From: Phycisphaerae bacterium
Lineage (GTDB): Bacteria; Planctomycetota; Phycisphaerae; UBA1845; Fen-1342
Direction: 5' to 3'
Assembly (NCBI GenBank): GCA_022072445.1
Contig: JAJVHV010000001.1
Location: 248,001-312,000 of the forward strand
DNA length: 64,000 nt
Shown here in pieces: positions 1 through 64,000 of this stretch. A model generated the notes under the pieces. It saw only the letters and a program-made list of their open reading frames with translations, was not told the origin of the DNA and ran no database searches. Within the stretch, counting starts at the first letter, position 1; each line of letters opens with the position of its first letter. A program made the position numbers and the translations under genes.

Positions 1-1
1 C

Positions 2-493
2 GACCACCAAGGCGGCTTCAGCGGGCCCGAATTCTCGACGACGTTTGCGAGCTCGGTCGCCGTCGCCGACTTCGACGCGGACGGCGACGCGGACGTGATC
101 GGGTCGTATCCGGTGTTGAGTCAGGTGTACGTGGCGATCAACGACGGCGCGGGCATCCTGACCGATCAGGCCGAGTTTTTCGAAGCCGGCTACGGCTGCT
201 ATCGCCTGAACGCCGGCGATCTTGACGGCGACGGGCTCCCCGAGCTTCTGACCGCCAACTTCGAAGCCCGCAGCATTTCGGTGCTGCGTAACATCACGCG
301 ACTCGTCGGCGACTTGAACTGCGACGGCAGCACCAACGGCTTCGACGTCGACGCGTTTGTGCTCGCTCTGACCGACCCAGCGGCGTACGCGGCGGCGTAT
401 CCGAATTGCGACATTCGCAGCGGCGACGTGAACGCCGATGGCACGGTGAATGGCTTTGACGTCGACCCGTTTGTCGGTCTGCTCGGCGGTTGA
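2..493 (+). CDS. FG-GAP/VCBS-repeat secreted protein, C-terminal part, with dockerin
   Basis: The gene is cut by the left edge; the frame is open from base 2 and gives 163 residues. Two FG-GAP/VCBS-type calcium loops are visible (VADFDADGDADVIG and AGDLDGDGLPELLTANF), as in integrin-alpha-like beta-propellers. The last ~65 residues are a dockerin-type module with paired EF-hand-like loops (DLNCDGSTNGFDVD and DVNADGTVNGFDVD) separated by a YPNCDI linker, ending LLGG. It is therefore probably an extracellular propeller anchored or assembled through its dockerin. It is the first visible gene of a row of dockerin proteins on the same strand. Signal peptide and start lie outside the window. Confidence 0.85.
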   Translation, partial: DHQGGFSGPEFSTTFASSVAVADFDADGDADVIGSYPVLSQVYVAINDGAGILTDQAEFFEAGYGCYRLNAGDLDGDGLPELLTANFEARSISVLRNITRLVGDLNCDGSTNGFDVDAFVLALTDPAAYAAAYPNCDIRSGDVNADGTVNGFDVDPFVGLLGG

Positions 494-567
494 ATCTGCG
501 TCTCGGCGCGCCGGTGTGTGCGGCAGAGCCTGCGCCGGACGCCGGACCTTGAGCTGGAGGACATTCG

Positions 568-1932
568 ATGCTCCCGCGAACAACTCTCATCGTTGCGACG
601 ACGGTCTCGATCGTCGCGACAACTCTCGCCGGCAGCGACGGCTGGCAGTTCGTGTCGTCGCCCAACGGCGGCGATTACTCGAACCTGTTGCGCGACGTGA
701 CGGGCATGTCGCCGAACGACGTTTGGGCGGTGGGAACCTGGTCGCCGGTGCCCGAGCCGTTCCACGGGACCACGCACTACACGCTGATCCTGCACTACGA
801 CGGCGGCGCGTGGTCGGTCGTGCCCAGCCCGAATCTCGACGACCGGGTTGAAGGCTACAACGACCTGACCGGAATCGCCGCCCGCGCCGCCGACGACGTG
901 TGGGCCGTCGGCGTGGCGGGCAGCTCCGCATCGCCCATGGTGCTGCACTTCGACGGCCAGCAGTGGTCGCCGGAGGCGGCACCGCCCAATAACGGCTCGG
1001 CCTTTCTATGGAAGGCCGCGGCGGTCGGTCCGCAGCGTCAGATCTGGGCGGTCGGTGGGCAGAACGGTCTGATCAGCCAGGCGCCGTTCATCCCGCTGGT
1101 CGCGCGTCTCAACGGCGACACGTGGGAATCGCTCGCCGGCGTAACGGTCGGCGCGCTGCGGACGTACTTCTATTCGGTCGACGGAATGGGGCCGAACGAC
1201 GTCTGGGCGGTCGGCACGTGGGGCCACAACTACGGCGAGTTCCGCGTGCTCATCGAGCACTTTGACGGCGTACGCTGGCGCGCCGTGAACTATCCAACCC
1301 CCGGGCTCAACATCGACTCGCTCACCGACGTGGTTGCCGTCGCGCCCGACGACGTCTGGGCCGTCGGCTACTACTACCACAAGACGCACTTCACCACTCA
1401 GCCTCTCATCCTGCACTACGACGGCAACGACTGGACGCAGGTCGATTTGCCGCCCTTCCTGGACGGCGCCGCCGAGCTTCGTGCGGTGACGGCCCGCGGT
1501 GCAAGCGAGGTGTACGCGGCCGGGACTTACGCAGATGCGGAAGGCATCCCGCGTCCGTTCATTCTCAAGTACGACGGTGCACAGTGGGCCGTCGATACCC
1601 CGGCGGTCACGGACGGCCTGGGCGAGTGGTTCTTCGGTCTGGGTGCGATTCCCGGCGGCGACCTCTGGGCGGTGGGCGAGTACTTCAATGGCTCGGCACA
1701 GTCGGACTCGCCGCTCACCGAGCGCCTCGCCGGGACTCGGCACCCCGGCGACATGAACTGCGACGGTTCGGTGAACGGGTTTGACGTCGACGGCTTCGTG
1801 CTGGCGCTGAGCGATCCAGCCGGCTACGCGACGCAATATCCGGACTGCGACATCGACAACGGCGACGTCAACGCCGACGGATCGGTGAATGGGTTTGACG
1901 TGGACGGATTCGTCGCTCTGCTCGGCGGATGA
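568..1932 (+). CDS. Secreted DVWAVG-repeat beta-propeller with C-terminal dockerin
   Basis: This is a 454-residue protein with a signal peptide (MLPRTTLIVATTVSIVATTLAG). The ATG follows GGAGG at seven bases. About seven repeats carry the D-x-W-A-V-G motif (for example SPNDVWAVGTW, PDDVWAVGYY, GDLWAVGEY), alternating with LHYDGG..W strands, which suggests a beta-propeller. Residues ~392-454 are a dockerin of the linker type (DMNCDGSVNGFDVD ... YPDCDI ... DVNADGSVNGFDVD). No catalytic residues are recognised, so the ligand is unknown. It lies 74 bp after the previous dockerin gene and converges with the response regulator downstream. Confidence 0.85.
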   Translation: MLPRTTLIVATTVSIVATTLAGSDGWQFVSSPNGGDYSNLLRDVTGMSPNDVWAVGTWSPVPEPFHGTTHYTLILHYDGGAWSVVPSPNLDDRVEGYNDLTGIAARAADDVWAVGVAGSSASPMVLHFDGQQWSPEAAPPNNGSAFLWKAAAVGPQRQIWAVGGQNGLISQAPFIPLVARLNGDTWESLAGVTVGALRTYFYSVDGMGPNDVWAVGTWGHNYGEFRVLIEHFDGVRWRAVNYPTPGLNIDSLTDVVAVAPDDVWAVGYYYHKTHFTTQPLILHYDGNDWTQVDLPPFLDGAAELRAVTARGASEVYAAGTYADAEGIPRPFILKYDGAQWAVDTPAVTDGLGEWFFGLGAIPGGDLWAVGEYFNGSAQSDSPLTERLAGTRHPGDMNCDGSVNGFDVDGFVLALSDPAGYATQYPDCDIDNGDVNADGSVNGFDVDGFVALLGG

Positions 1933-1940
1933 ACTCCGCC
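1924..1940. terminator. Short hairpin between convergent genes
   Basis: GGCGGA and TCCGCC can pair around a TGAAC loop, overlapping the stop codon of the propeller gene and lying 14 bp from the 3' end of the convergent response regulator. There is no U tract, so terminator function is only a guess. Confidence 0.3.
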
Positions 1941-1953
1941 AACCGACACCATC

Positions 1954-2598
1954 TCAGGCTGTCACCGGACCGTCGCTGCCGGGCGGCGGAAAGAGACGCA
2001 CGAGATCCACGACCGAGCTCACTTGCAGCTTGAGCAGAATGTGCGCGCGGTGGATGTCGACGGTCTTGCTGCTCAGGCCCAGTTGCAGCGCGATCTGTTT
2101 GGACGTGCGTCCCTCGATGAAGTAATCGAAAACCTCGCGCTCGCGCGGCGTAAGCCGCGCGAGAGCCTCCTCGCGCGCCGCCTGGCGGGCTTCCGCCGCG
2201 CGCCGCCGTGCGTCAGCGTCAAACGCCTCACGTATCCGCGCGATCAGTACCGCCGGCTGATACGGCTTGCGCAGAAAGTCGATCGCGCCGTGCTTCATTG
2301 CCAGCACGGCGCTGTCCACCTCGCCGTGTGCCGAGATCATGATGATCGGCAGGCGGATGCCGGCATCGCGCAGGCGGGCCTGCAGCTCCAATCCGTCGAT
2401 CTCGGGCATGCGCAGGTCGAGCACGGCGCAGCCCGCCCAACTCGGTTGGGCCGTTTCGAGAAACGCCGCCGCCGTCGCGAACGTCTCGACCGGCAGTCCG
2501 ACGGACTCCAGCAGGCGGCGCAGGGCGGCACGCATCGCTTCGTCGTCATCCACCACGTAGACGGTCGATTCAGTCGGCACCCAGGCGACCTCCGGCAT
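1954..2598 (-). CDS. FixJ-like response regulator (REC + LuxR HTH)
   Basis: This 214-residue protein begins with a receiver domain (VYVVDDDEAMRAALRRLL, acidic pocket DDD, phospho-acceptor Asp in CAVLDLRMPEIDG, conserved Lys in FLRKPYQP). It ends with a LuxR/FixJ helix-turn-helix (LTPREREVFDYFIEGRTSKQIALQLGLSSKTVDIHR). The frame is open further upstream, but ATG 2598 (MPEVAWVPTES) places the REC domain at the normal distance and overlaps the kinase stop by 29 bp, as expected for translational coupling. It should be the transcriptional output of the adjacent kinase. Its targets are unknown; the flanking dockerin genes are candidates by position only. Confidence 0.9.
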   Translation of the reverse strand: MPEVAWVPTESTVYVVDDDEAMRAALRRLLESVGLPVETFATAAAFLETAQPSWAGCAVLDLRMPEIDGLELQARLRDAGIRLPIIMISAHGEVDSAVLAMKHGAIDFLRKPYQPAVLIARIREAFDADARRRAAEARQAAREEALARLTPREREVFDYFIEGRTSKQIALQLGLSSKTVDIHRAHILLKLQVSSVVDLVRLFPPPGSDGPVTA

Positions 2599-4354
2599 GC
2601 ACAGGAAGTGTGAAGTGTACCGAAAGTCCGCCGTCCGCAACGCGCTCCGCCCAGATGCGGCCACGGTGAGCCTCGACGATCGTCCAGCAGATCGACAGCC
2701 CCAGCCCAAGTCCATTCAGCTTGCTGGACTGAAACGGCGTGAACAGACCGGTGAATTGCTCGTCGGACAATCTCGGCCCGGTGTCCCTGATGCGACACTC
2801 GACCATCCCGCCGCTGCCGGCGACGGTCTCGACGGTCAGTTCGCGGCGGCGATTGTTTCCGTCGGCCATGGCCTCGATCGCGTTGCGCATCAGATTCACA
2901 ATCACCTGCGTAATCTGCACCGGATCGACGCGAACAACCGACGGTGCCGCGCGAAGCTCGTAACGCACCTCGACCCGCGCGTCGCGGATCGCCGCCCCCA
3001 GCATTCCACCAGCCTCGCGAATCAGGCCGTGCAGGTCTTGGGTCAGCGTCTGCGGCGGGCGGTTGCGGATAAAGCGCCGGATGCGCTCGACGATCGCCGT
3101 GGCGCGCTGCGCCTGCCCACCGATGGCGTCGAGGTCCTTGAGCGTTTCCTCCGGCCGCTCGTGGCCACCGCGCGTCCGGCTGGCGCAGGCCTCAGCGAAC
3201 GTGACGATGGCGGCCAGCGGCTGGTTGATCTCGTGCGCCAGCCCGGCCGCCAATTCGCTGATCGTCGTCACGCGCGTCACGTGTGCCAGCTCGTGTGAGC
3301 GTGCCAGCGCCGCCTGCCGCGCCAGAAGCAGCGCGCGGGCCGTGCGGAAGAGACCACCGGCAACCAGCCCAAGGACCAACACCGTGGACGCCGGCGCCAG
3401 ACCCGGCGCGCTCGCGTCGCCCCGCAGTGCGGCGAGCTGCGCGTGCCGATCCGACAGCAGCACCAACCGCCAGCGCTGCGCCGCCGAGATTCCGATCGTC
3501 ACGGCGCTCGCCTGCCAGTCGCGGATGCACGCCGTCTCGCTGCCCATCGCGGCCGCCAACTCCTCGGCGGGAACAGCCGCGACGGCGCTGCCGGGTTCGG
3601 CGTATCGGGCGACCTCGGCGCCGCCCGAGTCGAGCAGCAGCGCAGCCTCGCTCATCTCGCCGGTGCGGATCAGCCGGCTGAGCGCTTCGACGGGAATCAT
3701 GCCGGCGACGATGCCGTTGAGTTGTCCCGACTCGCGAATCGGGACGGAATAAACGAGCCCGAGTTCGCCGATGCAGAGCGGAATGGGCCGGCTGATCGAC
3801 TCGGTCACGTCCGGTGCCGCTTCGAACTGCCGAAGCTGGGCGCGCTGCGTGGAGTACTCGGCCAATTCGCGCTCCGGTGAGTGGAGCTGCTCCAGCGGGG
3901 TTCCGTGCTCTTCGTGCTCAAACGTCATGAACGGCCGTTGCGTTCCGTCGAAGTTCGCCTGGACAACGTAGACCTCCGCCAGCCGGTGACGGACGTGATT
4001 CTGCTCGTAGATTTCCGCGAGGTATTCGCGCGAATCGGCCCGCATCCGGCGGACGCTCGGCTCGGCGGCGATCGTCCGCAGCGTAAGCCCGACGTGCGTC
4101 AGATAACTCGCTACCGTCTCGGCGAGCACGCTCAGCTTTAACCGGCTGCGGGCGGCAAGCTGATCTTCGAGCGTTCGAATGGCCAGTTGCTCATGCCGGA
4201 TGATCCCCCCCGCCGCCGCCAGCGCCAGTATCGGACCGAGCCAACTCGCCAGCCGAAGCGCGCGAAGCGGTCCGCTGCGCGCATCTGTCTTGCGAGCCAG
4301 TAGTTGCGGGTCTGACAGAGCCGTGGGATCGGGCGCGTTCACTGCCATCGCCAT
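2570..4354 (-). CDS. Membrane sensor histidine kinase, FixL/DctB-like
   Basis: This 594-residue protein has a TM segment near residues 30-50, a ~270-residue periplasmic-type sensor region, and a second TM near residues 320-340 (STVLVLGLVAGGLF). HisKA follows with phospho-acceptor His in ISELAAGLAHEINQPLAAIV, then HATPase_c with N box (VIVNLMRNAIEAM), a degenerate G1 (IRDTGPRLSDEQF) and G2 (NGLGLGLSICWTI). The HEINQPL form of the H box is typical of DctB/FixL-type kinases. It is co-transcribed with the FixJ-like regulator. The signal sensed is not evident: no heme-PAS signature is present. MAMAV at the start offers two ATGs, two codons apart. Confidence 0.9.
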   Translation of the reverse strand: MAMAVNAPDPTALSDPQLLARKTDARSGPLRALRLASWLGPILALAAAGGIIRHEQLAIRTLEDQLAARSRLKLSVLAETVASYLTHVGLTLRTIAAEPSVRRMRADSREYLAEIYEQNHVRHRLAEVYVVQANFDGTQRPFMTFEHEEHGTPLEQLHSPERELAEYSTQRAQLRQFEAAPDVTESISRPIPLCIGELGLVYSVPIRESGQLNGIVAGMIPVEALSRLIRTGEMSEAALLLDSGGAEVARYAEPGSAVAAVPAEELAAAMGSETACIRDWQASAVTIGISAAQRWRLVLLSDRHAQLAALRGDASAPGLAPASTVLVLGLVAGGLFRTARALLLARQAALARSHELAHVTRVTTISELAAGLAHEINQPLAAIVTFAEACASRTRGGHERPEETLKDLDAIGGQAQRATAIVERIRRFIRNRPPQTLTQDLHGLIREAGGMLGAAIRDARVEVRYELRAAPSVVRVDPVQITQVIVNLMRNAIEAMADGNNRRRELTVETVAGSGGMVECRIRDTGPRLSDEQFTGLFTPFQSSKLNGLGLGLSICWTIVEAHRGRIWAERVADGGLSVHFTLPVHAGGRLGAD

Positions 4355-4408
4355 CTTACCGCAATCGCCGCCGAGCGGGACATGGGCCGGATTCCGGGCA
4401 CAAGCGAA

Positions 4409-4424
4409 TAAGGAATTTCCCTAA
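4409..4424. promoter_or_regulatory. Imperfect inverted repeat in the divergent intergenic region
   Basis: TAAGGAATTTCCCTAA is an imperfect 16-bp dyad between the kinase gene (start 4354, - strand) and the beta-helix dockerin gene (start 4558, + strand). Its size and position would suit an operator for the FixJ-like regulator or another dimeric factor. This is inference; no second copy was found by eye. Confidence 0.25.
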
Positions 4425-4557
4425 GCGACTTGCGCGGTACGCAGGCGCAGTCACCGCGGCTCCTTTGGGCAAGAATGGATGCACGTTTGTTCGCGCGGGG
4501 CTCCTGTGACGCGGCCGACGACTTGATCCAACTTCATGTTTCAGGATGGAGTTCACG

Positions 4558-6597
4558 ATGCGTAACCCAGTCTATTGGGCCCGAGTACTGTTTTGCCTCG
4601 CAGCCGCCAACGTCTTCGCGACGGCCCATGCGGCGGTGATCTTTGTGAAGTGGGACAGCGCGGGTGCCAATAACGGCTCGTCGTGGGCCGACGCATTCGT
4701 CGACCTGCAGGACGCGCTCGCCGCGGCGCAGGTCGGCGACGAAATCTGGGTCGCAGCCGGAACCTATAACCCTGGCCCACCGGGCGACGCCGTCTCGACA
4801 TTCACGCTGCGAAACGGCGTCGCCCTTTACGGCGGCTTTGCGGGCACCGAAGCGAGCCGCGCGGAGCGCGACTGGGACGCGCATGCGAGCGTTCTCGACG
4901 GCGACGTCGGGCACGACGACGTGATCCCGCCCGGGTGGCCGAACGGCTGGAACATCACGACGGCGAACAGCGCGCAGATCGTCATGGCGAGCGGCACGGA
5001 CGCGACGGCGATTCTGGACGGGTTCGTCCTGGCCAATGGTTCGACCGGGCCGAGCGGCACTCCGGCCGGCGACCCGTTCATGTACGGCGGGGGCATTTAC
5101 CTCGTCGGGGGCAGTCCGACCATCCGGCATTGCACGTTTCGGCACAACCTGGCCGCGTTTGGGCATGGCGGCGCGATCTACTGCCACAACGGCAGTCCGA
5201 TCATCGAGGGCTGCCGCTTCGAGCAGAACTACGTGCACATGGGCAGCGGCGCGGGCATTTATCTCTCGGGCGCCAGCGCGGTCACGCTTTCCGACTGCGA
5301 CTTTTCGGGAAACATCGCGATCACGGGCAGCGGCGGCGGCGAGGGGCAGGGCGCCGGCATCGGCAGTTTCAGCACGCAACCGCTGACCGTCGAGCGCTGC
5401 ACGTTTGAATTCAACACGGCCCGCAATTTCTCCTCCGCGGGCGGCGTCGAGATCGGGCGCGGGGGGGGCATCAGCAGCTTCTACGATGGCCTGACGGTCC
5501 GCGACTGCATCTTTCGCAACAACCTCGCCGAGGGCGGCGCGGGCATCTTCACCTGGGGCAACACCACGATCGTCAACTGCCTGTTCTTCGACAACCGCGT
5601 GTACGAACACGCGTTTGGCGGCGGCGGCGACGGCGGCTATGGCGCTGGCGTCGCGGGCGAGTCGTTTCAGAGCAAAACCACCACGATGCTCAATTGCACG
5701 ATTGCGAACAACACTGGCAAGGAGGGCGTCGGCTTCCTCGCGCTGTGGAATCACACGTGCGTCATGCGGAACTCGATCGTGTGGGGCAACACCTACACGG
5801 GCGAGGACGTCTGGGGGCACGACGGCCAGTTCCAAGGCACACACAGCATTCACTACAGTTGTGTGCAGGACCTGCTGACGCCTGTGCCCGGCGAGGATCC
5901 GCCTGACCCGACCAAGTATCCGGGTTACGTCATCACCGACCCGCGCTTTGTCAACACCGCGGCACGCGACTTTCACCTCGCGTCCGACTCGCCTTGCGTA
6001 GACGCGGGCAGGAACAGCGACGTGCTGCCCGAGATGACCGGCGACCTCGACGCGCTGCCGCGCTTTTCGGACGACTGTCTGGTCGCCAACACCGGACTCG
6101 GCGATCCGCCGGTGGACATGGGCGTATTTGAGCGCCAAGGTTTGCCGTACGTCACGCAGCAGCCGGCGTCGCTGGCGCTGAGCGCCGGCCAGACGGCTGT
6201 CTTCTCTGTCGCCGCCGTCGGCAGCGGCACGCTGACGTATCAGTGGCGCAAGGACGGCACGAATCTCACCGATGGCGGCTCGATCAGCGGGGCGACCACA
6301 CCTCAGCTCACCATCGCGCCCGTTGCGCTCTCTGACGCAGGCTCGTACGACGTGGTCATCACGGGCGCATGCGGCTCGACGAGCGGCGAACCGGCGACGC
6401 TGACCGTCGCATCCCCCTGCGAGCCGTGCGATGCGAATTGCGACGGGTCGGTGAATGGGTTTGACGTGGACGAATTCGTCGCCGTTCTGAGCGGCAGCGG
6501 GTCCGGCTGCTCGCCGTGCCAGGGAGATGTCAATGGCGACGGATCAGTGAACGGGTTCGACATCGACGGCTTCGTGACCTGCCTGAGCGGGCCGTAA
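4558..6597 (+). CDS. Secreted right-handed beta-helix protein with Ig-like domain and dockerin
   Basis: The 679-residue product starts at ATG 4558, preceded by AGGATGGAG; the ATG at 4546 lies inside that Shine-Dalgarno. A signal peptide (MRNPVYWARVLFCLAAANVFATAHA) is followed by the start seen in polymorphic parallel beta-helix proteins (ANNGSSWADAFVDLQDAL..GDEIWVAAGTY). Many G-G-G-I-Y / NCTIANNT / GC.F..N rungs follow to about residue 450. Residues ~525-620 form an Ig-like domain (QQPASLALSAGQTAVFSV...YQWRKDG...DAGSYDVV), and the last ~55 are a Cys-rich dockerin (CEPCDANCDGSVNGFDVD...GCSPCQGDVNGDGSVNGFDID). No pectinase catalytic triad was recognised. Confidence 0.88.
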   Translation: MRNPVYWARVLFCLAAANVFATAHAAVIFVKWDSAGANNGSSWADAFVDLQDALAAAQVGDEIWVAAGTYNPGPPGDAVSTFTLRNGVALYGGFAGTEASRAERDWDAHASVLDGDVGHDDVIPPGWPNGWNITTANSAQIVMASGTDATAILDGFVLANGSTGPSGTPAGDPFMYGGGIYLVGGSPTIRHCTFRHNLAAFGHGGAIYCHNGSPIIEGCRFEQNYVHMGSGAGIYLSGASAVTLSDCDFSGNIAITGSGGGEGQGAGIGSFSTQPLTVERCTFEFNTARNFSSAGGVEIGRGGGISSFYDGLTVRDCIFRNNLAEGGAGIFTWGNTTIVNCLFFDNRVYEHAFGGGGDGGYGAGVAGESFQSKTTTMLNCTIANNTGKEGVGFLALWNHTCVMRNSIVWGNTYTGEDVWGHDGQFQGTHSIHYSCVQDLLTPVPGEDPPDPTKYPGYVITDPRFVNTAARDFHLASDSPCVDAGRNSDVLPEMTGDLDALPRFSDDCLVANTGLGDPPVDMGVFERQGLPYVTQQPASLALSAGQTAVFSVAAVGSGTLTYQWRKDGTNLTDGGSISGATTPQLTIAPVALSDAGSYDVVITGACGSTSGEPATLTVASPCEPCDANCDGSVNGFDVDEFVAVLSGSGSGCSPCQGDVNGDGSVNGFDIDGFVTCLSGP

Positions 6598-6643
6598 AGG
6601 TCGATCCTTCGTGGACACGCTGAAATCAAGAAAGGGTGAATGC

Positions 6644-9127
6644 ATGCAGGGGATGACCACCGTGTTTCGAGTGAGCGCGATCCTGGCCGGTCTGACCGGC
6701 GCCGTCGCCGCTGCCCAGGTTTGGGAGCCTGCCGGCACGCTGCCGACCGGCGGCGCGACCCGGCAGTACGCAGCGGGCGTCAATCACAACGGCAAGCTGT
6801 ACGCCATTGGCGGGACGCCCTGGCAGAACGGCGGCGACGGGGACGGCGTCGTCCACCAGCTTTCCGCCGGCGTCTGGACTACCACCGCTTCGCTCGACGG
6901 CATGGGACCGATCATCGGCGGCGCAGCCGCGGTCGACGGTCTGAACCGCATCATCGTCTACGGCGGCTACATCCTGGGCGACGGCGGGCCGGGCGAAGCC
7001 AAGATTTACGACCCGATTCAGGGACCGAACACCAACGTCGCCGAGCGGCGCGCACCGGAGAGCGCCATCGGCCTGTTCGCCTGGGCGACGGACGCGCAAG
7101 GCCGGCTCTACGGCATTGGTGGCGGTCCCGGCGCAGGCGGCCCGAACTCCGGTTATTGCGATCGATACGACCCGGTCAGTGACGCATGGAGCGTGCTGGC
7201 GCCGATGCCGACACCGGCCGCCGACGCCTGCGCGGCCTATGACGGCGCCGGTCACGTTCTGGTGTTTGGCGGGATCGACGCGGCCGGGAACGCGCGGCTG
7301 GCCAATGTCGCGCAATACGACGTTGCCTCCAACGCGTGGAATGACACAGCGATCCCCGACATGCCCGTCGCGCTCAGCGGCCCTCGGGCCGTGCTCGGCG
7401 CCGACGGGCGAATCTACGTCATCGGCGGCGAGACCGGCGCGATCGGTGCCGGCACCGCGCAGACCGCCGTGTACAAGCTCGACCTGGCGGTCAATTCATG
7501 GAGTGCGGTCGCCTCGCTCGCGACGCCGCGCAAGTCATTCGCCTGTGTTCTGGCGGACGATGACTACATCTACGCCATCGGCGGCGACAACGACACGGGC
7601 GGGACGAACACCGTCGAGCGGCTCTTCACGCCGCGCTGCCCGTCGATCAGCGGGCCGAACGACCAGATGGCATTTGCGGGGTCGATTGCGGGCTTCGTGG
7701 TGACGGTCAGCGGCGCGTCGCCGTTCACCTATCAGTGGCGTAAGAACGGCGTGAATCTGAGCGACGGCCCGACCGGCTGGGGCAGCACGATCGCCGGCGC
7801 GACGACCGCTTCGCTGACGATCAGCAAACCAACCGCGACCGACGCTGGCTCGTACGACGTGGTTGTTTCGAATGCCTGCGGTACGGCGACTAGCGCCGCC
7901 GCGACACTCACCATCCGAAACCCGCCCTTCATTGGCGCGCAGTGGGACGTAATCGCCATTCACCCGATGTGGGCGCAGTACAGCTCCTACGCCCGCGGCA
8001 TCTCGAGCGGTCGGATCGGCGGATACGCCAACACGCCGACGATCCTCCCCGACGGGCGCACGTTCAACCTCGATCACCCCGTGGTGTGGGATGACGCGAC
8101 GCTCACGCCCAGCGACGTCACGCCGCCGGGTTCGGTGGGAGGCGCCATCTACGACGTCGAGGGCGCCTACCTGGTCGGTTGGTTCTGGCACACCTGGCAA
8201 TGCTGGGGCGGCAGTCAGTACTGGACCTGCGCGTGGCAGTCGGCCGGTTATTGGACCGCGCCGACGATGAGCTTCATCGAGTCTGTTCATTCTTCCGGAG
8301 CGGAATTCGACTCCCTCTACGCCACCGACGGGGAGCGCATGGTCGGCACGCTGACATACGAGTACACCGAGGGTAACTACGACTCGCAGGCGCACCTCTG
8401 GACTCCGCCGAACGGCGTGACCAGTCTGCATTTCGCGCCGGCGACTGACACGAGCGCCACCGCGATCGACGGCAACTTCCAGTATGGCAACTACTACGTG
8501 CAGTACGGCAGCAGCCACGCCGTGATGTGGACCGGCTCGGCCGTCAGCCACGTGGACATCCACCCGGCCGGCTACTCCAGTTCCTCCGTCAGCGGCGCGG
8601 GCGACAACCAGGCCGTCGGCACCGCGACCAGCGGCAACTCGCACGCCGTGCTGTGGACCAACGGCGGCGCGGCGCTGGTTGATCTGCATCCGATCGGAGC
8701 GGCCAGCAGCTCCGCGGCCGCGGCGCATGGCGGCATGCAGGCCGGAATTGTCGACGGCCGCGCCGCGCTGTGGATCGGCTCGGCCGAGTCCCACTTCGAC
8801 CTGGGAGCGATCGTGCCCGACGGATTTACGGCGTCGGGCGCGGAAGACTTCGAGATCGCGCCGGACGGCAGCGTCACGGTCGTCGGATATGGCTTCAACA
8901 CCTACACGAATCGTTACGAAGCGCTCGTGTGGCGCTCGTCGACGGCCTGCGAGCCGTGCGACACCAACTGCGACGGTTCGATCAACGGCTTCGACGTAGA
9001 GGACTTCGTCGCCGCCCTGAGCGGCAGCGGCTCCGGCTGCTCGCCTTGCCAGGGCGACGTGAACGGCGACGGTTCAGTGAACGGATTTGACATCGACGGG
9101 TTCGTAACCTGCCTGACAGGCCCCTGA
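6644..9127 (+). CDS. Secreted kelch-repeat protein with Ig-like domain, HAF-like region and dockerin
   Basis: The 827-residue product starts at ATG 6644, eight bases after AAAGGG; an upstream in-frame ATG at 6611 has no Shine-Dalgarno. After the signal peptide (FRVSAILAGLTGAVAAA), six kelch-type strands (LYAIGGTP, IIVYGGY, LYGIGGG, VLVFGGIDAAG, IYVIGGETG, IYAIGGDND) build a propeller to about residue 335. An Ig-like domain follows (YQWRKNGVNLSDG...DAGSYDVVVSNACG). Then comes a ~330-residue region with SHAVMWTGSAVSHVDIHP-type repeats resembling HAF repeats, and finally the Cys-rich dockerin. It lies 46 bp after the beta-helix gene, probably in one transcription unit. Catalytic function is unknown. 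Confidence 0.87.
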   Translation: MQGMTTVFRVSAILAGLTGAVAAAQVWEPAGTLPTGGATRQYAAGVNHNGKLYAIGGTPWQNGGDGDGVVHQLSAGVWTTTASLDGMGPIIGGAAAVDGLNRIIVYGGYILGDGGPGEAKIYDPIQGPNTNVAERRAPESAIGLFAWATDAQGRLYGIGGGPGAGGPNSGYCDRYDPVSDAWSVLAPMPTPAADACAAYDGAGHVLVFGGIDAAGNARLANVAQYDVASNAWNDTAIPDMPVALSGPRAVLGADGRIYVIGGETGAIGAGTAQTAVYKLDLAVNSWSAVASLATPRKSFACVLADDDYIYAIGGDNDTGGTNTVERLFTPRCPSISGPNDQMAFAGSIAGFVVTVSGASPFTYQWRKNGVNLSDGPTGWGSTIAGATTASLTISKPTATDAGSYDVVVSNACGTATSAAATLTIRNPPFIGAQWDVIAIHPMWAQYSSYARGISSGRIGGYANTPTILPDGRTFNLDHPVVWDDATLTPSDVTPPGSVGGAIYDVEGAYLVGWFWHTWQCWGGSQYWTCAWQSAGYWTAPTMSFIESVHSSGAEFDSLYATDGERMVGTLTYEYTEGNYDSQAHLWTPPNGVTSLHFAPATDTSATAIDGNFQYGNYYVQYGSSHAVMWTGSAVSHVDIHPAGYSSSSVSGAGDNQAVGTATSGNSHAVLWTNGGAALVDLHPIGAASSSAAAAHGGMQAGIVDGRAALWIGSAESHFDLGAIVPDGFTASGAEDFEIAPDGSVTVVGYGFNTYTNRYEALVWRSSTACEPCDTNCDGSINGFDVEDFVAALSGSGSGCSPCQGDVNGDGSVNGFDIDGFVTCLTGP

Positions 9128-9194
9128 GGGGCGAACACAACAGTTGCGCCGGCCTGGTATATGCCGGCGCCGCAGCAAGAGTGGAGTTTGGATC

Positions 9195-11498
9195 ATGAGC
9201 AGCACAATCGTAAGACGTGGCACGCGGTGTACCTTGGCGCTCGTTGCGGCGGCGTCCGCCATGCTCGCCTCGACCGGAATGTCGCAGACGCTGATCGACA
9301 TGGGCCGGTTTCCTGGCGGCACGTATTCCTTTTCGGCCAATCTCAGCGACGACGGATCGGTCGTCACCGGAAGCGGCGACCTCGGCGGCAAGATGCACGC
9401 CTGGCGCTGGACGATGGCGACCGGACTGGTCGACCTCGGCGTCGTTCCCGGCGCCACTCGCTCCGCCGGCTACTGCGTCAGCGGCAACGGGCAGGTGATC
9501 GTCGGCGTGAGCGGGGCGAGCTACGACGTGGCGGCCCGCTGGACGGCGCAAACCGGCATGCAAAGTCTTGGCTCCCTCGCAGCCGGCAAGCCCTCGTTCG
9601 CGTTCGGCACAACGTATGACGGTGCGATCGTCGTCGGCGATGGATACCTCTCCGATGGCACGCAGCGCGCCTTTCGCTGGACCAGCGCCACCGGCCTTCA
9701 GCAGTTTGGCCAGCGACTGCCCGGCACGTTGCACTCGCTGGCGCTGCGGATCAACGGCGACGGATCGGTGATCACAGGCTACTGCTACAACAACGCGCCG
9801 TCGCTGGTCTACCCGACCGCGTGCGTGTGGGACGCGGCCGGGAACATCACCAGTCTGGGCACGCTGCCCGGCTCGGCTGAGTCAGTCCCCGGTGCGATCA
9901 ACACCACCGGCGACACCATCGTCGGATACTGCGCCAACGGTGACGGCAGCGGGGGTCGTCCGTTCCGCTGGACCGCCGCCACAGGAATGCAGGATCTTGG
10001 ACTGCCGCCGGGCGCGACGGCCGCGGTTGCCGCCGCGCTCACCGCCGACGGCGCGACGGTGGTCGGACACGCCATTGAGGCGGGGCAGGCGCGTGCGACG
10101 ATCTGGACAGCCGCGACGGGGAACCAATATCTGTCCGACGTGTTGCAGGCGGCCGGCGTCGATCTGACCGGCTGGTTCCTGCGTCACGCCACCATCAGCG
10201 CCGACGGCTCCGCGATGGCCGGCTGGGGAATTTACAACGGCGCCGGCACGTCGTGGTATCTCACGTTCGGCTGCGTCGCCCCGACGATTCTGTCCGGCCC
10301 CGCCAGCCAGACGGTCACCGAAGGCAGCAGCGTCAGCTTTACCGTCGTCGCGACTGGAAGCGCGCTGCAATACGCGTGGTTCAAGGACAGCGTGCAGATA
10401 CCCGGCGCTATTGCCGCCACGTACACCATCGCCGCGGTCACGGCCAGTGACGCCGGAGACTATCACTGTGTCGTCAGCAACGGCTGTGGCGCTGACACGT
10501 CGAACATCGCGACGCTGACCGTGCAACCCTGCGCCGCGCCGCAGATCACCCAGCAGCCGTTGAGCCAGACAGTCAACGTCGGCATGCCAGCCTATTTCTC
10601 CGTCGGCGCGACCGGCACAGATCCGCTGACGTATCAGTGGCGCAAGAATACGCAGAACATCCCCGGCGCGACCGCGTCGCAGTACCAGATCGCCGCGGTG
10701 ACCGAGGCCGACGCGGGCGACTATGACTGCATCGTCACGAACGCGTGCGGAGGCGCTACCTCCAGTGTCGCCACGCTCACGGTGCAGGGCGGCGGATGCA
10801 CCGGACCGCAGATCAGCCAGCATCCCCAAAGCCAGACGGTCGACGTGGGCATGCCGGCGTACTTCTTTGTGATCGCGACGGGCACCGACCCGCTCAGCTA
10901 CCAGTGGCGCAAAGACGCGCTCGACATCCCCGGTGCGACTGCGCAGGACTATCTGATCGCCGCCGTGACCGAGGCCGACGCCGGCGATTACGACTGTGTT
11001 GTCACGAATGCATGCGGCAGCGCCACATCGTTCGCCGCGACGCTCACGGTGCAGGCCGGATGTACGCCCCCGCAAATCACGCAGCACCCGCAAGACCAGA
11101 CGGTCGACGTCGGCGACTCGGCCGACTTCCTGGTCGCGGCGACCGGCACGGGCACACTCAGCTACCAGTGGCGGAAGGACGGCGTCGCGATTCCCGGCGC
11201 TGATGAGAACAGCTTCGAGATTCCGAGTGTCGTTCACGCCGACACCGGCCTGTACGACTGCGTCGTCACCGACGACTGCGGCAGCAGCATCAGCAATGCC
11301 GCGGCATTGACCGTCATGTGCGAACCATGCGACGCGAACTGCGACGGTTCGATCAACGGGTTTGACGTCGAGGACTTCGTCGCCGCCTTGAGCGGCAGCG
11401 GGTCGGGCTGCTCGCCGTGTCAGGGCGACGTCAATGGCGATGGATCGGTCAACGGATTCGACATCGACGGCTTTGTTCAGTGTCTCACCGGCCCGTGA
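9195..11498 (+). CDS. Secreted HAF-repeat propeller with four Ig-like domains and dockerin
   Basis: The 767-residue product starts at ATG 9195 after GTGGAG; upstream in-frame starts lack a ribosome site. The signal peptide is TRCTLALVAAASAMLASTGMS. Residues ~30-360 hold HAF-type repeats (RWTMATGLVDLG, RWTAQTGMQSLG, RWTSATGLQQFG, RWTAATGMQDLG). Four consecutive Ig-like domains follow (each with QP.SQTV..G...Y.W.K and DAGDYxCxVxNxCG), then the Cys-rich dockerin. The second to fourth Ig domains are very alike, which suggests recent internal duplication. The long modular stalk plus terminal dockerin suits a surface adhesin; that is inference. Confidence 0.87.
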   Translation: MSSTIVRRGTRCTLALVAAASAMLASTGMSQTLIDMGRFPGGTYSFSANLSDDGSVVTGSGDLGGKMHAWRWTMATGLVDLGVVPGATRSAGYCVSGNGQVIVGVSGASYDVAARWTAQTGMQSLGSLAAGKPSFAFGTTYDGAIVVGDGYLSDGTQRAFRWTSATGLQQFGQRLPGTLHSLALRINGDGSVITGYCYNNAPSLVYPTACVWDAAGNITSLGTLPGSAESVPGAINTTGDTIVGYCANGDGSGGRPFRWTAATGMQDLGLPPGATAAVAAALTADGATVVGHAIEAGQARATIWTAATGNQYLSDVLQAAGVDLTGWFLRHATISADGSAMAGWGIYNGAGTSWYLTFGCVAPTILSGPASQTVTEGSSVSFTVVATGSALQYAWFKDSVQIPGAIAATYTIAAVTASDAGDYHCVVSNGCGADTSNIATLTVQPCAAPQITQQPLSQTVNVGMPAYFSVGATGTDPLTYQWRKNTQNIPGATASQYQIAAVTEADAGDYDCIVTNACGGATSSVATLTVQGGGCTGPQISQHPQSQTVDVGMPAYFFVIATGTDPLSYQWRKDALDIPGATAQDYLIAAVTEADAGDYDCVVTNACGSATSFAATLTVQAGCTPPQITQHPQDQTVDVGDSADFLVAATGTGTLSYQWRKDGVAIPGADENSFEIPSVVHADTGLYDCVVTDDCGSSISNAAALTVMCEPCDANCDGSINGFDVEDFVAALSGSGSGCSPCQGDVNGDGSVNGFDIDGFVQCLTGP

Positions 11499-11544
11499 GT
11501 CGGCTGAAAACAAGAGCCCGATCGTGCAAGAAAGGACGTCAAAC

Positions 11545-13158
11545 ATGTTTCGTGGAACCGCTCATCACGTGCAGCGGCTGGTGCTGGCAGTGCTCCCGGC
11601 CGCGGGACTTCTTTCGGCGGCGTACGGCGGCGGGCAGTGTCCCTCGCAGTGGTATCCGACCGACGGCGTCGGCGGCGCCGACCCCGCCATCTACGCCATG
11701 ACCATGTGGGATCCCGATGGCGCCGGGGCCGAGGCGCCCGTGCTGGTGGTCGGCGGCACGTTCACCACCGCCGGCCCGATCGTGGCCTCGTACATCGCCC
11801 GCTGGGACGGCACCAACTGGTCCACGCTCGGCACCGGTATGGATGGTGCCGTGAACACGCTGACCGTCATGCAGGACGGACGGCTCGTCGCGGGCGGGGC
11901 GTTCACGACGGCCGGCGGCGTCACCGTCAATCGCATCGCGGCGTGGGACGGCACCAACTGGTCACGCATCGGCACCGGAGCCAGCGTCGGCATGGACAAT
12001 CAGGTCCAGGCGCTCACCGTCCGGCCCAACGGCGACCTCATCGCCGCCGGCATGTTCAGCTCCGCCGGCGGAACACCCGTCAATCGCATTGCCCGCTGGG
12101 ACGGCGCGAACTGGCTGGCGATGGGCAACATGAACAACATCGTCTGGGCGCTGACGACGATGCCCAACGGCGACGTGATCGCCGGTGGCCAATTCACCGC
12201 GACCAGCAGCGTCCCCGCCAATCGCCTCGCCCGTTGGAACGGCAGCACCTGGGCCAACATGACCACCGTCAACAGCCTGGTCCTGTCGGTCAACGTCGAC
12301 GCAGACGGCAACCTCATCGTCGGCGGCCAATTCACATTCTGCGGCGTTGCGGCCAATCACATTGCGAAGCTCTCGGGCACGACGTGGTCGGCCTTCGGCT
12401 CGGGAATCCTCGGGCCTGTCTGGTCCGCCCGCAGTCTGCCCGACGGCAGCCTCGTGGCCAGCGGCACGTTTCTGACCGCAGGCGGACACGACATTCAGTC
12501 CATTGCGCGCTGGGACGGGATTGACTGGTCGTCGCTCGGCATCGGAATCGGCAACCTGCCCAACATCAACGCCGGCAGCGTCCTCGCGCTGGTCTTGCGC
12601 GACGACGGCAGTCTGCTCGCCGGCGGCGCGTTCACCACCGCCGACGATCAGCCCTCGCCTAATCTGGCGCGCTGGGCTCCACAGCCGCCACCGCTTATCA
12701 CCCAGCAGCCGCAATCGATCGTTGTCGTGGAAGGCGGCCTGGCGAGTTTCTCAATCGCGGCCTCCGGGATCGACCCGCTCTCGTATCAGTGGCACAAGGA
12801 CGGTTTGCCGCTCAGTGACGGTCCGACCGGCAGCGGCTCGATCGTCTCGGGTGCCGCCACTGCCGTCCTGTCGATCTCCAGCGTCACACCCGCCGACGCG
12901 GCCGCCTATCAGTGTGTCGTCAGCGACGCCTGCGGCGACACACCCAGCGATCCTGCCACGCTATCGGTCACGCCGGCCTGCAACCCGTGCGACGCGAATT
13001 GCGATGGATCGGTTAACGGGTTTGATGTCGACGACTTTGTCGCCGCACTGACCGGAAGCGGCTCCGGCTGCTCGCCGTGCCAGGGCGACGTGAATGGCGA
13101 CGGATCGGTGAACGGCTTCGACATCGACGGGTTCGTGAATTGTCTGACCGGGCCATAG
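11545..13158 (+). CDS. Secreted GGxFTTAGG-repeat propeller with Ig-like domain and dockerin
   Basis: The 537-residue product starts at ATG 11545 after AAAGGA. The signal peptide is VQRLVLAVLPAAGLLSAAYG. About eight repeats of ~45 residues carry the pattern LVAGGAFTTAGG..VNRIAAWDGTNWSRIG, similar to delta-60/SBBP-type propellers found in large surface proteins. Residues ~410-480 are Ig-like (YQWHKDGLPLSDG...AAYQCVVSDACGD) and the final ~55 residues are the Cys-rich dockerin. It is separated by 46 bp from the HAF protein upstream. No enzymatic signature is visible. Confidence 0.86.
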   Translation: MFRGTAHHVQRLVLAVLPAAGLLSAAYGGGQCPSQWYPTDGVGGADPAIYAMTMWDPDGAGAEAPVLVVGGTFTTAGPIVASYIARWDGTNWSTLGTGMDGAVNTLTVMQDGRLVAGGAFTTAGGVTVNRIAAWDGTNWSRIGTGASVGMDNQVQALTVRPNGDLIAAGMFSSAGGTPVNRIARWDGANWLAMGNMNNIVWALTTMPNGDVIAGGQFTATSSVPANRLARWNGSTWANMTTVNSLVLSVNVDADGNLIVGGQFTFCGVAANHIAKLSGTTWSAFGSGILGPVWSARSLPDGSLVASGTFLTAGGHDIQSIARWDGIDWSSLGIGIGNLPNINAGSVLALVLRDDGSLLAGGAFTTADDQPSPNLARWAPQPPPLITQQPQSIVVVEGGLASFSIAASGIDPLSYQWHKDGLPLSDGPTGSGSIVSGAATAVLSISSVTPADAAAYQCVVSDACGDTPSDPATLSVTPACNPCDANCDGSVNGFDVDDFVAALTGSGSGCSPCQGDVNGDGSVNGFDIDGFVNCLTGP

Positions 13159-13189
13159 GGCTCGATCGCAGTCACGTGGGAGATCGCCT

Positions 13190-14383
13190 ATGCGACGTTC
13201 ACTCAGCACACCCATGCCATCCTCGATGGGTTTCGCCGCGGCGCGCTGCCTGTGCGCCGCGGCCGTCGTGCTGTCGTCGGCCACCGTGCACGCGCAGTGT
13301 GTTCCCGATTGGTTTCACGCCGCCTCGGGCGGTCCGAGCGTGCGCTCATACGCCGGCCTGGCCTACGACGGCTCCGACCAGCTCACGATTCTCTACGGCG
13401 GAGCGAATGGCAACACGCTGCGCAGCGACGTCTGGACCTGGGATGGCGTCGCCTGGATGCAGCGCAGCGTGAGCGGCGGGGCTGGCGCGCGCCGCGCCAT
13501 GGCCATGGCCTATCACGCAGCCAGCGACCGCACCGTCGTCTTCGGCGGAGTCACCGCCGGCGGGATCAACGGCGAGACGTGGCTATGGGGCGGCACGTCC
13601 TGGAGCCAGACCGCCATCGGCGAGACGGCGCCCGCGCCGCGCGGCTTCGACGCCATGGTTGGAGACACGGGAAACGGCGTCTGCGTGCTTTTCGGCGGCT
13701 GGAGCGGCGGATTCACCTACTGGGGCGACACGTGGGTGTGGGATGGAACGGTGTGGACGGACGTGACGCCCGGCACGTCGCCGCCGGCCCGCGCGTTTCA
13801 CGCGCTGGCCTACGACAGCCGGCGTTCGCGGGTTGTATTGTTCGGCGGTTTGCGCATCAGCGGCTCGACGACGACCTATTACGCCGACACTTGGGAATGG
13901 AACGGCGCGAGCTGGACGGATGTCACGCCGCCGACCTCGCCTGATCCGCGCGGCTATCACGCCCTCGCCTATGACGCGTACCGCGGCAGGGTCGTGCTCT
14001 TCGGAGGCTTCAGCTTCGACCACGGCTCGTTCAACGACACCTGGGAATGGGACGGCGCCGCCTGGACGCAGCAGTTCCCCGCTGCTGCCCCCTCGCTGCG
14101 CCAGAATCACGCCATCGCGTACGACGCGGCCCGGCGACGCAGCGTTCTCTTCGGCGGGCAGCTCAACAACACGACCTATAACGACACGTGGACGCTCGGC
14201 GGTGACAGTCCGTGCGACGCGAATTGCGACGGCTCGGTGAATGGCTTTGACGTCGACGAGTTCGTCGCCGCCCTGAGCGGCAGCGGGTCGGGCTGCTCGC
14301 CGTGTCAGGGCGACGTGAACGGCGACGGATCGGTCAATGGTTTTGACATTGACGGGTTCCTGGGTTGCCTGGGCGCGCCGTAG
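13190..14383 (+). CDS. Secreted kelch-repeat protein with dockerin
   Basis: This is a 397-residue protein with signal peptide (AARCLCAAAVVLSSATVHAQ). Kelch blades are marked by RTVVFGGV, VLFGGWSG, VVLFGGL, VVLFGGF and SVLFGGQ, each followed by a D.W.W....W segment (galactose-oxidase-like central domain). The copper ligands of true galactose oxidase were not recognised, so enzyme activity should not be assumed. Residues ~342-397 are the Cys-rich dockerin, which here ends in FLGCLGAP. GTGGGAG precedes the ATG. It continues the same-strand row, 31 bp from the previous stop. Confidence 0.85.
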   Translation: MRRSLSTPMPSSMGFAAARCLCAAAVVLSSATVHAQCVPDWFHAASGGPSVRSYAGLAYDGSDQLTILYGGANGNTLRSDVWTWDGVAWMQRSVSGGAGARRAMAMAYHAASDRTVVFGGVTAGGINGETWLWGGTSWSQTAIGETAPAPRGFDAMVGDTGNGVCVLFGGWSGGFTYWGDTWVWDGTVWTDVTPGTSPPARAFHALAYDSRRSRVVLFGGLRISGSTTTYYADTWEWNGASWTDVTPPTSPDPRGYHALAYDAYRGRVVLFGGFSFDHGSFNDTWEWDGAAWTQQFPAAAPSLRQNHAIAYDAARRRSVLFGGQLNNTTYNDTWTLGGDSPCDANCDGSVNGFDVDEFVAALSGSGSGCSPCQGDVNGDGSVNGFDIDGFLGCLGAP

Positions 14384-14410
14384 TTCGCGCGAACTAGGCA
14401 ACTCGCCTAG
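14381..14410. terminator. Overlapping palindromes at a gene end
   Basis: TAGTTCGCGCGAACTA (14381-14396) is a perfect 16-bp palindrome that contains the stop codon of the kelch gene. It overlaps a second hairpin, CTAGGC-AACTC-GCCTAG (14394-14410). The two structures are mutually exclusive. There is no U tract. Possible roles are terminator, RNA-processing site or protein-binding dyad. Confidence 0.35.
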
Positions 14411-14618
14411 GCAGACTGCGCAGTACTCGAAGGGTGTGCGATCGACTCTGCTGGGTGAAGTGAACAGCGGCTTGGAGCAGGCCAGGGCGGGCTCATCCGC
14501 CCGACCGCACGGCGAACGAGACGATGTCCGCCGCCGCTCCCGGGAACGCACTGTTCACGTCGGTCGCAGGGTGCGGCCGACCGTACGGAGACGCAGGACG
14601 ATGTTACAGGAGCAGTTC

Positions 14619-15875
14619 ATGTTGCGGCATGCATGGAGATTCACGTTCTTGGGGGCCGCGGCGTTGTGTGCGGCGTTCGCATTTGTCGCCCCGGCGGGTG
14701 CCACCGAGATCATCGGCGGCCTCGGCAATTTCGACGTTGTGAACGACACCGAGGACGAGTGCGACGAATTCGACATCGAGCTCGAGGGCGTCCACGTCGA
14801 GGATGTCTATCACACCTACCACAACGGTAACTACGGGGCGCCGACCATCACGTCGCTGCCCGGCAACACCGGCATCCGCGTCGTCTACAAGAATCCGCGG
14901 CACAACACCCAGCCCCGCGCCGTCGAGCATTACGGCGTGTCGCTGCGCGACCTGTCGATGGTCACGGCCCAGCGCTTCCAGTGGATCACGGTCTATCACG
15001 CGCCGCCGCCGCCCATGCCGCTGCCCAAGATCGAGGTTGAGATTCTCTACCCCCCCACCGGACCTGTGCTGCGCGAGACGGTCGTCAACGTTGACGACTA
15101 CGGCCGGTCGGTGTGGGTCATCCGCCGCGAAACGAGTGTCGCCCGCGAGGTCATGCTGGAAGAACTCATGCCGACCGATCCGCTCATTCAGGGCACCAAC
15201 CAGCTCGACGCTGAAGCCGAGCGACTTCTGCCCGGCATGCCTCTGATCCATGAAGACGATCCTCCCGGCCAGGGCGGCGACACCAAGAGCTTCGTGCTGG
15301 TATACGAAGTGTACGCCAACAATCAGGTCTGGCAGGGTGGCGAGTGGGTCGACGTCCAGGGCGACCTGATGACCACGGTTCTGACCGCTTCCATCGCCGT
15401 CGGCAGCAACTGCCCCGAGCAGTTTCTGCCGGTTTTCGTCACCCAGCCCAGCGATGTCTCGGCCCAGCTCGACGGCGCCGCCTACTTCGAGGCCGTCGTC
15501 CAGGGACCCGCCGAGTATGGCGAGATTTTCTACCAGTGGCGGCACGAGGGCATCGACATGCCCGGCGAGGACAACCCGTTCCTGGACATCGACCCCGTGT
15601 TGCCCGAACACGCCGGCACATACCAGCTCGTGTGCCGTAATGACTGCGGGTTGGTCATCAGCGACGTCGCTCGACTGACCATCACCGCGCCGCCCTGCGA
15701 GGCGTGCGACGCGAACTGCGACGGCTCGATCAACGGATTTGACGTCGAGGAATTCGTCGCCGTTCTCAGTGGTGACGGCTCCGGCTGCTCACCCTGCCAG
15801 GGTGACGTCAACGCCGACGGCTCGGTGAACGGATTTGACATTGACCCCTTCGTCGCCTGCCTGACCGGACCGTAG
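14619..15875 (+). CDS. Secreted protein of unknown N-terminal fold with Ig-like domain and dockerin
   Basis: The 418-residue product starts at ATG 14619, six bases after AGGAG; earlier in-frame starts reach back into the previous gene. The signal peptide is MLRHAWRFTFLGAAALCAAFAFVAPAGA. Residues ~25-275 form an acidic beta-rich domain (NFDVVNDTEDECDEFDIELEGVHVEDVYHTY, HYGVSL, VEILYPP) that I do not recognise as a named family. Residues ~278-360 are Ig-like (VTQPSDVSAQLDGAAYFEAVV...YQWRHEGIDMPGED...HAGTYQLVCRNDCG). The last ~58 residues are the Cys-rich dockerin. It may bind a wall or matrix polymer, but nothing in the sequence proves this. Confidence 0.83.
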   Translation: MLRHAWRFTFLGAAALCAAFAFVAPAGATEIIGGLGNFDVVNDTEDECDEFDIELEGVHVEDVYHTYHNGNYGAPTITSLPGNTGIRVVYKNPRHNTQPRAVEHYGVSLRDLSMVTAQRFQWITVYHAPPPPMPLPKIEVEILYPPTGPVLRETVVNVDDYGRSVWVIRRETSVAREVMLEELMPTDPLIQGTNQLDAEAERLLPGMPLIHEDDPPGQGGDTKSFVLVYEVYANNQVWQGGEWVDVQGDLMTTVLTASIAVGSNCPEQFLPVFVTQPSDVSAQLDGAAYFEAVVQGPAEYGEIFYQWRHEGIDMPGEDNPFLDIDPVLPEHAGTYQLVCRNDCGLVISDVARLTITAPPCEACDANCDGSINGFDVEEFVAVLSGDGSGCSPCQGDVNADGSVNGFDIDPFVACLTGP

Positions 15876-15946
15876 TCCGCTCGGCAAGCGGCGAGTCTCA
15901 GCGGCGACTCCGCGCCGCGTTGAGTGATTCGTGACGCGTCGCGTGC

Positions 15947-15975
15947 TGGCGACCCGGCTTTCGGCCGGGTCGCCA
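15947..15975. terminator. Strong GC hairpin in a 255-bp intergenic region
   Basis: TGGCGACCCGGC and GCCGGGTCGCCA form a perfect 12-bp stem around TTTCG, ~70 bp after the stop at 15875. No U run follows. The rest of the gap (15876-16130) has further GC-rich inverted segments and the ribosome site of the next gene, but no ORF that I would support. Confidence 0.4.
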
Positions 15976-16130
15976 CACGCGGTGCGGTAGGCAGGGCGGC
16001 GGCTCGTTGCATCGGAGGAAGTGCACGAGCCCGCCGGTTTGCTGTGGCAGCGGAGGTGCGGCGGGCCTTGTGCCCCGCCGGCCGCCGCCGACCATCGCTA
16101 GGTTGTCGTGTGGTCAGGAGGAACGGATTC

Positions 16131-17330
16131 ATGAGTACAAGGAAATTCAATCGCGCCGCTGCACTGTCCGCCGCGCTGATCCTGGTCAGCAGCGCGGTCG
16201 CACAGCGTTATATTGTCCGCGACCTGGGCGATCTCGGGGGTCCCATGACCCGGGCATTCGGACTCAACGACCTGGGCATGGTCAGCGGCGTCTCGGCGAA
16301 GCCCGACGGGAGTTTTCACGCCTTTGTCAATGACGACGGCGCGATCACCGAGATCGTGCCTCCGGTCAATGACTCGCAGGGCTACGCGTTCGACATCAAC
16401 AACGCCGCCAACGTCGCCACCACGTCGTTCGACCTCGGCGACGTGGTCCTGCACGGTGCCCTGATTCAGGGCGGATCGGCGACCGATCTGGGCACGTTTG
16501 TGCCGCGCGCCCTGAATGCCGGCGGTGTCGTGGTCGGCTACACCACCAGCCTGCTCGCCGACGTCGGATGGCTCGATCGCGCCGCGCAGTGGCAGGCCGG
16601 CGTGGTCACGCCGCTCGGCACCCTGGGCGGTAACAACAGCTACGCCGCCGGCGTCAGCGACTCCGGCCGCGTCGTCGGCTGGTCCCAGACGACCAACGAC
16701 GCCACGGTGCGGGCCACCCTCTGGCAGAACGCCGTCCCGATCCAACTTGGCACGCTCGGCGGCTCGAACAGCCAGGCCTACGGCATCAATAACGTAGGAC
16801 AGGTCGTCGGCTGGTCCGACACGGCTTCCGGCGCGCCGCACGCGTTCATGTACACGCTCGATGCCGCCGGCAACGTCCTCACCCGCACCGACCTCGGACA
16901 TCTCGCCGGCGACTACAGCTACGCCTATGCCGTCAACGACGACGCCCAGATCGTTGGAACCTCCGACGGGCACGCCTTTGTCTGGGAGCTCGGCGTGATG
17001 CGCGACCTCAACACGCTCATCCCGCCGAACAGCGGCTGGACGCTCGACCGCGCCTGGAGCATCAATGGCCGCGGCCAGATCGTCGGCGACGGCGTGGTCC
17101 GCGGATTCCCGCGCGGCTTCCTGCTCACGCCGATCATTCCGGGCGACCTCAACTGCGACGGCAGCGTCGACGGCTTCGACATCGACCCATTCGTCCTGGC
17201 GCTGACCGACCCTGTTGGTTACGCCGACCAGCATCCGGACTGCGACCGCTTCGCAGCCGACATGAATGCCGACGGTTCGGTCAACGGCTTCGACATCGAT
17301 CCATTCGTCGCAGCGCTCGGCGGGGGATGA
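16131..17330 (+). CDS. Secreted HAF-repeat protein with dockerin
   Basis: The 399-residue product starts at ATG 16131, nine bases after AGGAGG; the frame is open upstream but without a ribosome site. The signal peptide is FNRAAALSAALILVSSAVAQ. Five to six HAF-type repeats (LGDLGGPMTRAFGLNDLGMVSG, LGTLGGNNSYAAGVSDSGRVVGWS, LGTLGGSNSQAYGINNVGQVVGWS) form the body. Residues ~335-399 are a dockerin of the linker type (DLNCDGSVDGFDIDPFVLALTDP..HPDCDRF..DMNADGSVNGFDID). HAF proteins are annotated as extracellular, of unknown function. Confidence 0.86.
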   Translation: MSTRKFNRAAALSAALILVSSAVAQRYIVRDLGDLGGPMTRAFGLNDLGMVSGVSAKPDGSFHAFVNDDGAITEIVPPVNDSQGYAFDINNAANVATTSFDLGDVVLHGALIQGGSATDLGTFVPRALNAGGVVVGYTTSLLADVGWLDRAAQWQAGVVTPLGTLGGNNSYAAGVSDSGRVVGWSQTTNDATVRATLWQNAVPIQLGTLGGSNSQAYGINNVGQVVGWSDTASGAPHAFMYTLDAAGNVLTRTDLGHLAGDYSYAYAVNDDAQIVGTSDGHAFVWELGVMRDLNTLIPPNSGWTLDRAWSINGRGQIVGDGVVRGFPRGFLLTPIIPGDLNCDGSVDGFDIDPFVLALTDPVGYADQHPDCDRFAADMNADGSVNGFDIDPFVAALGGG

Positions 17331-17385
17331 CGCGACTGTGCGAATCCGGCAATCGCCTTTGATTCAGCTTGTAAGGAGTACGGCA

Positions 17386-19146
17386 GTGTTTAATGCGAAA
17401 CCAACTCAATACTCGACAGTCAGAGCCCTCTTCGCGATCTCGATCGCGGCTGTCGCTCCACTGACCAGCACGCTCGCCGGAGTCGTCTACAGCCAGCCGC
17501 ACAGCGGCAGCGGCACGCTCTACCAGTCATCCTGGTGGGACCCCGACGACAGCGACTATGACATCCACATCTGGGACAACTTCACCCTTCCCAGCAACCA
17601 CGCCATCACCGAGGTCAACTGGCGCGGCGGTTTCATTTACGGCGGCGCCTGGGGCGGACCTGTGGTCTACTTCACGGTCGCAATCTACCCATCCATCGCC
17701 GCCAACTCGGAGCCCGACGTCGTCGGTGGACCGCTGGTCCAGTATGACACGCCCGGAAACGCCGGACAGACCTACGCCGGGACATTCGGCGGCGTGGCGA
17801 TGTACGACTACCACTTCACGTTGCCGGCCCCGTTTCAGGCGGCCGCCAACACGAAGTATTGGGTCTACATTGTCGCCGCACAACACGGTATTCCCGAATG
17901 GGCGTTCGCCCAGGGCACGGGCGGCAACGGCGGATACTTCCGCTGGGTCCGCGGCGCCCACATGTACCAGGCCCCACCTGGCGATATGGCGTTCACGCTG
18001 ATCTCGTCCGACGCTTCCACGTTCACCATTTCCGCCAGCGCTTCGCCAACCAACGCCGGCACCGTCCAGGGCGCCGGACAGTACCCGGTTGACTCAACCG
18101 CGTCGCTGCTGGCCATTCCCAACAACGGCTGGGGATTCGTGAACTGGACCGAAAACGGTACACCCGTCAGCGTCGCCAATCCCTATAACTTCGTCGTCAC
18201 CGCCGATCGCACGCTGGTCGCCAACTTCATCCCAGCCTACACCGTCACCACCGCGGCCTCGCCGACCTATGGCGGCACGACCACGGGCGACGGTACTTAC
18301 GACGCCGGAACGCTCGTGACGGTAGTCGCCACGGCGAATGCGAACTTCACGTTTGTGAACTGGACCGAGTTCGGCAACCCGGTCAGCACATCGCCCACGT
18401 ACCAGTTCAATATCGCCGCCAATCGGACGCTGGTCGCCAACTTCGCGCTAAACTCGCAGAGCCGCATCTTCGATTTTGACAACGCCCCGGTGCACACCTC
18501 GCTGCCCATCGACCTGACGATCGGTGGACTCACGGCCCACTTCTCGGCGACCGGCAGCGGTTTTTCGATCCAGTATGCGAACGCAATGGGCTTTACGCCC
18601 GCCGGTTTCGCCGGACTGTGCATCTACCCGAACAGTGTGTTTCCGGCCGACCTGATCGTCGACTTCGATCAGCCGCTCGCCGACTTCTCGATCATGTACT
18701 CGCCTCAGGAATTGGGCTGCGATGACTCAGCGACGATGAGGGCGACGGGCTACATGAATGGTGTCTTCGTCGCCACCAACACTGTCACGGCCCCGACGCA
18801 CGGCACCTGGCCAACCGGAACGCTGACGCTCACCGCCCCCGCCGGCTTCAACCGCGTGGTCGTGCATTACGACGCCAAGCCGCCCACCTGCCAGGACTGG
18901 GGCCCGATTTTCCTGGCCGACAACATGATCGTCACGCTCGCAGACGTGATCGCCCCGGGCGACCTGAATTGCGACGGCAGTGTCAACGGCTTCGACGTCG
19001 ACCCCTTCGTCCTGGCCCTCACCGACCCCACCGGCTATGCCGGCCAGTATCCCAACTGCGACATCGCCGCCGGAGATATCAACGCCGACGGCAGCGTCAA
19101 CGGCTTCGACGTCGACGGTTTCGTCGCACTGCTCGGAGGGGGATGA
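17386..19146 (+). CDS. Secreted multidomain protein with two InlB-like repeats and dockerin
   Basis: The 586-residue product most likely starts at GTG 17386, seven bases after AAGGAG. This gives a clean signal peptide (YSTVRALFAISIAAVAPLTSTLAG); no ATG in this frame fits. Residues ~30-210 are a beta-sandwich-like region. Two InlB-type repeats follow (FVNWTENGTPVSV..YNFVVTADRTLVANF and FVNWTEFGNPVST..YQFNIAANRTLVANF). A second beta-rich domain (~345-510) and a linker-type dockerin at the C-terminus complete it. The InlB-like repeats are common in secreted adhesive proteins; binding partners are unknown. Confidence 0.84.
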   Translation: MFNAKPTQYSTVRALFAISIAAVAPLTSTLAGVVYSQPHSGSGTLYQSSWWDPDDSDYDIHIWDNFTLPSNHAITEVNWRGGFIYGGAWGGPVVYFTVAIYPSIAANSEPDVVGGPLVQYDTPGNAGQTYAGTFGGVAMYDYHFTLPAPFQAAANTKYWVYIVAAQHGIPEWAFAQGTGGNGGYFRWVRGAHMYQAPPGDMAFTLISSDASTFTISASASPTNAGTVQGAGQYPVDSTASLLAIPNNGWGFVNWTENGTPVSVANPYNFVVTADRTLVANFIPAYTVTTAASPTYGGTTTGDGTYDAGTLVTVVATANANFTFVNWTEFGNPVSTSPTYQFNIAANRTLVANFALNSQSRIFDFDNAPVHTSLPIDLTIGGLTAHFSATGSGFSIQYANAMGFTPAGFAGLCIYPNSVFPADLIVDFDQPLADFSIMYSPQELGCDDSATMRATGYMNGVFVATNTVTAPTHGTWPTGTLTLTAPAGFNRVVVHYDAKPPTCQDWGPIFLADNMIVTLADVIAPGDLNCDGSVNGFDVDPFVLALTDPTGYAGQYPNCDIAAGDINADGSVNGFDVDGFVALLGGG

Positions 19147-19226
19147 ACGTGTCCAGACAATCCATCGCTCGATCCATCTTCAATCACCCGGACGATGCAA
19201 CCACGTCCTCTCTGCGGAGACATTCT

Positions 19227-20423
19227 GTGAACAACCACCCACACCACGCCCGACCGGCGGCACTCGTCGCTTCGGCGGCATTGCTCACACTCGCGGCGTT
19301 CGGCGTATTCGCAATCGCCGGCGACGGCCCGAGCAACCCGCAGGTCAACACGCCGATGGTCGTCTTCGGCTACAACGACCTCGGCATGCACTGCATGAAC
19401 CCCGACTACTCGGAGATCATCATCCTGCCGCCCTTCAACACGCTTCACGCCCAGGTCATCGACCGCAGCGAAGGCGAGCCCGACATCGTCACCGAGGGCG
19501 TCACGGTTGAATACCGCGTCCCCAGCAACACGCACTCGGCCGACAAGACCAATTTCTGGAAATTCTGGCCGCCCCAGTTCGGCCCACCCCAGCCGCCCAA
19601 CGTCGGCCTGACCGGCAGCCGCATGAGCGGCACGATGTCGCCGACCGGACACAACGACTGGGCCGTCGTCGGCATCCCGATCGTCCCGACCGACGACCTC
19701 GGACGCGACAGCCCCTATCCGCTGGCCACGATCACCGTCAAGAAAGACGGCAACGTCGTCGCCCGCACGCAGTCGGTCGTGCCGGTTTCAACCGAGATCA
19801 CCTGCAACCTGTGCCACAACACGCCCGGCATCTCGACCGCGACCGACGTCCTGCGCGCTCACGACCGCATGCACGGTACGACGCTCGAATCCCAGAAACC
19901 GGTCCTCTGTGCCAACTGCCACGCCGACAACGCACTCGGTCTGCCCGGCCAGTCCGGCGTGCCCAACTTCTCCTCCGCCATGCATTCGGCCCACGCCCCG
20001 CGCATGGGCGGCCTGGGCCTGGCCGAAGTCTGCTACGCCTGCCACCCGGGCATCCGTACGCAATGCCAGCGCGATGTCCACATGTCCAACGGAATCGGCT
20101 GCAGCGATTGCCACGGCGACATGGCCGCGGTCGGCGATCCGGCCCGCAACCCCTGGCTCGAAGAGCCGCGCTGCGGCTCATGCCACTCGCGCCCCGGCTT
20201 CGAATTCGAGCAGCCCAACACGCTCTACCGCAACTCCGTCGGCCACAAGAACGTTCACTGTGCCGCCTGCCACGGCAGCCCGCACGCCATCACGCCGACG
20301 ACCACGACGTCCGACAACGTCCAGGCCACGCTGATTCAAGGCTATCCCGGCACGATCAACAACTGCACCGTCTGCCACATCAACGGCCCGCCGGGACAGT
20401 TCTTCCACAAGGTTGACGATTAG
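19227..20423 (+). CDS. Secreted multiheme c-type cytochrome with seven CxxCH motifs
   Basis: GTG 19227 follows GGAG by seven bases and gives a 398-residue protein with a signal peptide (LVASAALLTLAAFGVFAIAG). An alternative ATG at 19143 overlaps the previous stop. Residues ~35-200 contain the motif VVFGYNDLGMHCMNPDYSEIIILPPFNTLHAQV, which I know only from uncharacterised cytochrome-like proteins. The C-terminal half holds seven heme-binding motifs: CNLCH, CANCH, CYACH, CSDCH, CGSCH, CAACH and CTVCH. It should be a periplasmic or extracellular electron carrier or oxidoreductase; the substrate is unknown. It is the only gene of the island's + strand row without a dockerin. Confidence 0.88.
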   Translation: MNNHPHHARPAALVASAALLTLAAFGVFAIAGDGPSNPQVNTPMVVFGYNDLGMHCMNPDYSEIIILPPFNTLHAQVIDRSEGEPDIVTEGVTVEYRVPSNTHSADKTNFWKFWPPQFGPPQPPNVGLTGSRMSGTMSPTGHNDWAVVGIPIVPTDDLGRDSPYPLATITVKKDGNVVARTQSVVPVSTEITCNLCHNTPGISTATDVLRAHDRMHGTTLESQKPVLCANCHADNALGLPGQSGVPNFSSAMHSAHAPRMGGLGLAEVCYACHPGIRTQCQRDVHMSNGIGCSDCHGDMAAVGDPARNPWLEEPRCGSCHSRPGFEFEQPNTLYRNSVGHKNVHCAACHGSPHAITPTTTTSDNVQATLIQGYPGTINNCTVCHINGPPGQFFHKVDD

Positions 20424-20437
20424 AGTTCATGAACCCG

Positions 20438-20472
20438 ACGGCGTCCGGAGGCACATCCTCCGGGCGCCGTCG
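20438..20472 (+). terminator. 15-bp hairpin after the cytochrome gene
   Basis: Arms 20438-20452 and 20458-20472 pair over 15 bp with one G-U wobble and a CACAT loop, starting 14 bases after the cytochrome stop codon. The stem is GC-rich but no U tract follows. It is the clearest terminator-like structure in the island and may separate the cytochrome from the next dockerin gene. Confidence 0.5.
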
Positions 20473-20572
20473 GCGCGCTCCCGTCGTTGCGGCGTGGTAT
20501 GATGGCTTACGGACTCGATTACGCGTTGCGTCGCGCATCTCGGCAGTTCGGAACAGCTCGCGGAGCACACAC

Positions 20573-21514
20573 GTGAAACACCGTCGCGCATGCTTCATCG
20601 TCATGTCATCGCTCGCCATCGCCGGCAGCGCCGTCGCCGGCCAGAACTACCTGGAGACCTTCGACGCTTTTCCCGATCCCTCCGCCATCACGTCGGCCGG
20701 GTGGCAGATCGTCACCGGCACCAACAATCCGACCACCGTCTCGACCGACTTCGCCATCAACAACAACCAGAACGTCGTCAAGCTGACCACCGCGAACGAC
20801 GCCGGCTCGAAGTTCACCTCCGGCCACCTGTTCATTGAGAACGACTACCTTCCCAGCGACCCGAACAACTTCGGCCGCGGCGACGCGTTCTTCTTTACCG
20901 ACGAGATGATCGTTTCGGCCGGCGCCACCGCCATGAACCTCAACGGCGCATACCTGTCGGTCGATTACGCCAACGGCGACGCGTTCAACAGCGGCCCGTC
21001 CTTCCACTTCGCCTTCCGCGTCGGCGGCTCCGCGTGGTACATCTACGAAACCGCGTTCCTCGGCAAGACGACCAGCGCCGTCACGCACCAGAACATGTCC
21101 ACCGACCCGCTCGACGACACGTTCACCTGCATTCCACTCATCTTCGAGCCCTGGAACGGCTACAACTGCGACGTGCGCATGATCCCGAACGACTCGCTGG
21201 CTCGCGAGTTGACCACCGCCGAGTGGGCCAACGTCACCGCCGTCGGAATCTACGTCAACCCGGCCCCGTACGACGCCGCCCCGGCACGATTCGACAACTT
21301 CGCGATGACGAACTTCACGCTGGTCGGCGTCCCCTGCGATCCGGCCGACACCAACTGCGACGGTTCGGTGAACGGCTTCGACGTGGACAACTTTGTCGCG
21401 CTCCTCGGCGGCAGCGGTTCACCTTGCTCCGCCTGCGCCGGCGACGTCAATGCCGACGGCTCCGTCGACGGTTTTGACATCGACGGCTTCGTCGCGCGCC
21501 TTTCGGGCCCATAG
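20573..21514 (+). CDS. Secreted protein with unknown beta-rich domain and dockerin
   Basis: GTG 20573 with GGAG seven bases upstream gives 313 residues. The signal peptide is MKHRRACFIVMSSLAIAGSAVAG. Residues ~25-255 (NYLETFDAFPDPSAITSAGWQIVTG...) look like a jelly-roll domain of the kind found in secreted carbohydrate-binding proteins, but no family is certain. Residues ~255-313 are a Cys-containing dockerin (DTNCDGSVNGFDVDNFVALLGGSGSPCSACAGDVNADGSVDGFDID). It is the last member of the array; a convergent kinase gene follows. Confidence 0.83.
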   Translation: MKHRRACFIVMSSLAIAGSAVAGQNYLETFDAFPDPSAITSAGWQIVTGTNNPTTVSTDFAINNNQNVVKLTTANDAGSKFTSGHLFIENDYLPSDPNNFGRGDAFFFTDEMIVSAGATAMNLNGAYLSVDYANGDAFNSGPSFHFAFRVGGSAWYIYETAFLGKTTSAVTHQNMSTDPLDDTFTCIPLIFEPWNGYNCDVRMIPNDSLARELTTAEWANVTAVGIYVNPAPYDAAPARFDNFAMTNFTLVGVPCDPADTNCDGSVNGFDVDNFVALLGGSGSPCSACAGDVNADGSVDGFDIDGFVARLSGP

Positions 21515-21578
21515 ACGGTCGCATGTGGAGCCGTGAACCCCGAACCTGAACCGGCCGATTGAATCCTGAACCCTCAAC

Positions 21579-24455
21579 TCACTCCCGGAACCGCCGCGCC
21601 GCGTCGGCGTCTCCTCCGGCATCGTAAAACTCCGCCAGCCGCCGCGCGAGCTGCCGTGCCTGAGTGTGGGCCGCGCCCAGCCGCGCGCGCACCGCCTCAT
21701 ACGCCGACAGCAGCTCACGCTCAGCCTCGCCGCGCCGCCCAACCGCCGCCAGCGCCCGCCCGTGCAAGGCGTGAAACACGTGCACCACCCAGTGCTCCCC
21801 TCCACCGGATGCTTCGCCCGCGCGCCGCAGAATATCGTCGCTGATCTCCAGCGCTTCGGCCGCCCGCCCCTGCTCAAGCCGCAGCTTGCCGAGCTCATAC
21901 TGGGCCTTGAGCGTCTCGATGTCGTCGTCGCCCAGCAGCCGACGCCGCGCCGCCACCACCCCGACAATCAGGTTCTCTGCGTCGGCGAACTGCCGTTCTT
22001 CGACCAGCGCCGTCCCCAGCCGCAAAGCGGCTCCCACTGCGTAAGGATGGTCCGGCCCCAGCTTCTCGCGCGCCGTTTGCCAGAGCTCCCGGTAAAGCGG
22101 CAGCGCCTCGCCGCGCCGCTCCGCCTCATGCAAAAACGTCGCCAGGTTGTTCATCGACTGCAGCGTCGCCCCGTGACCCGCGCCCAGCTGCGCGCGGCGC
22201 GTCTCGAGCAACCTGCGCAAGATCGCTTCCGCTTCTTCATTCTTGTTGAGATCGCGCAGCAGCAACGCCAGGTTGTTCATGGTGCCCAGCGTCTCCGGAT
22301 GATCCGGCCCGAGCTTCTCGCGCTGAACGGCGGCCGTTCGCCGGAGACTCTCTTCCGCCTCGCCAAGCTTGCCCGCCTTCCACAGCGCCGACGCGAGATT
22401 GTTCATTGACACCAGCGTAGTCGGATGCTCCGCACCCAGCATGTCCCGCCGCGCCAGGTACACGCGCCGCGACAGCTCCAACGCCGCGTCGTGCTTTTCG
22501 CGGTCGCTCAGCAACACGGCCAGGTTGTTCATCGCGGTCAATGTCTCAAGATGCTGCTCGCCGCGCAGGTCGCGCGACAGCGCCAGCCGCCGGCGCAGCA
22601 GCCCCTCCGCCTCGTCAAGCCGGCCCAGCGCGTGCACGACGTTCGCCAGGTTGCCGAGCGTGTTGATCGCGTCCTCCGAGCGCTCGCCGCTCGCTTCCAC
22701 GGTCCGCGCGTGCGCCTCGCGCAGCACCCCATACGCGTCGTCGTAACGCCCTTGCGCCTCCAGCACGATGCCTAGGTCGTTCATCGTCACCGCCAGACGC
22801 CGGTCGCCCTCCCCAAACAGCGCCCGGCGACCTTCGAGCACCTCGCGGTAGCGCCGTTCGGCCGCCGCGTGATCCCCACGCTTGTAATCCAGCCAGGCCC
22901 GATCCGACAGGATCGACAGCGTCTCCGTGTGCGTCACGCCAAATGTCTCTCGCGCCAGCCCCAGCGCCGAATCAAGCTCGCGCCCCGCCTCCTCATAGCG
23001 CCCCAGCCCCACCAGCGCCGAACCGATCTGCCGCCGCGCGATCGCCTCCGCGTCCGGCGACAGTTCCCCGCGCCCCAGCTCGTGAAGGGCGCGGTCGAGC
23101 AGCTCGCCTACCGTGGCGTTATTTCCAAGCTCGGCGGGCGCGTAGAGCATCGTCGCCAGAAACGCGTTGATCGCCGCGGTACGCTGCGCCTCTTTCTCCG
23201 CCAGCCGCCGGGCGTCTGCCTCGGCCACCCTCCGCGTCTCGGCCAACCCCTCGGCCTGCTCTGCCCGGACGCGCGCCGCCCGCGCGTCCGCCCATAGCCA
23301 CGCCAGCCCCACTGTCGCCGCCAGCGACAGAACCAGCGCCATGGCCCCGAAACTGACGGCGGTGCGGTAACGGCGGAGCTTCTTGCGCACCAGGTACCAT
23401 GCACTGTCGCGCTTGGCCTCGATCGGTTCGCCCGCCAGGTAGCGCTCGACGTCGCGCGCCAGCTCACCGGCCGACTGATAGCGCCGCGCCGCGTCCTTGG
23501 CCAGACACTTGAGCACGATCGTCGCCAGCTCGTCATCGACGCCGGGCCCGCGCCCGCGCGGCGAGGTCGGTTCGTCGTGCAAAATCGAGAGCATCACGTC
23601 GTGCACCGGGCCGGACACGCGATAGGGGAACCGCCCGGTCAGCAATTGATAGAACAGGACGCCCAGAGAATAGACGTCGCTGCGCACGTCGATCTGCCCC
23701 GGCACGCCGCGCACCTGTTCCGGGCTGGCCCAGGGGAGCGAACCCATGAACTGACCGGTCTGGCTCAGCGTGAGACTCTGTCCGTCGGCCCCACCGTCGT
23801 CGCTGATCTTCGCCAGTCCGAAATCCAGCACGTGCGGTTCGCCCGCTCGGTCGATCCGCACGTTCCCCGGCTTGATGTCGCGGTGGATCACCCCGCGCTG
23901 ATGTGCGAAGTTGACCGCTTCGCACACTTTCTGAAACACGCGCAGCGCGGCCTGCGTCGACCCCAGCGCTGTCGTGCCGGCACGCGCCGGAGACACCGCA
24001 ACCGACGAGCCCGCCGGAGGAGCCGACCCAGCCCCGGGCAAATCGTCGCTGACACCGCGCAGCTCGGCCGGCAACAGTTCATCGAGGCTGACGCCGTCGA
24101 TGTACTCCATGACCAGGTACGTCCGCCCGTCCGCGGTCGTGCCACTGTCGTAAACGCTGACGATGTTCGGGTGACGCAGACTCGCGACCAGGTCGATCTC
24201 GCGCTCGAATCGCCGCCGGGCCGTCGCCGACGCATACGCCCCGTCGAGCAGAAGCTTGATCGCCACCGGCCGCTTGGTCGATAGCTGCACGCCGGCGTAG
24301 ACCACCCCCTGCCCGCCGCGCTTCAGCTCGCGCAGCTCGCCATAGCCCGGCACAATGGCCGCTTCCGCCCCCCCATCTCCGCCAGGTCGCCGGGCGGCGC
24401 CGCCGCGCTGCCACCGCACCTCGCCCTCGCCCTCGCCTGCTCCATTCGTCAACAT
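21579..24455 (-). CDS. Membrane Ser/Thr protein kinase with C-terminal TPRs
   Basis: This 958-residue PknB-type kinase has a glycine-rich loop LKRGGQGVVYAG, ATP-binding Lys in VAIKLLLDG, catalytic loop HRDIKPGN, metal-binding DFGLAK and a PWASPEQVRG activation-segment end. Residues ~370-390 are a TM helix (FGAMALVLSLAATVGLAWLW). The C-terminal ~530 residues are kinesin-light-chain-like TPRs (TLGTMNNLALLLRDLNKNEEAEAILRRLLE and similar, ~42-residue spacing). The layout of cytosolic kinase, one TM helix and TPRs is common in planctomycetes. The kinase loop is interrupted by a low-complexity insert near residues 130-160. It is transcribed alone. Confidence 0.92.
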   Translation of the reverse strand: MLTNGAGEGEGEVRWQRGGAARRPGGDGGAEAAIVPGYGELRELKRGGQGVVYAGVQLSTKRPVAIKLLLDGAYASATARRRFEREIDLVASLRHPNIVSVYDSGTTADGRTYLVMEYIDGVSLDELLPAELRGVSDDLPGAGSAPPAGSSVAVSPARAGTTALGSTQAALRVFQKVCEAVNFAHQRGVIHRDIKPGNVRIDRAGEPHVLDFGLAKISDDGGADGQSLTLSQTGQFMGSLPWASPEQVRGVPGQIDVRSDVYSLGVLFYQLLTGRFPYRVSGPVHDVMLSILHDEPTSPRGRGPGVDDELATIVLKCLAKDAARRYQSAGELARDVERYLAGEPIEAKRDSAWYLVRKKLRRYRTAVSFGAMALVLSLAATVGLAWLWADARAARVRAEQAEGLAETRRVAEADARRLAEKEAQRTAAINAFLATMLYAPAELGNNATVGELLDRALHELGRGELSPDAEAIARRQIGSALVGLGRYEEAGRELDSALGLARETFGVTHTETLSILSDRAWLDYKRGDHAAAERRYREVLEGRRALFGEGDRRLAVTMNDLGIVLEAQGRYDDAYGVLREAHARTVEASGERSEDAINTLGNLANVVHALGRLDEAEGLLRRRLALSRDLRGEQHLETLTAMNNLAVLLSDREKHDAALELSRRVYLARRDMLGAEHPTTLVSMNNLASALWKAGKLGEAEESLRRTAAVQREKLGPDHPETLGTMNNLALLLRDLNKNEEAEAILRRLLETRRAQLGAGHGATLQSMNNLATFLHEAERRGEALPLYRELWQTAREKLGPDHPYAVGAALRLGTALVEERQFADAENLIVGVVAARRRLLGDDDIETLKAQYELGKLRLEQGRAAEALEISDDILRRAGEASGGGEHWVVHVFHALHGRALAAVGRRGEAERELLSAYEAVRARLGAAHTQARQLARRLAEFYDAGGDADAARRFRE

Positions 24456-24497
24456 GAACGCCTCGCGACCCCGCTTCCAAGCATGATAACGGTATGT

Positions 24498-24520
24498 AGT
24501 GCAGCCGCCCCGGCTGCACT
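24498..24520. repeat. Palindromic repeat, family A variant
   Basis: AGTGCAGCC-GCCCC-GGCTGCACT is a perfect 9-bp stem in the region upstream of the TPR kinase. It shares the AGCC-GCCCC-GGCT core with the family A palindrome at 54695, while two stem positions differ by paired changes. Confidence 0.55.
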
Positions 24521-24561
24521 CCCCCCGCCGTGCGAGTCGCGTCGGCCCTCCGTGGCCACGC

Positions 24562-24720
24562 GAAATGACGAATATCGAATAACGAACCGGGCGGTTTGGC
24601 GAGCAAGGCGGCGTCGCAGTTCAATTCGTTACTCTTAACTCGCTATTCGCTATTCGCTATTCACCGTTCCCCCCGCGCGAGGGCGCTTCTGCATTCTGAA
24701 TGCTTCATTCTGCATTGCGC
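24562..24720. repeat. Dispersed intergenic element, copy 1
   Basis: The stretch holds GAATATCGAATAACGAA, then GTTTGGCGAGCAAGGCGGCG, GCAGTTCAATTCGTTACTC, several TATTCGC units and TCTGCATTCTG..TTCATTCTGCATTG. The same blocks in the same order recur at 30578-30866, between other genes. Together with the palindrome at 24498 it fills the 306-bp gap between the kinase and helicase starts; no ORF is supported there. Confidence 0.75.
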
Positions 24721-24761
24721 ACCATCGCATCCGCCGCCCCGACCACCTATCCTGCCGCGTT

Positions 24762-26951
24762 ATGGACCGCGTCGACATCTATGGCCGGCTGATCGAGACC
24801 ATCTCCTTCACCCTCTACCCCTTCCAGGAAGAAGCCCTCCTGGCCTGGTTCGATTGCGAAGGCGGCGTCATGGTCTGCGCACCCACCGGGATGGGAAAAA
24901 CCCTCATCGCCGAGGCCGCCGTTTTCGAGGCCCTGCACAACGGCTCGCAGCTCTACTACACCACGCCGCTCATCGCCCTCACCGACCAGAAATTCCGCGA
25001 GCTGCAGGACGCCGCCGAGCGCTGGGGCTTCCGCCGCGACGACGTCGGCCTCATCACCGGCAACCGCCGCGTGAATCCCGACGCCCGCATCCGCGTCGTC
25101 GTCGCCGAAATCCTGCTGAACCACCTGCTGGCCCGCGATCCGGCTGTGGCCGACTTCGAGCGCGTCTCCGCCGTCGTCATGGACGAGTTCCACAATTTCA
25201 ACGACCTGGAGCGCGGCATCGTCTGGGAGCTCTCGCTCGTGCTGCTGCCGCCACGCGTCCGCGTCATGCTGCTCTCGGCCACCGTCGGCAATCCGATCGA
25301 CTTCTCAGACTGGCTGCGCAAGCAGCACGGCCGCCGCCTCGTCACCGTCACTTCCGTCGAACGCCGCGTGCCGCTTGAATACGTCTGGGTCGACGACCGC
25401 CTGTTGACCGAGCTGCTGCCGGCCATGACATCGGCCGACGACGCCGAAAGCCGCGCGCCCGCACTGATCTTCAGCTTCAATCGCGACGAGTGCTGGGAGC
25501 TCGCCGAGCGGCTCAAGGGTCTCCCGCTCATCCCCGTCGCCTCACGGCTCGAAATCGAGCGCTTCCTCGACGAACGCAAGGACGATCTCGCCGAAGGCGT
25601 CGGCCCCAAGCTCCGCCAGATGCTGCTCCGCGGCGTCGGCGTGCATCACGCCGGCGTTCTCCCCAAGCACAAGGATATCGTCGAATCGCTCTTCCTGCGA
25701 AAACTCGTCCCCTTCGTCACTTGCACGGAGACCCTCGCCGCGGGAATCAACCTCCCGGCCCGTTCCGTCGTCCTCACGACGCTGCTCAAGGGCAAGCACG
25801 GCGAGAAGAAGCTGATCCCCCCTGCCACGGCCCACCAGATTTTCGGCCGCGCCGGCCGCCCGCAGTTCGATACGCGCGGTTTCGTCTACTGCGTCGCCCA
25901 CGAGGACGACGTGAAAATCCGCAAGTGGCGCGAGAAATTCGAGCGCATCGATCCGAACTCGAAGGACCCCGGCATCATGCGCATGCGCAAAGACCTCGAA
26001 CGCAAACGCCCCACCCGCCGCAAGACCGAGCAGTACTGGTCCGACGCCCAGTTCCGCCAGCTTGCCGCCGCCGGCCCGGCCCGCCTCTTCAGCCGTGCCA
26101 TGATCCCCTACAACGTCCTCGTCTTCCTGCTGACGCGCAACGGCGTCCTGCGCGACGTCCGCGAGTTCCTCGTGCGGCGGTTCACGTCGCCCGATCGCAT
26201 CGAGAAGTTCCAGGAGCAGCTCAACTTCATGCTCGGCAACCTCGCCGGCCTGGGGTACGTCACGCACGACGCGCAGGCCGATCGCGTCACGCTCCACGAC
26301 CGCATTCACCGGCTCCTGACGTTCCGCTCGGTCGATCCGCTCTACGCCGACTATCTCTGCGAAATGCTGGCCCGCGCCGACGTCGAGGAGAAAATGCTCG
26401 CGCTCGAATCGGTGCTCCAGATTCCGCCCGGCATCGACCGCCGCGTCCGCATTCCCGCCGAGCTGCCTCCCGGCCCGCTGCAGCGCGACGAGCTCCAGCC
26501 GCTCATGATCCAGATGGGCATCGTCGTCGCCCATCACGCGGCGGCCGAGGACGACGCCGACGAGTTTTCGGACGACCCCTGGGACGACGAAGAGCCGCAG
26601 CGCCCGCCCAATTTTCCCGAGATGCTCAAGCTCGTTTTCGAAGCCCGCCTGCCCAATCCCGAGCCCGTCTTCATCCAGCCCAAGCGCATCGCCGGCGCCG
26701 CGTTCGAGCTCGAGGGCGAGTTCTACAAACTCGTCAAGGCGTTCGACCTCGTCAAGCAGGAAGGCATCATCCTGCGGCACCTCCTGCGCCTGGTCATCCT
26801 CGCCGGCGAATTCTTCGCCCACACCGAAGACCCCGATTATCAGCGCATCGGCGAGCTGGCCACCCGCACCTGCCAGCGCGTCGACCGAAAATACACCGAG
26901 CGCTTCCTCGCCGACGCCCGCGACATCGAGAATCTGTCCACCGCCCGCTGA
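24762..26951 (+). CDS. Ski2-like DExH-box helicase
   Basis: This 729-residue superfamily 2 helicase has Walker A PTGMGKT (residues 41-47), motif Ia TTPLIALTDQKF, motif II DEFH (141-144), motif III LLSATVGNP (~171), motif V-like TETLAAGINLPARSVV, and motif VI QIFGRAGRPQFDTRG. Domain order and the DEFH box resemble Ski2/HelY-type RNA helicases. The C-terminal third (~430-729) lacks a recognisable Ski2 rRNA-binding arch and contains an acidic stretch (EDDADEFSDDPWDDEEPQ). Role in RNA turnover or DNA repair cannot be decided from the sequence. It is monocistronic; the downstream gene is convergent. Confidence 0.88.
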   Translation: MDRVDIYGRLIETISFTLYPFQEEALLAWFDCEGGVMVCAPTGMGKTLIAEAAVFEALHNGSQLYYTTPLIALTDQKFRELQDAAERWGFRRDDVGLITGNRRVNPDARIRVVVAEILLNHLLARDPAVADFERVSAVVMDEFHNFNDLERGIVWELSLVLLPPRVRVMLLSATVGNPIDFSDWLRKQHGRRLVTVTSVERRVPLEYVWVDDRLLTELLPAMTSADDAESRAPALIFSFNRDECWELAERLKGLPLIPVASRLEIERFLDERKDDLAEGVGPKLRQMLLRGVGVHHAGVLPKHKDIVESLFLRKLVPFVTCTETLAAGINLPARSVVLTTLLKGKHGEKKLIPPATAHQIFGRAGRPQFDTRGFVYCVAHEDDVKIRKWREKFERIDPNSKDPGIMRMRKDLERKRPTRRKTEQYWSDAQFRQLAAAGPARLFSRAMIPYNVLVFLLTRNGVLRDVREFLVRRFTSPDRIEKFQEQLNFMLGNLAGLGYVTHDAQADRVTLHDRIHRLLTFRSVDPLYADYLCEMLARADVEEKMLALESVLQIPPGIDRRVRIPAELPPGPLQRDELQPLMIQMGIVVAHHAAAEDDADEFSDDPWDDEEPQRPPNFPEMLKLVFEARLPNPEPVFIQPKRIAGAAFELEGEFYKLVKAFDLVKQEGIILRHLLRLVILAGEFFAHTEDPDYQRIGELATRTCQRVDRKYTERFLADARDIENLSTAR

Positions 26952-26984
26952 GTCGCGCCCCAGCCGCCCCCAAACGGTCTGCCA

Positions 26985-27007
26985 GAGCCGCGCCCGTCAG
27001 GAAGCGG
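26985..27007. repeat. Degenerate family B repeat
   Basis: A GAGCCGCG-CCGT-AGG-AGCGG skeleton matches the family B repeat embedded in cysS (53287-53452) at all but about three positions. It lies between the convergent helicase and pseudopilin genes. Confidence 0.45.
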
Positions 27008-27082
27008 CGAACGGCGGCATCGCCCCTTCGCGCACCAAACCAACCCCCCGCCTCGTCACCCGCCGCCGGCGGGCAGGCCGAC

Positions 27083-27886
27083 CTATTCGTACCCTTCGGG
27101 CATGATCGTGAACCACCGCAATCGAATGCCCAGCGAGTTCGGCCAGCCGGCGTCAAGCTCCGGGAATTTCAGGTTCCGGGAACTGCCGTCGAAGAACAGC
27201 GCGTTGATCCCGCCCGGATGCCGCTTGTCGTTCGACATCCGCGGATACGCACCAAACGGCAACTGAGACGCGTAAAACGTGTCGTGAAGCTGGAAGTCCG
27301 TCACCGCCAGCGAGTGATGCGCCTCAATCGTATAGACAATCTTGCTCGGGCTGACGCGCCCGAAGTTCGTCGTCTTGAACCACTGGATGTTGTCCCAGCC
27401 GCCCTCGCTGCGGCTGTCGTCGCCGGCCTGCCCGCCGCCGGCCGCGTCGCGCGAAATGTTGTTCTGCGTGTACGGCAGCGGAAATGCGTTCACGACGTAA
27501 TCCAACGGTTGCAGCGCGACCGGAAAAGTCGGGCATTGAAACTGCGGAATCTTGCGCAGCACCTCGGCGTAGGCCGCCTGCCCGCGGGCGCTGCGATAAA
27601 GCCCCAGGATCGACCCGTCGTAGCCCAGCCCCTGAAGCATCACGGTCGAAAAGTGCAGCCGCGGCGTCTCGCCGCGCGCAATCGTGTCGCGATTCTGCTC
27701 CGCGTAGAAATAGCTCGCCTGTCCCTGCGAGCGCAGATTGGTCACGCACAAAAGCTGCTTGGCCTGCTGCCGCGCTCCATTGAGCGACGGCAGCAGAATG
27801 CTGATCAGCAGCGCCATGATCGCCACCACGACCAGCAGCTCGATCAGCGTGAACCCCGTCCGACTCTCACGGCTTCTTGATGTCAT
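27083..27886 (-). CDS. Pseudopilin-like protein with H-X9-DG motif (DUF1559 type)
   Basis: The 267-residue protein has a type IV prepilin leader: [25 protein letters not shown], with cleavage expected after the Gly and Glu at +5. It is followed by NGARQQAKQLLCVTNLRSQGQA, typical of the planctomycete DUF1559 paralogues. Near the C-terminus H-PGGINALFF-DG fits the H-X9-DG signature. Such proteins are numerous in planctomycetes and are presumed to form or decorate pilus- or T2SS-like fibres; individual roles are unknown. Its start overlaps the zinc-ribbon gene upstream by 20 bp, so the two are translationally coupled. Confidence 0.9.
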   Translation of the reverse strand: MTSRSRESRTGFTLIELLVVVAIMALLISILLPSLNGARQQAKQLLCVTNLRSQGQASYFYAEQNRDTIARGETPRLHFSTVMLQGLGYDGSILGLYRSARGQAAYAEVLRKIPQFQCPTFPVALQPLDYVVNAFPLPYTQNNISRDAAGGGQAGDDSRSEGGWDNIQWFKTTNFGRVSPSKIVYTIEAHHSLAVTDFQLHDTFYASQLPFGAYPRMSNDKRHPGGINALFFDGSSRNLKFPELDAGWPNSLGIRLRWFTIMPEGYE

Positions 27887-28226
27887 TGGGCGATATCTCC
27901 TCGGTACCGCCCGATCCGCACTTCGGACACTTGATCGGGCTGGTCGCGCCGGATGCGTCGGATCGCTCCAGCGGAAAAAACGCCCGGCACTTTTTGTTCA
28001 CGCACTGAAGGGCTCGCCACAACGCCTTCTTCCCGCAGAAATGGCACTTGGCAGGTTGCTCGCCGAGCGGCCAGACATACGCCTGGCCGCAGTCCTTGCA
28101 GCAGACTGGCAGATCGATCGCCACCGGCTCGCCGGGTTTGGGCTGATTCGAGTAATAGAAAAACAGCCGCAGGCCCGCCAGTACGATGACCGCAAGCAGG
28201 ACAACCGCCAGAACATTCGATTTCAT
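27867..28226 (-). CDS. Small zinc-ribbon membrane protein
   Basis: This 119-residue protein is taken from ATG 28226 (MKSNVLAVVLLAVIVLAGLRLFFYY), which gives an N-terminal TM helix directly; an upstream frame extension to 28280 looks non-coding. The soluble part carries CxxC pairs CCKDC, CHFC and CPKC plus a CVNKKC spacing, suggesting two zinc ribbons. It is probably a membrane-tethered accessory to the pseudopilin encoded 20 bp inside its 3' end. The function is otherwise unknown. Confidence 0.75.
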   Translation of the reverse strand: MKSNVLAVVLLAVIVLAGLRLFFYYSNQPKPGEPVAIDLPVCCKDCGQAYVWPLGEQPAKCHFCGKKALWRALQCVNKKCRAFFPLERSDASGATSPIKCPKCGSGGTEEISPNDIKKP

Positions 28227-28420
28227 TTCGCCTGTGTGCCTTTCGGGACGTGTGCCGCAACGCAATCGTGATGTTAACACACTCCTACGCCACGATCAAT
28301 CCAGCCACAGCGACGCGGAAAAGAACCTTCCAGCCGGGCCAACTCCGCCCGTTGCGTTGCCCCCACGCCCCCGGCTGCCAATAATACCCCGCGCGGGCCC
28401 GGAATCTCCGAGCCCCGCCC

Positions 28421-28505
28421 GGAGAGGTGCCAGAGCGGCTGATCGGGCCGGTCTTGAAAACCGGTGACCCGCAAGGGTCCGTGGGTTCGAATCCCACCCT
28501 CTCCG
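28421..28505 (+). tRNA. tRNA-Ser (UGA anticodon)
   Basis: Acceptor stem GGAGAGG (28421-28427) pairs with CCTCTCC (28498-28504) and is followed by discriminator G. The anticodon stem CCGGT/ACCGG encloses loop CTTGAAA, anticodon TGA at 28455-28457. A long variable arm (GACCCGCAAGGGTC) marks a class II tRNA, and the T arm is GTGGG-TTCGAAT-CCCAC. CCA is not encoded. It reads UCA and probably other UCN codons. Confidence 0.97.
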
Positions 28506-28626
28506 TTGGGCCGGATGGCCCAGCCGGACACGCGCCCCGGCCCCACGCGGCCGTGCATCCGCCCGCTCCGCCAAGCGGTAACACGCGAGAGCATCAATTC
28601 AGCCGCTTGGCCACCTCGAAAACGCG

Positions 28627-28632
28627 TATAAT
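28627..28632 (+). promoter_or_regulatory. Candidate -10 element TATAAT
   Basis: An exact TATAAT lies 35 bp before the start of the Tyr-rich protein gene. The nearest -35-like sequence, TTGGCC at 28607, is only 14 bp away, so the promoter call rests on the -10 and position. Confidence 0.45.
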
Positions 28633-28666
28633 TCATTGGGTTCCGACCCGCCCCAGGAGATCGGTT

Positions 28667-30547
28667 ATGTTCCGGCCGGCTGCCCTCGGTTTCGTGATGC
28701 TCTTTGCTCTCGCGACCACCGCCCTGCCCCAGGACGCCGGCAACGCGAGTTCCCCCCTCTCCATGTCGCGCCTGACCGCCGGCGTCCGAGAGTATCCGTC
28801 GCAGGTCCTTCGTTCGCTCCTGATTGTCGCCGAACAGCCGCTGGTTCTCCGACAACTCGCCGAGCAGCCCGACCTGCTCGACTCGCCCGAGAAAATCGAG
28901 CCACCCGTCAGCGACGCCATCCGCTCCGCCATCGCCGTTCTGCGCGAGCACGCCGGCCTCGTCGGCGTCGCCGCTTCCTTCCCGGCCGAGATGTCCGCCC
29001 TGCGCCAGCTCGCCGCCGACGCTCCCGACGGTCTCGAAGCCCGCATCCTCCAGCTCCGCGACGCCTACAATCGCGAGCGCTTCGAAGCCGCCGCCGCCTG
29101 GCAGCTTCAGCTCGACCGCGACGCCGTCGCCCTCGGCGAGTACCGCGCGTTGCTCTCCGCGTTCTGCGACGCCCAGAGTCAGCGGATCGCCGACTTCCCC
29201 GCCGTCTACGTCACCCAACGCGAATACTACCTGGCCTGCGTCCCCAACGAGGGCGTCATGGCCTTCCTCGACTCGCGCCGCGCCGACTATCCCGCTCTGT
29301 CGGCATCGATCGAACGCTGGTGGAGCGAGTTCGGAGCCGCAGCGATCGATCAGCGCGCCATGTCCGGCGAGAGAAACCGCGGCCGCCTCCAGCCGCCGCA
29401 GCGTTTCATCGCTGGCCTGCCGCCCGAGCAGCGCCGCGAAATGTGGCGGCCCGATGCCGGCGCCGCGGATTCGCTCGGCCGCGTCCCCGTCATCATGCAA
29501 CCGCCAGCGGACCAGCCGCTCGAAGCACGCCTCGCGTATTCGGTCGCCGAACATGCCCGGCTCTGGCATCCCGACGCGGTCGCCCAGCGCCCCGCCGCCG
29601 AGCAGCCCGCGGAAGAGCGCGACCCAGGCGACATCGCCGTCTGGAAGCGCCTCGGCGACGAGCAGGCCGCCGAGCGCGAACTGGCCGCGCGCGCCGCCCA
29701 GCGCGAGGCCGAGCGCCAGCGCGAAACCATCATCGTCGACGACGATGACGACGACGTGATCATCATCGACGATCGACCCTACGCCGGCCGCTACCTCGTC
29801 GACGGATACAACTACACGTCCTATGGCGTGACGTATCTGCCCTACTACTCGTGCTACTCGCGCGTCTATCCGTACTACTGCGCCTATCCCTACAGCTATC
29901 GCTACCACCCCTACTACGATGCGTACTGCCATGGCGCGTATCCACGCTGCGACGACAGCAGCTATCTGCGCTTCGGCACGTCGGGGCTCAGCTTCGGCTG
30001 GCGCACCGGCGATCGCCGCCACGACCGCGACCGCGTCCACATCAACAGGCCAACGGTCGTGATCGACAACGACCGCCGCCGCGACCCGCAGCCGAGCGGC
30101 GCGCGCGTCGTCGAGCGTGACACGCGCTCCGACCGCCACACCGGAATCCGCGGTATGAACGACATCTGGGGCACCTCGCGCAGTGTCAGGCCGCAGTCAG
30201 ACTCCGCGCCGCGCACGCTTGCCCCGCGCGTCAACCGTGGCCTCGATCGGCTGAGTCCATCCCCCTCCCCGCGAAGTCGCTCGCTCACGCCAGAGCGCTC
30301 GATACGCTCGCACTCGATCAACGGCGGATCCGTCGGCACGTCCGGCCGCAGTGCCTCGCCGGCACGCATTGCCTCGCCGGCACGCATTGCCGCGCCGGCA
30401 CGCAGCGCCCCCGCCGTCCGCAGCGCAGCTCCAGCCCGCAGCGCAGCTCCAGCTCGCAGCGCAGCTTCCTCGCGCGGCGCTTCGCACGCCGTCGGCGGCG
30501 CACGCCCGGTCGCCCGCTCGACCCGCGCCGGCACAACCCGACCCTGA
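28667..30547 (+). CDS. Secreted protein with Asp tract, Tyr-rich segment and Ser/Ala/Pro-rich tail
   Basis: ATG 28667, seven bases after AGGAG, gives 626 residues; the frame stays open back through the tRNA gene but that part is not coding. A signal peptide (FRPAALGFVMLFALATTALPQ) is followed by an alpha-helical region (~30-340) rich in Ala, Arg and Glu. Then come an acidic run (IVDDDDDDVIIIDDRP, ~355) and a Tyr-dense stretch (YLPYYSCYSRVYPYYCAYPY, ~395-450). The basic low-complexity tail is built of ARSA/PARIA repeats. No family is recognised. The composition suggests a cell-wall or matrix protein. Confidence 0.75.
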   Translation: MFRPAALGFVMLFALATTALPQDAGNASSPLSMSRLTAGVREYPSQVLRSLLIVAEQPLVLRQLAEQPDLLDSPEKIEPPVSDAIRSAIAVLREHAGLVGVAASFPAEMSALRQLAADAPDGLEARILQLRDAYNRERFEAAAAWQLQLDRDAVALGEYRALLSAFCDAQSQRIADFPAVYVTQREYYLACVPNEGVMAFLDSRRADYPALSASIERWWSEFGAAAIDQRAMSGERNRGRLQPPQRFIAGLPPEQRREMWRPDAGAADSLGRVPVIMQPPADQPLEARLAYSVAEHARLWHPDAVAQRPAAEQPAEERDPGDIAVWKRLGDEQAAERELAARAAQREAERQRETIIVDDDDDDVIIIDDRPYAGRYLVDGYNYTSYGVTYLPYYSCYSRVYPYYCAYPYSYRYHPYYDAYCHGAYPRCDDSSYLRFGTSGLSFGWRTGDRRHDRDRVHINRPTVVIDNDRRRDPQPSGARVVERDTRSDRHTGIRGMNDIWGTSRSVRPQSDSAPRTLAPRVNRGLDRLSPSPSPRSRSLTPERSIRSHSINGGSVGTSGRSASPARIASPARIAAPARSAPAVRSAAPARSAAPARSAASSRGASHAVGGARPVARSTRAGTTRP

Positions 30548-30577
30548 TTCACCGTAGCGTCCGCCCGGCGCGGCCAG

Positions 30578-30866
30578 GGTGAATAGCGAATGTCGAATAG
30601 CGAATAACGAATTGAGCTGCTTGGCGAATTGAGCCGCTTGGCGAATTGAGCCGCTTGGCGAATTGAGCCGCTTGGCGAATTGAGCCGCTTGGCGAATTGA
30701 GCCGCTTGGCGAATTGAGCCGCTTGGCGAATTGAGCCGCTTGGCGGATTGTGCCGCTTGGCAAACAAGACGGCGTTGCAGTTCAATTCGTTACTCTTAGC
30801 TCGCTACTCGCCATTCACCGCAGGGCACGCTTCTGCATTCTGCATTCTTCATTCTGCATTGTCGTT
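30578..30866. repeat. Dispersed intergenic element, copy 2, with tandem expansion
   Basis: It shares with 24562-24720 the blocks GAATAGCGAAT.., CAGTTCAATTCGTTACTCTT and TCTGCATTCTGCATTCTTC, in the same order. In this copy the central GCTTGGC segment has expanded into a 17-bp tandem array. It occupies almost all of the 345-bp gap between the Tyr-rich protein and the MBL hydrolase. Confidence 0.75.
30609..30761. repeat. Tandem repeat, nine copies of 17 bp
   Basis: The unit GAATTGAGCCGCTTGGC occurs nine times head to tail. Copy 1 has one change, copies 2-8 are identical, and copy 9 has two changes. 17 is not a multiple of 3, so the array reads as a 17-residue peptide repeat in any open frame, which explains the spurious ORFs over it. 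A near-match, CAATTCAGCCGCTTGG, lies at 28595 before the Tyr-rich gene. Confidence 0.95.
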
Positions 30867-30892
30867 GCAGTGCCGCGCGATAAACTCCCCGC

Positions 30893-31663
30893 GTGCCGAT
30901 TCGAATGACCATCCTGGGCTCTGGTACGTCGCACGGCGTGCCGATGATCGCGTGCGATTGCGCCGTGTGCACGTCCAACGACCCGTGCGACAAGCGCACG
31001 CGCCCCAGCGCCGTCTTCACGCTCGGCGAGCACAACATCCTCGTCGACGCCGGCCCGGAGCTGCGTCTACAGTGCATCGCCTGCGGAATTCGCTCCATCG
31101 ACGCGGTCCTGCTGACGCATCATCACGCCGACCACGTCGCCGGCCTCGACGATCTGCGGCGCTTCAACTGGTTGGCCGGCCGCCCGCTGGACGTCTATGC
31201 CAACCACGCCACGCTGCTGCGCGTCCGCCGCATGTTCGATTACTGCTTCACCGACGACCCGCACTACGCCAGCTCCAAGCCGCAGCTCGTGGCCCACGAC
31301 GTCAGCGCCCCGTTCGAGCTGCTCGGTCAACGCGTCGTGCCGATCCCCTACCTGCACGGCACGCTGCCCGTGCTCGGCTATCGCATCGGACGCATGGCCT
31401 ACTGCACCGATGTCAGCCACATTCCCGATGAGTCATACGCGCTTCTGCGCGACCTCGACGTCCTCGTCCTCGGCGCCCTGCGCCGCCGCCCGCACCCCAC
31501 GCACTTCAATCTCGACCAGGCCGTCGACCAGGCCCGCCGCATCGGCGCCCGCCGGACGTTCTTCACCCACATCGCCCACGAGCTGTTGCACGCCGAAGTG
31601 AACGCCGAGCTGCCCGACGGAATGGCCCTCTCGCACGACGGCCTCGTCCTCATCGAAGAGTAG
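30893..31663 (+). CDS. MBL-fold hydrolase, PhnP-like cyclic phosphodiesterase family
   Basis: This 256-residue metallo-beta-lactamase-fold protein has LGSGTSHGVPMIACDCAVC at the N-terminus, metal motif HHHADHVAGLDDLR (H-x-H-x-D-H, ~75), and downstream ligands in CTDVSHIPDE and FTHIAHELLH. The GTSHGVP..C.C..C start is characteristic of the PhnP / phosphoribosyl 1,2-cyclic phosphate phosphodiesterase group, where the extra Cys residues bind a structural zinc. No phn genes are nearby, so the substrate remains open. The start may be GTG 30893 or ATG 30905; neither has a good ribosome site. Confidence 0.88.
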   Translation: MPIRMTILGSGTSHGVPMIACDCAVCTSNDPCDKRTRPSAVFTLGEHNILVDAGPELRLQCIACGIRSIDAVLLTHHHADHVAGLDDLRRFNWLAGRPLDVYANHATLLRVRRMFDYCFTDDPHYASSKPQLVAHDVSAPFELLGQRVVPIPYLHGTLPVLGYRIGRMAYCTDVSHIPDESYALLRDLDVLVLGALRRRPHPTHFNLDQAVDQARRIGARRTFFTHIAHELLHAEVNAELPDGMALSHDGLVLIEE

Positions 31664-31751
31664 GGTCGTCGAGGAGTAGGGAGGGTACCGCTCCGCACCG
31701 GCGGAGCCGCGCCCGCCTCACGCGCCACAGCGGGGGGATATCCGCGCCAAT

Positions 31752-31794
31752 CCCCGAACCCTACGCTGAACCCTGAACCCTGAACCCCGAACCC
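31752..31794 (-). repeat. GGGTTCA heptad tract with G-quadruplex potential
   Basis: On the - strand six runs of three or four G are separated mostly by TTC or TTCA, ending three bases from the SDR stop codon. The spacing meets the usual G3+N1-7 quadruplex pattern. A shorter, degenerate CCTGAACCC-type stretch lies at 21535-21575, also just past the 3' end of a - strand gene. Confidence 0.6.
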
Positions 31795-31797
31795 TCA

Positions 31798-32496
31798 TCA
31801 ACGGCTGATCCTCACGTCGCTGCCGCTCGCCACGTCGCACGCCTCATCAACCAGCGCCGCGATCTGCTTCGCCACGTCGTTCGGCGAAAGGCATTGCTCC
31901 CGCGGAAAGTCCGGAAACGCCCCCCGCAGCATGGTCGTCTCGACCGCGCCCGGCGAGACGGAATACACGCGAATACCGGTCGGCCGCCCCTCTTCCGCCA
32001 GCGCCCGCGACATCAGCACCACCGCGGCCTTGGTTGCGCCGTACACCGCGAAACCTGGAAAAGGATCGTGCGCCGCCACACTTGCCACGTTGACGATCAC
32101 ACCGCCCCCCTGCCGGACGAGAATCGGCCACGCCGTATGACACGCCCCGAACACGCCGTCCAGGTTGACCCCCACCGACGCACGGTAGTCTTCCAGGCTG
32201 AACTCCTCAAACGGCCGGCAGATGGCGACGCCCGCGTTGTTGACCAGCGCGTCCAGCCTGCCCAGCGCCTCCACCGCCCGCCCCACCACCTCCGCCGCTC
32301 GGCTCGCTTCGCTCAGGTCCGCGGCGAACCGCACGCAGTTGCGGCCCAGTGCCTTGACCTCGCGCTGCGTATCGGCCAGCTCGCCGTCGCTCCGTGCCAC
32401 GATCGCCAGTTCAAAGCCGTCCCGCGCCAGTTGCACCGCCGTCGCCCGGCCGATCCCGCGTCCTGCTCCCGTCACCAGCGCACGCTTTCCGCCCAC
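31798..32496 (-). CDS. SDR-family NAD(P)-dependent oxidoreductase
   Basis: The 232-residue classical short-chain dehydrogenase has cofactor motif TGAGRGIG (residues 10-17), NNAGVA, catalytic Ser in VNVASVAAHD, and YGATK with catalytic Tyr and Lys. The Arg in IVARSDGEL after beta-2 favours NADP(H) over NAD(H). The FabG-like length and SPGAVETTM segment suit 3-ketoacyl or sugar-alcohol reduction, but the substrate cannot be read from the sequence. It starts 12 bp after the sensor kinase stop, so it is probably in the same operon, an unusual partner for a kinase. Confidence 0.9.
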   Translation of the reverse strand: MGGKRALVTGAGRGIGRATAVQLARDGFELAIVARSDGELADTQREVKALGRNCVRFAADLSEASRAAEVVGRAVEALGRLDALVNNAGVAICRPFEEFSLEDYRASVGVNLDGVFGACHTAWPILVRQGGGVIVNVASVAAHDPFPGFAVYGATKAAVVLMSRALAEEGRPTGIRVYSVSPGAVETTMLRGAFPDFPREQCLSPNDVAKQIAALVDEACDVASGSDVRISR

Positions 32497-32508
32497 TGCT
32501 TGACCCTC

Positions 32509-34122
32509 TCACACCAGCGAAATCGCGCGCTGCGGCGCGCCCTCCACGATCGACTCCGGCAGCTCGATCCAGAAAGTCGCACCCGCGCCCGGCTCGCTTT
32601 CGACGCCGATCTCGCCGCCCAGCATGTGCGTCAGCTCCTTCGCGATCGCCAGCCCCAGCCCCGTTCCCTGGTGCGCGCGTGTCGCCGACCCGTCGATCTG
32701 GCGGAATTTCTCGAAGATCATCTGCTGGTGCACCGCGTCGATCCCCGGCCCCGTGTCCGCCACCCTCAGCCGCACCCGCCCGGCCCCCGCGCGCTCCGCC
32801 CGCAGACTCACCCGTCCGTCCTCGGGTGTGAACTTCACCGCGTTTGACATCAGATTGAACAGTATCTGCCGCAGCCGCCCGCGGTCCGAGCGCAGCGTCG
32901 GCAGGTCCGGCTCGACGTGCACGTCCAGCGCGATGTTCTTCTTGTCCGAAACCGGCCGCATGAAGTCCACCAGCGTCGTGCACACGTCGTGCAGCTCGAC
33001 GTTCTCGATGTGCAGCTCGATCCGCCCCGCTTCGATCTTCGCCAGATCGAGCAGATCGTTGATAATCTCCAGCAGAATCCGCCCCGAGATCAGGATATTT
33101 TCCGCGTACCGCCGCCCCCGCGCCTTCCCGTCGTCCCCCGCCGACTCCCGCAGCAGCTCGGCAAAACCGATGATGCTCGTCAGCGGCGTGCGCAGCTCGT
33201 GCGACACATTCGCCAGAAACTCGCTCTTGAGCCGGTTCGCCTCGTACAACGCGACGTTCGTCTCCGCCATCTCGCCCAGCTTGTCGTCCAGCAGCCGGTT
33301 CGCGCGCCGCAGGTCGTCCTGCGTCGTCCGCAGCCGCTCCAGCATCGCGTTCAGCGTCTCCGCCAGTTGCTCGAATTCGTCGCCCGTCTGCAGCGCCGAT
33401 CGCACGTCGATGTCCCCCTCCGTCACACGCTGCGCCACGCCGCGCAGCTCGTCGATTGGCGACAGAATGAACCGATGCGTAATGACGTAAAACACCAGCA
33501 CGGCCAGCAGCCCCGCCAGTAACCCCGCCGCGATGAAGATTCCGCGGTTCAGCGGCATCTCCCACGGGCTCTGGTCCACCGGCAGCGTCACCCACACGAA
33601 CCCCGCCAGCTCGTTCTCGCCGTAACGCGTTGCGGTCTGCCCCTCGCCGTGACACGCCAGGCAGCGCTTCTCAACGCGGATCGCGTGCGCGTAGTTGAAG
33701 ATCCGCGCCCGGCCCTCCGTCGTCGTCTCGTGAAAGAACTGCCGCCGCCGATCGCGGCCGAACGCCGCCAGCGCCCGCATCGCGAATCCCCCCCGCGGAT
33801 CGACGTTCAGCACCGACGCCGCGTCATTCGGATCGGTGTTGGCTCGCACAAACGCCGGCGCATGCCGCAAATCCGCCGGCAGCAGGCTCATGTCCAGGCT
33901 GTGTACGCTGCCGCGTGCCTCGGCCCCCGACCCGCCGGGTGTGGCCATCATTAGCCGGAAATAGTCGTCCGACATGCGCTGCGCTTCGCGGAATGGCTGC
34001 TGCTTGGCCAGCCGCTCCACCCGGTCCCACGGCAGCGCGAGCGCGGCACCGATGATCAGCAGCACCGCGCATGCGAATAAAATGCGGTATTTCGCCGCCA
34101 GCGAAAAGCGGATCAGGCGCAT
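32509..34122 (-). CDS. Sensor histidine kinase with DUF3365-type heme-motif sensor, HAMP, HisKA and HATPase
   Basis: This 537-residue protein has TM helices near residues 12-30 and 195-215. The extracytoplasmic region carries one CxxCH (CLACHGEG, ~153-157) in the context of a DUF3365/Tll0287-like domain (RRQFFHETTTEGRARIFNYAHAI..V), so covalent heme c and redox or ligand sensing are likely. HAMP (FILSPIDELRGVAQRVTEGD), HisKA (FLANVSHELRTPLTSIIGF) and HATPase (NLMSNAVKF, VADTGPGID, GTGLGLAIAKEL) follow. No response regulator is adjacent; the SDR gene follows at 12 bp. Confidence 0.9.
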   Translation of the reverse strand: MRLIRFSLAAKYRILFACAVLLIIGAALALPWDRVERLAKQQPFREAQRMSDDYFRLMMATPGGSGAEARGSVHSLDMSLLPADLRHAPAFVRANTDPNDAASVLNVDPRGGFAMRALAAFGRDRRRQFFHETTTEGRARIFNYAHAIRVEKRCLACHGEGQTATRYGENELAGFVWVTLPVDQSPWEMPLNRGIFIAAGLLAGLLAVLVFYVITHRFILSPIDELRGVAQRVTEGDIDVRSALQTGDEFEQLAETLNAMLERLRTTQDDLRRANRLLDDKLGEMAETNVALYEANRLKSEFLANVSHELRTPLTSIIGFAELLRESAGDDGKARGRRYAENILISGRILLEIINDLLDLAKIEAGRIELHIENVELHDVCTTLVDFMRPVSDKKNIALDVHVEPDLPTLRSDRGRLRQILFNLMSNAVKFTPEDGRVSLRAERAGAGRVRLRVADTGPGIDAVHQQMIFEKFRQIDGSATRAHQGTGLGLAIAKELTHMLGGEIGVESEPGAGATFWIELPESIVEGAPQRAISLV

Positions 34123-34284
34123 GACAACCTACCCGTGTCCCAGCATGCGCGCGTCATTATACGCGCCCACCCGGTGCGGGCCGGCCCAATTCACAACGCG
34201 TCTGTCGGCGGTTCAGCGACGCCGAGTCGTCGCGTTCAGGTCGTCGACTTCAGTGATGACGTCGATCATGATCGTGCAACCTGT

Positions 34285-34347
34285 TCAGATGGCCGTGTCG
34301 ATGAAACCCAGGAAATCAAACAGATACGAAAGCAGCAGGCCCAACAT
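34285..34347 (-). CDS. Candidate 20-residue hydrophobic small protein
   Basis: ATG 34347 is preceded at seven bases by AGGGAG (34355-34360 on the opposite strand) and reads MLGLLLSYLFDFLGFIDTAI, then TGA. The peptide is almost wholly hydrophobic with two Asp and would span or lie on the membrane. It sits in a 470-bp gap between two divergent signalling genes, 160 bp upstream of the heme kinase and in the same direction. The rest of the gap shows only a weaker 18-codon ORF (34213-34269). Strength of the Shine-Dalgarno and composition argue for translation, but conservation is untested. Confidence 0.5.
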   Translation of the reverse strand: MLGLLLSYLFDFLGFIDTAI

Positions 34348-34593
34348 GATCCGTCTCCCTCAGCACTTTCCGGCGACGCGCCCACCGCGACGCCACTGCG
34401 AGCCCGACAGAATCTGAATGGACCAACCGGCGAAGATGGACAGCACAGACGAGGAGCAGTTGGATAGGCCAGTTCGGCGCGCAGCGCCGGCCGGTGGGTT
34501 TCGATACTGCTTTTTGAACTCCTCGCTCGGCGGCGAGGTTACCGATAATATCGCCGCTCGTCAACGGCACGCGAAGCCTTTTTCGGACCGCGC

Positions 34594-37020
34594 ATGAACG
34601 ACGTTTCCGATCCACTCGCACCGCGCGATGTCGCCTGCCCGAACTGCGCTGCGATCGCGCGGCCCGAAACCTCTTCAACTTTCTGCCAATGCAGAAGTTG
34701 CGGATGGATCCGCGTCGCCGCCCCCGCCATCGCCGCCGAGCCGGAAACACCCATCAACCTATCAGCCGAGATCGCTCCCGACGGCATCATCCGAGAACGT
34801 TACAGGCTGATCGCGAAGCTCGGGGAGGGCGCCCACGGCGTCTCGTATCGAGCCCGGCACGAGTTCCTGCGCCACGACTGCGTTGTGAAGATTCTCGCTC
34901 ACGCTGTCAGCGCCAGCACCGACGCGGCCGCACGCCGCCTGCGCAACGAGGCCCGCGCCGGCTTCCGCGTCAATCACCCCCTCGTCGTCCGTGTGCTCGA
35001 CTGCGATCAGATCGCCGGCGTCTGGTTCTTCGTGATGGAGTTCGCCCCCGGTATCGACCTCGGGCGCATCCTTGAGTCTCCCGTCGTCTGGCCGTGGAAG
35101 CAGGTCGTTCGACTGGCCATCGACGCCGCCGACGGCCTGCGCGCCATCCACGACACCGGGCTCGTTCACCGCGACCTGAAGCCCAGCAACCTCATCCTCT
35201 GCACCGACGGCCGCCTCAAGATCGCCGACCTGGGCGTCGCGGCGGTCGACGAGGCCCGCGCCGGCTCCGACTTCGACGCCATCGAGGTCGTCGCCGGAAC
35301 CATCGGCTATCTCGCTCCCGAAACTCTCGACGCCGACCGACGCTTCGATCGTCGTAGCGACGTCTACGCTCTCGGCGCGGTACTTCATCAACTGCTCCTG
35401 GGCCGCGCGCCGTTTTCAAGCGGCGGCGTTCTGCAGCGCCTCATCGACCAGCAGAATCGCGACGTCGACTGGCCCGCCGACCAACGCACCGATGTCCCTG
35501 CCGCGCTTCGCGCCGTCGTGACGCGCTGCCTGCGAAGCGCCCCCGACGCCCGCTACGCCTCGGCCGACCACCTGCTCCGCGACCTCCAGCAGGCTTTTCC
35601 CGACCACGCCGCTGCCACCTCCACCGCCACGCCCGAGCCCTGGACGCCACCGCGCGGCATTGGTGTGCTCACGCTCGAGAACGCCGGCAGCGACCCGGCC
35701 GATGATTGGCTCGGCGACGTCGTCGCCGAGTACGTCGCCGCCCGCCTCTCCGAACTGCACGGCGCCTACGTCGCGCCACGCGAGCACCTCCGACGCATCG
35801 TCGGCGACGCGCGCCGCGACTCGCCCGAGTTCGCGGACCGGCTGCGTGAAGCGGGGCGCCTCGTCGGTGCCGCGCAGATCGTGATCGGACGCTTCCGCCG
35901 CGACGGCGCCGACGTCGAACTCTCTGCCGACGTGTACCAGCACGAATCCGCCACGCTGGTCGAGGCCGGTAACGTCCGCGGCCCGCTATCGAACCTTGTG
36001 GCGCTCCAGGCGTCGCAGCTCGAACACATCACCGCGACGCTCGGCCTGCGCGCCGCCGCGCGCCCCACCGCCGCTCCGCAGATCGCGCTGGCCGCGCAGG
36101 CCGAATATGTGCGGGCGCGCGAGGCCTTTCTCAAAGGCGACTACGACGCCGCCGTCACGCTCGCGCAGCGCGCCACCGAGCTCGACCCGCGCTTCGCCGA
36201 ACCGTTCGGTTTTATCGGCGCGTGCTGCGCGCGGCAGGGCCGATATGAGCAGGCCGAAGCCTGGCACCGGCGACTCGAAGCGGCGGCGCAGCAGCGCGGC
36301 GATTTGCGCATGCACATGGAGGCGACAGCCAATATCGGGCTGATGTATTACTTCAAGGGCGAATACGACGCGGCCCATCGGCATTGCGCCGACGCGGTCA
36401 CATCCGCCCGGCGACTCGGACTTCCGGCCGAGCTGGCTGACATCAACAACAATCTCGGATTCGTGCTGCTGCGACTCGAACGTCTCGCCGAGGCCGAAGC
36501 CGCGTTTCACGAATCGATCGAGACGCACCAAGCCTATGGGGCCCTCGCTTCGCTGGTCTCGCCCTATAACGGCCTCGGAACCGTCCTGATCGAATTGAAG
36601 CGCCCCGCCGAGGCGCAGCGGTATTTCCAGCTCGCGCGGGACGTGGCGTACGAGATCGGCGATCGCGTGAAAATGGGCGTGTCGCATCTGAATCTCGGAC
36701 GGTGCGCGTCGCTGGCCGGCGAGTATGAGAGCGCCAAGAACGAATTCACGCTGGCGTTCAACGCGCTGGAGGAGACGCGCTTCTGGAACGGACTGACGCG
36801 CGCCTACGACTACGTCGCCGAGATGAACCTGCGGCTGCACGACTACCGCGAGGCGCTGCGATGTGCCGATAAGAGCATCGAACTGGCGCGGCTGCACGCC
36901 AACCGCAGCATGGAAGCCGCCGGCTGGCGCCACCGGGGCGCGGCGCTGGCGGCGCTCGGGCAGGTGGAAGAGTCGCGGGCGGCCGCGGAAACCGCTTCCC
37001 GACTCGACGCCTCCGCATAG
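34594..37020 (+). CDS. Ser/Thr protein kinase with zinc ribbon, TolB-like domain and TPRs
   Basis: The 808-residue protein begins with a zinc ribbon (CPNCAAIARPETSSTFCQCRSCGW). The kinase domain (~65-345) has LGEGAHGVSYRA, Lys in CVVKILAH, HRDLKPSN and GTIGYLAPE; the metal-binding DFG is replaced by DLG. Residues ~355-490 resemble the TolB-like N-terminal domain of adenylate-cyclase/TPR proteins (IGVLTLENAGSDPADDWLGDVVAEYVAARLS). TPRs (~500-800) end the protein. No TM helix is visible, so it should be cytosolic, unlike the kinase at 21579. ATG 34594 has no clear ribosome site; a GATAAT at ~34545 might be its -10. Confidence 0.9.
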   Translation: MNDVSDPLAPRDVACPNCAAIARPETSSTFCQCRSCGWIRVAAPAIAAEPETPINLSAEIAPDGIIRERYRLIAKLGEGAHGVSYRARHEFLRHDCVVKILAHAVSASTDAAARRLRNEARAGFRVNHPLVVRVLDCDQIAGVWFFVMEFAPGIDLGRILESPVVWPWKQVVRLAIDAADGLRAIHDTGLVHRDLKPSNLILCTDGRLKIADLGVAAVDEARAGSDFDAIEVVAGTIGYLAPETLDADRRFDRRSDVYALGAVLHQLLLGRAPFSSGGVLQRLIDQQNRDVDWPADQRTDVPAALRAVVTRCLRSAPDARYASADHLLRDLQQAFPDHAAATSTATPEPWTPPRGIGVLTLENAGSDPADDWLGDVVAEYVAARLSELHGAYVAPREHLRRIVGDARRDSPEFADRLREAGRLVGAAQIVIGRFRRDGADVELSADVYQHESATLVEAGNVRGPLSNLVALQASQLEHITATLGLRAAARPTAAPQIALAAQAEYVRAREAFLKGDYDAAVTLAQRATELDPRFAEPFGFIGACCARQGRYEQAEAWHRRLEAAAQQRGDLRMHMEATANIGLMYYFKGEYDAAHRHCADAVTSARRLGLPAELADINNNLGFVLLRLERLAEAEAAFHESIETHQAYGALASLVSPYNGLGTVLIELKRPAEAQRYFQLARDVAYEIGDRVKMGVSHLNLGRCASLAGEYESAKNEFTLAFNALEETRFWNGLTRAYDYVAEMNLRLHDYREALRCADKSIELARLHANRSMEAAGWRHRGAALAALGQVEESRAAAETASRLDASA

Positions 37021-37035
37021 CGACGCGGTTGGGCA

Positions 37036-37054
37036 CCGCGCAATAACTGCGCGG
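37036..37054 (+). terminator. Hairpin after the TPR kinase gene
   Basis: CCGCGCA-ATAAC-TGCGCGG forms a perfect 7-bp stem starting 16 bases after the kinase stop. There is no U tract. Confidence 0.4.
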
Positions 37055-37171
37055 AAGTCGTCGGCGCCATCGGGAGGAATGCGGCCCGTTTCGTGGAACG
37101 AATCGCGCCAGGATGGGTAGAATAAGCTGGACTCCTGGCCGCGAAGGGGGGCCAGTCGGATGATGGAATAG

Positions 37172-39211
37172 ATGCTCCTGCAAATCGTTCTGGCCGCAAT
37201 CACTCTCGCGCTGCTATCTTGCTCCCGTTGCGCCATGATCGGCCGGGCGCGCCGCGGAGCTCAGAGCGGTCATGCCGAGTCCGCCTCGCTGGGCGGAGCC
37301 GCGGCGGCCGCGGGAACCGATGAGACCGACGCCGACATCGCGGCCCGCAATGCCGCCATTCTGAACAGCTCGCTGGACGGCTTCTTCATTCTGGACGAGT
37401 CGTACACGCTGCTGGAGTTCAACGCGGCGTTTGCGCGGATGCTGGGCTATCCGCGTGACGCGCTGCTGGGGCAGAAGCTCTCGCAACTGGAGATCGAGAC
37501 GCCCGGCCACGCGGGCGTCGAGCGGACCAACGCGGCCCGCACCGGGCATCACCTGTTCTTCACGGCGATGCGTCACCGCCTGGGTCACGCCGTGGAGCTG
37601 GAAGTGAGCGTGATGGCGCTGCACTCGGGACCGCGGAAAGTCCTGGTCGGCTTTGCGCGCGACGTGACCGAGCGGCTGCGGGCCGAGCGCGCCCTGTGCG
37701 AAAGCGAGCAGCGGCTGCGGGGCGTCATCCGCGGCGCGCCCATCGCGCTGCTGGCCACCGACGCGCAGGGCCGCGTCACGCTGGCTGAAGGCAACATCGA
37801 CGGGGCGGCGTTCATCGGCCGCGGCGGCGCGATGAACGGGCAGCCGGCACTGGAAGCGCTGCGCAGCTACCCGGAGCTGTGCGCCGCGCTGCGTCGCGGT
37901 CTGGCCGGCGAGTCGTTCGCCTGCGTGATCGCGATCGCCCAGCGCACCTGCGAATGGACGTTCGCGCCGCAGCGCGGCGAGGCGGGCGAACAGATCGGCC
38001 TGATCGCGGTCGCCACCGACGTGACCGAGCGAATTCGGGCCGAGGAGCAGCGGCGGCAGCTCGAGCAGCAGGTGCTCTACGCGCAGAAGCTGGAGAGCCT
38101 GGGCGTGATGGCCGGGGGCGTGGCGCACGATTTCAACAACTTCCTGGTGGGTGTCCTGTGCAACGCGTCGCTGGCGCTGGAGTCGCTGCCGGTGGATTCT
38201 CCTGTTCGCGGTCAGATAGAGAAGATCCTCAACGCCAGCAAGCGTGCCTCTGAGCTGACGCGGCAGATGCTGGTCTACTCGGGGCGCGGCAACATCGAAG
38301 TGCGCTCGCTGGTGCTCAACGACCTGATCCGCGAGATGTCGGAGCTGCTGCGGGCGGCGTTCCCGCGCCAGGTCGAGTTGCGGCTGAACCTCGATCCGTC
38401 GCTGCCCACGATCGACGCCGATGCCGGCCAGATGCAGCAGCTCATCATGAACCTGCTGATCAACGCGTCGGAGGCGATCGGCGAGCACCCCGGAACGGTC
38501 TCGTGCACGACGTATGCCAGCGACGTGACCGAAGCCCAGCGGGCAGTGCACGCCTCGGGCGACGTGTTGCCGGCGGGGCGCTACGTCTGCCTGGAGGTGA
38601 GCGACAACGGCTGCGGCATGAGCGCTGAGACCCAGGCGCGCATCTTCGAGCCGTTCTTCACCACGAAGTTCACCGGCCGCGGGCTGGGACTGGCCGCCAT
38701 TCTCGGCATCGTCCGCTCGCACCACGGCACGATCCGCGTCGCGAGTCAGCCGGGCGTCGGCACGGTGTTTACCGTCATGCTCCCCGTAGCGCAGCAGCCC
38801 GCCGCTGCGCCCGTGCGGCCGCCGGTTGAGCGGAGCGCCCGGCAGGGCGGGACGGTGCTCGTGATCGACGACGAAGAGGACGTACGCGACGTGGTGCAGG
38901 CCGTGCTGGCGCGACGCGGATTCCGCGTCCTCGCCGCCGACGACGGCCCGAGCGGCATCGACCTGTTCAGGCGGCACGCGGCGGAAATCGACCTGGTGCT
39001 GCTCGATCTCACCATGCCGGAGATGAGCGGCGAGGAGGTCATGCAGCACATCGCCGCGATCCGCCCGGACGCGAAGATTGTGCTTTCGAGCGGCTATTCG
39101 GAAGACGAGACGTATGAGCGGCTTTCGGGTGAACGGCCGCCGGCCGGATTCGTGCAGAAGCCCTACACCGTCGACGCGCTGATCGACAAGGTGGCGGCGC
39201 TGATCGGCTGA
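37172..39211 (+). CDS. Hybrid PAS histidine kinase with C-terminal receiver
   Basis: The 679-residue protein has a single N-terminal TM helix (LLQIVLAAITLALLSC). Two PAS domains follow (~55-170, FFILDESYTLLEFNAAFARMLGY; ~170-285). HisKA carries the ntrB/FlrB-like H box GGVAHDFNNFLVGVL (~318). HATPase motifs are LIMNLLINASEAI, DNGCGM and GRGLGLAAILGI. A receiver (~562-679) has phospho-acceptor Asp in LVLLDLTMPEMSG. Such proteins often feed a sigma-54 or free-standing regulator, but none is adjacent. It is about 110 bp upstream of tilS. Confidence 0.92.
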   Translation: MLLQIVLAAITLALLSCSRCAMIGRARRGAQSGHAESASLGGAAAAAGTDETDADIAARNAAILNSSLDGFFILDESYTLLEFNAAFARMLGYPRDALLGQKLSQLEIETPGHAGVERTNAARTGHHLFFTAMRHRLGHAVELEVSVMALHSGPRKVLVGFARDVTERLRAERALCESEQRLRGVIRGAPIALLATDAQGRVTLAEGNIDGAAFIGRGGAMNGQPALEALRSYPELCAALRRGLAGESFACVIAIAQRTCEWTFAPQRGEAGEQIGLIAVATDVTERIRAEEQRRQLEQQVLYAQKLESLGVMAGGVAHDFNNFLVGVLCNASLALESLPVDSPVRGQIEKILNASKRASELTRQMLVYSGRGNIEVRSLVLNDLIREMSELLRAAFPRQVELRLNLDPSLPTIDADAGQMQQLIMNLLINASEAIGEHPGTVSCTTYASDVTEAQRAVHASGDVLPAGRYVCLEVSDNGCGMSAETQARIFEPFFTTKFTGRGLGLAAILGIVRSHHGTIRVASQPGVGTVFTVMLPVAQQPAAAPVRPPVERSARQGGTVLVIDDEEDVRDVVQAVLARRGFRVLAADDGPSGIDLFRRHAAEIDLVLLDLTMPEMSGEEVMQHIAAIRPDAKIVLSSGYSEDETYERLSGERPPAGFVQKPYTVDALIDKVAALIG

Positions 39212-39320
39212 CCGGCCGCGTGGGGGGCGAGCCGCCCGCGGTTACGCGTTACAATCATGCGAGCGCGGCGACGCATCGCGCGCCAGAGACCGTACTCTGC
39301 TCGACCAAGCGGAATCCGAC

Positions 39321-40796
39321 GTGAACTGGGATCGCTGCATCGACCACCTGCGCGACTGGCTGGCCCAGCGCGGACTGCTGGCGCCCGGGGCCGTGTGGGT
39401 CGTCGGCGTTTCGGGCGGACCCGACTCGACGCTGCTGCTGCGCTCGCTGGTGCGCCTTTCGCAGCGCGACAACCTCTACTGGTCGCTGCACGCCGGCCAT
39501 CTCAACCACGCGCTGCGGGGAACGGATTCGGACGACGACGCGCGAGCGGTGCAGGCGCTGGCCGACGAACTGCGCATCGCCGCCCACGTCGAACGCGTCG
39601 ACGTGCCCGGACGCGTCGCCGCCGACGGCGGCTCGACCGAACAGGTCGCCCGCCGCTATCGCTACGAGTTCCTCGAGCGCGTGGCGCTGCGGGCCGGCAG
39701 CGACCGCGTCGCCGTGGCGCACCACGCCGACGACCAGGCCGAGACCATTCTGCACCGCGTCTGCCGCGGAACGGGGTTGCGCGGGCTGGGCGGCATGGCC
39801 GACGTGCGGCCGCTGCGGCCCGGGGCGGCGATCATGCTGGTGCGGCCGTTTCTGCAGTTCCGCCGCGAACTGATCGAACGCATCTGCGCCGCCGAGGGTT
39901 TCGCCACGCGGATGGACTCGTCGAACGACACGGCGCAGTTCACGCGTGGGCGCATCCGCAACGTGGTGCTGCCGCTGATGCGCGAGCAGATCAACCCCAA
40001 CGTGAGCGAAGCGCTGCTGCGGCTGGCGGAGCAGGCCCGCTGGCTGGGCAGCTATCTGGAAGACGCGGCGGCCCGCACGTTTGACACCATCGCGGTCTCG
40101 GACGGGCACGGCGAGATCGTGTTGAACACACGCGCCTTTCTGGCCAAGCAGCGCATCATTCAGGCGGAGCTGGTCCGGCGGGCCGCCTCGCTGCTCTGCG
40201 GGCGCGAGATGGACCTGAGCTTCACCCACGTCGAATCGGTGCTGAATCTCGCCGCCGACCGCGCCAGCGGCAAGGAAGTGCACCTGCCCGGACCCGTGGT
40301 GGTGCGGAAGCGCTACGAGCGGCTGACGTTTCAGCTTGGCGGCGGCGACGACGACGAGCCCGTCGAGCTGCGCCCGCAGACCGTCGCGTGTCCCGGCGTG
40401 ACGATGCTTCCGGCGCTGCGGGCCGAGCTGACCGCCGAGCTGTACCCGTTCGATCCGGCCAAGATCGCCGAGCTGCGCACGCGGCCGCACCCGGGCGAAG
40501 AGTGGATCGATCTCGACCGCGTACGCCTGCCGCTCTTCATTCGCGGGCGGCGCGACGGCGACCGCTTCTGGCCGCTCGGCGCGCCGGGCGCCAAGACGCT
40601 CAGCGAATTCTTCACCGAGCACAAGATCGAGCCGCAGCTTCGGGCGCGGGCCGGAATCCTCTGCGATCAGGAAGGGCCGGTCTGGGTCATGCCGTTGCGG
40701 ATCGACGATCGCGTCCGGCTGCGCGAGTCCACGGCCCGCGCCCTGCGGCTGATCCTGCGGCCGGTCGGGCCGGGGCCGGCGACGATCGGCGCATGA
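39321..40796 (+). CDS. tilS: tRNA(Ile)-lysidine synthase
   Basis: This 491-residue protein starts with GTG. The N-terminal PP-loop SGGPDSTLLLRSL binds ATP; HLNHALRGTDSDDDA and AVAHHADDQAETIL..GTGLRGLGGM are TilS signatures. The C-terminal domain (GDRFWPLGAPGAKTLSEFF) matches the TilS substrate-binding region. It converts C34 of tRNA-Ile(CAU) to lysidine, allowing AUA decoding, an essential bacterial step. Its stop overlaps the next start (ATGA). Confidence 0.95.
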   Translation: MNWDRCIDHLRDWLAQRGLLAPGAVWVVGVSGGPDSTLLLRSLVRLSQRDNLYWSLHAGHLNHALRGTDSDDDARAVQALADELRIAAHVERVDVPGRVAADGGSTEQVARRYRYEFLERVALRAGSDRVAVAHHADDQAETILHRVCRGTGLRGLGGMADVRPLRPGAAIMLVRPFLQFRRELIERICAAEGFATRMDSSNDTAQFTRGRIRNVVLPLMREQINPNVSEALLRLAEQARWLGSYLEDAAARTFDTIAVSDGHGEIVLNTRAFLAKQRIIQAELVRRAASLLCGREMDLSFTHVESVLNLAADRASGKEVHLPGPVVVRKRYERLTFQLGGGDDDEPVELRPQTVACPGVTMLPALRAELTAELYPFDPAKIAELRTRPHPGEEWIDLDRVRLPLFIRGRRDGDRFWPLGAPGAKTLSEFFTEHKIEPQLRARAGILCDQEGPVWVMPLRIDDRVRLRESTARALRLILRPVGPGPATIGA

Positions 40797-42055
40797 TCCG
40801 CGCGACCTCTCCGCTGGCACTGGCAATCCTCGCGGCACTGCTGCGCGTCGCGCTGGTGCTGGCGCTCTGGCAGCGCAGCGGCGCCACCCTGGAATTCGAC
40901 GACGAGAGGCTGCACTGGCAACTTGCCCGAAATCTCGTGCAGCACGGAGCGCTGCGCAGCGACGACGGAGCGCTCGCCGTCCGCATGCCGGCCTATCCGC
41001 TCTTCCTGGCGGCCTTCGCCGGTTTCGGAGACGCGGGCATCCTCGCGGCACGCCTCGGGCAGACGGTGCTGGGCGGCGCCGGCGTCTGGCTGCTGACGCG
41101 CTGGGCGCGCGACGCACTGGGGCCGCGACGCGCGGCGCTCGCCGGCCTGCTCGCCACTTTCGACCCCTTCACCGCGTTTTTCTGCAACCTGCTGCTCTCC
41201 GAGACGCTCTATATTGTCTTGTCGCTGGCCGCGGCGTACGCCGTGTGGCGCGCCCTGGCGCGGCGAACATCCGGCAATCACAGCGACGACCTGATGGCGG
41301 CGCTGGCCGGCGGGGCTGCCCTGCTGACGCGTCCATCGGCCGCCGGCTGGGTCGTGCTGCTGCTGGTGCTGCTGTTATGCGCGCGGCGGGGAAACGCACT
41401 TCGCCGCGGACTGCTCTACGCGGCGATCCTGGCCGGGCTGCTTCTGCCGTGGGGACTCCGCAACCGGGCGCTGCTGGGCGATTTCGCCTGGCTGTCGACC
41501 AATGGCGGCATCACACTCTATGACGCCCTGGGACCGCAGGCCGACGGCAGCAGCGATCAATCGTTCGTCGCCGACCATCCCGAGCTGGCAGCCCTCGACG
41601 AGGTCGCCCGCGACCGGGCCTGGCGGCGGATGGCGTTCGACTCGGCGACTTGCGATCCGCGACGCGTGCTGCAACTCGCGGCGGTGAAACTGGCGCGCTT
41701 CTGGAATCCGCTGCCGAACGTCGCGAGCTATCGGGACAGCCCCGCGGCCGCGGCGAGCGCGGCGTGGATGCTGCTGATCCTGGCGATGATCGCCGTTGCG
41801 GCGGTGCGAAACGCGCGCGGCGTGCGTGGACCGGCGGCGGGCGCGACGGCGTCGATACAAGCTCGCGATGCGGCGGGCGGCGCTGGGCGGCTCGTGCTGA
41901 TCGCGGCGCTGACGATCGTGTACTTCACGCTGCTGCACTGCGTCTACATCGGCAGCGTGCGCTATCGCGTCCCGCTCATGCCGTTTCTCGAATTGCTTGC
42001 GGTGCTGGCGATTTGCGAGCGAGCCGCGATCCGGGCAGAGAGCGCCAGGCCGTAA
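40793..42055 (+). CDS. GT-C membrane glycosyltransferase (GT39/PMT-like)
   Basis: The 420-residue polytopic protein begins at the ATG that overlaps the tilS stop. About ten TM helices are visible. The first extracytoplasmic loop carries DDERLHWQLARNLVQHGALRS, and RMPAYPLFLAAF follows, typical of dolichyl/undecaprenyl-phosphate-sugar transferases (ArnT/PMT superfamily). It should move a sugar from a polyprenyl-phosphate carrier onto lipid, glycan or protein outside the membrane; donor and acceptor are unknown. Coupling to tilS is by overlap only. Confidence 0.82.
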   Translation: MIRATSPLALAILAALLRVALVLALWQRSGATLEFDDERLHWQLARNLVQHGALRSDDGALAVRMPAYPLFLAAFAGFGDAGILAARLGQTVLGGAGVWLLTRWARDALGPRRAALAGLLATFDPFTAFFCNLLLSETLYIVLSLAAAYAVWRALARRTSGNHSDDLMAALAGGAALLTRPSAAGWVVLLLVLLLCARRGNALRRGLLYAAILAGLLLPWGLRNRALLGDFAWLSTNGGITLYDALGPQADGSSDQSFVADHPELAALDEVARDRAWRRMAFDSATCDPRRVLQLAAVKLARFWNPLPNVASYRDSPAAAASAAWMLLILAMIAVAAVRNARGVRGPAAGATASIQARDAAGGAGRLVLIAALTIVYFTLLHCVYIGSVRYRVPLMPFLELLAVLAICERAAIRAESARP

Positions 42056-42064
42056 CGTGGAGTA

Positions 42065-42211
42065 CAGCCGAGGGCGGCTGCTCTCCACACCTGCACACAG
42101 CCGAGGGCGGCTGCCCGCCACGCCGCACACTGCCACACCTGCACACAGCCGAGGGCGCCTGCTCTCCACACCTGCACACAGCCGAGGGCGGCTGTGCCAC
42201 ACACGCAGAGT
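42065..42211. repeat. Family A palindrome cluster, four copies
   Basis: CAGCCGAGGGCGGCTG or a near copy begins at 42065, 42098, 42146 and 42179. Copies are joined by TCTCCACACCTGCACA-type linkers, giving a 33-bp period with one 48-bp step. Each core is a 6-bp stem with an AGGG loop; the last extends to CACAGCCG/CGGCTGTG. The cluster lies between the convergent glycosyltransferase genes. Confidence 0.85.
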
Positions 42212-42243
42212 GGCGATCGTGGGGCCACCGAACCAGCCGGCCC

Positions 42244-44325
42244 TCACTCGCGCGCCGGCTGGCCGGCCCGATACAGCGCCAGACGCGCCGCGATCTGCTC
42301 GGCGAGCGCCGCGTTTCCCGGCGCAGCGTCGCGCGCCGCGGCGTCTCGCGCCTGCGCAGCCGCGCGCGCCGCACTGCTGAAGTCCCCCAACTCGGCATGA
42401 GCCGCCGCCAGCGCGTCGAGCGCCGCCGGCGAATCGCCGGTCCGTTCACAGGCTCGCCGCGCCAGCGCCAATGCATCGGAACCGCGCCGGACGCCGGCGT
42501 CGTTCGCCGTCGACAGCAGCAATGACAAGCGGATCAGCACGTCGGCATTGTCCGGCTGCTCGGAGAGACAACGCCGCAGATTCTGCTCGGCGGACGCGTA
42601 TTGGCCGGCGGCTTTCTGGAAGAGCGCCCAGACGAAGCGCCGCTGCGTCGCGGCGGGCTCGAGCTGCACGGCGCGCTCCATTGCCGCGAGTGCTTCGGGC
42701 AGACGATTCTGCATGGAATATGCCACGCCGAGCTGGTATTGCGCTTCGGCCAGGTGTGGACCTTTTCGCGCGACGTCTTCGAGCAGGCGCGTCGCTTCGT
42801 CGGCCTGCCCGGAGCGCAGCAGGAGCATCGCCAGGTTGCACTGCGCTTCGTAGTAGTCCGGCTTGATGCGTAGCGCTTCGCGGTAATGACGCAGGGCGTC
42901 GCCGGCGCGTCCGACCTTTTCCAGCGCGATGCCCAGGTCGTAGTGTGCCGTGTCGTACTCCGGCCGCAGCCGCAGCGCCGCTTCGTAGCAGGCGATCGCC
43001 TCGTTCAGCCGGCCTTTCTCCTGCACGGCGTGGCCGAGGTTCAGCTGCGCCACCCAGGCCTGCGGATTTTTCAGGACAGCGTCCTGCCACAGAGCGTCGG
43101 CGTCGCGATAGACGTGCGCCCGGCTCCAGGTCATGCCGCCCAGCGTCGCCGGCAGGAGAGCGGCGATCGCGATGCCCAGCGGCGCGCGGCGCTGCCGCTG
43201 GCGGGCTGCATGCTCCCACCACGCGCCGGCCACGGCGACGATCGGGACGATGACGCCCAGGCTCGCCAGATAGACGTAGTGGTCGGCGACGAACGAATAG
43301 CGAAACGGGTAGACGTCGATGAAGCCCAGCGCCGGCAGCAGCGTGCCCATGAAGTAGAGAGCCGCGACGAGCGCGCCGCGGCCGATGCGGCGGCGGAGGC
43401 ACCACAGCCCTGCCGTCACGCCGAGTGCGGCGAGCGGGAAGGCGTAGTCGGCTGGGTTTGCCGCGTCGATGCTCCATCGTGGATAGACCGTCATGAGCGG
43501 GTGCGGCCAGACGAGCTTGGTGAAATAGAAGCAGACGACGCGGCCGGCGATAGGCGCCCGTTCGAGCGGCGTGAACGCCCATTCGGCGCCGCGCGCCCCG
43601 ACCACGTCCTTCTCCATCCGGATCGTCACCAGCGCCAGACCCAACCCAACCAGCAAGAGCGGCACCAGCGGCAGAGCGTCGCGCAGCGACAGCCGCCCGC
43701 GCTTCCAGTAGATCAGCAGCGCCACAACCGCGGGCAGCGTGCAAGTGACGGTCTTGCTCAACAACGCGGCGACGAAGGCCAGCGCGGCCAGAGTGTAGAA
43801 CGCCCAGCGACGGACGCGCAGGACTCCGTCGCGGTCGAGCGGGTCAAACCGCAGGTAGGCCAGCGCCGCCAGCAGATAGAACAGCGCGGATTGCGTGTTC
43901 TTGCGCTGGCTGATCCACGCGACGGATTGCACGTGCACCGGATGCAACGCGAAAACGCACGCCGCGACGAATGCCCAGCGCACACCGAGCCGCCGAAGCA
44001 CCGCCCAGAGCAGCAGCGACGTCAGGCCGTGCAGGGCGGCGTTGACGGCGTGAAAACTGGTCGTCTGGGCGACGCCGAACAGCCGCGCTTCGAGCCAGAG
44101 CGTCGTATGCATCAGCGGGTAGTACTGCGGCGAGACGCCCGGCTCGAACCAGTAACGCGACAGGCCGTCGAGCGTGCGCAGCGCCGGCTTCAGCGGGACA
44201 TGAAAGTCGTCGTCCCAGATGTAGCCGCCACTCATCGCTGGCAGATACGCGACGAAGACCGCCGCCAATAGAATCGCGCCGCCCAGGATGTCGGCGGCGC
44301 GTCGTCTGTCGGGCGTCAAGTGCAA
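42244..44325 (-). CDS. GT-C-like membrane protein with C-terminal TPRs
   Basis: The 693-residue product has ~11 TM helices in the first ~400 residues, with an acidic first-loop motif YIWDDDFHVP and YYPLMHTTLWLE. This resembles TMTC/PMT-type O-mannosyltransferases of the GT-C fold. About seven TPRs follow (AIACYEAALRLRPEYDTAHYDLGIALEKVGRAGDALRHY). The architecture equals that of eukaryotic TMTC proteins and many planctomycete paralogues. It probably glycosylates secreted proteins; the secreted dockerin proteins are conceivable acceptors, but that is conjecture. It lies 21 bp downstream of the pseudopilin gene in the same direction. Confidence 0.82.
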   Translation of the reverse strand: MHLTPDRRRAADILGGAILLAAVFVAYLPAMSGGYIWDDDFHVPLKPALRTLDGLSRYWFEPGVSPQYYPLMHTTLWLEARLFGVAQTTSFHAVNAALHGLTSLLLWAVLRRLGVRWAFVAACVFALHPVHVQSVAWISQRKNTQSALFYLLAALAYLRFDPLDRDGVLRVRRWAFYTLAALAFVAALLSKTVTCTLPAVVALLIYWKRGRLSLRDALPLVPLLLVGLGLALVTIRMEKDVVGARGAEWAFTPLERAPIAGRVVCFYFTKLVWPHPLMTVYPRWSIDAANPADYAFPLAALGVTAGLWCLRRRIGRGALVAALYFMGTLLPALGFIDVYPFRYSFVADHYVYLASLGVIVPIVAVAGAWWEHAARQRQRRAPLGIAIAALLPATLGGMTWSRAHVYRDADALWQDAVLKNPQAWVAQLNLGHAVQEKGRLNEAIACYEAALRLRPEYDTAHYDLGIALEKVGRAGDALRHYREALRIKPDYYEAQCNLAMLLLRSGQADEATRLLEDVARKGPHLAEAQYQLGVAYSMQNRLPEALAAMERAVQLEPAATQRRFVWALFQKAAGQYASAEQNLRRCLSEQPDNADVLIRLSLLLSTANDAGVRRGSDALALARRACERTGDSPAALDALAAAHAELGDFSSAARAAAQARDAAARDAAPGNAALAEQIAARLALYRAGQPARE

Positions 44326-44346
44326 TCTGCGCGTCCCGCTGCAGAA

Positions 44347-45261
44347 TCAGGGCAGGAATTGCGGCGTCCAGGGTTCGTCGCGACGGCTGCCGCACCAGAG
44401 GCTGTTGTCGCCGTCCATCGTGAACTTGCTCTCCGAATCGAGCTTGTAGCCGAGTTGCTCGACGGTGTGGCCCGAGGCGTGACCATCGACGAACAGCACG
44501 TTGCCGCGTCCGCGATGCCGCGGATCCACGGCCGTCCGCTCGTCAGGATAGCCGGCCGCCTCGCCGTTGGAAGAGGCGATGTGCGGCGGATCGAGATTGA
44601 AGCCTTCGTTGCCGAAGCGAGCCGGGTTGGACGAGTCGTTGTTGATGTAATCCTGGCGATCCGACGGCTTGTGCGACGCCGCGGTTCCCATGCTGTCGCC
44701 CACGGCGACCGTGTCGCCCGGGTGGCGGATTTTGGTGATGTTGACCGGCCAGTTCTTGAATGCGCTGCTGGAATCGAGCCGCGAGTTGCCCAGGAACTGG
44801 TAGTTGTAGCCGTAACTGCCGTTGCGCTCGTCGGTCCAGGTCGGCACGGCGGTACAGACGTAGACGCCGTACGAGTAGTTCTGCTTATTGCCCGGCTCGC
44901 CGAAGCGGTCGGTCTTGTTCTTGCAGTCCATCGGGTCTTCGAAGGGCGCGACGCCGATGGCAAGGCTGGCCATCGCCAGAAAGGTGGGCCGATATTTCAG
45001 GCCGCCAACAATCGTCGCCTGCCAGTTGCAGTTATCCACCTCGGGCAGTCGCCCGGGCACAAGCACGTCGCCGTGCGCCATCGTGTACATGACCAGGCCC
45101 TGGCCGACGTTTCGCAGATTGGAGAGGCAAGTCGACGCCCTGGCTTGCTGCCGGGCGCCATTGAGCGCGGGCATCAGCAGGCCGACCAGCAGGGCGATAA
45201 TCGCCACGACCACCAGCAGTTCGATGAGCGTAAACGCTTCGCGGTGTTGGCGCGGTCTCAT
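44347..45261 (-). CDS. Pseudopilin-like protein with H-X9-DG motif (DUF1559 type)
   Basis: The 304-residue protein is taken from ATG 45261 with AAAGAG upstream; a GTG five codons earlier is possible. Prepilin leader [25 protein letters not shown] and [23 protein letters not shown] match the paralogue at 27083. [12 protein letters not shown] near the C-terminus is the H-X9-DG motif. After peptidase cleavage the hydrophobic helix should insert into a pilus or pseudopilus-like fibre. The GT-C/TPR gene follows by 21 bp. Confidence 0.9.
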
Positions 45262-45303
45262 ACAGTTCTCTTTCACTGGGCGGCGGCGCGCCCGGCCCGA
45301 GTA

Positions 45304-45313
45304 CAGTATACTG
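45304..45313. promoter_or_regulatory. Palindrome with TATACT in the divergent promoter region
   Basis: CAGTATACTG is a perfect 10-bp dyad ~40 bp upstream of the pseudopilin start. Read on the - strand it offers TATACT as a -10. It lies between the pseudopilin gene and the divergent sigma factor gene. Confidence 0.3.
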
Positions 45314-45457
45314 CGGTTCTGCGTGAAAAAACCGTCAATATCGGTCGAGGCCGCACGTCAGGGTCACGGATCGGCCAGCGCGCGCGACGCCGCGAGGCTG
45401 GGAATCGACTCAATCCTACGTTAGCATAAGTACTTGTTCGGGAGAAGGTAGCAGCGC

Positions 45458-46090
45458 ATGTCGGATGTGACACCCGATGCCGAATTGATCGGACGTGCCG
45501 TCGCCGGCGACACGGTCGCGGTCCAGCAACTGCTGCTGCGGCACCATGCGCGGCTGGCTGGAATGATGGCGGCGCAAATTCCGGTCGACCTGCGGGCGGC
45601 GATCGGCGCCGAAGACGTGTGTCAGGAAGCCTACATTGTGGTCGTCCGAGAACTGCCGTCATTCACGCCGCGCGGTCCCGAGTCGTTCTTTGCGTGGCTG
45701 GCGACGATCGCGGAACGCAAGCTGGTCGACACGATTCGCATGCTGCGCGCGGAAAAACGCGGCGGCGGGCGCGTCATGCTCACCGCGGCGGATCGGACGA
45801 GCGAGTCCATGGTCTCGCTGCTTCAGCAGCTCGCGGTTCACTCGCGGACGCCGAGTCGCTCGGTCGCGGCCGACGAGCTGATCGACGCGATGAGCCGCGC
45901 CATGGCAGAGCTGAAGCCGGCGTATCGCGAAGTGCTGCAACTGCGGTTCATCGACGGCCTCACCGCCGAGCAGACCGGCCGACGGATGGGGCGCAGTGAG
46001 GGCGCCGTGATGATGCTAACTTCCCGTGCGCTGCAACACCTCGCGGCGCTCGTCGGCGACCCCGCGTCGCTGCCGGGCGTTCGCGCTTGA
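45458..46090 (+). CDS. ECF-type RNA polymerase sigma factor
   Basis: The 210-residue protein shows sigma region 2 (AVQQLLLRHHARLAGMM...AEDVCQEAYIVVVRELPSF..GPESFFAWLATIAERKLVDTIR) and region 4 (MAELKPAYREVLQLRFIDGLTAEQTGRRMGRSEGAVMMLTSRAL). No anti-sigma gene is adjacent. The QLRFIDGLTAEQTGRRMGRSE type is common among planctomycete ECF factors, which often work with Ser/Thr kinases. It may transcribe with the phosphatase gene 93 bp downstream. Confidence 0.93.
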   Translation: MSDVTPDAELIGRAVAGDTVAVQQLLLRHHARLAGMMAAQIPVDLRAAIGAEDVCQEAYIVVVRELPSFTPRGPESFFAWLATIAERKLVDTIRMLRAEKRGGGRVMLTAADRTSESMVSLLQQLAVHSRTPSRSVAADELIDAMSRAMAELKPAYREVLQLRFIDGLTAEQTGRRMGRSEGAVMMLTSRALQHLAALVGDPASLPGVRA

Positions 46091-46183
46091 GTTCGCCGGC
46101 AACGCCTTGCTCTTCGCGCAGGGCGACCGGTTAGCGCGGGGTTGCCACGCCCCGTTTGAAGTGCGCTCGGAGGATGTGCTGCC

Positions 46184-46957
46184 ATGGCGAACGATCCCGA
46201 TCTGCGTGCGATTCTGGATTTCGCGGTCGAAGCCGCGCACCTCGCCGGGGCTCTCACGCTGGGTTACTTCAACACGGGCACACCCGCCGAACTCAAGCAG
46301 GACCGTTCGCCCGTCACCGCCGCCGACCGCCGGGCCGAGGAACTGCTGCGGCGGCGGATCGAGAGGGCGTTCCCGCGACACGGGATTCTCGGCGAGGAAT
46401 TTGGCGAAAAGACCGGCAGCGAGCCGTCGCGCTGGATTCTCGATCCGATCGACGGGACGTTTTCGTTCATCGCCGGCGTGCCGCTCTACAGCGTGCTGAT
46501 CGGCTACGAGCAGGCCGGCGAGATGCTGGTCGGCGTGATTCACATGCCCGCGCTGCGCGAGACGGTCTACGCGGCCCGCGGGCTGGGCTGCTGGTGGGAC
46601 GGCCGCCGGGCGCGCGTCTCCGATGTCGGCGAGTTGGCTCAAGCGCGGCTGCTGACCACGGGAACCCGGCCGATGTACACGCTCGGCCGCGGCGCGGCGT
46701 TCGAGCGCTTGCGCGACGCGTGCCTGGCCGACCGCGGCTGGTGCGATGGATATGCCTACGCACTGGTCGCAACCGGACGTGCGGAGATTGCGCTCGATCC
46801 GATCATGAACCTCTGGGACGTCGCACCCCTGCTGCCGGTGCTGATCGAGGCCGGCGGCACGTTGAGCGACTGGTCCGGGAACTCGTCGCAGCACGTCACC
46901 GAGGCCGTCGCGACGAACGGCCGCCTCTTCGACGCCGTGCTGCACGCCCTGCGCTGA
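46184..46957 (+). CDS. hisN: Inositol-monophosphatase family protein, probably histidinol-phosphatase
   Basis: The 257-residue protein has the Mg-dependent phosphatase motifs: Glu in ILGEEFGE, WILDPIDGTFSFIAGVPLYSVLIG, and C-terminal MNLWDVAPLLPVLIEAGG. The PIDGT-FSFIAG-PLYSVLI form is that of HisN histidinol-phosphate phosphatases rather than plain IMPases, where NFV usually follows DGT. GGAGG precedes the ATG. It would catalyse the penultimate step of histidine synthesis; no other his gene is in the window, so the symbol is tentative. Confidence 0.85.
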   Translation: MANDPDLRAILDFAVEAAHLAGALTLGYFNTGTPAELKQDRSPVTAADRRAEELLRRRIERAFPRHGILGEEFGEKTGSEPSRWILDPIDGTFSFIAGVPLYSVLIGYEQAGEMLVGVIHMPALRETVYAARGLGCWWDGRRARVSDVGELAQARLLTTGTRPMYTLGRGAAFERLRDACLADRGWCDGYAYALVATGRAEIALDPIMNLWDVAPLLPVLIEAGGTLSDWSGNSSQHVTEAVATNGRLFDAVLHALR

Positions 46958-46987
46958 GAGCCATGCCGCCAGCCGCCCCCGGCTTCT

Positions 46988-47280
46988 ATGAGCGTCCGTT
47001 GCCTGTCAAGGTTCTCCGGCCGGATGGTGAAGTCGCCCATTCTTCTATCCGAGCCTGGCCGCGTTGGCGGTTGGCCCAAGTGGGTGTTTCGAGGCGTGTG
47101 AATGACAGCCCCATCTGCAGACGAGCGTGGCAGCCCAGCCGGGGGTCGAGCCAGTCATTCGCACACAAGCGATTCACGATCGTGCCGGATACTCCTTGTC
47201 ATTCGGCGTGCTTCTTCGTGCGAGGGGAAGAAGCCGGGGTCCAGGGGCAGAGCCCCGGGTCTGCTTTTTCGCGTAGCGCC
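46988..47280 (-). ncRNA. Candidate guide (seek/bridge-type) RNA region of the IS
   Basis: This 293-bp non-coding stretch lies between the transposase stop and the left inverted repeat, where IS1111 elements encode their target-specifying RNA. Secondary structure is visible: GTGTGAATGAC (47096-47106) can pair with GTCATTCGCACAC (47154-47166), and GGGGC-AGA-GCCCC lies at 47244-47256. The loop of the first stem contains CCCCATCTG, which recurs just outside the right inverted repeat. Open frames over it are not convincing. Strand and ends are inferred from the family. Confidence 0.4.
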
Positions 47281-48315
47281 TCACGCGGCGCGCGAAACGT
47301 CCTTCAAGGCGTGGAACAGGCCGCGAATCCAGCGGTTGGCGACCGCCGCCACGGCCACGCAGCGTTTCTTGCCGCGTGCTTCGAGCGCCTGGGCGAACTG
47401 CATCCAACGCGGGTCGAGGCGCCGCAGACGATGGGCCGTCTCCATCAGCGTCGCCCGCAGGTAGCGGCTGCCCGCCTGAATCAGACCGGCGTCCGCCTGA
47501 CGCGTGCCGCTGGAAGCGTTCCGCGGCGACAGCCCGCAGAAGTGCGCCAGTTGCTTGCCGGTGCGAAAACGCCGTGCGTCGCCGATTTCGGCACGCAGCA
47601 CGCAGGCCGTGACCAACCCCAGACCCCGTTGCGCGCTCAGCCAATTCACCATCGGATCGCGGCGCGTCGCCGCGGCCAGCCGGCGTTCGACGGCCGCAAC
47701 CCACTTTTCGACCTGCACCAATTCGGCCTGCACACTGTTGACCACCCAGCGCGTCTGCGCCGGCAGCGGCACCTGCTTCAGCCAGCGGCGCCAGGTCTTC
47801 GTCCAGCGCGTGACCGCGGGCTCCACGATGCGCAGATCGCGCAGCCAGGCGCTGACCTGCAGCTTCAGGGCACGCCGCCGCTCCACCAGATCTTGACGTC
47901 GACGAACCAGACGGCGCAGCTCGCGGATGGCCTCCGGCGCCAGCCAGACCCGCGGCAAATAGCCGACGCGCACCAGGTCCGCCAGCATGCGGGCATCGCT
48001 GAAATCCGTCTTGTCAGGCGACTGCTTCATCCGCTGCACGTAACCGGGATGCGCCAGGTCGAGCGACCACCCGGCCTGCTGCACCAGCTCGTCGGTCAAA
48101 TTCGCCGCCCCGGTGCAGGCCTCGATGCCGCCCCGGATGAAGCGCCCCCAACGACGCACCAACGCGTCCAGCGCCCGCCACGAATTCGCGCAGCGCGCAT
48201 TGGCCAGCACACGCCCGGCCGAATCCAGAACACACACCTGCACAAACGCGGTCGAATAATCCAAGCCAACATGCACAACTTCCCGCGACGCCGCTTCCAT
48301 CTTAGAATCTCTCAT
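47281..48315 (-). CDS. IS110-family transposase (DEDD recombinase)
   Basis: The 344-residue product starts at ATG 48315, eight bases after AAAGGAG. The N-terminal RuvC-like DEDD part shows Asp in HVGLDYSTAFVQVCVLD, Glu in GIEACTGA, and KTDFSDARMLADL with the remaining acidic pair. The C-terminal transposase_20 domain has GLGLVTACVLRAEIGDARRF..KQLAHFCGLSPRNASSG and the Ser presumed to form the covalent DNA link. Length is normal and no frameshift is seen, so the element may be active. Confidence 0.95.
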   Translation of the reverse strand: MRDSKMEAASREVVHVGLDYSTAFVQVCVLDSAGRVLANARCANSWRALDALVRRWGRFIRGGIEACTGAANLTDELVQQAGWSLDLAHPGYVQRMKQSPDKTDFSDARMLADLVRVGYLPRVWLAPEAIRELRRLVRRRQDLVERRRALKLQVSAWLRDLRIVEPAVTRWTKTWRRWLKQVPLPAQTRWVVNSVQAELVQVEKWVAAVERRLAAATRRDPMVNWLSAQRGLGLVTACVLRAEIGDARRFRTGKQLAHFCGLSPRNASSGTRQADAGLIQAGSRYLRATLMETAHRLRRLDPRWMQFAQALEARGKKRCVAVAAVANRWIRGLFHALKDVSRAA

Positions 48316-48347
48316 GTCCGTTGCTCCTTTGGGCAAAAAGGGTTGGT

Positions 48348-48374
48348 TCGGGCCGGTACGTTATACCGGCCCGA
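48348..48374. other. Hairpin abutting the right inverted repeat of the IS
   Basis: TCGGGCCGGTA-CGTTA-TACCGGCCCGA is a perfect 11-bp stem directly next to the inverted repeat at 48375. It is nested inside GTCCGTTGC (48316-48324) and GCAACGGAC (48375-48383), which can form an outer stem that would include the transposase ribosome-binding site. Confidence 0.65.
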
Positions 48375-48577
48375 GCAACGGACGCTCATCCCCATCTGTG
48401 TGCAGCGTGGCGAGCAAATAGGGGAGCAGCTTCCGGACTCGCACGAGAGCCGGCAGAGAGGTGACGTGCGAGGCTACCACGACGCAACCCGGCGAATAGG
48501 TCGTGCTCCGCGCGCTGCTTCTGAATCGCGCCCCCCCCGATAGAATGGTGCGCACTGTCAGCCTGAGTCACACCGCC

Positions 48578-49681
48578 ATGCCGTTGGCACTGCCAGCCGA
48601 ATGGAGCTGTCCGATCGACGTTGCGTGTCCGCGCTGCCGCTACAACCTGCGCATGCTGCGCGAACCGCGCTGCCCGGAGTGCGGGTACGCTGCCACCTGG
48701 CCGGCACTCCTCGACACCACATGTCCGCGCTGCGGCGAGTCGCTGGCCGCGTGCGACGGCGACGCCTGCCCTTACTGCCGGCTGGAGCTGAACTGGCCCG
48801 AATTGCTGTCTAACGGAGATGGGCGCGGGCGCTTGAGCGTTGAGTTCAGCGATCGCCCGATTGGAGCGGCGCTGCGGGCCTGGTGGCTGGCGCTGCGGCC
48901 GGCGCGCTTCTGGCGCGAGATACGGCTGGAGAGCACGCCGAATGTTCGCCGGCTGACTCGACTCCGGTGGGGTGCCGTGCTCGTCTGCATTGCCGGAGCG
49001 TTGCTGCTGATCCTCGCGCGCCTGGATGTCGAGGCGGGGTCGTGGGGCGGTTGGGGGATGCTCCTGACCGGGCAGGTCGAGACCAGCAGTCATCTTGTGT
49101 TTTATCAGGGATGGCGCAGGACGTTCATCCCCTGGACGATTCGCCAGGCCGCGAACATCGCGTTCCTTGCGTTGCTCGTCTTCGCGCCGGGACTGGTTTG
49201 CGCCGCCGCGTTGCCCTGTTTTGCCAGGACGCTTGCGAAGTGTCGCGTCCGGCGCGATCAACTTCTGCGGGTCGGCTGCTTCGGCGCCGCGGGCTGGGCT
49301 TGGATCGGCACCCTCGCCGGCGCGATCGGGCTGGTGGCACTTCTGCACAACTACTCTACGTCTCGCGGGCGCGGCTGGCGGCCGTTGGTCGTCGACTGCG
49401 AGATCATTCAGGAGTGGGCCTTTTCTCAGGGGCGTTTTCCAATGCTGATCTCGCAGCCGGACACGCTCGCTGGCGCCCTGAGGACCATGCTCGTCTTGAC
49501 GATTTTCTTCATCTCGCTGCTGTGGTGGTGGCGTTTCTTGTACGTCGGCCTGCGGCGGTTCTTGCGGCTGCCGCGGCGCGATGCGTGGCTGCTGCTGCTC
49601 AGCACGCAGGCGATCGCGCTGCTGGCGATCGCGATCGCGGGGTTGTGGCTGATGAGCCTGCGGGTCATCCTGACGACGTGA
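48578..49681 (+). CDS. Membrane protein with N-terminal zinc ribbons
   Basis: The protein has 367 residues from ATG 48578 (MPLALPAEWSCPIDVACPRCRYNLR); ATG 48545 is an alternative, and neither has a clear ribosome site. The first ~70 residues carry CPRCRYNL, CPECGYA, CPRCGE and CPYCR: at least two zinc ribbons of the type very common in planctomycetes. Four to five TM helices follow from ~residue 130 onward. Function unknown; related in plan to the gene at 51659, where the ribbon is C-terminal. It is the first gene beyond the IS. Confidence 0.75.
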   Translation: MPLALPAEWSCPIDVACPRCRYNLRMLREPRCPECGYAATWPALLDTTCPRCGESLAACDGDACPYCRLELNWPELLSNGDGRGRLSVEFSDRPIGAALRAWWLALRPARFWREIRLESTPNVRRLTRLRWGAVLVCIAGALLLILARLDVEAGSWGGWGMLLTGQVETSSHLVFYQGWRRTFIPWTIRQAANIAFLALLVFAPGLVCAAALPCFARTLAKCRVRRDQLLRVGCFGAAGWAWIGTLAGAIGLVALLHNYSTSRGRGWRPLVVDCEIIQEWAFSQGRFPMLISQPDTLAGALRTMLVLTIFFISLLWWWRFLYVGLRRFLRLPRRDAWLLLLSTQAIALLAIAIAGLWLMSLRVILTT

Positions 49682-49741
49682 GGACCGTGGCAACCGCGTC
49701 GGGCGCAGCGACCGCCGGCGCGGCGTCGCCGTCGACCCAAG

Positions 49742-51529
49742 TCAGCAACCGCCTTCGCTGAGCAGCGCGTTGAGCAATGGGTCGACGTCGAAGCCGTTCA
49801 GGCTGCCATCCCAGTTCGTGTCGCCGGCGCAGGGGGAGCAGGGTGGGCAGCAGGCTGTGAGCATTCCTAGGAACGACTCGATGTCGAAGCCGTTGACCGA
49901 GCCATCACAATTGATGTCACACGGATCGCAGTCGATGACGCTTATCTGCGCTGTCTGGCTGGTGACCGTTCCGAACGGATTCGAGATGACGATGTCATAG
50001 TTGCCGCTGTCGTCAATCTGCAGATTTGTGATGGTCAGCGCGTCCATCGTAGCGCCGTCGATGCTGCTGCCTGAGCCGGTGGGACCATCCGTCAGGTTCG
50101 CGCCGTTCTTTCGCCACCGGAACTCGAGCGGCGAGGCGCCGCATGCGCACGCGGAAATCGACATGTCTCGACCCAGGTACGCGAGGCGGGGAGTCTGTCT
50201 CAGCGTCAATATCTGCGGTGCGTCGGCCAGCACGCTCACATCGAACGCAAAGGCCGCGCCTTTATGTTCGCTACCCGGCACGCCCACGATGGCTGTGACG
50301 CCGCCCAGTGCAACGGCGCTGCCGACTTCATCGTAATCGTCTGCCCAGCCGTCAACGAGCTTGGCGCGTTCAGTCCACGTGCCGTCGGCCCGCGCGAAGA
50401 CGTACGCCACGCCCGTTTGGACACCCCCCGACCGGTGCCGCGGGGCACCAACCGCAATTGTGTCCTGGAAAATCGTGACAGCGCGGCCGAATTCCGCCCA
50501 TCGCTCGCCGTTGACCGGCACCAATTTCGAAGTCTGCGCCCAAAGAGCGCCGTTGCGCTCAAAGACGTACGCCGCCCCGATGGCACCACTGTCCCAGTAG
50601 GCTCCGACTACGGCCGTGTCGTCGTCAATCGACACGGAACAGCCAAATAGGTCGCCGCCGTCTGCGTCCGATGCCAAGAGTTGGGCCTGCTCAAGCCAGA
50701 CGCCGCCGCTTCGGTGGAACACGTAGGCAGCGCCCCCGTCTGTACCATTGCCCGCGACGTCGAACGAGTCGGCGCCTATAACAGCGGTGTCAGCATCAAG
50801 CGCGGCGGATCGGCCGAATCTGTCGCCCATCGCACCGTTTGAAGCATGAAGCCGGGCCTGCTCGGTCCACACCGAGCCGCTCCGCATGAATACGTAGGCC
50901 GAGCCGGCGTCCTCTCCGCCATCAGGCGTATCGTCGCCGGAAGCTCCAACGAGCAATGTGTCCGCGGCGAGCGCGACCGATGTGCCGAACAAGTCGTTCG
51001 GTGCCCCATCCGATGCAAATAGGTGTGCCTGCTCCGTCCACGCACCTCCTACGCGCACGAATACGTACGCCGAACCGGTGTTCGCACCGGCAGGCGTGTC
51101 GTCCCCAGGCGACCCGACCACAACTGTGTCGCCGGAGATTGCAACCGACGAGCCGAAGCCGTCATCCTTTGCAGAATCACTGGCAAACAGTTGCGATTGT
51201 TGCACCCAAAAGGCGCCGGTTCGCACGAGCACGCGCGCCGACCCTGTGTACCACAGCCCATTCCTGTCAAGGTTCGCCCCAACAGCCACCGAGTCACCAT
51301 CGATCGAGACGGCTGTGCCATAGCGGGAGCCGTAGGACAGGCCCGAGTCAGGCAATCTGGCCGAACTGCACTGCCCGCGTGCATCCGGCGTCCCCGCGAT
51401 GGCCAGCACCGCTGCGCTGGTCAGCCCTGCGAGACGCAGCAGTAATTTGTAGGACTTCGTCCCCGATGCACGGCTTCGCGCCGCGATGAAAACCAATCCG
51501 AAGCATGCGCCGTGACGTTTTGCTGACAT
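49742..51529 (-). CDS. Secreted FG-GAP-repeat protein with Ig-like domain and dockerin
   Basis: The 595-residue product has GGAGG eight bases before the ATG and a signal peptide (LLLRLAGLTSAAVLAIAGTPDARG). About seven repeats follow the pattern FGSSVAISGDTVVVGSPGDDTPAG..TGSAYVFVRVGGAWTEQAHL, an integrin-alpha-like propeller. An Ig-like domain follows (FRWRKNGANLTDG..DDSGNYDIVISN), then a divergent Cys-rich dockerin (CDINCDGSVNGFDIESFLGML..CSPCAGDTNWDGSLNGFDVD). It stands 28 kb from the main array and on the opposite strand. Confidence 0.87.
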   Translation of the reverse strand: MSAKRHGACFGLVFIAARSRASGTKSYKLLLRLAGLTSAAVLAIAGTPDARGQCSSARLPDSGLSYGSRYGTAVSIDGDSVAVGANLDRNGLWYTGSARVLVRTGAFWVQQSQLFASDSAKDDGFGSSVAISGDTVVVGSPGDDTPAGANTGSAYVFVRVGGAWTEQAHLFASDGAPNDLFGTSVALAADTLLVGASGDDTPDGGEDAGSAYVFMRSGSVWTEQARLHASNGAMGDRFGRSAALDADTAVIGADSFDVAGNGTDGGAAYVFHRSGGVWLEQAQLLASDADGGDLFGCSVSIDDDTAVVGAYWDSGAIGAAYVFERNGALWAQTSKLVPVNGERWAEFGRAVTIFQDTIAVGAPRHRSGGVQTGVAYVFARADGTWTERAKLVDGWADDYDEVGSAVALGGVTAIVGVPGSEHKGAAFAFDVSVLADAPQILTLRQTPRLAYLGRDMSISACACGASPLEFRWRKNGANLTDGPTGSGSSIDGATMDALTITNLQIDDSGNYDIVISNPFGTVTSQTAQISVIDCDPCDINCDGSVNGFDIESFLGMLTACCPPCSPCAGDTNWDGSLNGFDVDPLLNALLSEGGC

Positions 51530-51658
51530 GCCCGCACCTCCGCAGAATCGGCGCGAGGTCCATCACCGAACGATCACGCCATTGTAATGTTCGCACGGCA
51601 CCGCAGACAAGCAGTTGTCGCCAGGTTGGCATCAGTGTACCACGGTTCCGCGCCGACT

Positions 51659-52594
51659 TCACACGTCCGCGCCGCGGCGAGCGGTGCGTTCGTCCATCGC
51701 GGTCGGCGTGACGCCGCCGGGCGCTATCCCGCACTCGGGACAAATACCAGAGACGTTCCCGGTCAGGTTGTAACCGCAACGCACGCAGCAGGGCGGACCG
51801 CCGCGAGATCGGCGTAGGCGGCGGAGCGTTACCGACGCCAGTGCTACGGCTGGAGCGACACTGAGAAACAGCACGGCGAGCCATTCCTTACCGAAGACGA
51901 GAAAAACTGTCTCGATGCCGCTCGGATCGCGCCGAAGCACGACGCGTGAGTCGAAAAAGTGCACTTCACGCCTCGCCACGTTCTGCTGTCTGCCCGCGCG
52001 CGACGCGGCCAGCGCACTGGTCGCGATCTCCAGGCAGACGTCGTCGTACGACTGTCCGAGGTTGACGCGCGTGGGGGCACCTTCGAGGTTGTAGAATGAT
52101 CGCGGGAAGCTCAGCAGCAGACTGGAGTGCAGATTCGCCCGTCCGAGCGGCCAGGTTGCGGCCAGGATTGCCAACCCCAGCAGCGACAACGCAATCGCCA
52201 GGCGACCGACGCTACGGACGAGGCGCGTTCCCGCGGCTGTGCGGCCGGTTTGCGGGCGCTTGCGCGCCACGCCAACTCGCCATTGCAGCGCACCGCCCGC
52301 ACAGCAAAGTATGACCGCAACGGGCCAGAGCGTCATCCGGATCTCGCGGCTGCCGGTTCCGTCGCGACTCTGGGCGACTGCGGCAGGGGGCGGAGGCAGG
52401 ACGCGCAATTGGCCTTGTGTGAACCGCACGTTGAAATGAGGCTGGACGCCTCCAGATTGCCCCAGCGGCGTAGCGTGGAAGGAGAGTGACACATCCAGGA
52501 ACGTCAGTACCACAATCACGGACAACGCGATGCCGGCGCACAGTGTCGTGCTGGCGATCAACGCCATTGGACGTGCGCGTCGCGACATGCTCAA
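51659..52594 (-). CDS. Membrane protein with C-terminal zinc ribbon
   Basis: The 311-residue protein has TM helices near residues 10-32, 95-110, 130-155 and 240-262. The C-terminal CCVRCGYNLTGNVSGICPECG ribbon is a hallmark seen in many planctomycete membrane proteins. The large extracytoplasmic segments carry no known domain. It is adjacent to, and in the same direction as, the dockerin propeller gene (129 bp), but no functional link is proven. Confidence 0.78.
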   Translation of the reverse strand: MSMSRRARPMALIASTTLCAGIALSVIVVLTFLDVSLSFHATPLGQSGGVQPHFNVRFTQGQLRVLPPPPAAVAQSRDGTGSREIRMTLWPVAVILCCAGGALQWRVGVARKRPQTGRTAAGTRLVRSVGRLAIALSLLGLAILAATWPLGRANLHSSLLLSFPRSFYNLEGAPTRVNLGQSYDDVCLEIATSALAASRAGRQQNVARREVHFFDSRVVLRRDPSGIETVFLVFGKEWLAVLFLSVAPAVALASVTLRRLRRSRGGPPCCVRCGYNLTGNVSGICPECGIAPGGVTPTAMDERTARRGADV

Positions 52595-52703
52595 TCTCGC
52601 TCAGCCGCAATCGGACGGCCGCGGCGGGAGAGGTTGCCGGCCGTTGCGTAGAGATGAAGTCGGTCACGTGCTCAGATCGTGCATGACTGGGCACCGCACT
52701 ACG

Positions 52704-52761
52704 ATCCGAACCCACCACGCCATTCGTGGCTCGGCCCCGGACTCGCGTCCGGGGTTCGGAT
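52704..52761. repeat. Two-part hairpin repeat, family C copy 1
   Basis: CCCCGGAC-TCGC-GTCCGGGG (52735-52754) is a perfect 8-bp hairpin. ATCCGAACCC (52704-52713) can also pair with GGGTTCGGAT (52752-52761) as an outer, competing stem. It lies between the zinc-ribbon membrane protein start and the cysS stop. A related, inverted copy is at 61430-61485. Confidence 0.7.
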
Positions 52762-52790
52762 TGACGGCACAATGCCGTGCTTCGGCAAGT

Positions 52791-54569
52791 CTACCACGTC
52801 GTCCCCTGCGGCCCGTCGCGCAGCTCGACACCCAGCGCGGACAGCCGCTGGCGGATCTGGTCGCCCAGCGCGAAGTCCTTATTCTTGCGGGCTTCGGCCC
52901 GCAGGTCGATCAGCAGGCGGATCAGATCGTCCTGCTTGCCGTTGTCGGCGCCGCCCAGCGCCGCGGGCCAATAAAAGCCCAGCACGTCGCCGGCCAAGTG
53001 CTGCATGAGCCCGTCGGCGGCACGCAGGTCGGCGGCGCGCGTCGCGAATTTCGGATCGGCGTCGCGGTCGCCCGCGCTCGCTCCGGAACCAGCGCCGCCG
53101 GGCGCCGCAAGGCCGTCGCGCAGCCATTCGCCACTGCGTTTCGCCAGGTCGAACAGCGTGGCGATCGCGGCGGCGGTGTTGAAGTCCTCGTTCATCGCCT
53201 CGGCGAAGCGTTGCTCGATCTCGGCCAGTGCCGAACGAACCGCGTCGCTGGTGGCGAGCGATGAAGGCAGCGGCGCGTGCGGCCTGTCCGAGCCGCGACC
53301 GTGAGGGAGCGGATTCATAGCTTGGCGCAGTTGCGCGCGATCCGCAGAAGTTGACGTCGCCCCTCCACGGTCGCCGCTCGGATCGGTGGGCTGAGAAACC
53401 GCTCCCTTACGGTCGCGGCTCGGATCAGAACGGTCGCGGCTCGGATCGGCGGACACAGCCGAGGGCGGCTGTGCCACATGGGCTGCCCGGTGCAGTTCGC
53501 GCGCGGCGTCGCGCAGCTTGTACGAGCCGCTCTCGGCGGCCCGCAGCGCGTCGCTCGAGAAATCCAGCGTCTGGCGATAATGGCTGGTAAGAATGAAATG
53601 CCGCACAACGACCGGCTCAAACGTGCGGTCGAGCAGCACGTTGCCCGCTTTGTCGCGCACGCCGCCTTCGCGGCCGTAGAACACGTCCTTGAGCGAGATC
53701 GAGTTTCCCAGGCTCTTGCCCATTTTCTGCCCTTCGAGCGTGCACATGTTGTTGTGCAGCCAGTAGCGGACGAAGGGTACGCCGTGGGCCGCTTCGGATT
53801 GGGCGATCTCGCACTCGTGATGCGGGAACTGGTTCTCCAGCCCGCCGCCGTGAATGTCAAACGTCAGGCCGAGGTACTTTTGACTCATGGCGGAGCACTC
53901 GATATGCCAGCCGGGGAAGCCCTCGCCCCACGGGCTGGGCCAGCGCATGATGTGCCCCTCTTCCGCCCGCTTCCACAGCGCGAAATCCGCCGGATTGCGT
54001 TTTTCGGTGTTCACGGCGACGCGCGCCCCGGCCTCCATCTCCTCGAACTTGCGGCCGCTGAGCTTTCCGTAATCCGGGAATGACCCGACGCTGAAGTAAA
54101 CTGAGCCGTTCACCTCGTAAGCGTGGCCGCTCTCGATCAGCCGCTGCGTCAGCGCAATCTGCTCGGGAATGTGTGCCGTGGCGCGCGGCATGATGTCCGG
54201 GCGCGTGTTGTTGAGCGCGTCCATGTCGTCCAGATAACTACGCATGAACGTCTCGACCACCGCCATCGGATGCAGGCCGCGCCGCCGGGCTTCGGCGACG
54301 ACCTTGTCCTCGCCCTCGTCGGCGTCGTCGGTGAGATGGCCGACGTCGGTGATGTTCTGCACGTAGTTCACGTCGAATCCGGGGCCGAGCGGCGCCGGCG
54401 TCCGCAGCCAGCGCACGATCGCGTCGAAGCTGACGTAGCTCTTGGCGTGCCCCAGGTGGCTGTGCCCGTAAACGGTCGGGCCGCAGACGTACATGCCGAC
54501 GCGCGGCGGGTTCAGCGGCGAAAACTCCTCGCGCTGGCGGGTGAGGCTGTTGTAGAGTCTGACGGCCAT
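52791..54569 (-). CDS. cysS: Cysteinyl-tRNA synthetase with in-frame repeat insertion
   Basis: The 592-residue enzyme starts at ATG 54569 after GGGAG. It charges tRNA-Cys. Class I motifs are HLGH (residues 38-41) and KMGKS (~278). Zinc ligands are Cys in YVCGPTVYG, Cys in WHIECSAMS, and His/Cys in HHECEIAQ. Residues ~363-428, between the catalytic core and the helical domain ([24 protein letters not shown]), are a Ser/Asp/Arg/Pro-rich insert ([22 protein letters not shown]). The insert is encoded by family A and B dispersed repeats and keeps the frame. Otherwise the gene is intact. Confidence 0.95.
53287..53477. repeat. Family A and B repeats inside cysS
   Basis: Arms 53287-53312 and 53399-53424 are 26-bp inverted copies of family B differing at one base. 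Further partial family B copies are at 53363-53388 and 53427-53452, and a family A palindrome (CACAGCCG-AGGG-CGGCTGTG) is at 53454-53473. All lie within the reading frame of cysS, without stop codons. Confidence 0.85.
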
Positions 54570-54643
54570 GCGGACTCCCGAGTTCTTCATCTGCGACGGG
54601 GCGGGAGCGGTCGAGGCCGCCCGCGCGCCATCCGAAACGGGGC

Positions 54644-54649
54644 ATTATA
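54644..54649 (-). promoter_or_regulatory. Candidate -10 of cysS
   Basis: TATAAT on the - strand lies 75 bp before the cysS start. No good -35 is evident. The short leader shows no T-box-like structure. Confidence 0.4.
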
Positions 54650-54659
54650 CGCCGATGTG

Positions 54660-54748
54660 ACACAGCCGCCCCCGGCTGTAACCGCGCCAATGTGGCACAG
54701 CCGCCCCGGCTGTGCGGGCCAAGAAGTGCGCCAGTGTGGCACAGTCGG
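54660..54748. repeat. Family A palindromes upstream of cysS
   Basis: There are two copies (ACACAGCCG-CCC-CCGGCTGT at 54660 and GCACAGCC-GCCCC-GGCTGTGC at 54695) and one broken copy (GTGGCACAGTCGG at 54736). They fill most of the space between cysS and the cupin gene. Confidence 0.75.
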
Positions 54749-54765
54749 ACGCGACCCCTGCGTGG

Positions 54766-55194
54766 TTAGGTGAAGCGAATGCCGTAGCGCGCCACGATCG
54801 CCGACACCTGCGCCATGTCCACCGGCTTCGGCAGCGCCGCCAGTTCGGTGAACATCGACTCGATGCCCGCTGGATAGATCGCCACATGCACGCGCGCCTC
54901 TTCGCCCGCGGCCCGGAACGAATGTGGAACGTCGCGCGGCGCCACCACGGTCGTCCCGGCCGGAACGATATGTCGCCGTTCGCCGATTGACATCTCCAGC
55001 GCACCGCTCAGTACGCTGAAGACCTCATCCTCGCGCGTGTGGACGTGCGGCGGGATTCCGGCGCCCGGCGGGACGACGACCTCGATCAGCGCCCAGGCGC
55101 CGCCGCTGTCGGCGCCAGTCAGGAGAATGAGATGGTCGATCCCGAGAATGTCGAGATGCGTCGCCGAATCGCGCGAGACGATGGTTGATTTCAC
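54766..55194 (-). CDS. Cupin-domain protein
   Basis: This single-domain cupin has 142 residues. Motif 1 is PPHVHTREDEVFSVLSGALEMSIG (two His and Glu as metal ligands) and motif 2 is PRDVPHSFRA with the last His. Such small cupins range from isomerases and dioxygenases to binding proteins; neighbours give no clue. The stop is TAA and it reads toward cysS, whose start is ~200 bp away across the repeats. Confidence 0.88.
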   Translation of the reverse strand: MKSTIVSRDSATHLDILGIDHLILLTGADSGGAWALIEVVVPPGAGIPPHVHTREDEVFSVLSGALEMSIGERRHIVPAGTTVVAPRDVPHSFRAAGEEARVHVAIYPAGIESMFTELAALPKPVDMAQVSAIVARYGIRFT

Positions 55195-55342
55195 TGGTGG
55201 TCCTCGATAGGTGGCTGTCGGCCGCGACGTTGGAGATTGTAGCTAGACCCAGCACGTAGGGCAGGTCGCCGTCGTTGGCGACCTGCCGCTCGGTCGACCT
55301 GCCCGCAATCGCTTCTCCTACGCGTCACGGTGGTGCACAGCT

Positions 55343-56062
55343 CTAGTCGCGCTCCACCTGGATGGCCGCGGCACGCGAACGGCCGGCGCGACCGTGGCTG
55401 CTGAAGCTCGATGCCTCGACGTTCGCGCGGGTGTGGCGGCGAATCCCGCTTACGCTGATGCCGACGCCGTCGGCCTCCGCGCTGGCGTGGAACTTCGCGC
55501 CGCTGACCACGCGCACGCGACTGTCGGCCCGGCCGTGGAACGCATCCGCCAGCGAGTCGCTGTTGCTCCGGGCGACGCCGCCAAAGAGTCCCTCGCTTTC
55601 GGCGCGGCTGTCGCTCGTGGCGATTCCGTGGTCGCTCAGCGCGGTCGAGACTGATCGGCTGTGCGCCCGCCCGCCGAAGATGCCGCGGGCCGTCGCGGCG
55701 CTGTTGCTGATCGCGACGCCGCCAATGGTTGCGGCGACGCTCTCACTGTCGGCGGTCGCGAAGCCGCCCAGCGCGCCGCGCGCGTCAGCGCGCGAGTTGC
55801 TGATCGCCAAGCCGTGATCGGCCGTCGCGACGGCGCGGCTCTCGGCGTAGCCGCGGCGATTGCCGATCGCGTCGCTGTTGGCGACCGCCCTGCCGCCGTT
55901 CGTGGCGCCTGCGATGGCGGTCGAGTTGGCGTTGCCCGTCGCGGTTGCGTTGGCCGATGCGCTCCCGCCGTTCGTCGCAATGCTGACGGCGGTGGCCTCG
56001 CCGGCGTAGGCCGTGAGGGCGAGCAGGGCTGAGAGTCCGGTGCTGATGAGCAGGCGTTTCAT
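55343..56062 (-). CDS. Secreted Gly/Ser/Ala-repeat protein, possible beta-solenoid
   Basis: The 239-residue protein has AGGAGA before ATG 56062 and signal peptide MKRLLISTGLSALLALTAYAG; the open frame upstream is not supported. The mature part consists of ~10 irregular repeats of ~19 residues in which small residues alternate (GGVAISNSAATARGIFGG, HGIATSDSRAESEGLFGG). The alternation of Ala/Ser with a GG turn suggests a narrow beta-roll or solenoid, like YadA-head or ice-binding folds. No family is recognised. The basic C-terminal ~50 residues lack the repeat. Confidence 0.75.
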   Translation of the reverse strand: MKRLLISTGLSALLALTAYAGEATAVSIATNGGSASANATATGNANSTAIAGATNGGRAVANSDAIGNRRGYAESRAVATADHGLAISNSRADARGALGGFATADSESVAATIGGVAISNSAATARGIFGGRAHSRSVSTALSDHGIATSDSRAESEGLFGGVARSNSDSLADAFHGRADSRVRVVSGAKFHASAEADGVGISVSGIRRHTRANVEASSFSSHGRAGRSRAAAIQVERD

Positions 56063-56262
56063 GGCGATTCTCCTTCGTTCGATGCCGGGCGGGTCGTCGC
56101 GGCTCGCCTCGATTTCTGTTGCGACCCATGTCGCTTCCATTGCCGGAGAGACGTGGCGAGCGCCATCGGAATTCAATCGACAGCGAGTGTCCGATAATGA
56201 TCGAAGGCGTACGCCGAAGGTTGACGCGAACCAGAGGTGCCTAGGGCATTCAGCCGACTCGG

Positions 56263-56362
56263 CGTCGGCACGGAGGCCGCACGCTGGCGTGGGCACGGAG
56301 GCCGCACGCTGGCGTGGGCACGGAGGCCGCACGCTGGCGTGGGCACGGAGGCCGCACGCTAC
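56263..56362. repeat. Tandem repeat, four copies of 25 bp
   Basis: The unit begins CGTGGGCACGGAGGCCGCAC and is repeated at 56263, 56288, 56313 and 56338. Copy 1 has one change and copy 4 two changes at its end. It lies in the 387-bp region between the divergent Gly/Ser/Ala-repeat gene and the P5C dehydrogenase gene; the remainder of that region shows no ORF I would support. Confidence 0.92.
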
Positions 56363-56449
56363 TGGCTCCACCCAACCCGCCCAGTCGCGATAGACTATTC
56401 TCGGCCGAACACGAATTCGTCGCGGCCCGTGCCTGGAAGGTGACCGAAA

Positions 56450-58027
56450 ATGCTGACCCCGTATCGACCTGAGCCCTACGTCAATTTCGCCGAGCACGAC
56501 CCGCGGCAGCGCATGCTGGAAGCCCTTGCCGGGGTCCGCGGCCAGCTCGGCCAGTCCTATCCTCTGCGGATCGGCGGCAAGCGCGTCGAGACCAGCGACT
56601 CCATCGCGTCAAGCATGCCCGCTTCGCCGAAGACCGTCGTCGGGCGCGTCGCCAAGGCGACCGCCGATCACGCTCGGCAGGCCGTCGCCGCCGCGGCTGA
56701 CGCCTTCCGGCTCTGGAGCCGCGTCGAGCCCGAGACGCGGGCGCGCGTCCTGCTGAAAGCGGCCGCGATCATGCGCCGCCGCGTCTATGAGCTTTCAGCC
56801 TGGATGTGTCACGAAGTCAGCAAGAGCTGGATCGAGGCGTACGCCGACACGTGCGAGACGATCGACTTCCTCGATTTCTACGGCCGCGAGATGATCCGCC
56901 TGGGCGGCTCTCAGCCGGTGACGCCGTTCCAGGGCGAAGATAACGAAGTGCGCTACATGCCGATGGGCGTGACCGTGGTCATTCCGCCGTGGAATTTTCC
57001 GCTGGCGATCTGCACGGGGATGACCTCAGCGGCACTCGTCGCCGGAAACACCGTCGTGCTGAAGCCGGCCAGCGCGTCGCCGGTCATCGCGGCGAAGATG
57101 GTCGAGGTGTTCGAGCAGGCGGGCCTGCCGCCCGGTGTGCTGAGTTTCGTTCCCGGGCCGGGCGGGGCAATGGGCGACACGCTGGTGGATCATCTGCAGA
57201 CGCGAATTGTGGCGTTCACGGGTTCGAAAGAGGTGGGTCTGCGGATATTCGAGAAGTGCGGCAAGGTCGCGCCAGGACAGATCTGGCTGAAGCGCTCGAT
57301 CCTCGAAATGGGCGGCAAGGACTGCATCCTGGTCGACGAGACGGCGGACATCGACGCGGCCGCGGAGGGCGTCGTCGCCGCCGCGTTCGGCTTTCAAGGT
57401 CAGAAGTGCTCGGCCTGCTCGCGGCTGATCGCGCATCAGGCGGTGTACGACGCGCTACTGGAGCGCGTCGTCGCGCGCACCCGGGCGCTGACCATCGGCG
57501 ACACGACGCGCGAGGAGAACTACTTCATGGGCGCGGTGATCGACGACGGCGCGTACCGCAAGATCACCGACTACATCGAGATCGGGAAACGCGAGGGCCG
57601 GCACATTCCCGCGAACATCAACGTGCACGCCCCCGGCCCGGCCGCACGTCCGGCCGACGCCGGCTACTTCATTCCGCCGACGATCATCGCCGACGTGGCG
57701 CCCAGTGCCCGAATCGCACAAGAGGAGATCTTCGGACCCGTGCTGGCCGTCATCCGGGCGCGCGACTTCGAACACGGTCTCGAAATCGCCAATGGGACCG
57801 AGTATGGCTTGACCGGTGCGCTGTACTCGAATGACCGCCTGCGGATCGAGCGCGCCCGGCACGAGTTCCACGTCGGCAATCTGTACATTAACCGCAAGTG
57901 CACTGGCGCGCTGGTCGACGTGCAGCCCTTCGGCGGCTTCAACATGTCCGGCACGGACAGCAAGGCCGGCGGCCGCGACTACGTCCAGTTGTTCATGCAG
58001 GCCAAGAGCATCACCGAGCGGCTGTAA
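56450..58027 (+). CDS. pruA: L-glutamate gamma-semialdehyde (P5C) dehydrogenase
   Basis: The 525-residue aldehyde dehydrogenase has catalytic Cys320 in GFQGQKCSACSR, Glu286 in ILEMGGKD, the NAD-site PPWNFPLAI, and the end VQPFGGFNMSGTDSKAGG. The QGQKCSA..R and FNMSGTDSKAGG motifs are typical of stand-alone P5C dehydrogenases of the RocA/PruA type. It oxidises glutamate semialdehyde to glutamate in proline or arginine breakdown. No proline dehydrogenase is in the window. The next gene starts one base after its stop. Confidence 0.93.
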   Translation: MLTPYRPEPYVNFAEHDPRQRMLEALAGVRGQLGQSYPLRIGGKRVETSDSIASSMPASPKTVVGRVAKATADHARQAVAAAADAFRLWSRVEPETRARVLLKAAAIMRRRVYELSAWMCHEVSKSWIEAYADTCETIDFLDFYGREMIRLGGSQPVTPFQGEDNEVRYMPMGVTVVIPPWNFPLAICTGMTSAALVAGNTVVLKPASASPVIAAKMVEVFEQAGLPPGVLSFVPGPGGAMGDTLVDHLQTRIVAFTGSKEVGLRIFEKCGKVAPGQIWLKRSILEMGGKDCILVDETADIDAAAEGVVAAAFGFQGQKCSACSRLIAHQAVYDALLERVVARTRALTIGDTTREENYFMGAVIDDGAYRKITDYIEIGKREGRHIPANINVHAPGPAARPADAGYFIPPTIIADVAPSARIAQEEIFGPVLAVIRARDFEHGLEIANGTEYGLTGALYSNDRLRIERARHEFHVGNLYINRKCTGALVDVQPFGGFNMSGTDSKAGGRDYVQLFMQAKSITERL

Positions 58028-58423
58028 ATGTGGCGCGACCTCCTGGCCATCAGTTGCGTCAGCATCTTCCTGGTTGAGCTGGGCCTGCTTTTCTACTTCG
58101 CGCTGCGCCGTCGCTGGATCATGTTCGCCTGGCTCGGCGGCGGATTGCTCGTGGCAGCGGTGCTGGGCGGCTCGATCGCCGCAGCAACGATGTCTCCCTG
58201 GGCCTCGGGCCAGCTCGCGACGGCCCGCGCCGCCCGCGGCTGGAGCGGCGGCATGGGCGTCTTCGTAACCTTCGCCACGACCGCGGCGGCCAGCTACGTC
58301 GGCGCAGCGCTGGGCGCGATCCTCGGTGGCCTGATCGGCGGCATCCTGGGACATCTGCACGAACGGCGCACGGGGCGATGCCCGTCGCGCCGGCCGGCTG
58401 CTGCGATTGTGCCGCGGTGTTGA
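58028..58423 (+). CDS. Small membrane protein of unknown function
   Basis: The protein has 131 residues starting directly after the pruA stop (TAA ATG). Three TM helices are predicted by eye (~8-25, ~33-55, ~80-118), the last Gly/Ala-rich (AASYVGAALGAILGGLIGGILG). A basic, Cys-containing tail follows. No family recognised. Translational coupling to pruA suggests co-expression. Confidence 0.6.
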   Translation: MWRDLLAISCVSIFLVELGLLFYFALRRRWIMFAWLGGGLLVAAVLGGSIAAATMSPWASGQLATARAARGWSGGMGVFVTFATTAAASYVGAALGAILGGLIGGILGHLHERRTGRCPSRRPAAAIVPRC

Positions 58424-58496
58424 TCGCAACACGCGCTGCGTTGGAATGTCTGACGGGCCGCGGTATGTCCCGAGCGGCGACGCAAGGACACCGGAG

Positions 58497-59807
58497 ATGA
58501 CGATGCTCGCAAGCGTGTTCATCACGTTCCTCGTGTTGCATGCGCCCGTGGAATCGGCGGACGCGCAGTCGCGCGTCGCGCCGCAGGCGCGCGGCCGCAA
58601 CCTGCCCGGCCCTCAGATTCACGCGAACGACGCCAGGAAGCAGGCCATCTTCGACGAGATCGCGGCGCTGGAGCGGCGCGCCGCCGACGAGCGCGCCGCG
58701 CGTCGCGACCCAGGCGCTCTCGAAGGACAGATCGAGCAGAAACAGACGGAGTGGCGAGAAATCGAATTTGGCGTGATGCGGCCGTTTGTCCCGCTGATCG
58801 CCGAGCGCTGGAGTCAGACGATGGCGCGCCTGCGGTTGGACCGCGATCGGAGCGATGCGCCGCTGACGACCGTTGAGGCCGGCGCCCTGATCGACGAGTT
58901 GTTCTACGATTGGGGGCAGCCGGAAGCAAACGACCGGCAGCAGACCACGATTCTCCATCAGATGCACCTTGTCCTGCGCGAGGGCGATGTTACCGACGAC
59001 GTACGCCGCGCACTGCTTGGCGGCTTGCTGGAGTTCCATGACGGTGGCGGAGGGTACTCATCTCCATCGGTGGCCCGCGCGCTGGCCACCGGACTGGCGG
59101 TCGCCGCCGGACCGGCCGACGCCGGCGCGATCGAACTGGCCTACAGTCTGCGCGATCTCTCCCGTGCCTGGGATGACGAATTGCAGTATGGTGCGTTCCG
59201 CGGGGCGGCGGACGACATCATGGACCGCGCGTTCGAGCGCCACGACCTGTTCGCCGCAGTGTTTGGGCCACTGACGGCGGACGCGAACGATTCGGGCGGA
59301 CGCGACGGCGACCGTCTTCGAAAAGCAGTCGAGCGCATGTTCCATTTGTTGCCGAAGGCCCGGCAGTCGGTCGAACGCCTGGACGAGATGCGTGCGGTTG
59401 CGCTCGATGACTACCGTTCGGTCAAGGCGCACGACGGCCTCCTGCAACTGCTGCTGCACTTCTACCGTCACGTGCTGTCGGACCCGTTGCGCGGCGGCGC
59501 GGACACGGACTTCGTGCGCGCCATCGACAAGCACCTTGCCCATCTCGTCGAGGAATCGCCCGTCGCTCTCGACGAAACTGAGAGCGCTGCCCACTCGTCA
59601 CGGCAGCGCGGCACTCTCAGAACAAAGTCCCATTGGGAAGCATGGACGAAGGCGACCGTCGCACTCGGTCCGCGCGCGTCGAAATCGACCCGCCGTCTGA
59701 TCGCCGACCGTGCGGGTTCTGCGAAGGACCCGACCATCCGCGCTGCGCTGGACACCGCACGGACAGCGTTGGCGCGAGCTGAGGGTTCCCCGAAGACGCC
59801 GGGCTAA
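58497..59807 (+). CDS. Secreted protein of unknown function
   Basis: The protein has 436 residues from ATG 58497 (AAGGA eight bases upstream; ATG 58503 also possible). The signal peptide is MTMLASVFITFLVLHAPVESADA. The mature protein is mostly alpha-helical, with a charged early segment (DEIAALERRAADERAARRDP) and HEAT-like spacing in the middle (LRRALLGGLLEFHDG, ALATGLAVAAGPADAGAIEL). A basic Ser-rich tail ends it. No family recognised. It starts 73 bp after the small membrane protein gene. Confidence 0.65.
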   Translation: MTMLASVFITFLVLHAPVESADAQSRVAPQARGRNLPGPQIHANDARKQAIFDEIAALERRAADERAARRDPGALEGQIEQKQTEWREIEFGVMRPFVPLIAERWSQTMARLRLDRDRSDAPLTTVEAGALIDELFYDWGQPEANDRQQTTILHQMHLVLREGDVTDDVRRALLGGLLEFHDGGGGYSSPSVARALATGLAVAAGPADAGAIELAYSLRDLSRAWDDELQYGAFRGAADDIMDRAFERHDLFAAVFGPLTADANDSGGRDGDRLRKAVERMFHLLPKARQSVERLDEMRAVALDDYRSVKAHDGLLQLLLHFYRHVLSDPLRGGADTDFVRAIDKHLAHLVEESPVALDETESAAHSSRQRGTLRTKSHWEAWTKATVALGPRASKSTRRLIADRAGSAKDPTIRAALDTARTALARAEGSPKTPG

Positions 59808-59888
59808 AGCGCGCGACCGTCGTCGTCGCTCCGAATGTCCCGATCGCTGTCCACCGCCAGCAAGCGACGCTCCGCCCGATGCGATTGA

Positions 59889-61280
59889 ATGGGCCACCTT
59901 CCCTTCATTGCAGGCGGCGCGGTAGTCTCCAGCATGCCGACCGCCGCCGCTTCGCCGCACATCATCTGGATCGCCCCCTTCGTCGCCATCCTGCTGGCGA
60001 TCGCCGTCCTGCCGCTCATTCGCCGCACGCAGCACTGGTGGGAGCACAACCGCAATAAGCTGGCCGTCGCCCTGCTGCTCTCGGGTGCGACACTCGCACA
60101 CTATTTCACCCGCGGTCTCGGATTCGGCCACGGCGAACACGCCGCAGCCCCCGGCATCGACACGGTGGTCGCCGTCCTCCGCCACGCGCTGATCGACGAG
60201 TATCTGCCCTTCATCATCCTGCTCTTCTGCCTCTACGTAATCTCCGGCGGGATTGTCGTTCGTGGCGACATCCGCGCCACACCGCTGAACAACACCTGCA
60301 TTCTGGGACTGGGCGGACTGCTTGCCAGCCTGATCGGCACCACCGGCGCATCGATGCTGCTGATCCGCCTGCTGTTGAAAACCAACAGCGAACGCCGACA
60401 CGTCGTTCACACGGTCGTGTTCTTCGTTTTCATCGTCAGCAACGTCGGCGGACTGCTGCTGCCGATCGGCGACCCGCCGCTCTTCCTGGGCTACCTGCGC
60501 GGCGTGCCGTTCTGGTGGACGCTGAAGCTGTGGCGCGAATGGGCGTTCATGCTCGCCGCGCTGCTGGTCATTTACTACGCGTGGGACGAGTGGGCCTACC
60601 GCCGCGAAACGCCGCGCGATATCGCCGAAGACCGCACGCACATTGAGCCGCTGCACGTGGGTGGCGTGCTGAACGTGGCCTGGCTGCTGCTGGTCGTGGC
60701 GGCGGTGGCCACACTCGACCCATCCAGGCCGTTCCCGGGTAGTTCGTGGACGCCCGCGCCGTTCACCCGGGAGCTGGTCTTGCTCATGGCTGTCGCCGCC
60801 GCCTGGATCACGACGGCGCCGCAGTTGCGCGCCGAAAACAGCTTCAATTTTGTCGCGATCGGCGAGGTGGCCTGTCTCTTCATCGGAATCTTCATCACCA
60901 TGCAGGTACCGCTCGAACTGCTGCGCGCCGCCGCCCCACAGCTCGCCGCCAGCGGGTTCGACCAGCCGTGGCACTATTTCTGGGCTTCCGGCGCGCTCAG
61001 CAGCTTTCTCGACAACGCCCCGACTTACGTCGTGTTCTTCCAGACGGCACTGCCGGAGACTGGCACCGTCCCACCCGAGCCGCTGCTCATCGCGCTCAGT
61101 TGCGGATCGGTCTTCATGGGGGCCAACACCTACATCGGCAACGGCCCCAACTTCATGGTCAAGTCCATCGCCGAGCAGAGCGGGGTGAGGATGCCCAGTT
61201 TCTTCGGCTACATGGCCTACAGCGGGCTGATTCTCATTCCCCTGTTCGCCGTGCTGACGCTCCTCATGTTCGCGGACTGA
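59889..61280 (+). CDS. NhaD-like sodium:proton antiporter / ArsB-NhaD-superfamily permease
   Basis: The 463-residue polytopic protein has ~11 TM helices. Conserved features are LIGTTGASMLLIRLLL, SNVGGLLLPIGDPPLFLG (the GDPP permease motif of the ArsB/NhaD superfamily), SSFLDNAPTYVVFF and GANTYIGNGPNFMVK. These match the planctomycete and chlamydial NhaD-like antiporters rather than citrate carriers. The start may be ATG 59889 or ATG 59934. The convergent kinase follows across a hairpin-rich region. Confidence 0.87.
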   Translation: MGHLPFIAGGAVVSSMPTAAASPHIIWIAPFVAILLAIAVLPLIRRTQHWWEHNRNKLAVALLLSGATLAHYFTRGLGFGHGEHAAAPGIDTVVAVLRHALIDEYLPFIILLFCLYVISGGIVVRGDIRATPLNNTCILGLGGLLASLIGTTGASMLLIRLLLKTNSERRHVVHTVVFFVFIVSNVGGLLLPIGDPPLFLGYLRGVPFWWTLKLWREWAFMLAALLVIYYAWDEWAYRRETPRDIAEDRTHIEPLHVGGVLNVAWLLLVVAAVATLDPSRPFPGSSWTPAPFTRELVLLMAVAAAWITTAPQLRAENSFNFVAIGEVACLFIGIFITMQVPLELLRAAAPQLAASGFDQPWHYFWASGALSSFLDNAPTYVVFFQTALPETGTVPPEPLLIALSCGSVFMGANTYIGNGPNFMVKSIAEQSGVRMPSFFGYMAYSGLILIPLFAVLTLLMFAD

Positions 61281-61303
61281 AGCTCGCAGCGCGCGCCGCC
61301 ATG

Positions 61304-61373
61304 GCACACCCGCCCTCGGCTGTGTAGCACGGACGCCCTCGGCCGTGTGGCGCAGACGCGCACGGCTGTGCGC
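61304..61373. repeat. Degenerate family A repeats
   Basis: Three decayed copies (GGCACACCCGCCCTCGGCTG, CACGGACGCCCTCGGCCGTG and CGCAGACGCGCACGGCTGTG) lie in tandem just after the antiporter stop. Confidence 0.6.
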
Positions 61374-61429
61374 GCGCCGGTCGTGCGAAACGCCTGTCGT
61401 CCATTTGAAGCGGCCTAGAGTGCCTATCA

Positions 61430-61485
61430 GAACCCCGCACGCGAGTGCGGGGCGGCTGAACCCACCACGCGCGCGGCGGGTTCGG
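61430..61485. terminator. Family C hairpin copy 2 between convergent genes
   Basis: CCCCGCAC-GCGA-GTGCGGGG (61433-61452) is a perfect 8-bp stem with a tetraloop. GAACCCACC (61458) can pair imperfectly with GGCGGGTTC (61475). It lies between the convergent antiporter and histidine kinase genes, so it may serve as a bidirectional terminator. Confidence 0.55.
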
Positions 61486-61495
61486 TTCCTGGTTC

Positions 61496-62779
61496 TCAGG
61501 CGAGCGTCGGTGCCGCAGTGACGGCGGCTTGCGGCGGTTGCAGGGTCCGCGGCCAGGTGAAGCGGAAAGTGCTGCCGCGCTGGCCGTCGGATTCCACCCT
61601 GATGGTGCCGCCGACGGCTTCAACCATCCGCTTGACGATCGCCAGCCCCATGCCGCTGCCCTCGACCGCGTCGCGCGGCTTGAGCGTTTCGAACATGCCA
61701 AAGACCCTCTGCTGGTGCTCGGGCGGGATACCCGGGCCGTCGTCGGCGACGGAGAACTCGACGAAATCCGCCACGTCGCGCGCCGCGATTTCGACCCGCC
61801 CCATCGGCCGGTCGTGATGCTTGATTGCATTCGAGACCAGGTTGGTCAGCACCTGCTGGAGCAGAATGACGGCGGTCGTCAACGTCGGCAGCGGGCCGTT
61901 CGCCACCACTCGCATGCCCGGCGGAACGCCGAGGAGATCGACGATTTCCTCGACGAGCAGGCCGCATGCGACCGGCTCGATCCGGCCGAGCACGCGCCCG
62001 GCCCGCGAATACTTGAGCAGGTCTTCGATCAACCGGTCGAGCCGCGCAACGCGCGTGCGGAGCAGGTCGAACCGCCGACGATTCTCATCATCGAGTCGCT
62101 CCTTCAGGTCCGTCTCGATCCACTCGGCGAGATTGGCGATCGCCCGCAGCGGGGCGCGCAGGTCGTGCGATGCGGCGTAGGCGAACTGCTCGAGGTCGGC
62201 ATTCGACCGCGCCAGGGCGGCGTTGGACTGAGCGAGCTTCTGCTCGGCGATTTTCAAGTCGGTCACGTCCTGAAGCGAGCCGGCCATGTAGATCGATACG
62301 CCGTTGTCGTCGCGGACCGACTTTCCCCGGGCGCGGTACCAGTTGTAATCTCCGGACTTCGTCAGCAGGCGGTACGTCACGTCATACGGCGCGTCGGTGC
62401 GGACGTGGTTGCGCAGCGCCGTCAGCACCCATTCGCGATCCTCGGGGTGAAGGCGCGTCTCCCAGGCCTCATAGCTGCTGGGCAACTCGTCGTCGCGGTA
62501 GCCAAGCAGCTCCTTGAAACGCGGCGCAAACCATACTTCGTTGCTCTGCACCGTCCAGCCCCAGAGTCCATCCGACGATCCGCGAACGGCCATCCTCAAC
62601 TGCTGCAATTCCTGCTCGGAGCAGCGCAGCGCCTCGGCGACTCCCTCCAGGTTATTGAGAAGCGCGGTGTTCTCGTCAGCGGCGCTGGAAAGCGGAGGGT
62701 GGCCCGCAGCGACACGCCTGGAGGACAGTTCGGCACGTGCCGCGCCTGCGCGGGAGTCAAGGCGTCGTTCTGAAAGCAC
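61496..62779 (-). CDS. PAS-domain histidine kinase (phytochrome-like output)
   Basis: The chosen start is GTG 62779, seven bases after GGAG, giving 427 residues; ATG 62935 would add a Pro/Arg-rich stretch that looks non-coding. PAS (~55-185) has GLWGWTVQSNEVWFAPRFKELLGY and a PAC YRLLTKSGDYNWYRARGKSV. HisKA is YAASHDLRAPLRAIANLAEW, the form seen in phytochrome-like kinases. HATPase has LVSNAIKHHD, VADDGPGIP and GSGMGLAIVKRM. There is no TM helix, so it is cytosolic. It is downstream of the double receiver protein. Confidence 0.9.
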   Translation of the reverse strand: MLSERRLDSRAGAARAELSSRRVAAGHPPLSSAADENTALLNNLEGVAEALRCSEQELQQLRMAVRGSSDGLWGWTVQSNEVWFAPRFKELLGYRDDELPSSYEAWETRLHPEDREWVLTALRNHVRTDAPYDVTYRLLTKSGDYNWYRARGKSVRDDNGVSIYMAGSLQDVTDLKIAEQKLAQSNAALARSNADLEQFAYAASHDLRAPLRAIANLAEWIETDLKERLDDENRRRFDLLRTRVARLDRLIEDLLKYSRAGRVLGRIEPVACGLLVEEIVDLLGVPPGMRVVANGPLPTLTTAVILLQQVLTNLVSNAIKHHDRPMGRVEIAARDVADFVEFSVADDGPGIPPEHQQRVFGMFETLKPRDAVEGSGMGLAIVKRMVEAVGGTIRVESDGQRGSTFRFTWPRTLQPPQAAVTAAPTLA

Positions 62780-62960
62780 TGCGGTCTCCGTGAAATGCGG
62801 CGGACGAGACCCGTCGCTGCCGCTCAGGTCCGGATGGGACGCCGGGAGGCATGGGTGGCGTGCTCTCGCCGCCAGGCGTGAGCATCCTGCGCCCCGTCGT
62901 GGCCGCTCCGGGTTCGGATCGGCACGCCCGCGCATGCACGGGCGCTTCTCGCTTGGATAC

Positions 62961-63905
62961 TCATGATGGGGGCGCAAGATTGCGCAGCGCGGGAATGTGG
63001 GCGCGCAGCGCGGACAGAATCGCGTCAAAGTCGGGCGGTTTGCCGAAACAGCGCGTCGCACCGAGCTCAAGCAATTCGCGCTGCAAACCGTCGCCGACGC
63101 CGTCCTGTGTGCGGCCGCTGAGCACGAACAGCGGTGTCCGCGCTGTCAGCGGATTCTCGCGGATGCGGCGGATGACGTGGTTTCCCAGGCCGTCGGGCAT
63201 GAGATAGTCGGTGATGATCGCGTCAGGACGTTCGCGGGCCGCGGTCCAGTAACCGCGCATGCCGCTCCCCGCCCGGATGACGTTCATGCCCTGCGCCTCG
63301 AGCCGCAACTGAAGGGCGCGGCACACGTCGGCGTCGTCGTCGATCAGCAGGACGCAGGCCCGGTCCAGCGCGCGGGCCTCAGCATTCCCTGACCCGATGT
63401 CCGCGTCAGACGTCAGCGTCGGGTCGGCGTCGTCGGACGCGCATTGCGCGGCGGTCGGTTCGGGCATGGCGTCGGGATCAGGCCGCCTGGCCGGCGACGC
63501 GCCATCGAGATGAAGCAGCTCAATGATATTCGGGCGGATGCGCTCCCAGGTGTCCAGCCCTTTCCACGCGTAGCACGCTCCGAGCATCTCGCACTGCGCG
63601 AGCGTCGCGTCGTCGGACTGACCAGTCAGCACCACTACGGGGATGTGCGTGAAACGCGCATCGCGCGCCAGCACCTGGCACATCGACAACCCGCCGGCAC
63701 CCGGCATGTTCACGTCCAGAATCAGAAGGTCGGGCGGCCTCTGAAGTATGGACTGATACGCGTGCAGCCCGTCGGGCGACTCGCGCACTTCAACGCCCAG
63801 TTCGCGGCAGCGAATGGCCAGCGCCTGCGTGAGCGCCGGATCGTCGTCGGCGATCAGGATGGACTTCGCGGGCATGTCCGCCGAGCTGCATTCCACACTT
63901 GTCAT
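62961..63905 (-). CDS. Double-receiver response regulator without output domain
   Basis: ATG 63905, seven bases after GGAGG, gives 314 residues. REC1 (~14-130) has ILIADDDPAL, Asp in LLILDVNMPGAGG and VVVLTGQ; the usual Lys is replaced in the segment ACYAWKGLD. An acidic linker (~150-185) follows. REC2 (~190-310) has VLLIDDDADV, Asp in AIITDYLMPDG, LFVLSGR and a Lys in RCFGKPPDF. No DNA-binding domain is present, so it should relay phosphate or act on protein partners such as the kinase encoded downstream. Confidence 0.9.
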   Translation of the reverse strand: MTSVECSSADMPAKSILIADDDPALTQALAIRCRELGVEVRESPDGLHAYQSILQRPPDLLILDVNMPGAGGLSMCQVLARDARFTHIPVVVLTGQSDDATLAQCEMLGACYAWKGLDTWERIRPNIIELLHLDGASPARRPDPDAMPEPTAAQCASDDADPTLTSDADIGSGNAEARALDRACVLLIDDDADVCRALQLRLEAQGMNVIRAGSGMRGYWTAARERPDAIITDYLMPDGLGNHVIRRIRENPLTARTPLFVLSGRTQDGVGDGLQRELLELGATRCFGKPPDFDAILSALRAHIPALRNLAPPS

Positions 63906-63918
63906 TCTGCATCCTCCG

Positions 63919-64000
63919 CTACACCGGCTGGCGGCGCTTGGCCTGCGAGAGTCGCTGCATCTCCGCCACTTCGTCGTGGCCGAGAATGCCATCGAGCATG
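63919..64000 (-). CDS. C-terminal end of a gene cut by the window edge
   Basis: A frame open from the right edge ends at TAG (63919-63921) with the peptide LDGILGHDEVAEMQRLSQAKRRQPV, 13 bp before the double-receiver start. Direction and spacing place it in the same operon, but the visible part is too short to name. Confidence 0.5.
   Translation of the reverse strand, partial: MLDGILGHDEVAEMQRLSQAKRRQPV

Follow-up and report, generated by a model that had tools for sequence, protein, structure and literature searches.

An in-frame REPIN-like insert in the cysS gene of a Phycisphaerae bacterium and its probable link to Y1 transposases embedded in essential enzymes

How does a dispersed palindromic repeat come to lie within the reading frame of an essential enzyme, and what carried it there? 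The question is raised by cysS, the gene for cysteine--tRNA ligase (CysRS), in a Phycisphaerae bacterium (genome G000). The gene lies in a stretch of 64,000 nucleotides, here termed the window, for which an earlier note had described repeats of two families, A and B, inserted in frame into cysS. We consider the segment to be, probably, a non-autonomous REP/REPIN insertion that belongs to a Phycisphaerae-wide system of palindrome-flanked, in-frame Y1 transposases in essential enzymes.

The cysS gene and its insert

The cysS gene occupies positions 52791..54569 of the window on the minus strand; the open reading frame (ORF) is readable from 54590, and the likely start is M8 at 54569, as in relatives. 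The product is identified as CysRS by TIGR00435 (437 bits against a cut-off of 340) and by the Pfam domains tRNA-synt_1e (PF01406) and DALR_2 (PF09190). A search of the 5.25-Mb genome found cysS in a single copy, with no second intact gene. The insert comprises residues 372-446 (53253-53477, minus strand) and is placed by family alignment between the catalytic core and the helical domain, where the earlier note had put it. Its length had been given as about 65 codons and is nearer 75 once the spacer and degenerate copies are counted. The reading frame is open across the insert, and neither the HIGH-like nor the KMGKS motif is disrupted, which agrees with the view that the insertion keeps the frame and spares the active site.

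On the cysS strand, the insert is ordered as an A palindrome, a partial B copy, a full B copy, a spacer with a degenerate B copy and an inverted B copy. The family A palindrome (GTGGCACAGCCGCCCTCGGCTGTGTC, 26 nt; 53452..53477, minus strand) consists of a GTGG foot and a hairpin; its peptide AQPPSAV is encoded at 53454-53474, and an exact second copy is found at 42177-42200. Next come the partial family B copy (CCGAGCCGCGACCGTTC; 53428..53444, minus strand) and the left arm of the family B hairpin (53395..53423, minus strand), in which a CCGA foot precedes GCCGC.GA.CC.GTAA.GG.GA.GCGGT. This arm yields the peptide PSRDRKGAV, with SRDRKGAV encoded at 53397-53420, and the full family B copy reads CCGAGCCGCGACCGTAAGGGAGCGG. 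The spacer contains the degenerate family B copy (53359..53381, minus strand; peptide SGDRGGAT), and the right arm is inverted (53288..53312, plus strand), so that it is read on the cysS strand as PLPHGRGSD, encoded at 53286-53312. The 26-bp inverted arms with one mismatch reported in the earlier note are real and lie inside longer arms of 35 nt at 89%. The insert reads as a GTGG-foot REP together with two CnGA-foot REP hairpins in inverted orientation, by chance open in the cysS frame, and it represents the transposase-less form only.

Structure prediction gives a consistent picture of the protein. In an AlphaFold model of CysRS built from a 28-row alignment, mean pLDDT is 82 and the core exceeds 90, while most of the insert scores 35-49 between helices 346-372 and 443-467; the insert is thus predicted to form a disordered loop of 70-75 residues between two helices. 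A second extra stretch of 23 residues (53037..53105, minus strand) is also absent from relatives in the alignment and is neither A nor B.

At the insert site, the linker is only about 8 residues long in about half of the CysS proteins of the same family, and others carry different low-complexity inserts in the same place (RRHEGTE and QGSQGPS types). The more distant Planctomycetes Scalindua and Brocadia have the short linker, and none of the distant relatives shows the segment as non-repeat DNA. Since relatives have about 8 residues where about 75 stand here, the cysS segment is an insertion, as the earlier note had proposed. In other genera (G011, G002, G016 and G018) the CysS linker contains other low-complexity repeats; the linker is therefore a tolerant spot for unrelated repeat families and not the site of one element. 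A Y1-bearing cysS was found in none of 105 genomes of the order.

Repeat families A and B

Family B is abundant in the genome. In the 5.25 Mb, 103 sites match its core pattern exactly and 79 match the full 25-nt hairpin, compared with none for the reversed pattern in either case. The family A hairpin folds 3.5 to 5 standard deviations better than shuffled sequences (z -3.5 to -5). The family B hairpin is weak, its DNA fold being no better than shuffles and its RNA fold reaching z -2.3; the structures associated with class-3 Y1s have been called atypical hairpins, of high copy number and with a CnGA foot (PMC6006769). The feet GTGG and GTAG match the published class-2 REP feet GT[AG]G, and the B foot CCGA is a case of CnGA. 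In a comparison of 101 genomes, strong class-3-like Y1 matches and the B hairpin tend to occur together (9 of 14 genomes against 11 of 87; Fisher p 9e-5, the genomes not being independent).

Two in-frame inserts in valS of the same genome (L052 9291-9130 and 8043-7889) can be aligned with the whole B-spacer-B' unit of cysS (53287..53444, minus strand) over about 160 nt at 72-74% identity, and in both the match to the cysS insert runs from end to end. Because two REP hairpins are inverted around a spacer, the cysS unit has the anatomy of a REPIN.

Further copies of both families, and other repeats, occur in the window and beyond. Family A copies adjoin cysS on its upstream side, outside the gene (54657..54714, plus strand), and other family A clusters lie at 42062-42201, as a small direct array, and at 61301-61370. 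Elsewhere in G000, family B forms long BIME-like arrays with a spacing of roughly 130-230 bp (C17:21892-24103, L054; C12:256-1351, L053; C7:45424-46285, L055; C24:61865-62795, L050), one of them near a contig end. Short tandem arrays at 30608-30764 and 56261-56385 of the window are built on units of 17 bp (CGAATTGAGCCGCTTGG) and 25 bp (GGCGTGGGCACGGAGGCCGCACGCT). In several ORFs, at 298-21513 and 49763-49925, repeated GD-NxDG(S)xNGFD segments resemble dockerin-like calcium-binding ends, and the window also contains repeat families D1 and D4 and the inverted pairs I1-I13.

Could low-complexity linker DNA simply have grown in place, by slippage or recombination and without transposition? Tandem B arrays are present in the genome and the linkers of other genera hold varied low-complexity repeats, both of which would fit such local expansion. 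It is nevertheless improbable, given that copies of these palindromes are scattered over about 100 places, that the inverted B-spacer-B' unit is common to cysS and valS, and that slippage brings no transposase gene. We infer instead that the repeats spread by Y1-mediated transposition.

Y1 transposases inside host enzymes

A search for REP-associated Y1 transposases, which the earlier note had suggested, gave ten matches to Y1 (IS200/REP-type, HUH) transposases in the genome, several of which are not separate genes. Outside the window, four complete Y1 domains lie in frame within housekeeping genes: two in alaS (C11, L043:6777-11831), one in purH (C22, L047:6369-9263) and one in ileS (C27, L051:6361-11301). 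Host Pfam domains are found on both sides of the Y1 in single ORFs of 1684 aa (AlaRS, with two Y1s), 965 aa (PurH) and 1647 aa (IleRS), and alaS and purH are each present in a single copy. A Y1 in alaS is flanked by family B copies at C11:69441 and 70110. In ValRS of G026, from the same family, a Y1 stands between SRDRKGAV and PLPHGRGSE repeats, and at the same site ValRS of G000 has the repeats alone; this comparison ties the repeat-only insert, of the kind found in cysS, to the transposase-bearing kind.

Tolerance of such inserts in essential genes would be accounted for if an intein-like or intron-like process excised them before the enzyme had to function. IStrons are IS605-type Y1 elements combined with introns. 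Removal is highly improbable here: no Rfam intron reached the gathering threshold in the alaS, purH, ileS and valS loci, no intein domain is among the Pfam matches, and removal at the RNA level needs no open frame, yet the frames are open. On the preferred reading, in which the hosts are IleRS, ValRS, LeuRS, AlaRS, PurH and GcvP, the Y1 would be retained as an unspliced internal domain of fusion proteins that would be made and active.

The extent of the phenomenon was surveyed in 248 genomes of the class, which are without annotation and are mostly MAGs, by searching them with two Y1 queries. The best Y1 matches lie mostly in open frames of 700-1670 aa, and about 60 of the 248 genomes have at least one such frame by hand count. 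In all, 76 Y1 loci were fetched, including 20 short-frame controls. Hosts could be assigned in 59 loci and comprise IleRS, ValRS, LeuRS, AlaRS, PurH, GcvP, a DUF1156-type methyltransferase, RarA, a SNF2-type helicase, RdgB and ThiE; host names beyond those checked with Pfam derive from protein similarity and reading of the sequence. Nearly all of the long-frame loci fetched have an identified host, and two more have DNA-modification or helicase-like surroundings by eye. The 20 control loci include several further fusions (RdgB, ThiE and DUF1156 methyltransferase) and otherwise stand-alone Y1s, and in none of them is a short-frame Y1 surrounded by a broken copy of a known host. In four genomes of one family (L181, L215, L216 and L217) the Y1 lies at the C-terminus of thiamine phosphate synthase (ThiE), an architecture unlike that of the internal insertions.

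An inverted repeat common to both 400-nt flanks of the Y1 is present in 58 of 59 embedded loci and scores above all 20 triplet shuffles, compared with 5 of 59 for control windows 1.2 kb from the Y1. The flanking repeats have GTGG or GTAG right before the hairpin, or CCGA before the B hairpin. Within the Y1 domains, the HUH motif is intact in 60 of 61 embedded copies, and the catalytic tyrosine motif (YIxxNP or Y-x4-Q) is matched by strict pattern in 46 of 61.

Might these genes be artefacts of assembly or binning that join transposases to housekeeping genes? Many of the genomes are fragmented MAGs. The hosts and sites are found again, however, in independent genomes, including the single-contig or near-complete G187, G074 and G026, and flanks and frames are coherent, so that an artefact is barely conceivable.

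How often the Y1 lies in frame is more fairly judged from PurH. Most loci were chosen for a long open frame, and the in-frame frequency is therefore biased upward for all but the PurH set, which was found by host domain and is a fairer sample. Nine of ten contiguous Y1-bearing PurH genes are in one frame (binomial p 4e-4 against 1/3, kinship ignored). In PurH of G010 (L162) the host halves are in different frames, so that either the sequence contains an error or the gene is genuinely broken. Full coordinates are available for 41 embedded Y1s, and in 27 of these the 40 codons ahead of the Y1 domain contain no ATG; expression of these transposases through the host frame is therefore likely, GTG and TTG starts being possible. 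Embedding in a host frame, without the start of a separate gene, marks these proteins as a variant of TnpA-Y1/RAYT; the trait is not a chemical property of the family.

Selection, movement and relation to known systems

Differences between Y1s are concentrated at the third codon position, which differs most in all 16 pairs compared (for example 0.21, 0.13 and 0.56). This excess argues that the Y1 has been kept as a protein by purifying selection and does not distinguish selection before embedding from selection after it. The Y1s group by host gene across families, with 17 host changes against 44 in shuffles, and those of IleRS, LeuRS and ThiE form one clade each. Presence of the Y1 is patchy among close relatives, and one PurH linker holds unrelated Y1 types. 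The IleRS Y1s occupy two sites: G231 and G227 are sisters in the IleRS host tree, and their Y1s are not sisters (AU p 0.012) and lie at different sites. For LeuRS, the conflict between host and Y1 trees is not significant (AU p 0.22).

These patterns bear on the possibility of domestication, by which the host enzymes have come to benefit from the Y1 domain and its linkers, which are inherited vertically, with the repeats serving as passive linkers. Clustering by host gene across families, purifying selection, and a LeuRS Y1 tree that does not reject the host grouping are all what domestication would produce. It sits poorly with the patchy presence among close relatives, with the unrelated Y1 types in the same PurH linker, with IleRS Y1s at two sites in conflict with the host tree, and with the retention of the flanking palindromes, and we consider it unlikely. 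The two IleRS sites with their tree conflict, and the unrelated Y1 types of PurH, point instead to mobility with a preference for particular genes and not to simple vertical inheritance.

A mechanism can be proposed for such mobility. The Y1 would recognise the foot and hairpin in single-stranded DNA and move either REP pairs or entire palindrome-Y1-palindrome units. Insertions into genes would survive only if they kept the frame and fell in a surface linker that tolerates them, where the palindromes would double as DNA cleavage sites and flexible protein linkers. The transposase would be expressed with, and protected by, the essential host gene, and residence in such genes may be what maintains the element. 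A stronger form of the proposal holds that REP-type Y1s occur for the most part within essential enzymes, as internal domains that are translated and not spliced out, and that host-gene-specific lineages move between genomes and between sites of one gene, a form of intein-like homing without splicing, seeding transposase-less REPINs such as that of cysS into further essential genes. We regard the case for this stronger form as evenly balanced.

Parts of this system are familiar. Rickettsia palindromic elements (RPE) are short palindromes in frame in genes for functional proteins (PMC3733652), and the inserts of cysS and valS resemble them in this respect. There is no transposase in that account, whereas here REP-type feet are present, the genome has a Y1, and entire Y1 genes are embedded in frame. 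Intragenic GTAG/CGTC REPs are described in uvrA of Opitutus terrae and uvrB of R. conorii, with Planctomycetes named as carriers (PMC3733652); they too are REP singles and dimers within conserved genes, but are REPs alone, while the present cases extend to complete transposases, essential genes and recurrent sites. Class 3 TnpA-Y1s, known from Planctomycetes, have a Y-x4-Q motif, NHVH and CnGA-foot repeats (PMC6006769), features that match family B and the Y1s of AlaRS and ValRS here; they were described as separate genes, unlike the embedded forms. The RAYT/REPtron and REPIN systems of class 2 TnpA-REP likewise have a HUH/Y1 protein with the YIxxNP motif, flanked by inverted GT[AG]G-foot REPs. 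REPtrons are described as intergenic and as not moving as a unit (PMC6006769), in contrast to the embedded units, which are in frame within essential genes and number several per genome. Inteins with homing endonucleases share the in-frame position at conserved sites of essential proteins, the host-gene-specific lineages and the signs of horizontal movement; they differ in that no splicing domain is seen here, the protein apparently retains the insert, and the enzyme is a single-stranded DNA transposase. Judged on its feet, its dispersed high copy number, its inverted pair and the alaS Y1 flanked by the same repeat, the cysS insert would be filed as a REPIN-type element, and the whole system as a REPtron variant.

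In-frame REP and RPE insertions, the Y1 classes and REPtrons are thus already known, and what appears to be undescribed is the putatively autonomous palindrome-Y1-palindrome unit, in frame in essential enzymes and recurrent across a class. No earlier description of a Y1 within aminoacyl-tRNA synthetases, or of in-frame transposases in essential enzymes, was found in the literature searched, which was mostly open access, so that this is weak evidence of novelty. The 2018 survey of Y1s set aside overlong Y1 proteins as fusions or annotation errors (PMC6006769). The finding is relevant to annotation because such proteins get filtered out on these grounds. It provides a natural experiment on the amount of foreign sequence that an aminoacyl-tRNA synthetase can accommodate, and for protein engineering it names natural insertion points in these synthetases and in PurH. 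If the preferred reading is correct, REP-type elements regularly inhabit the coding DNA of the most conserved genes across a whole bacterial class. This bears on how REPs spread and on why their transposases persist, since a transposase embedded in an essential frame would be assured of being expressed and of being retained.
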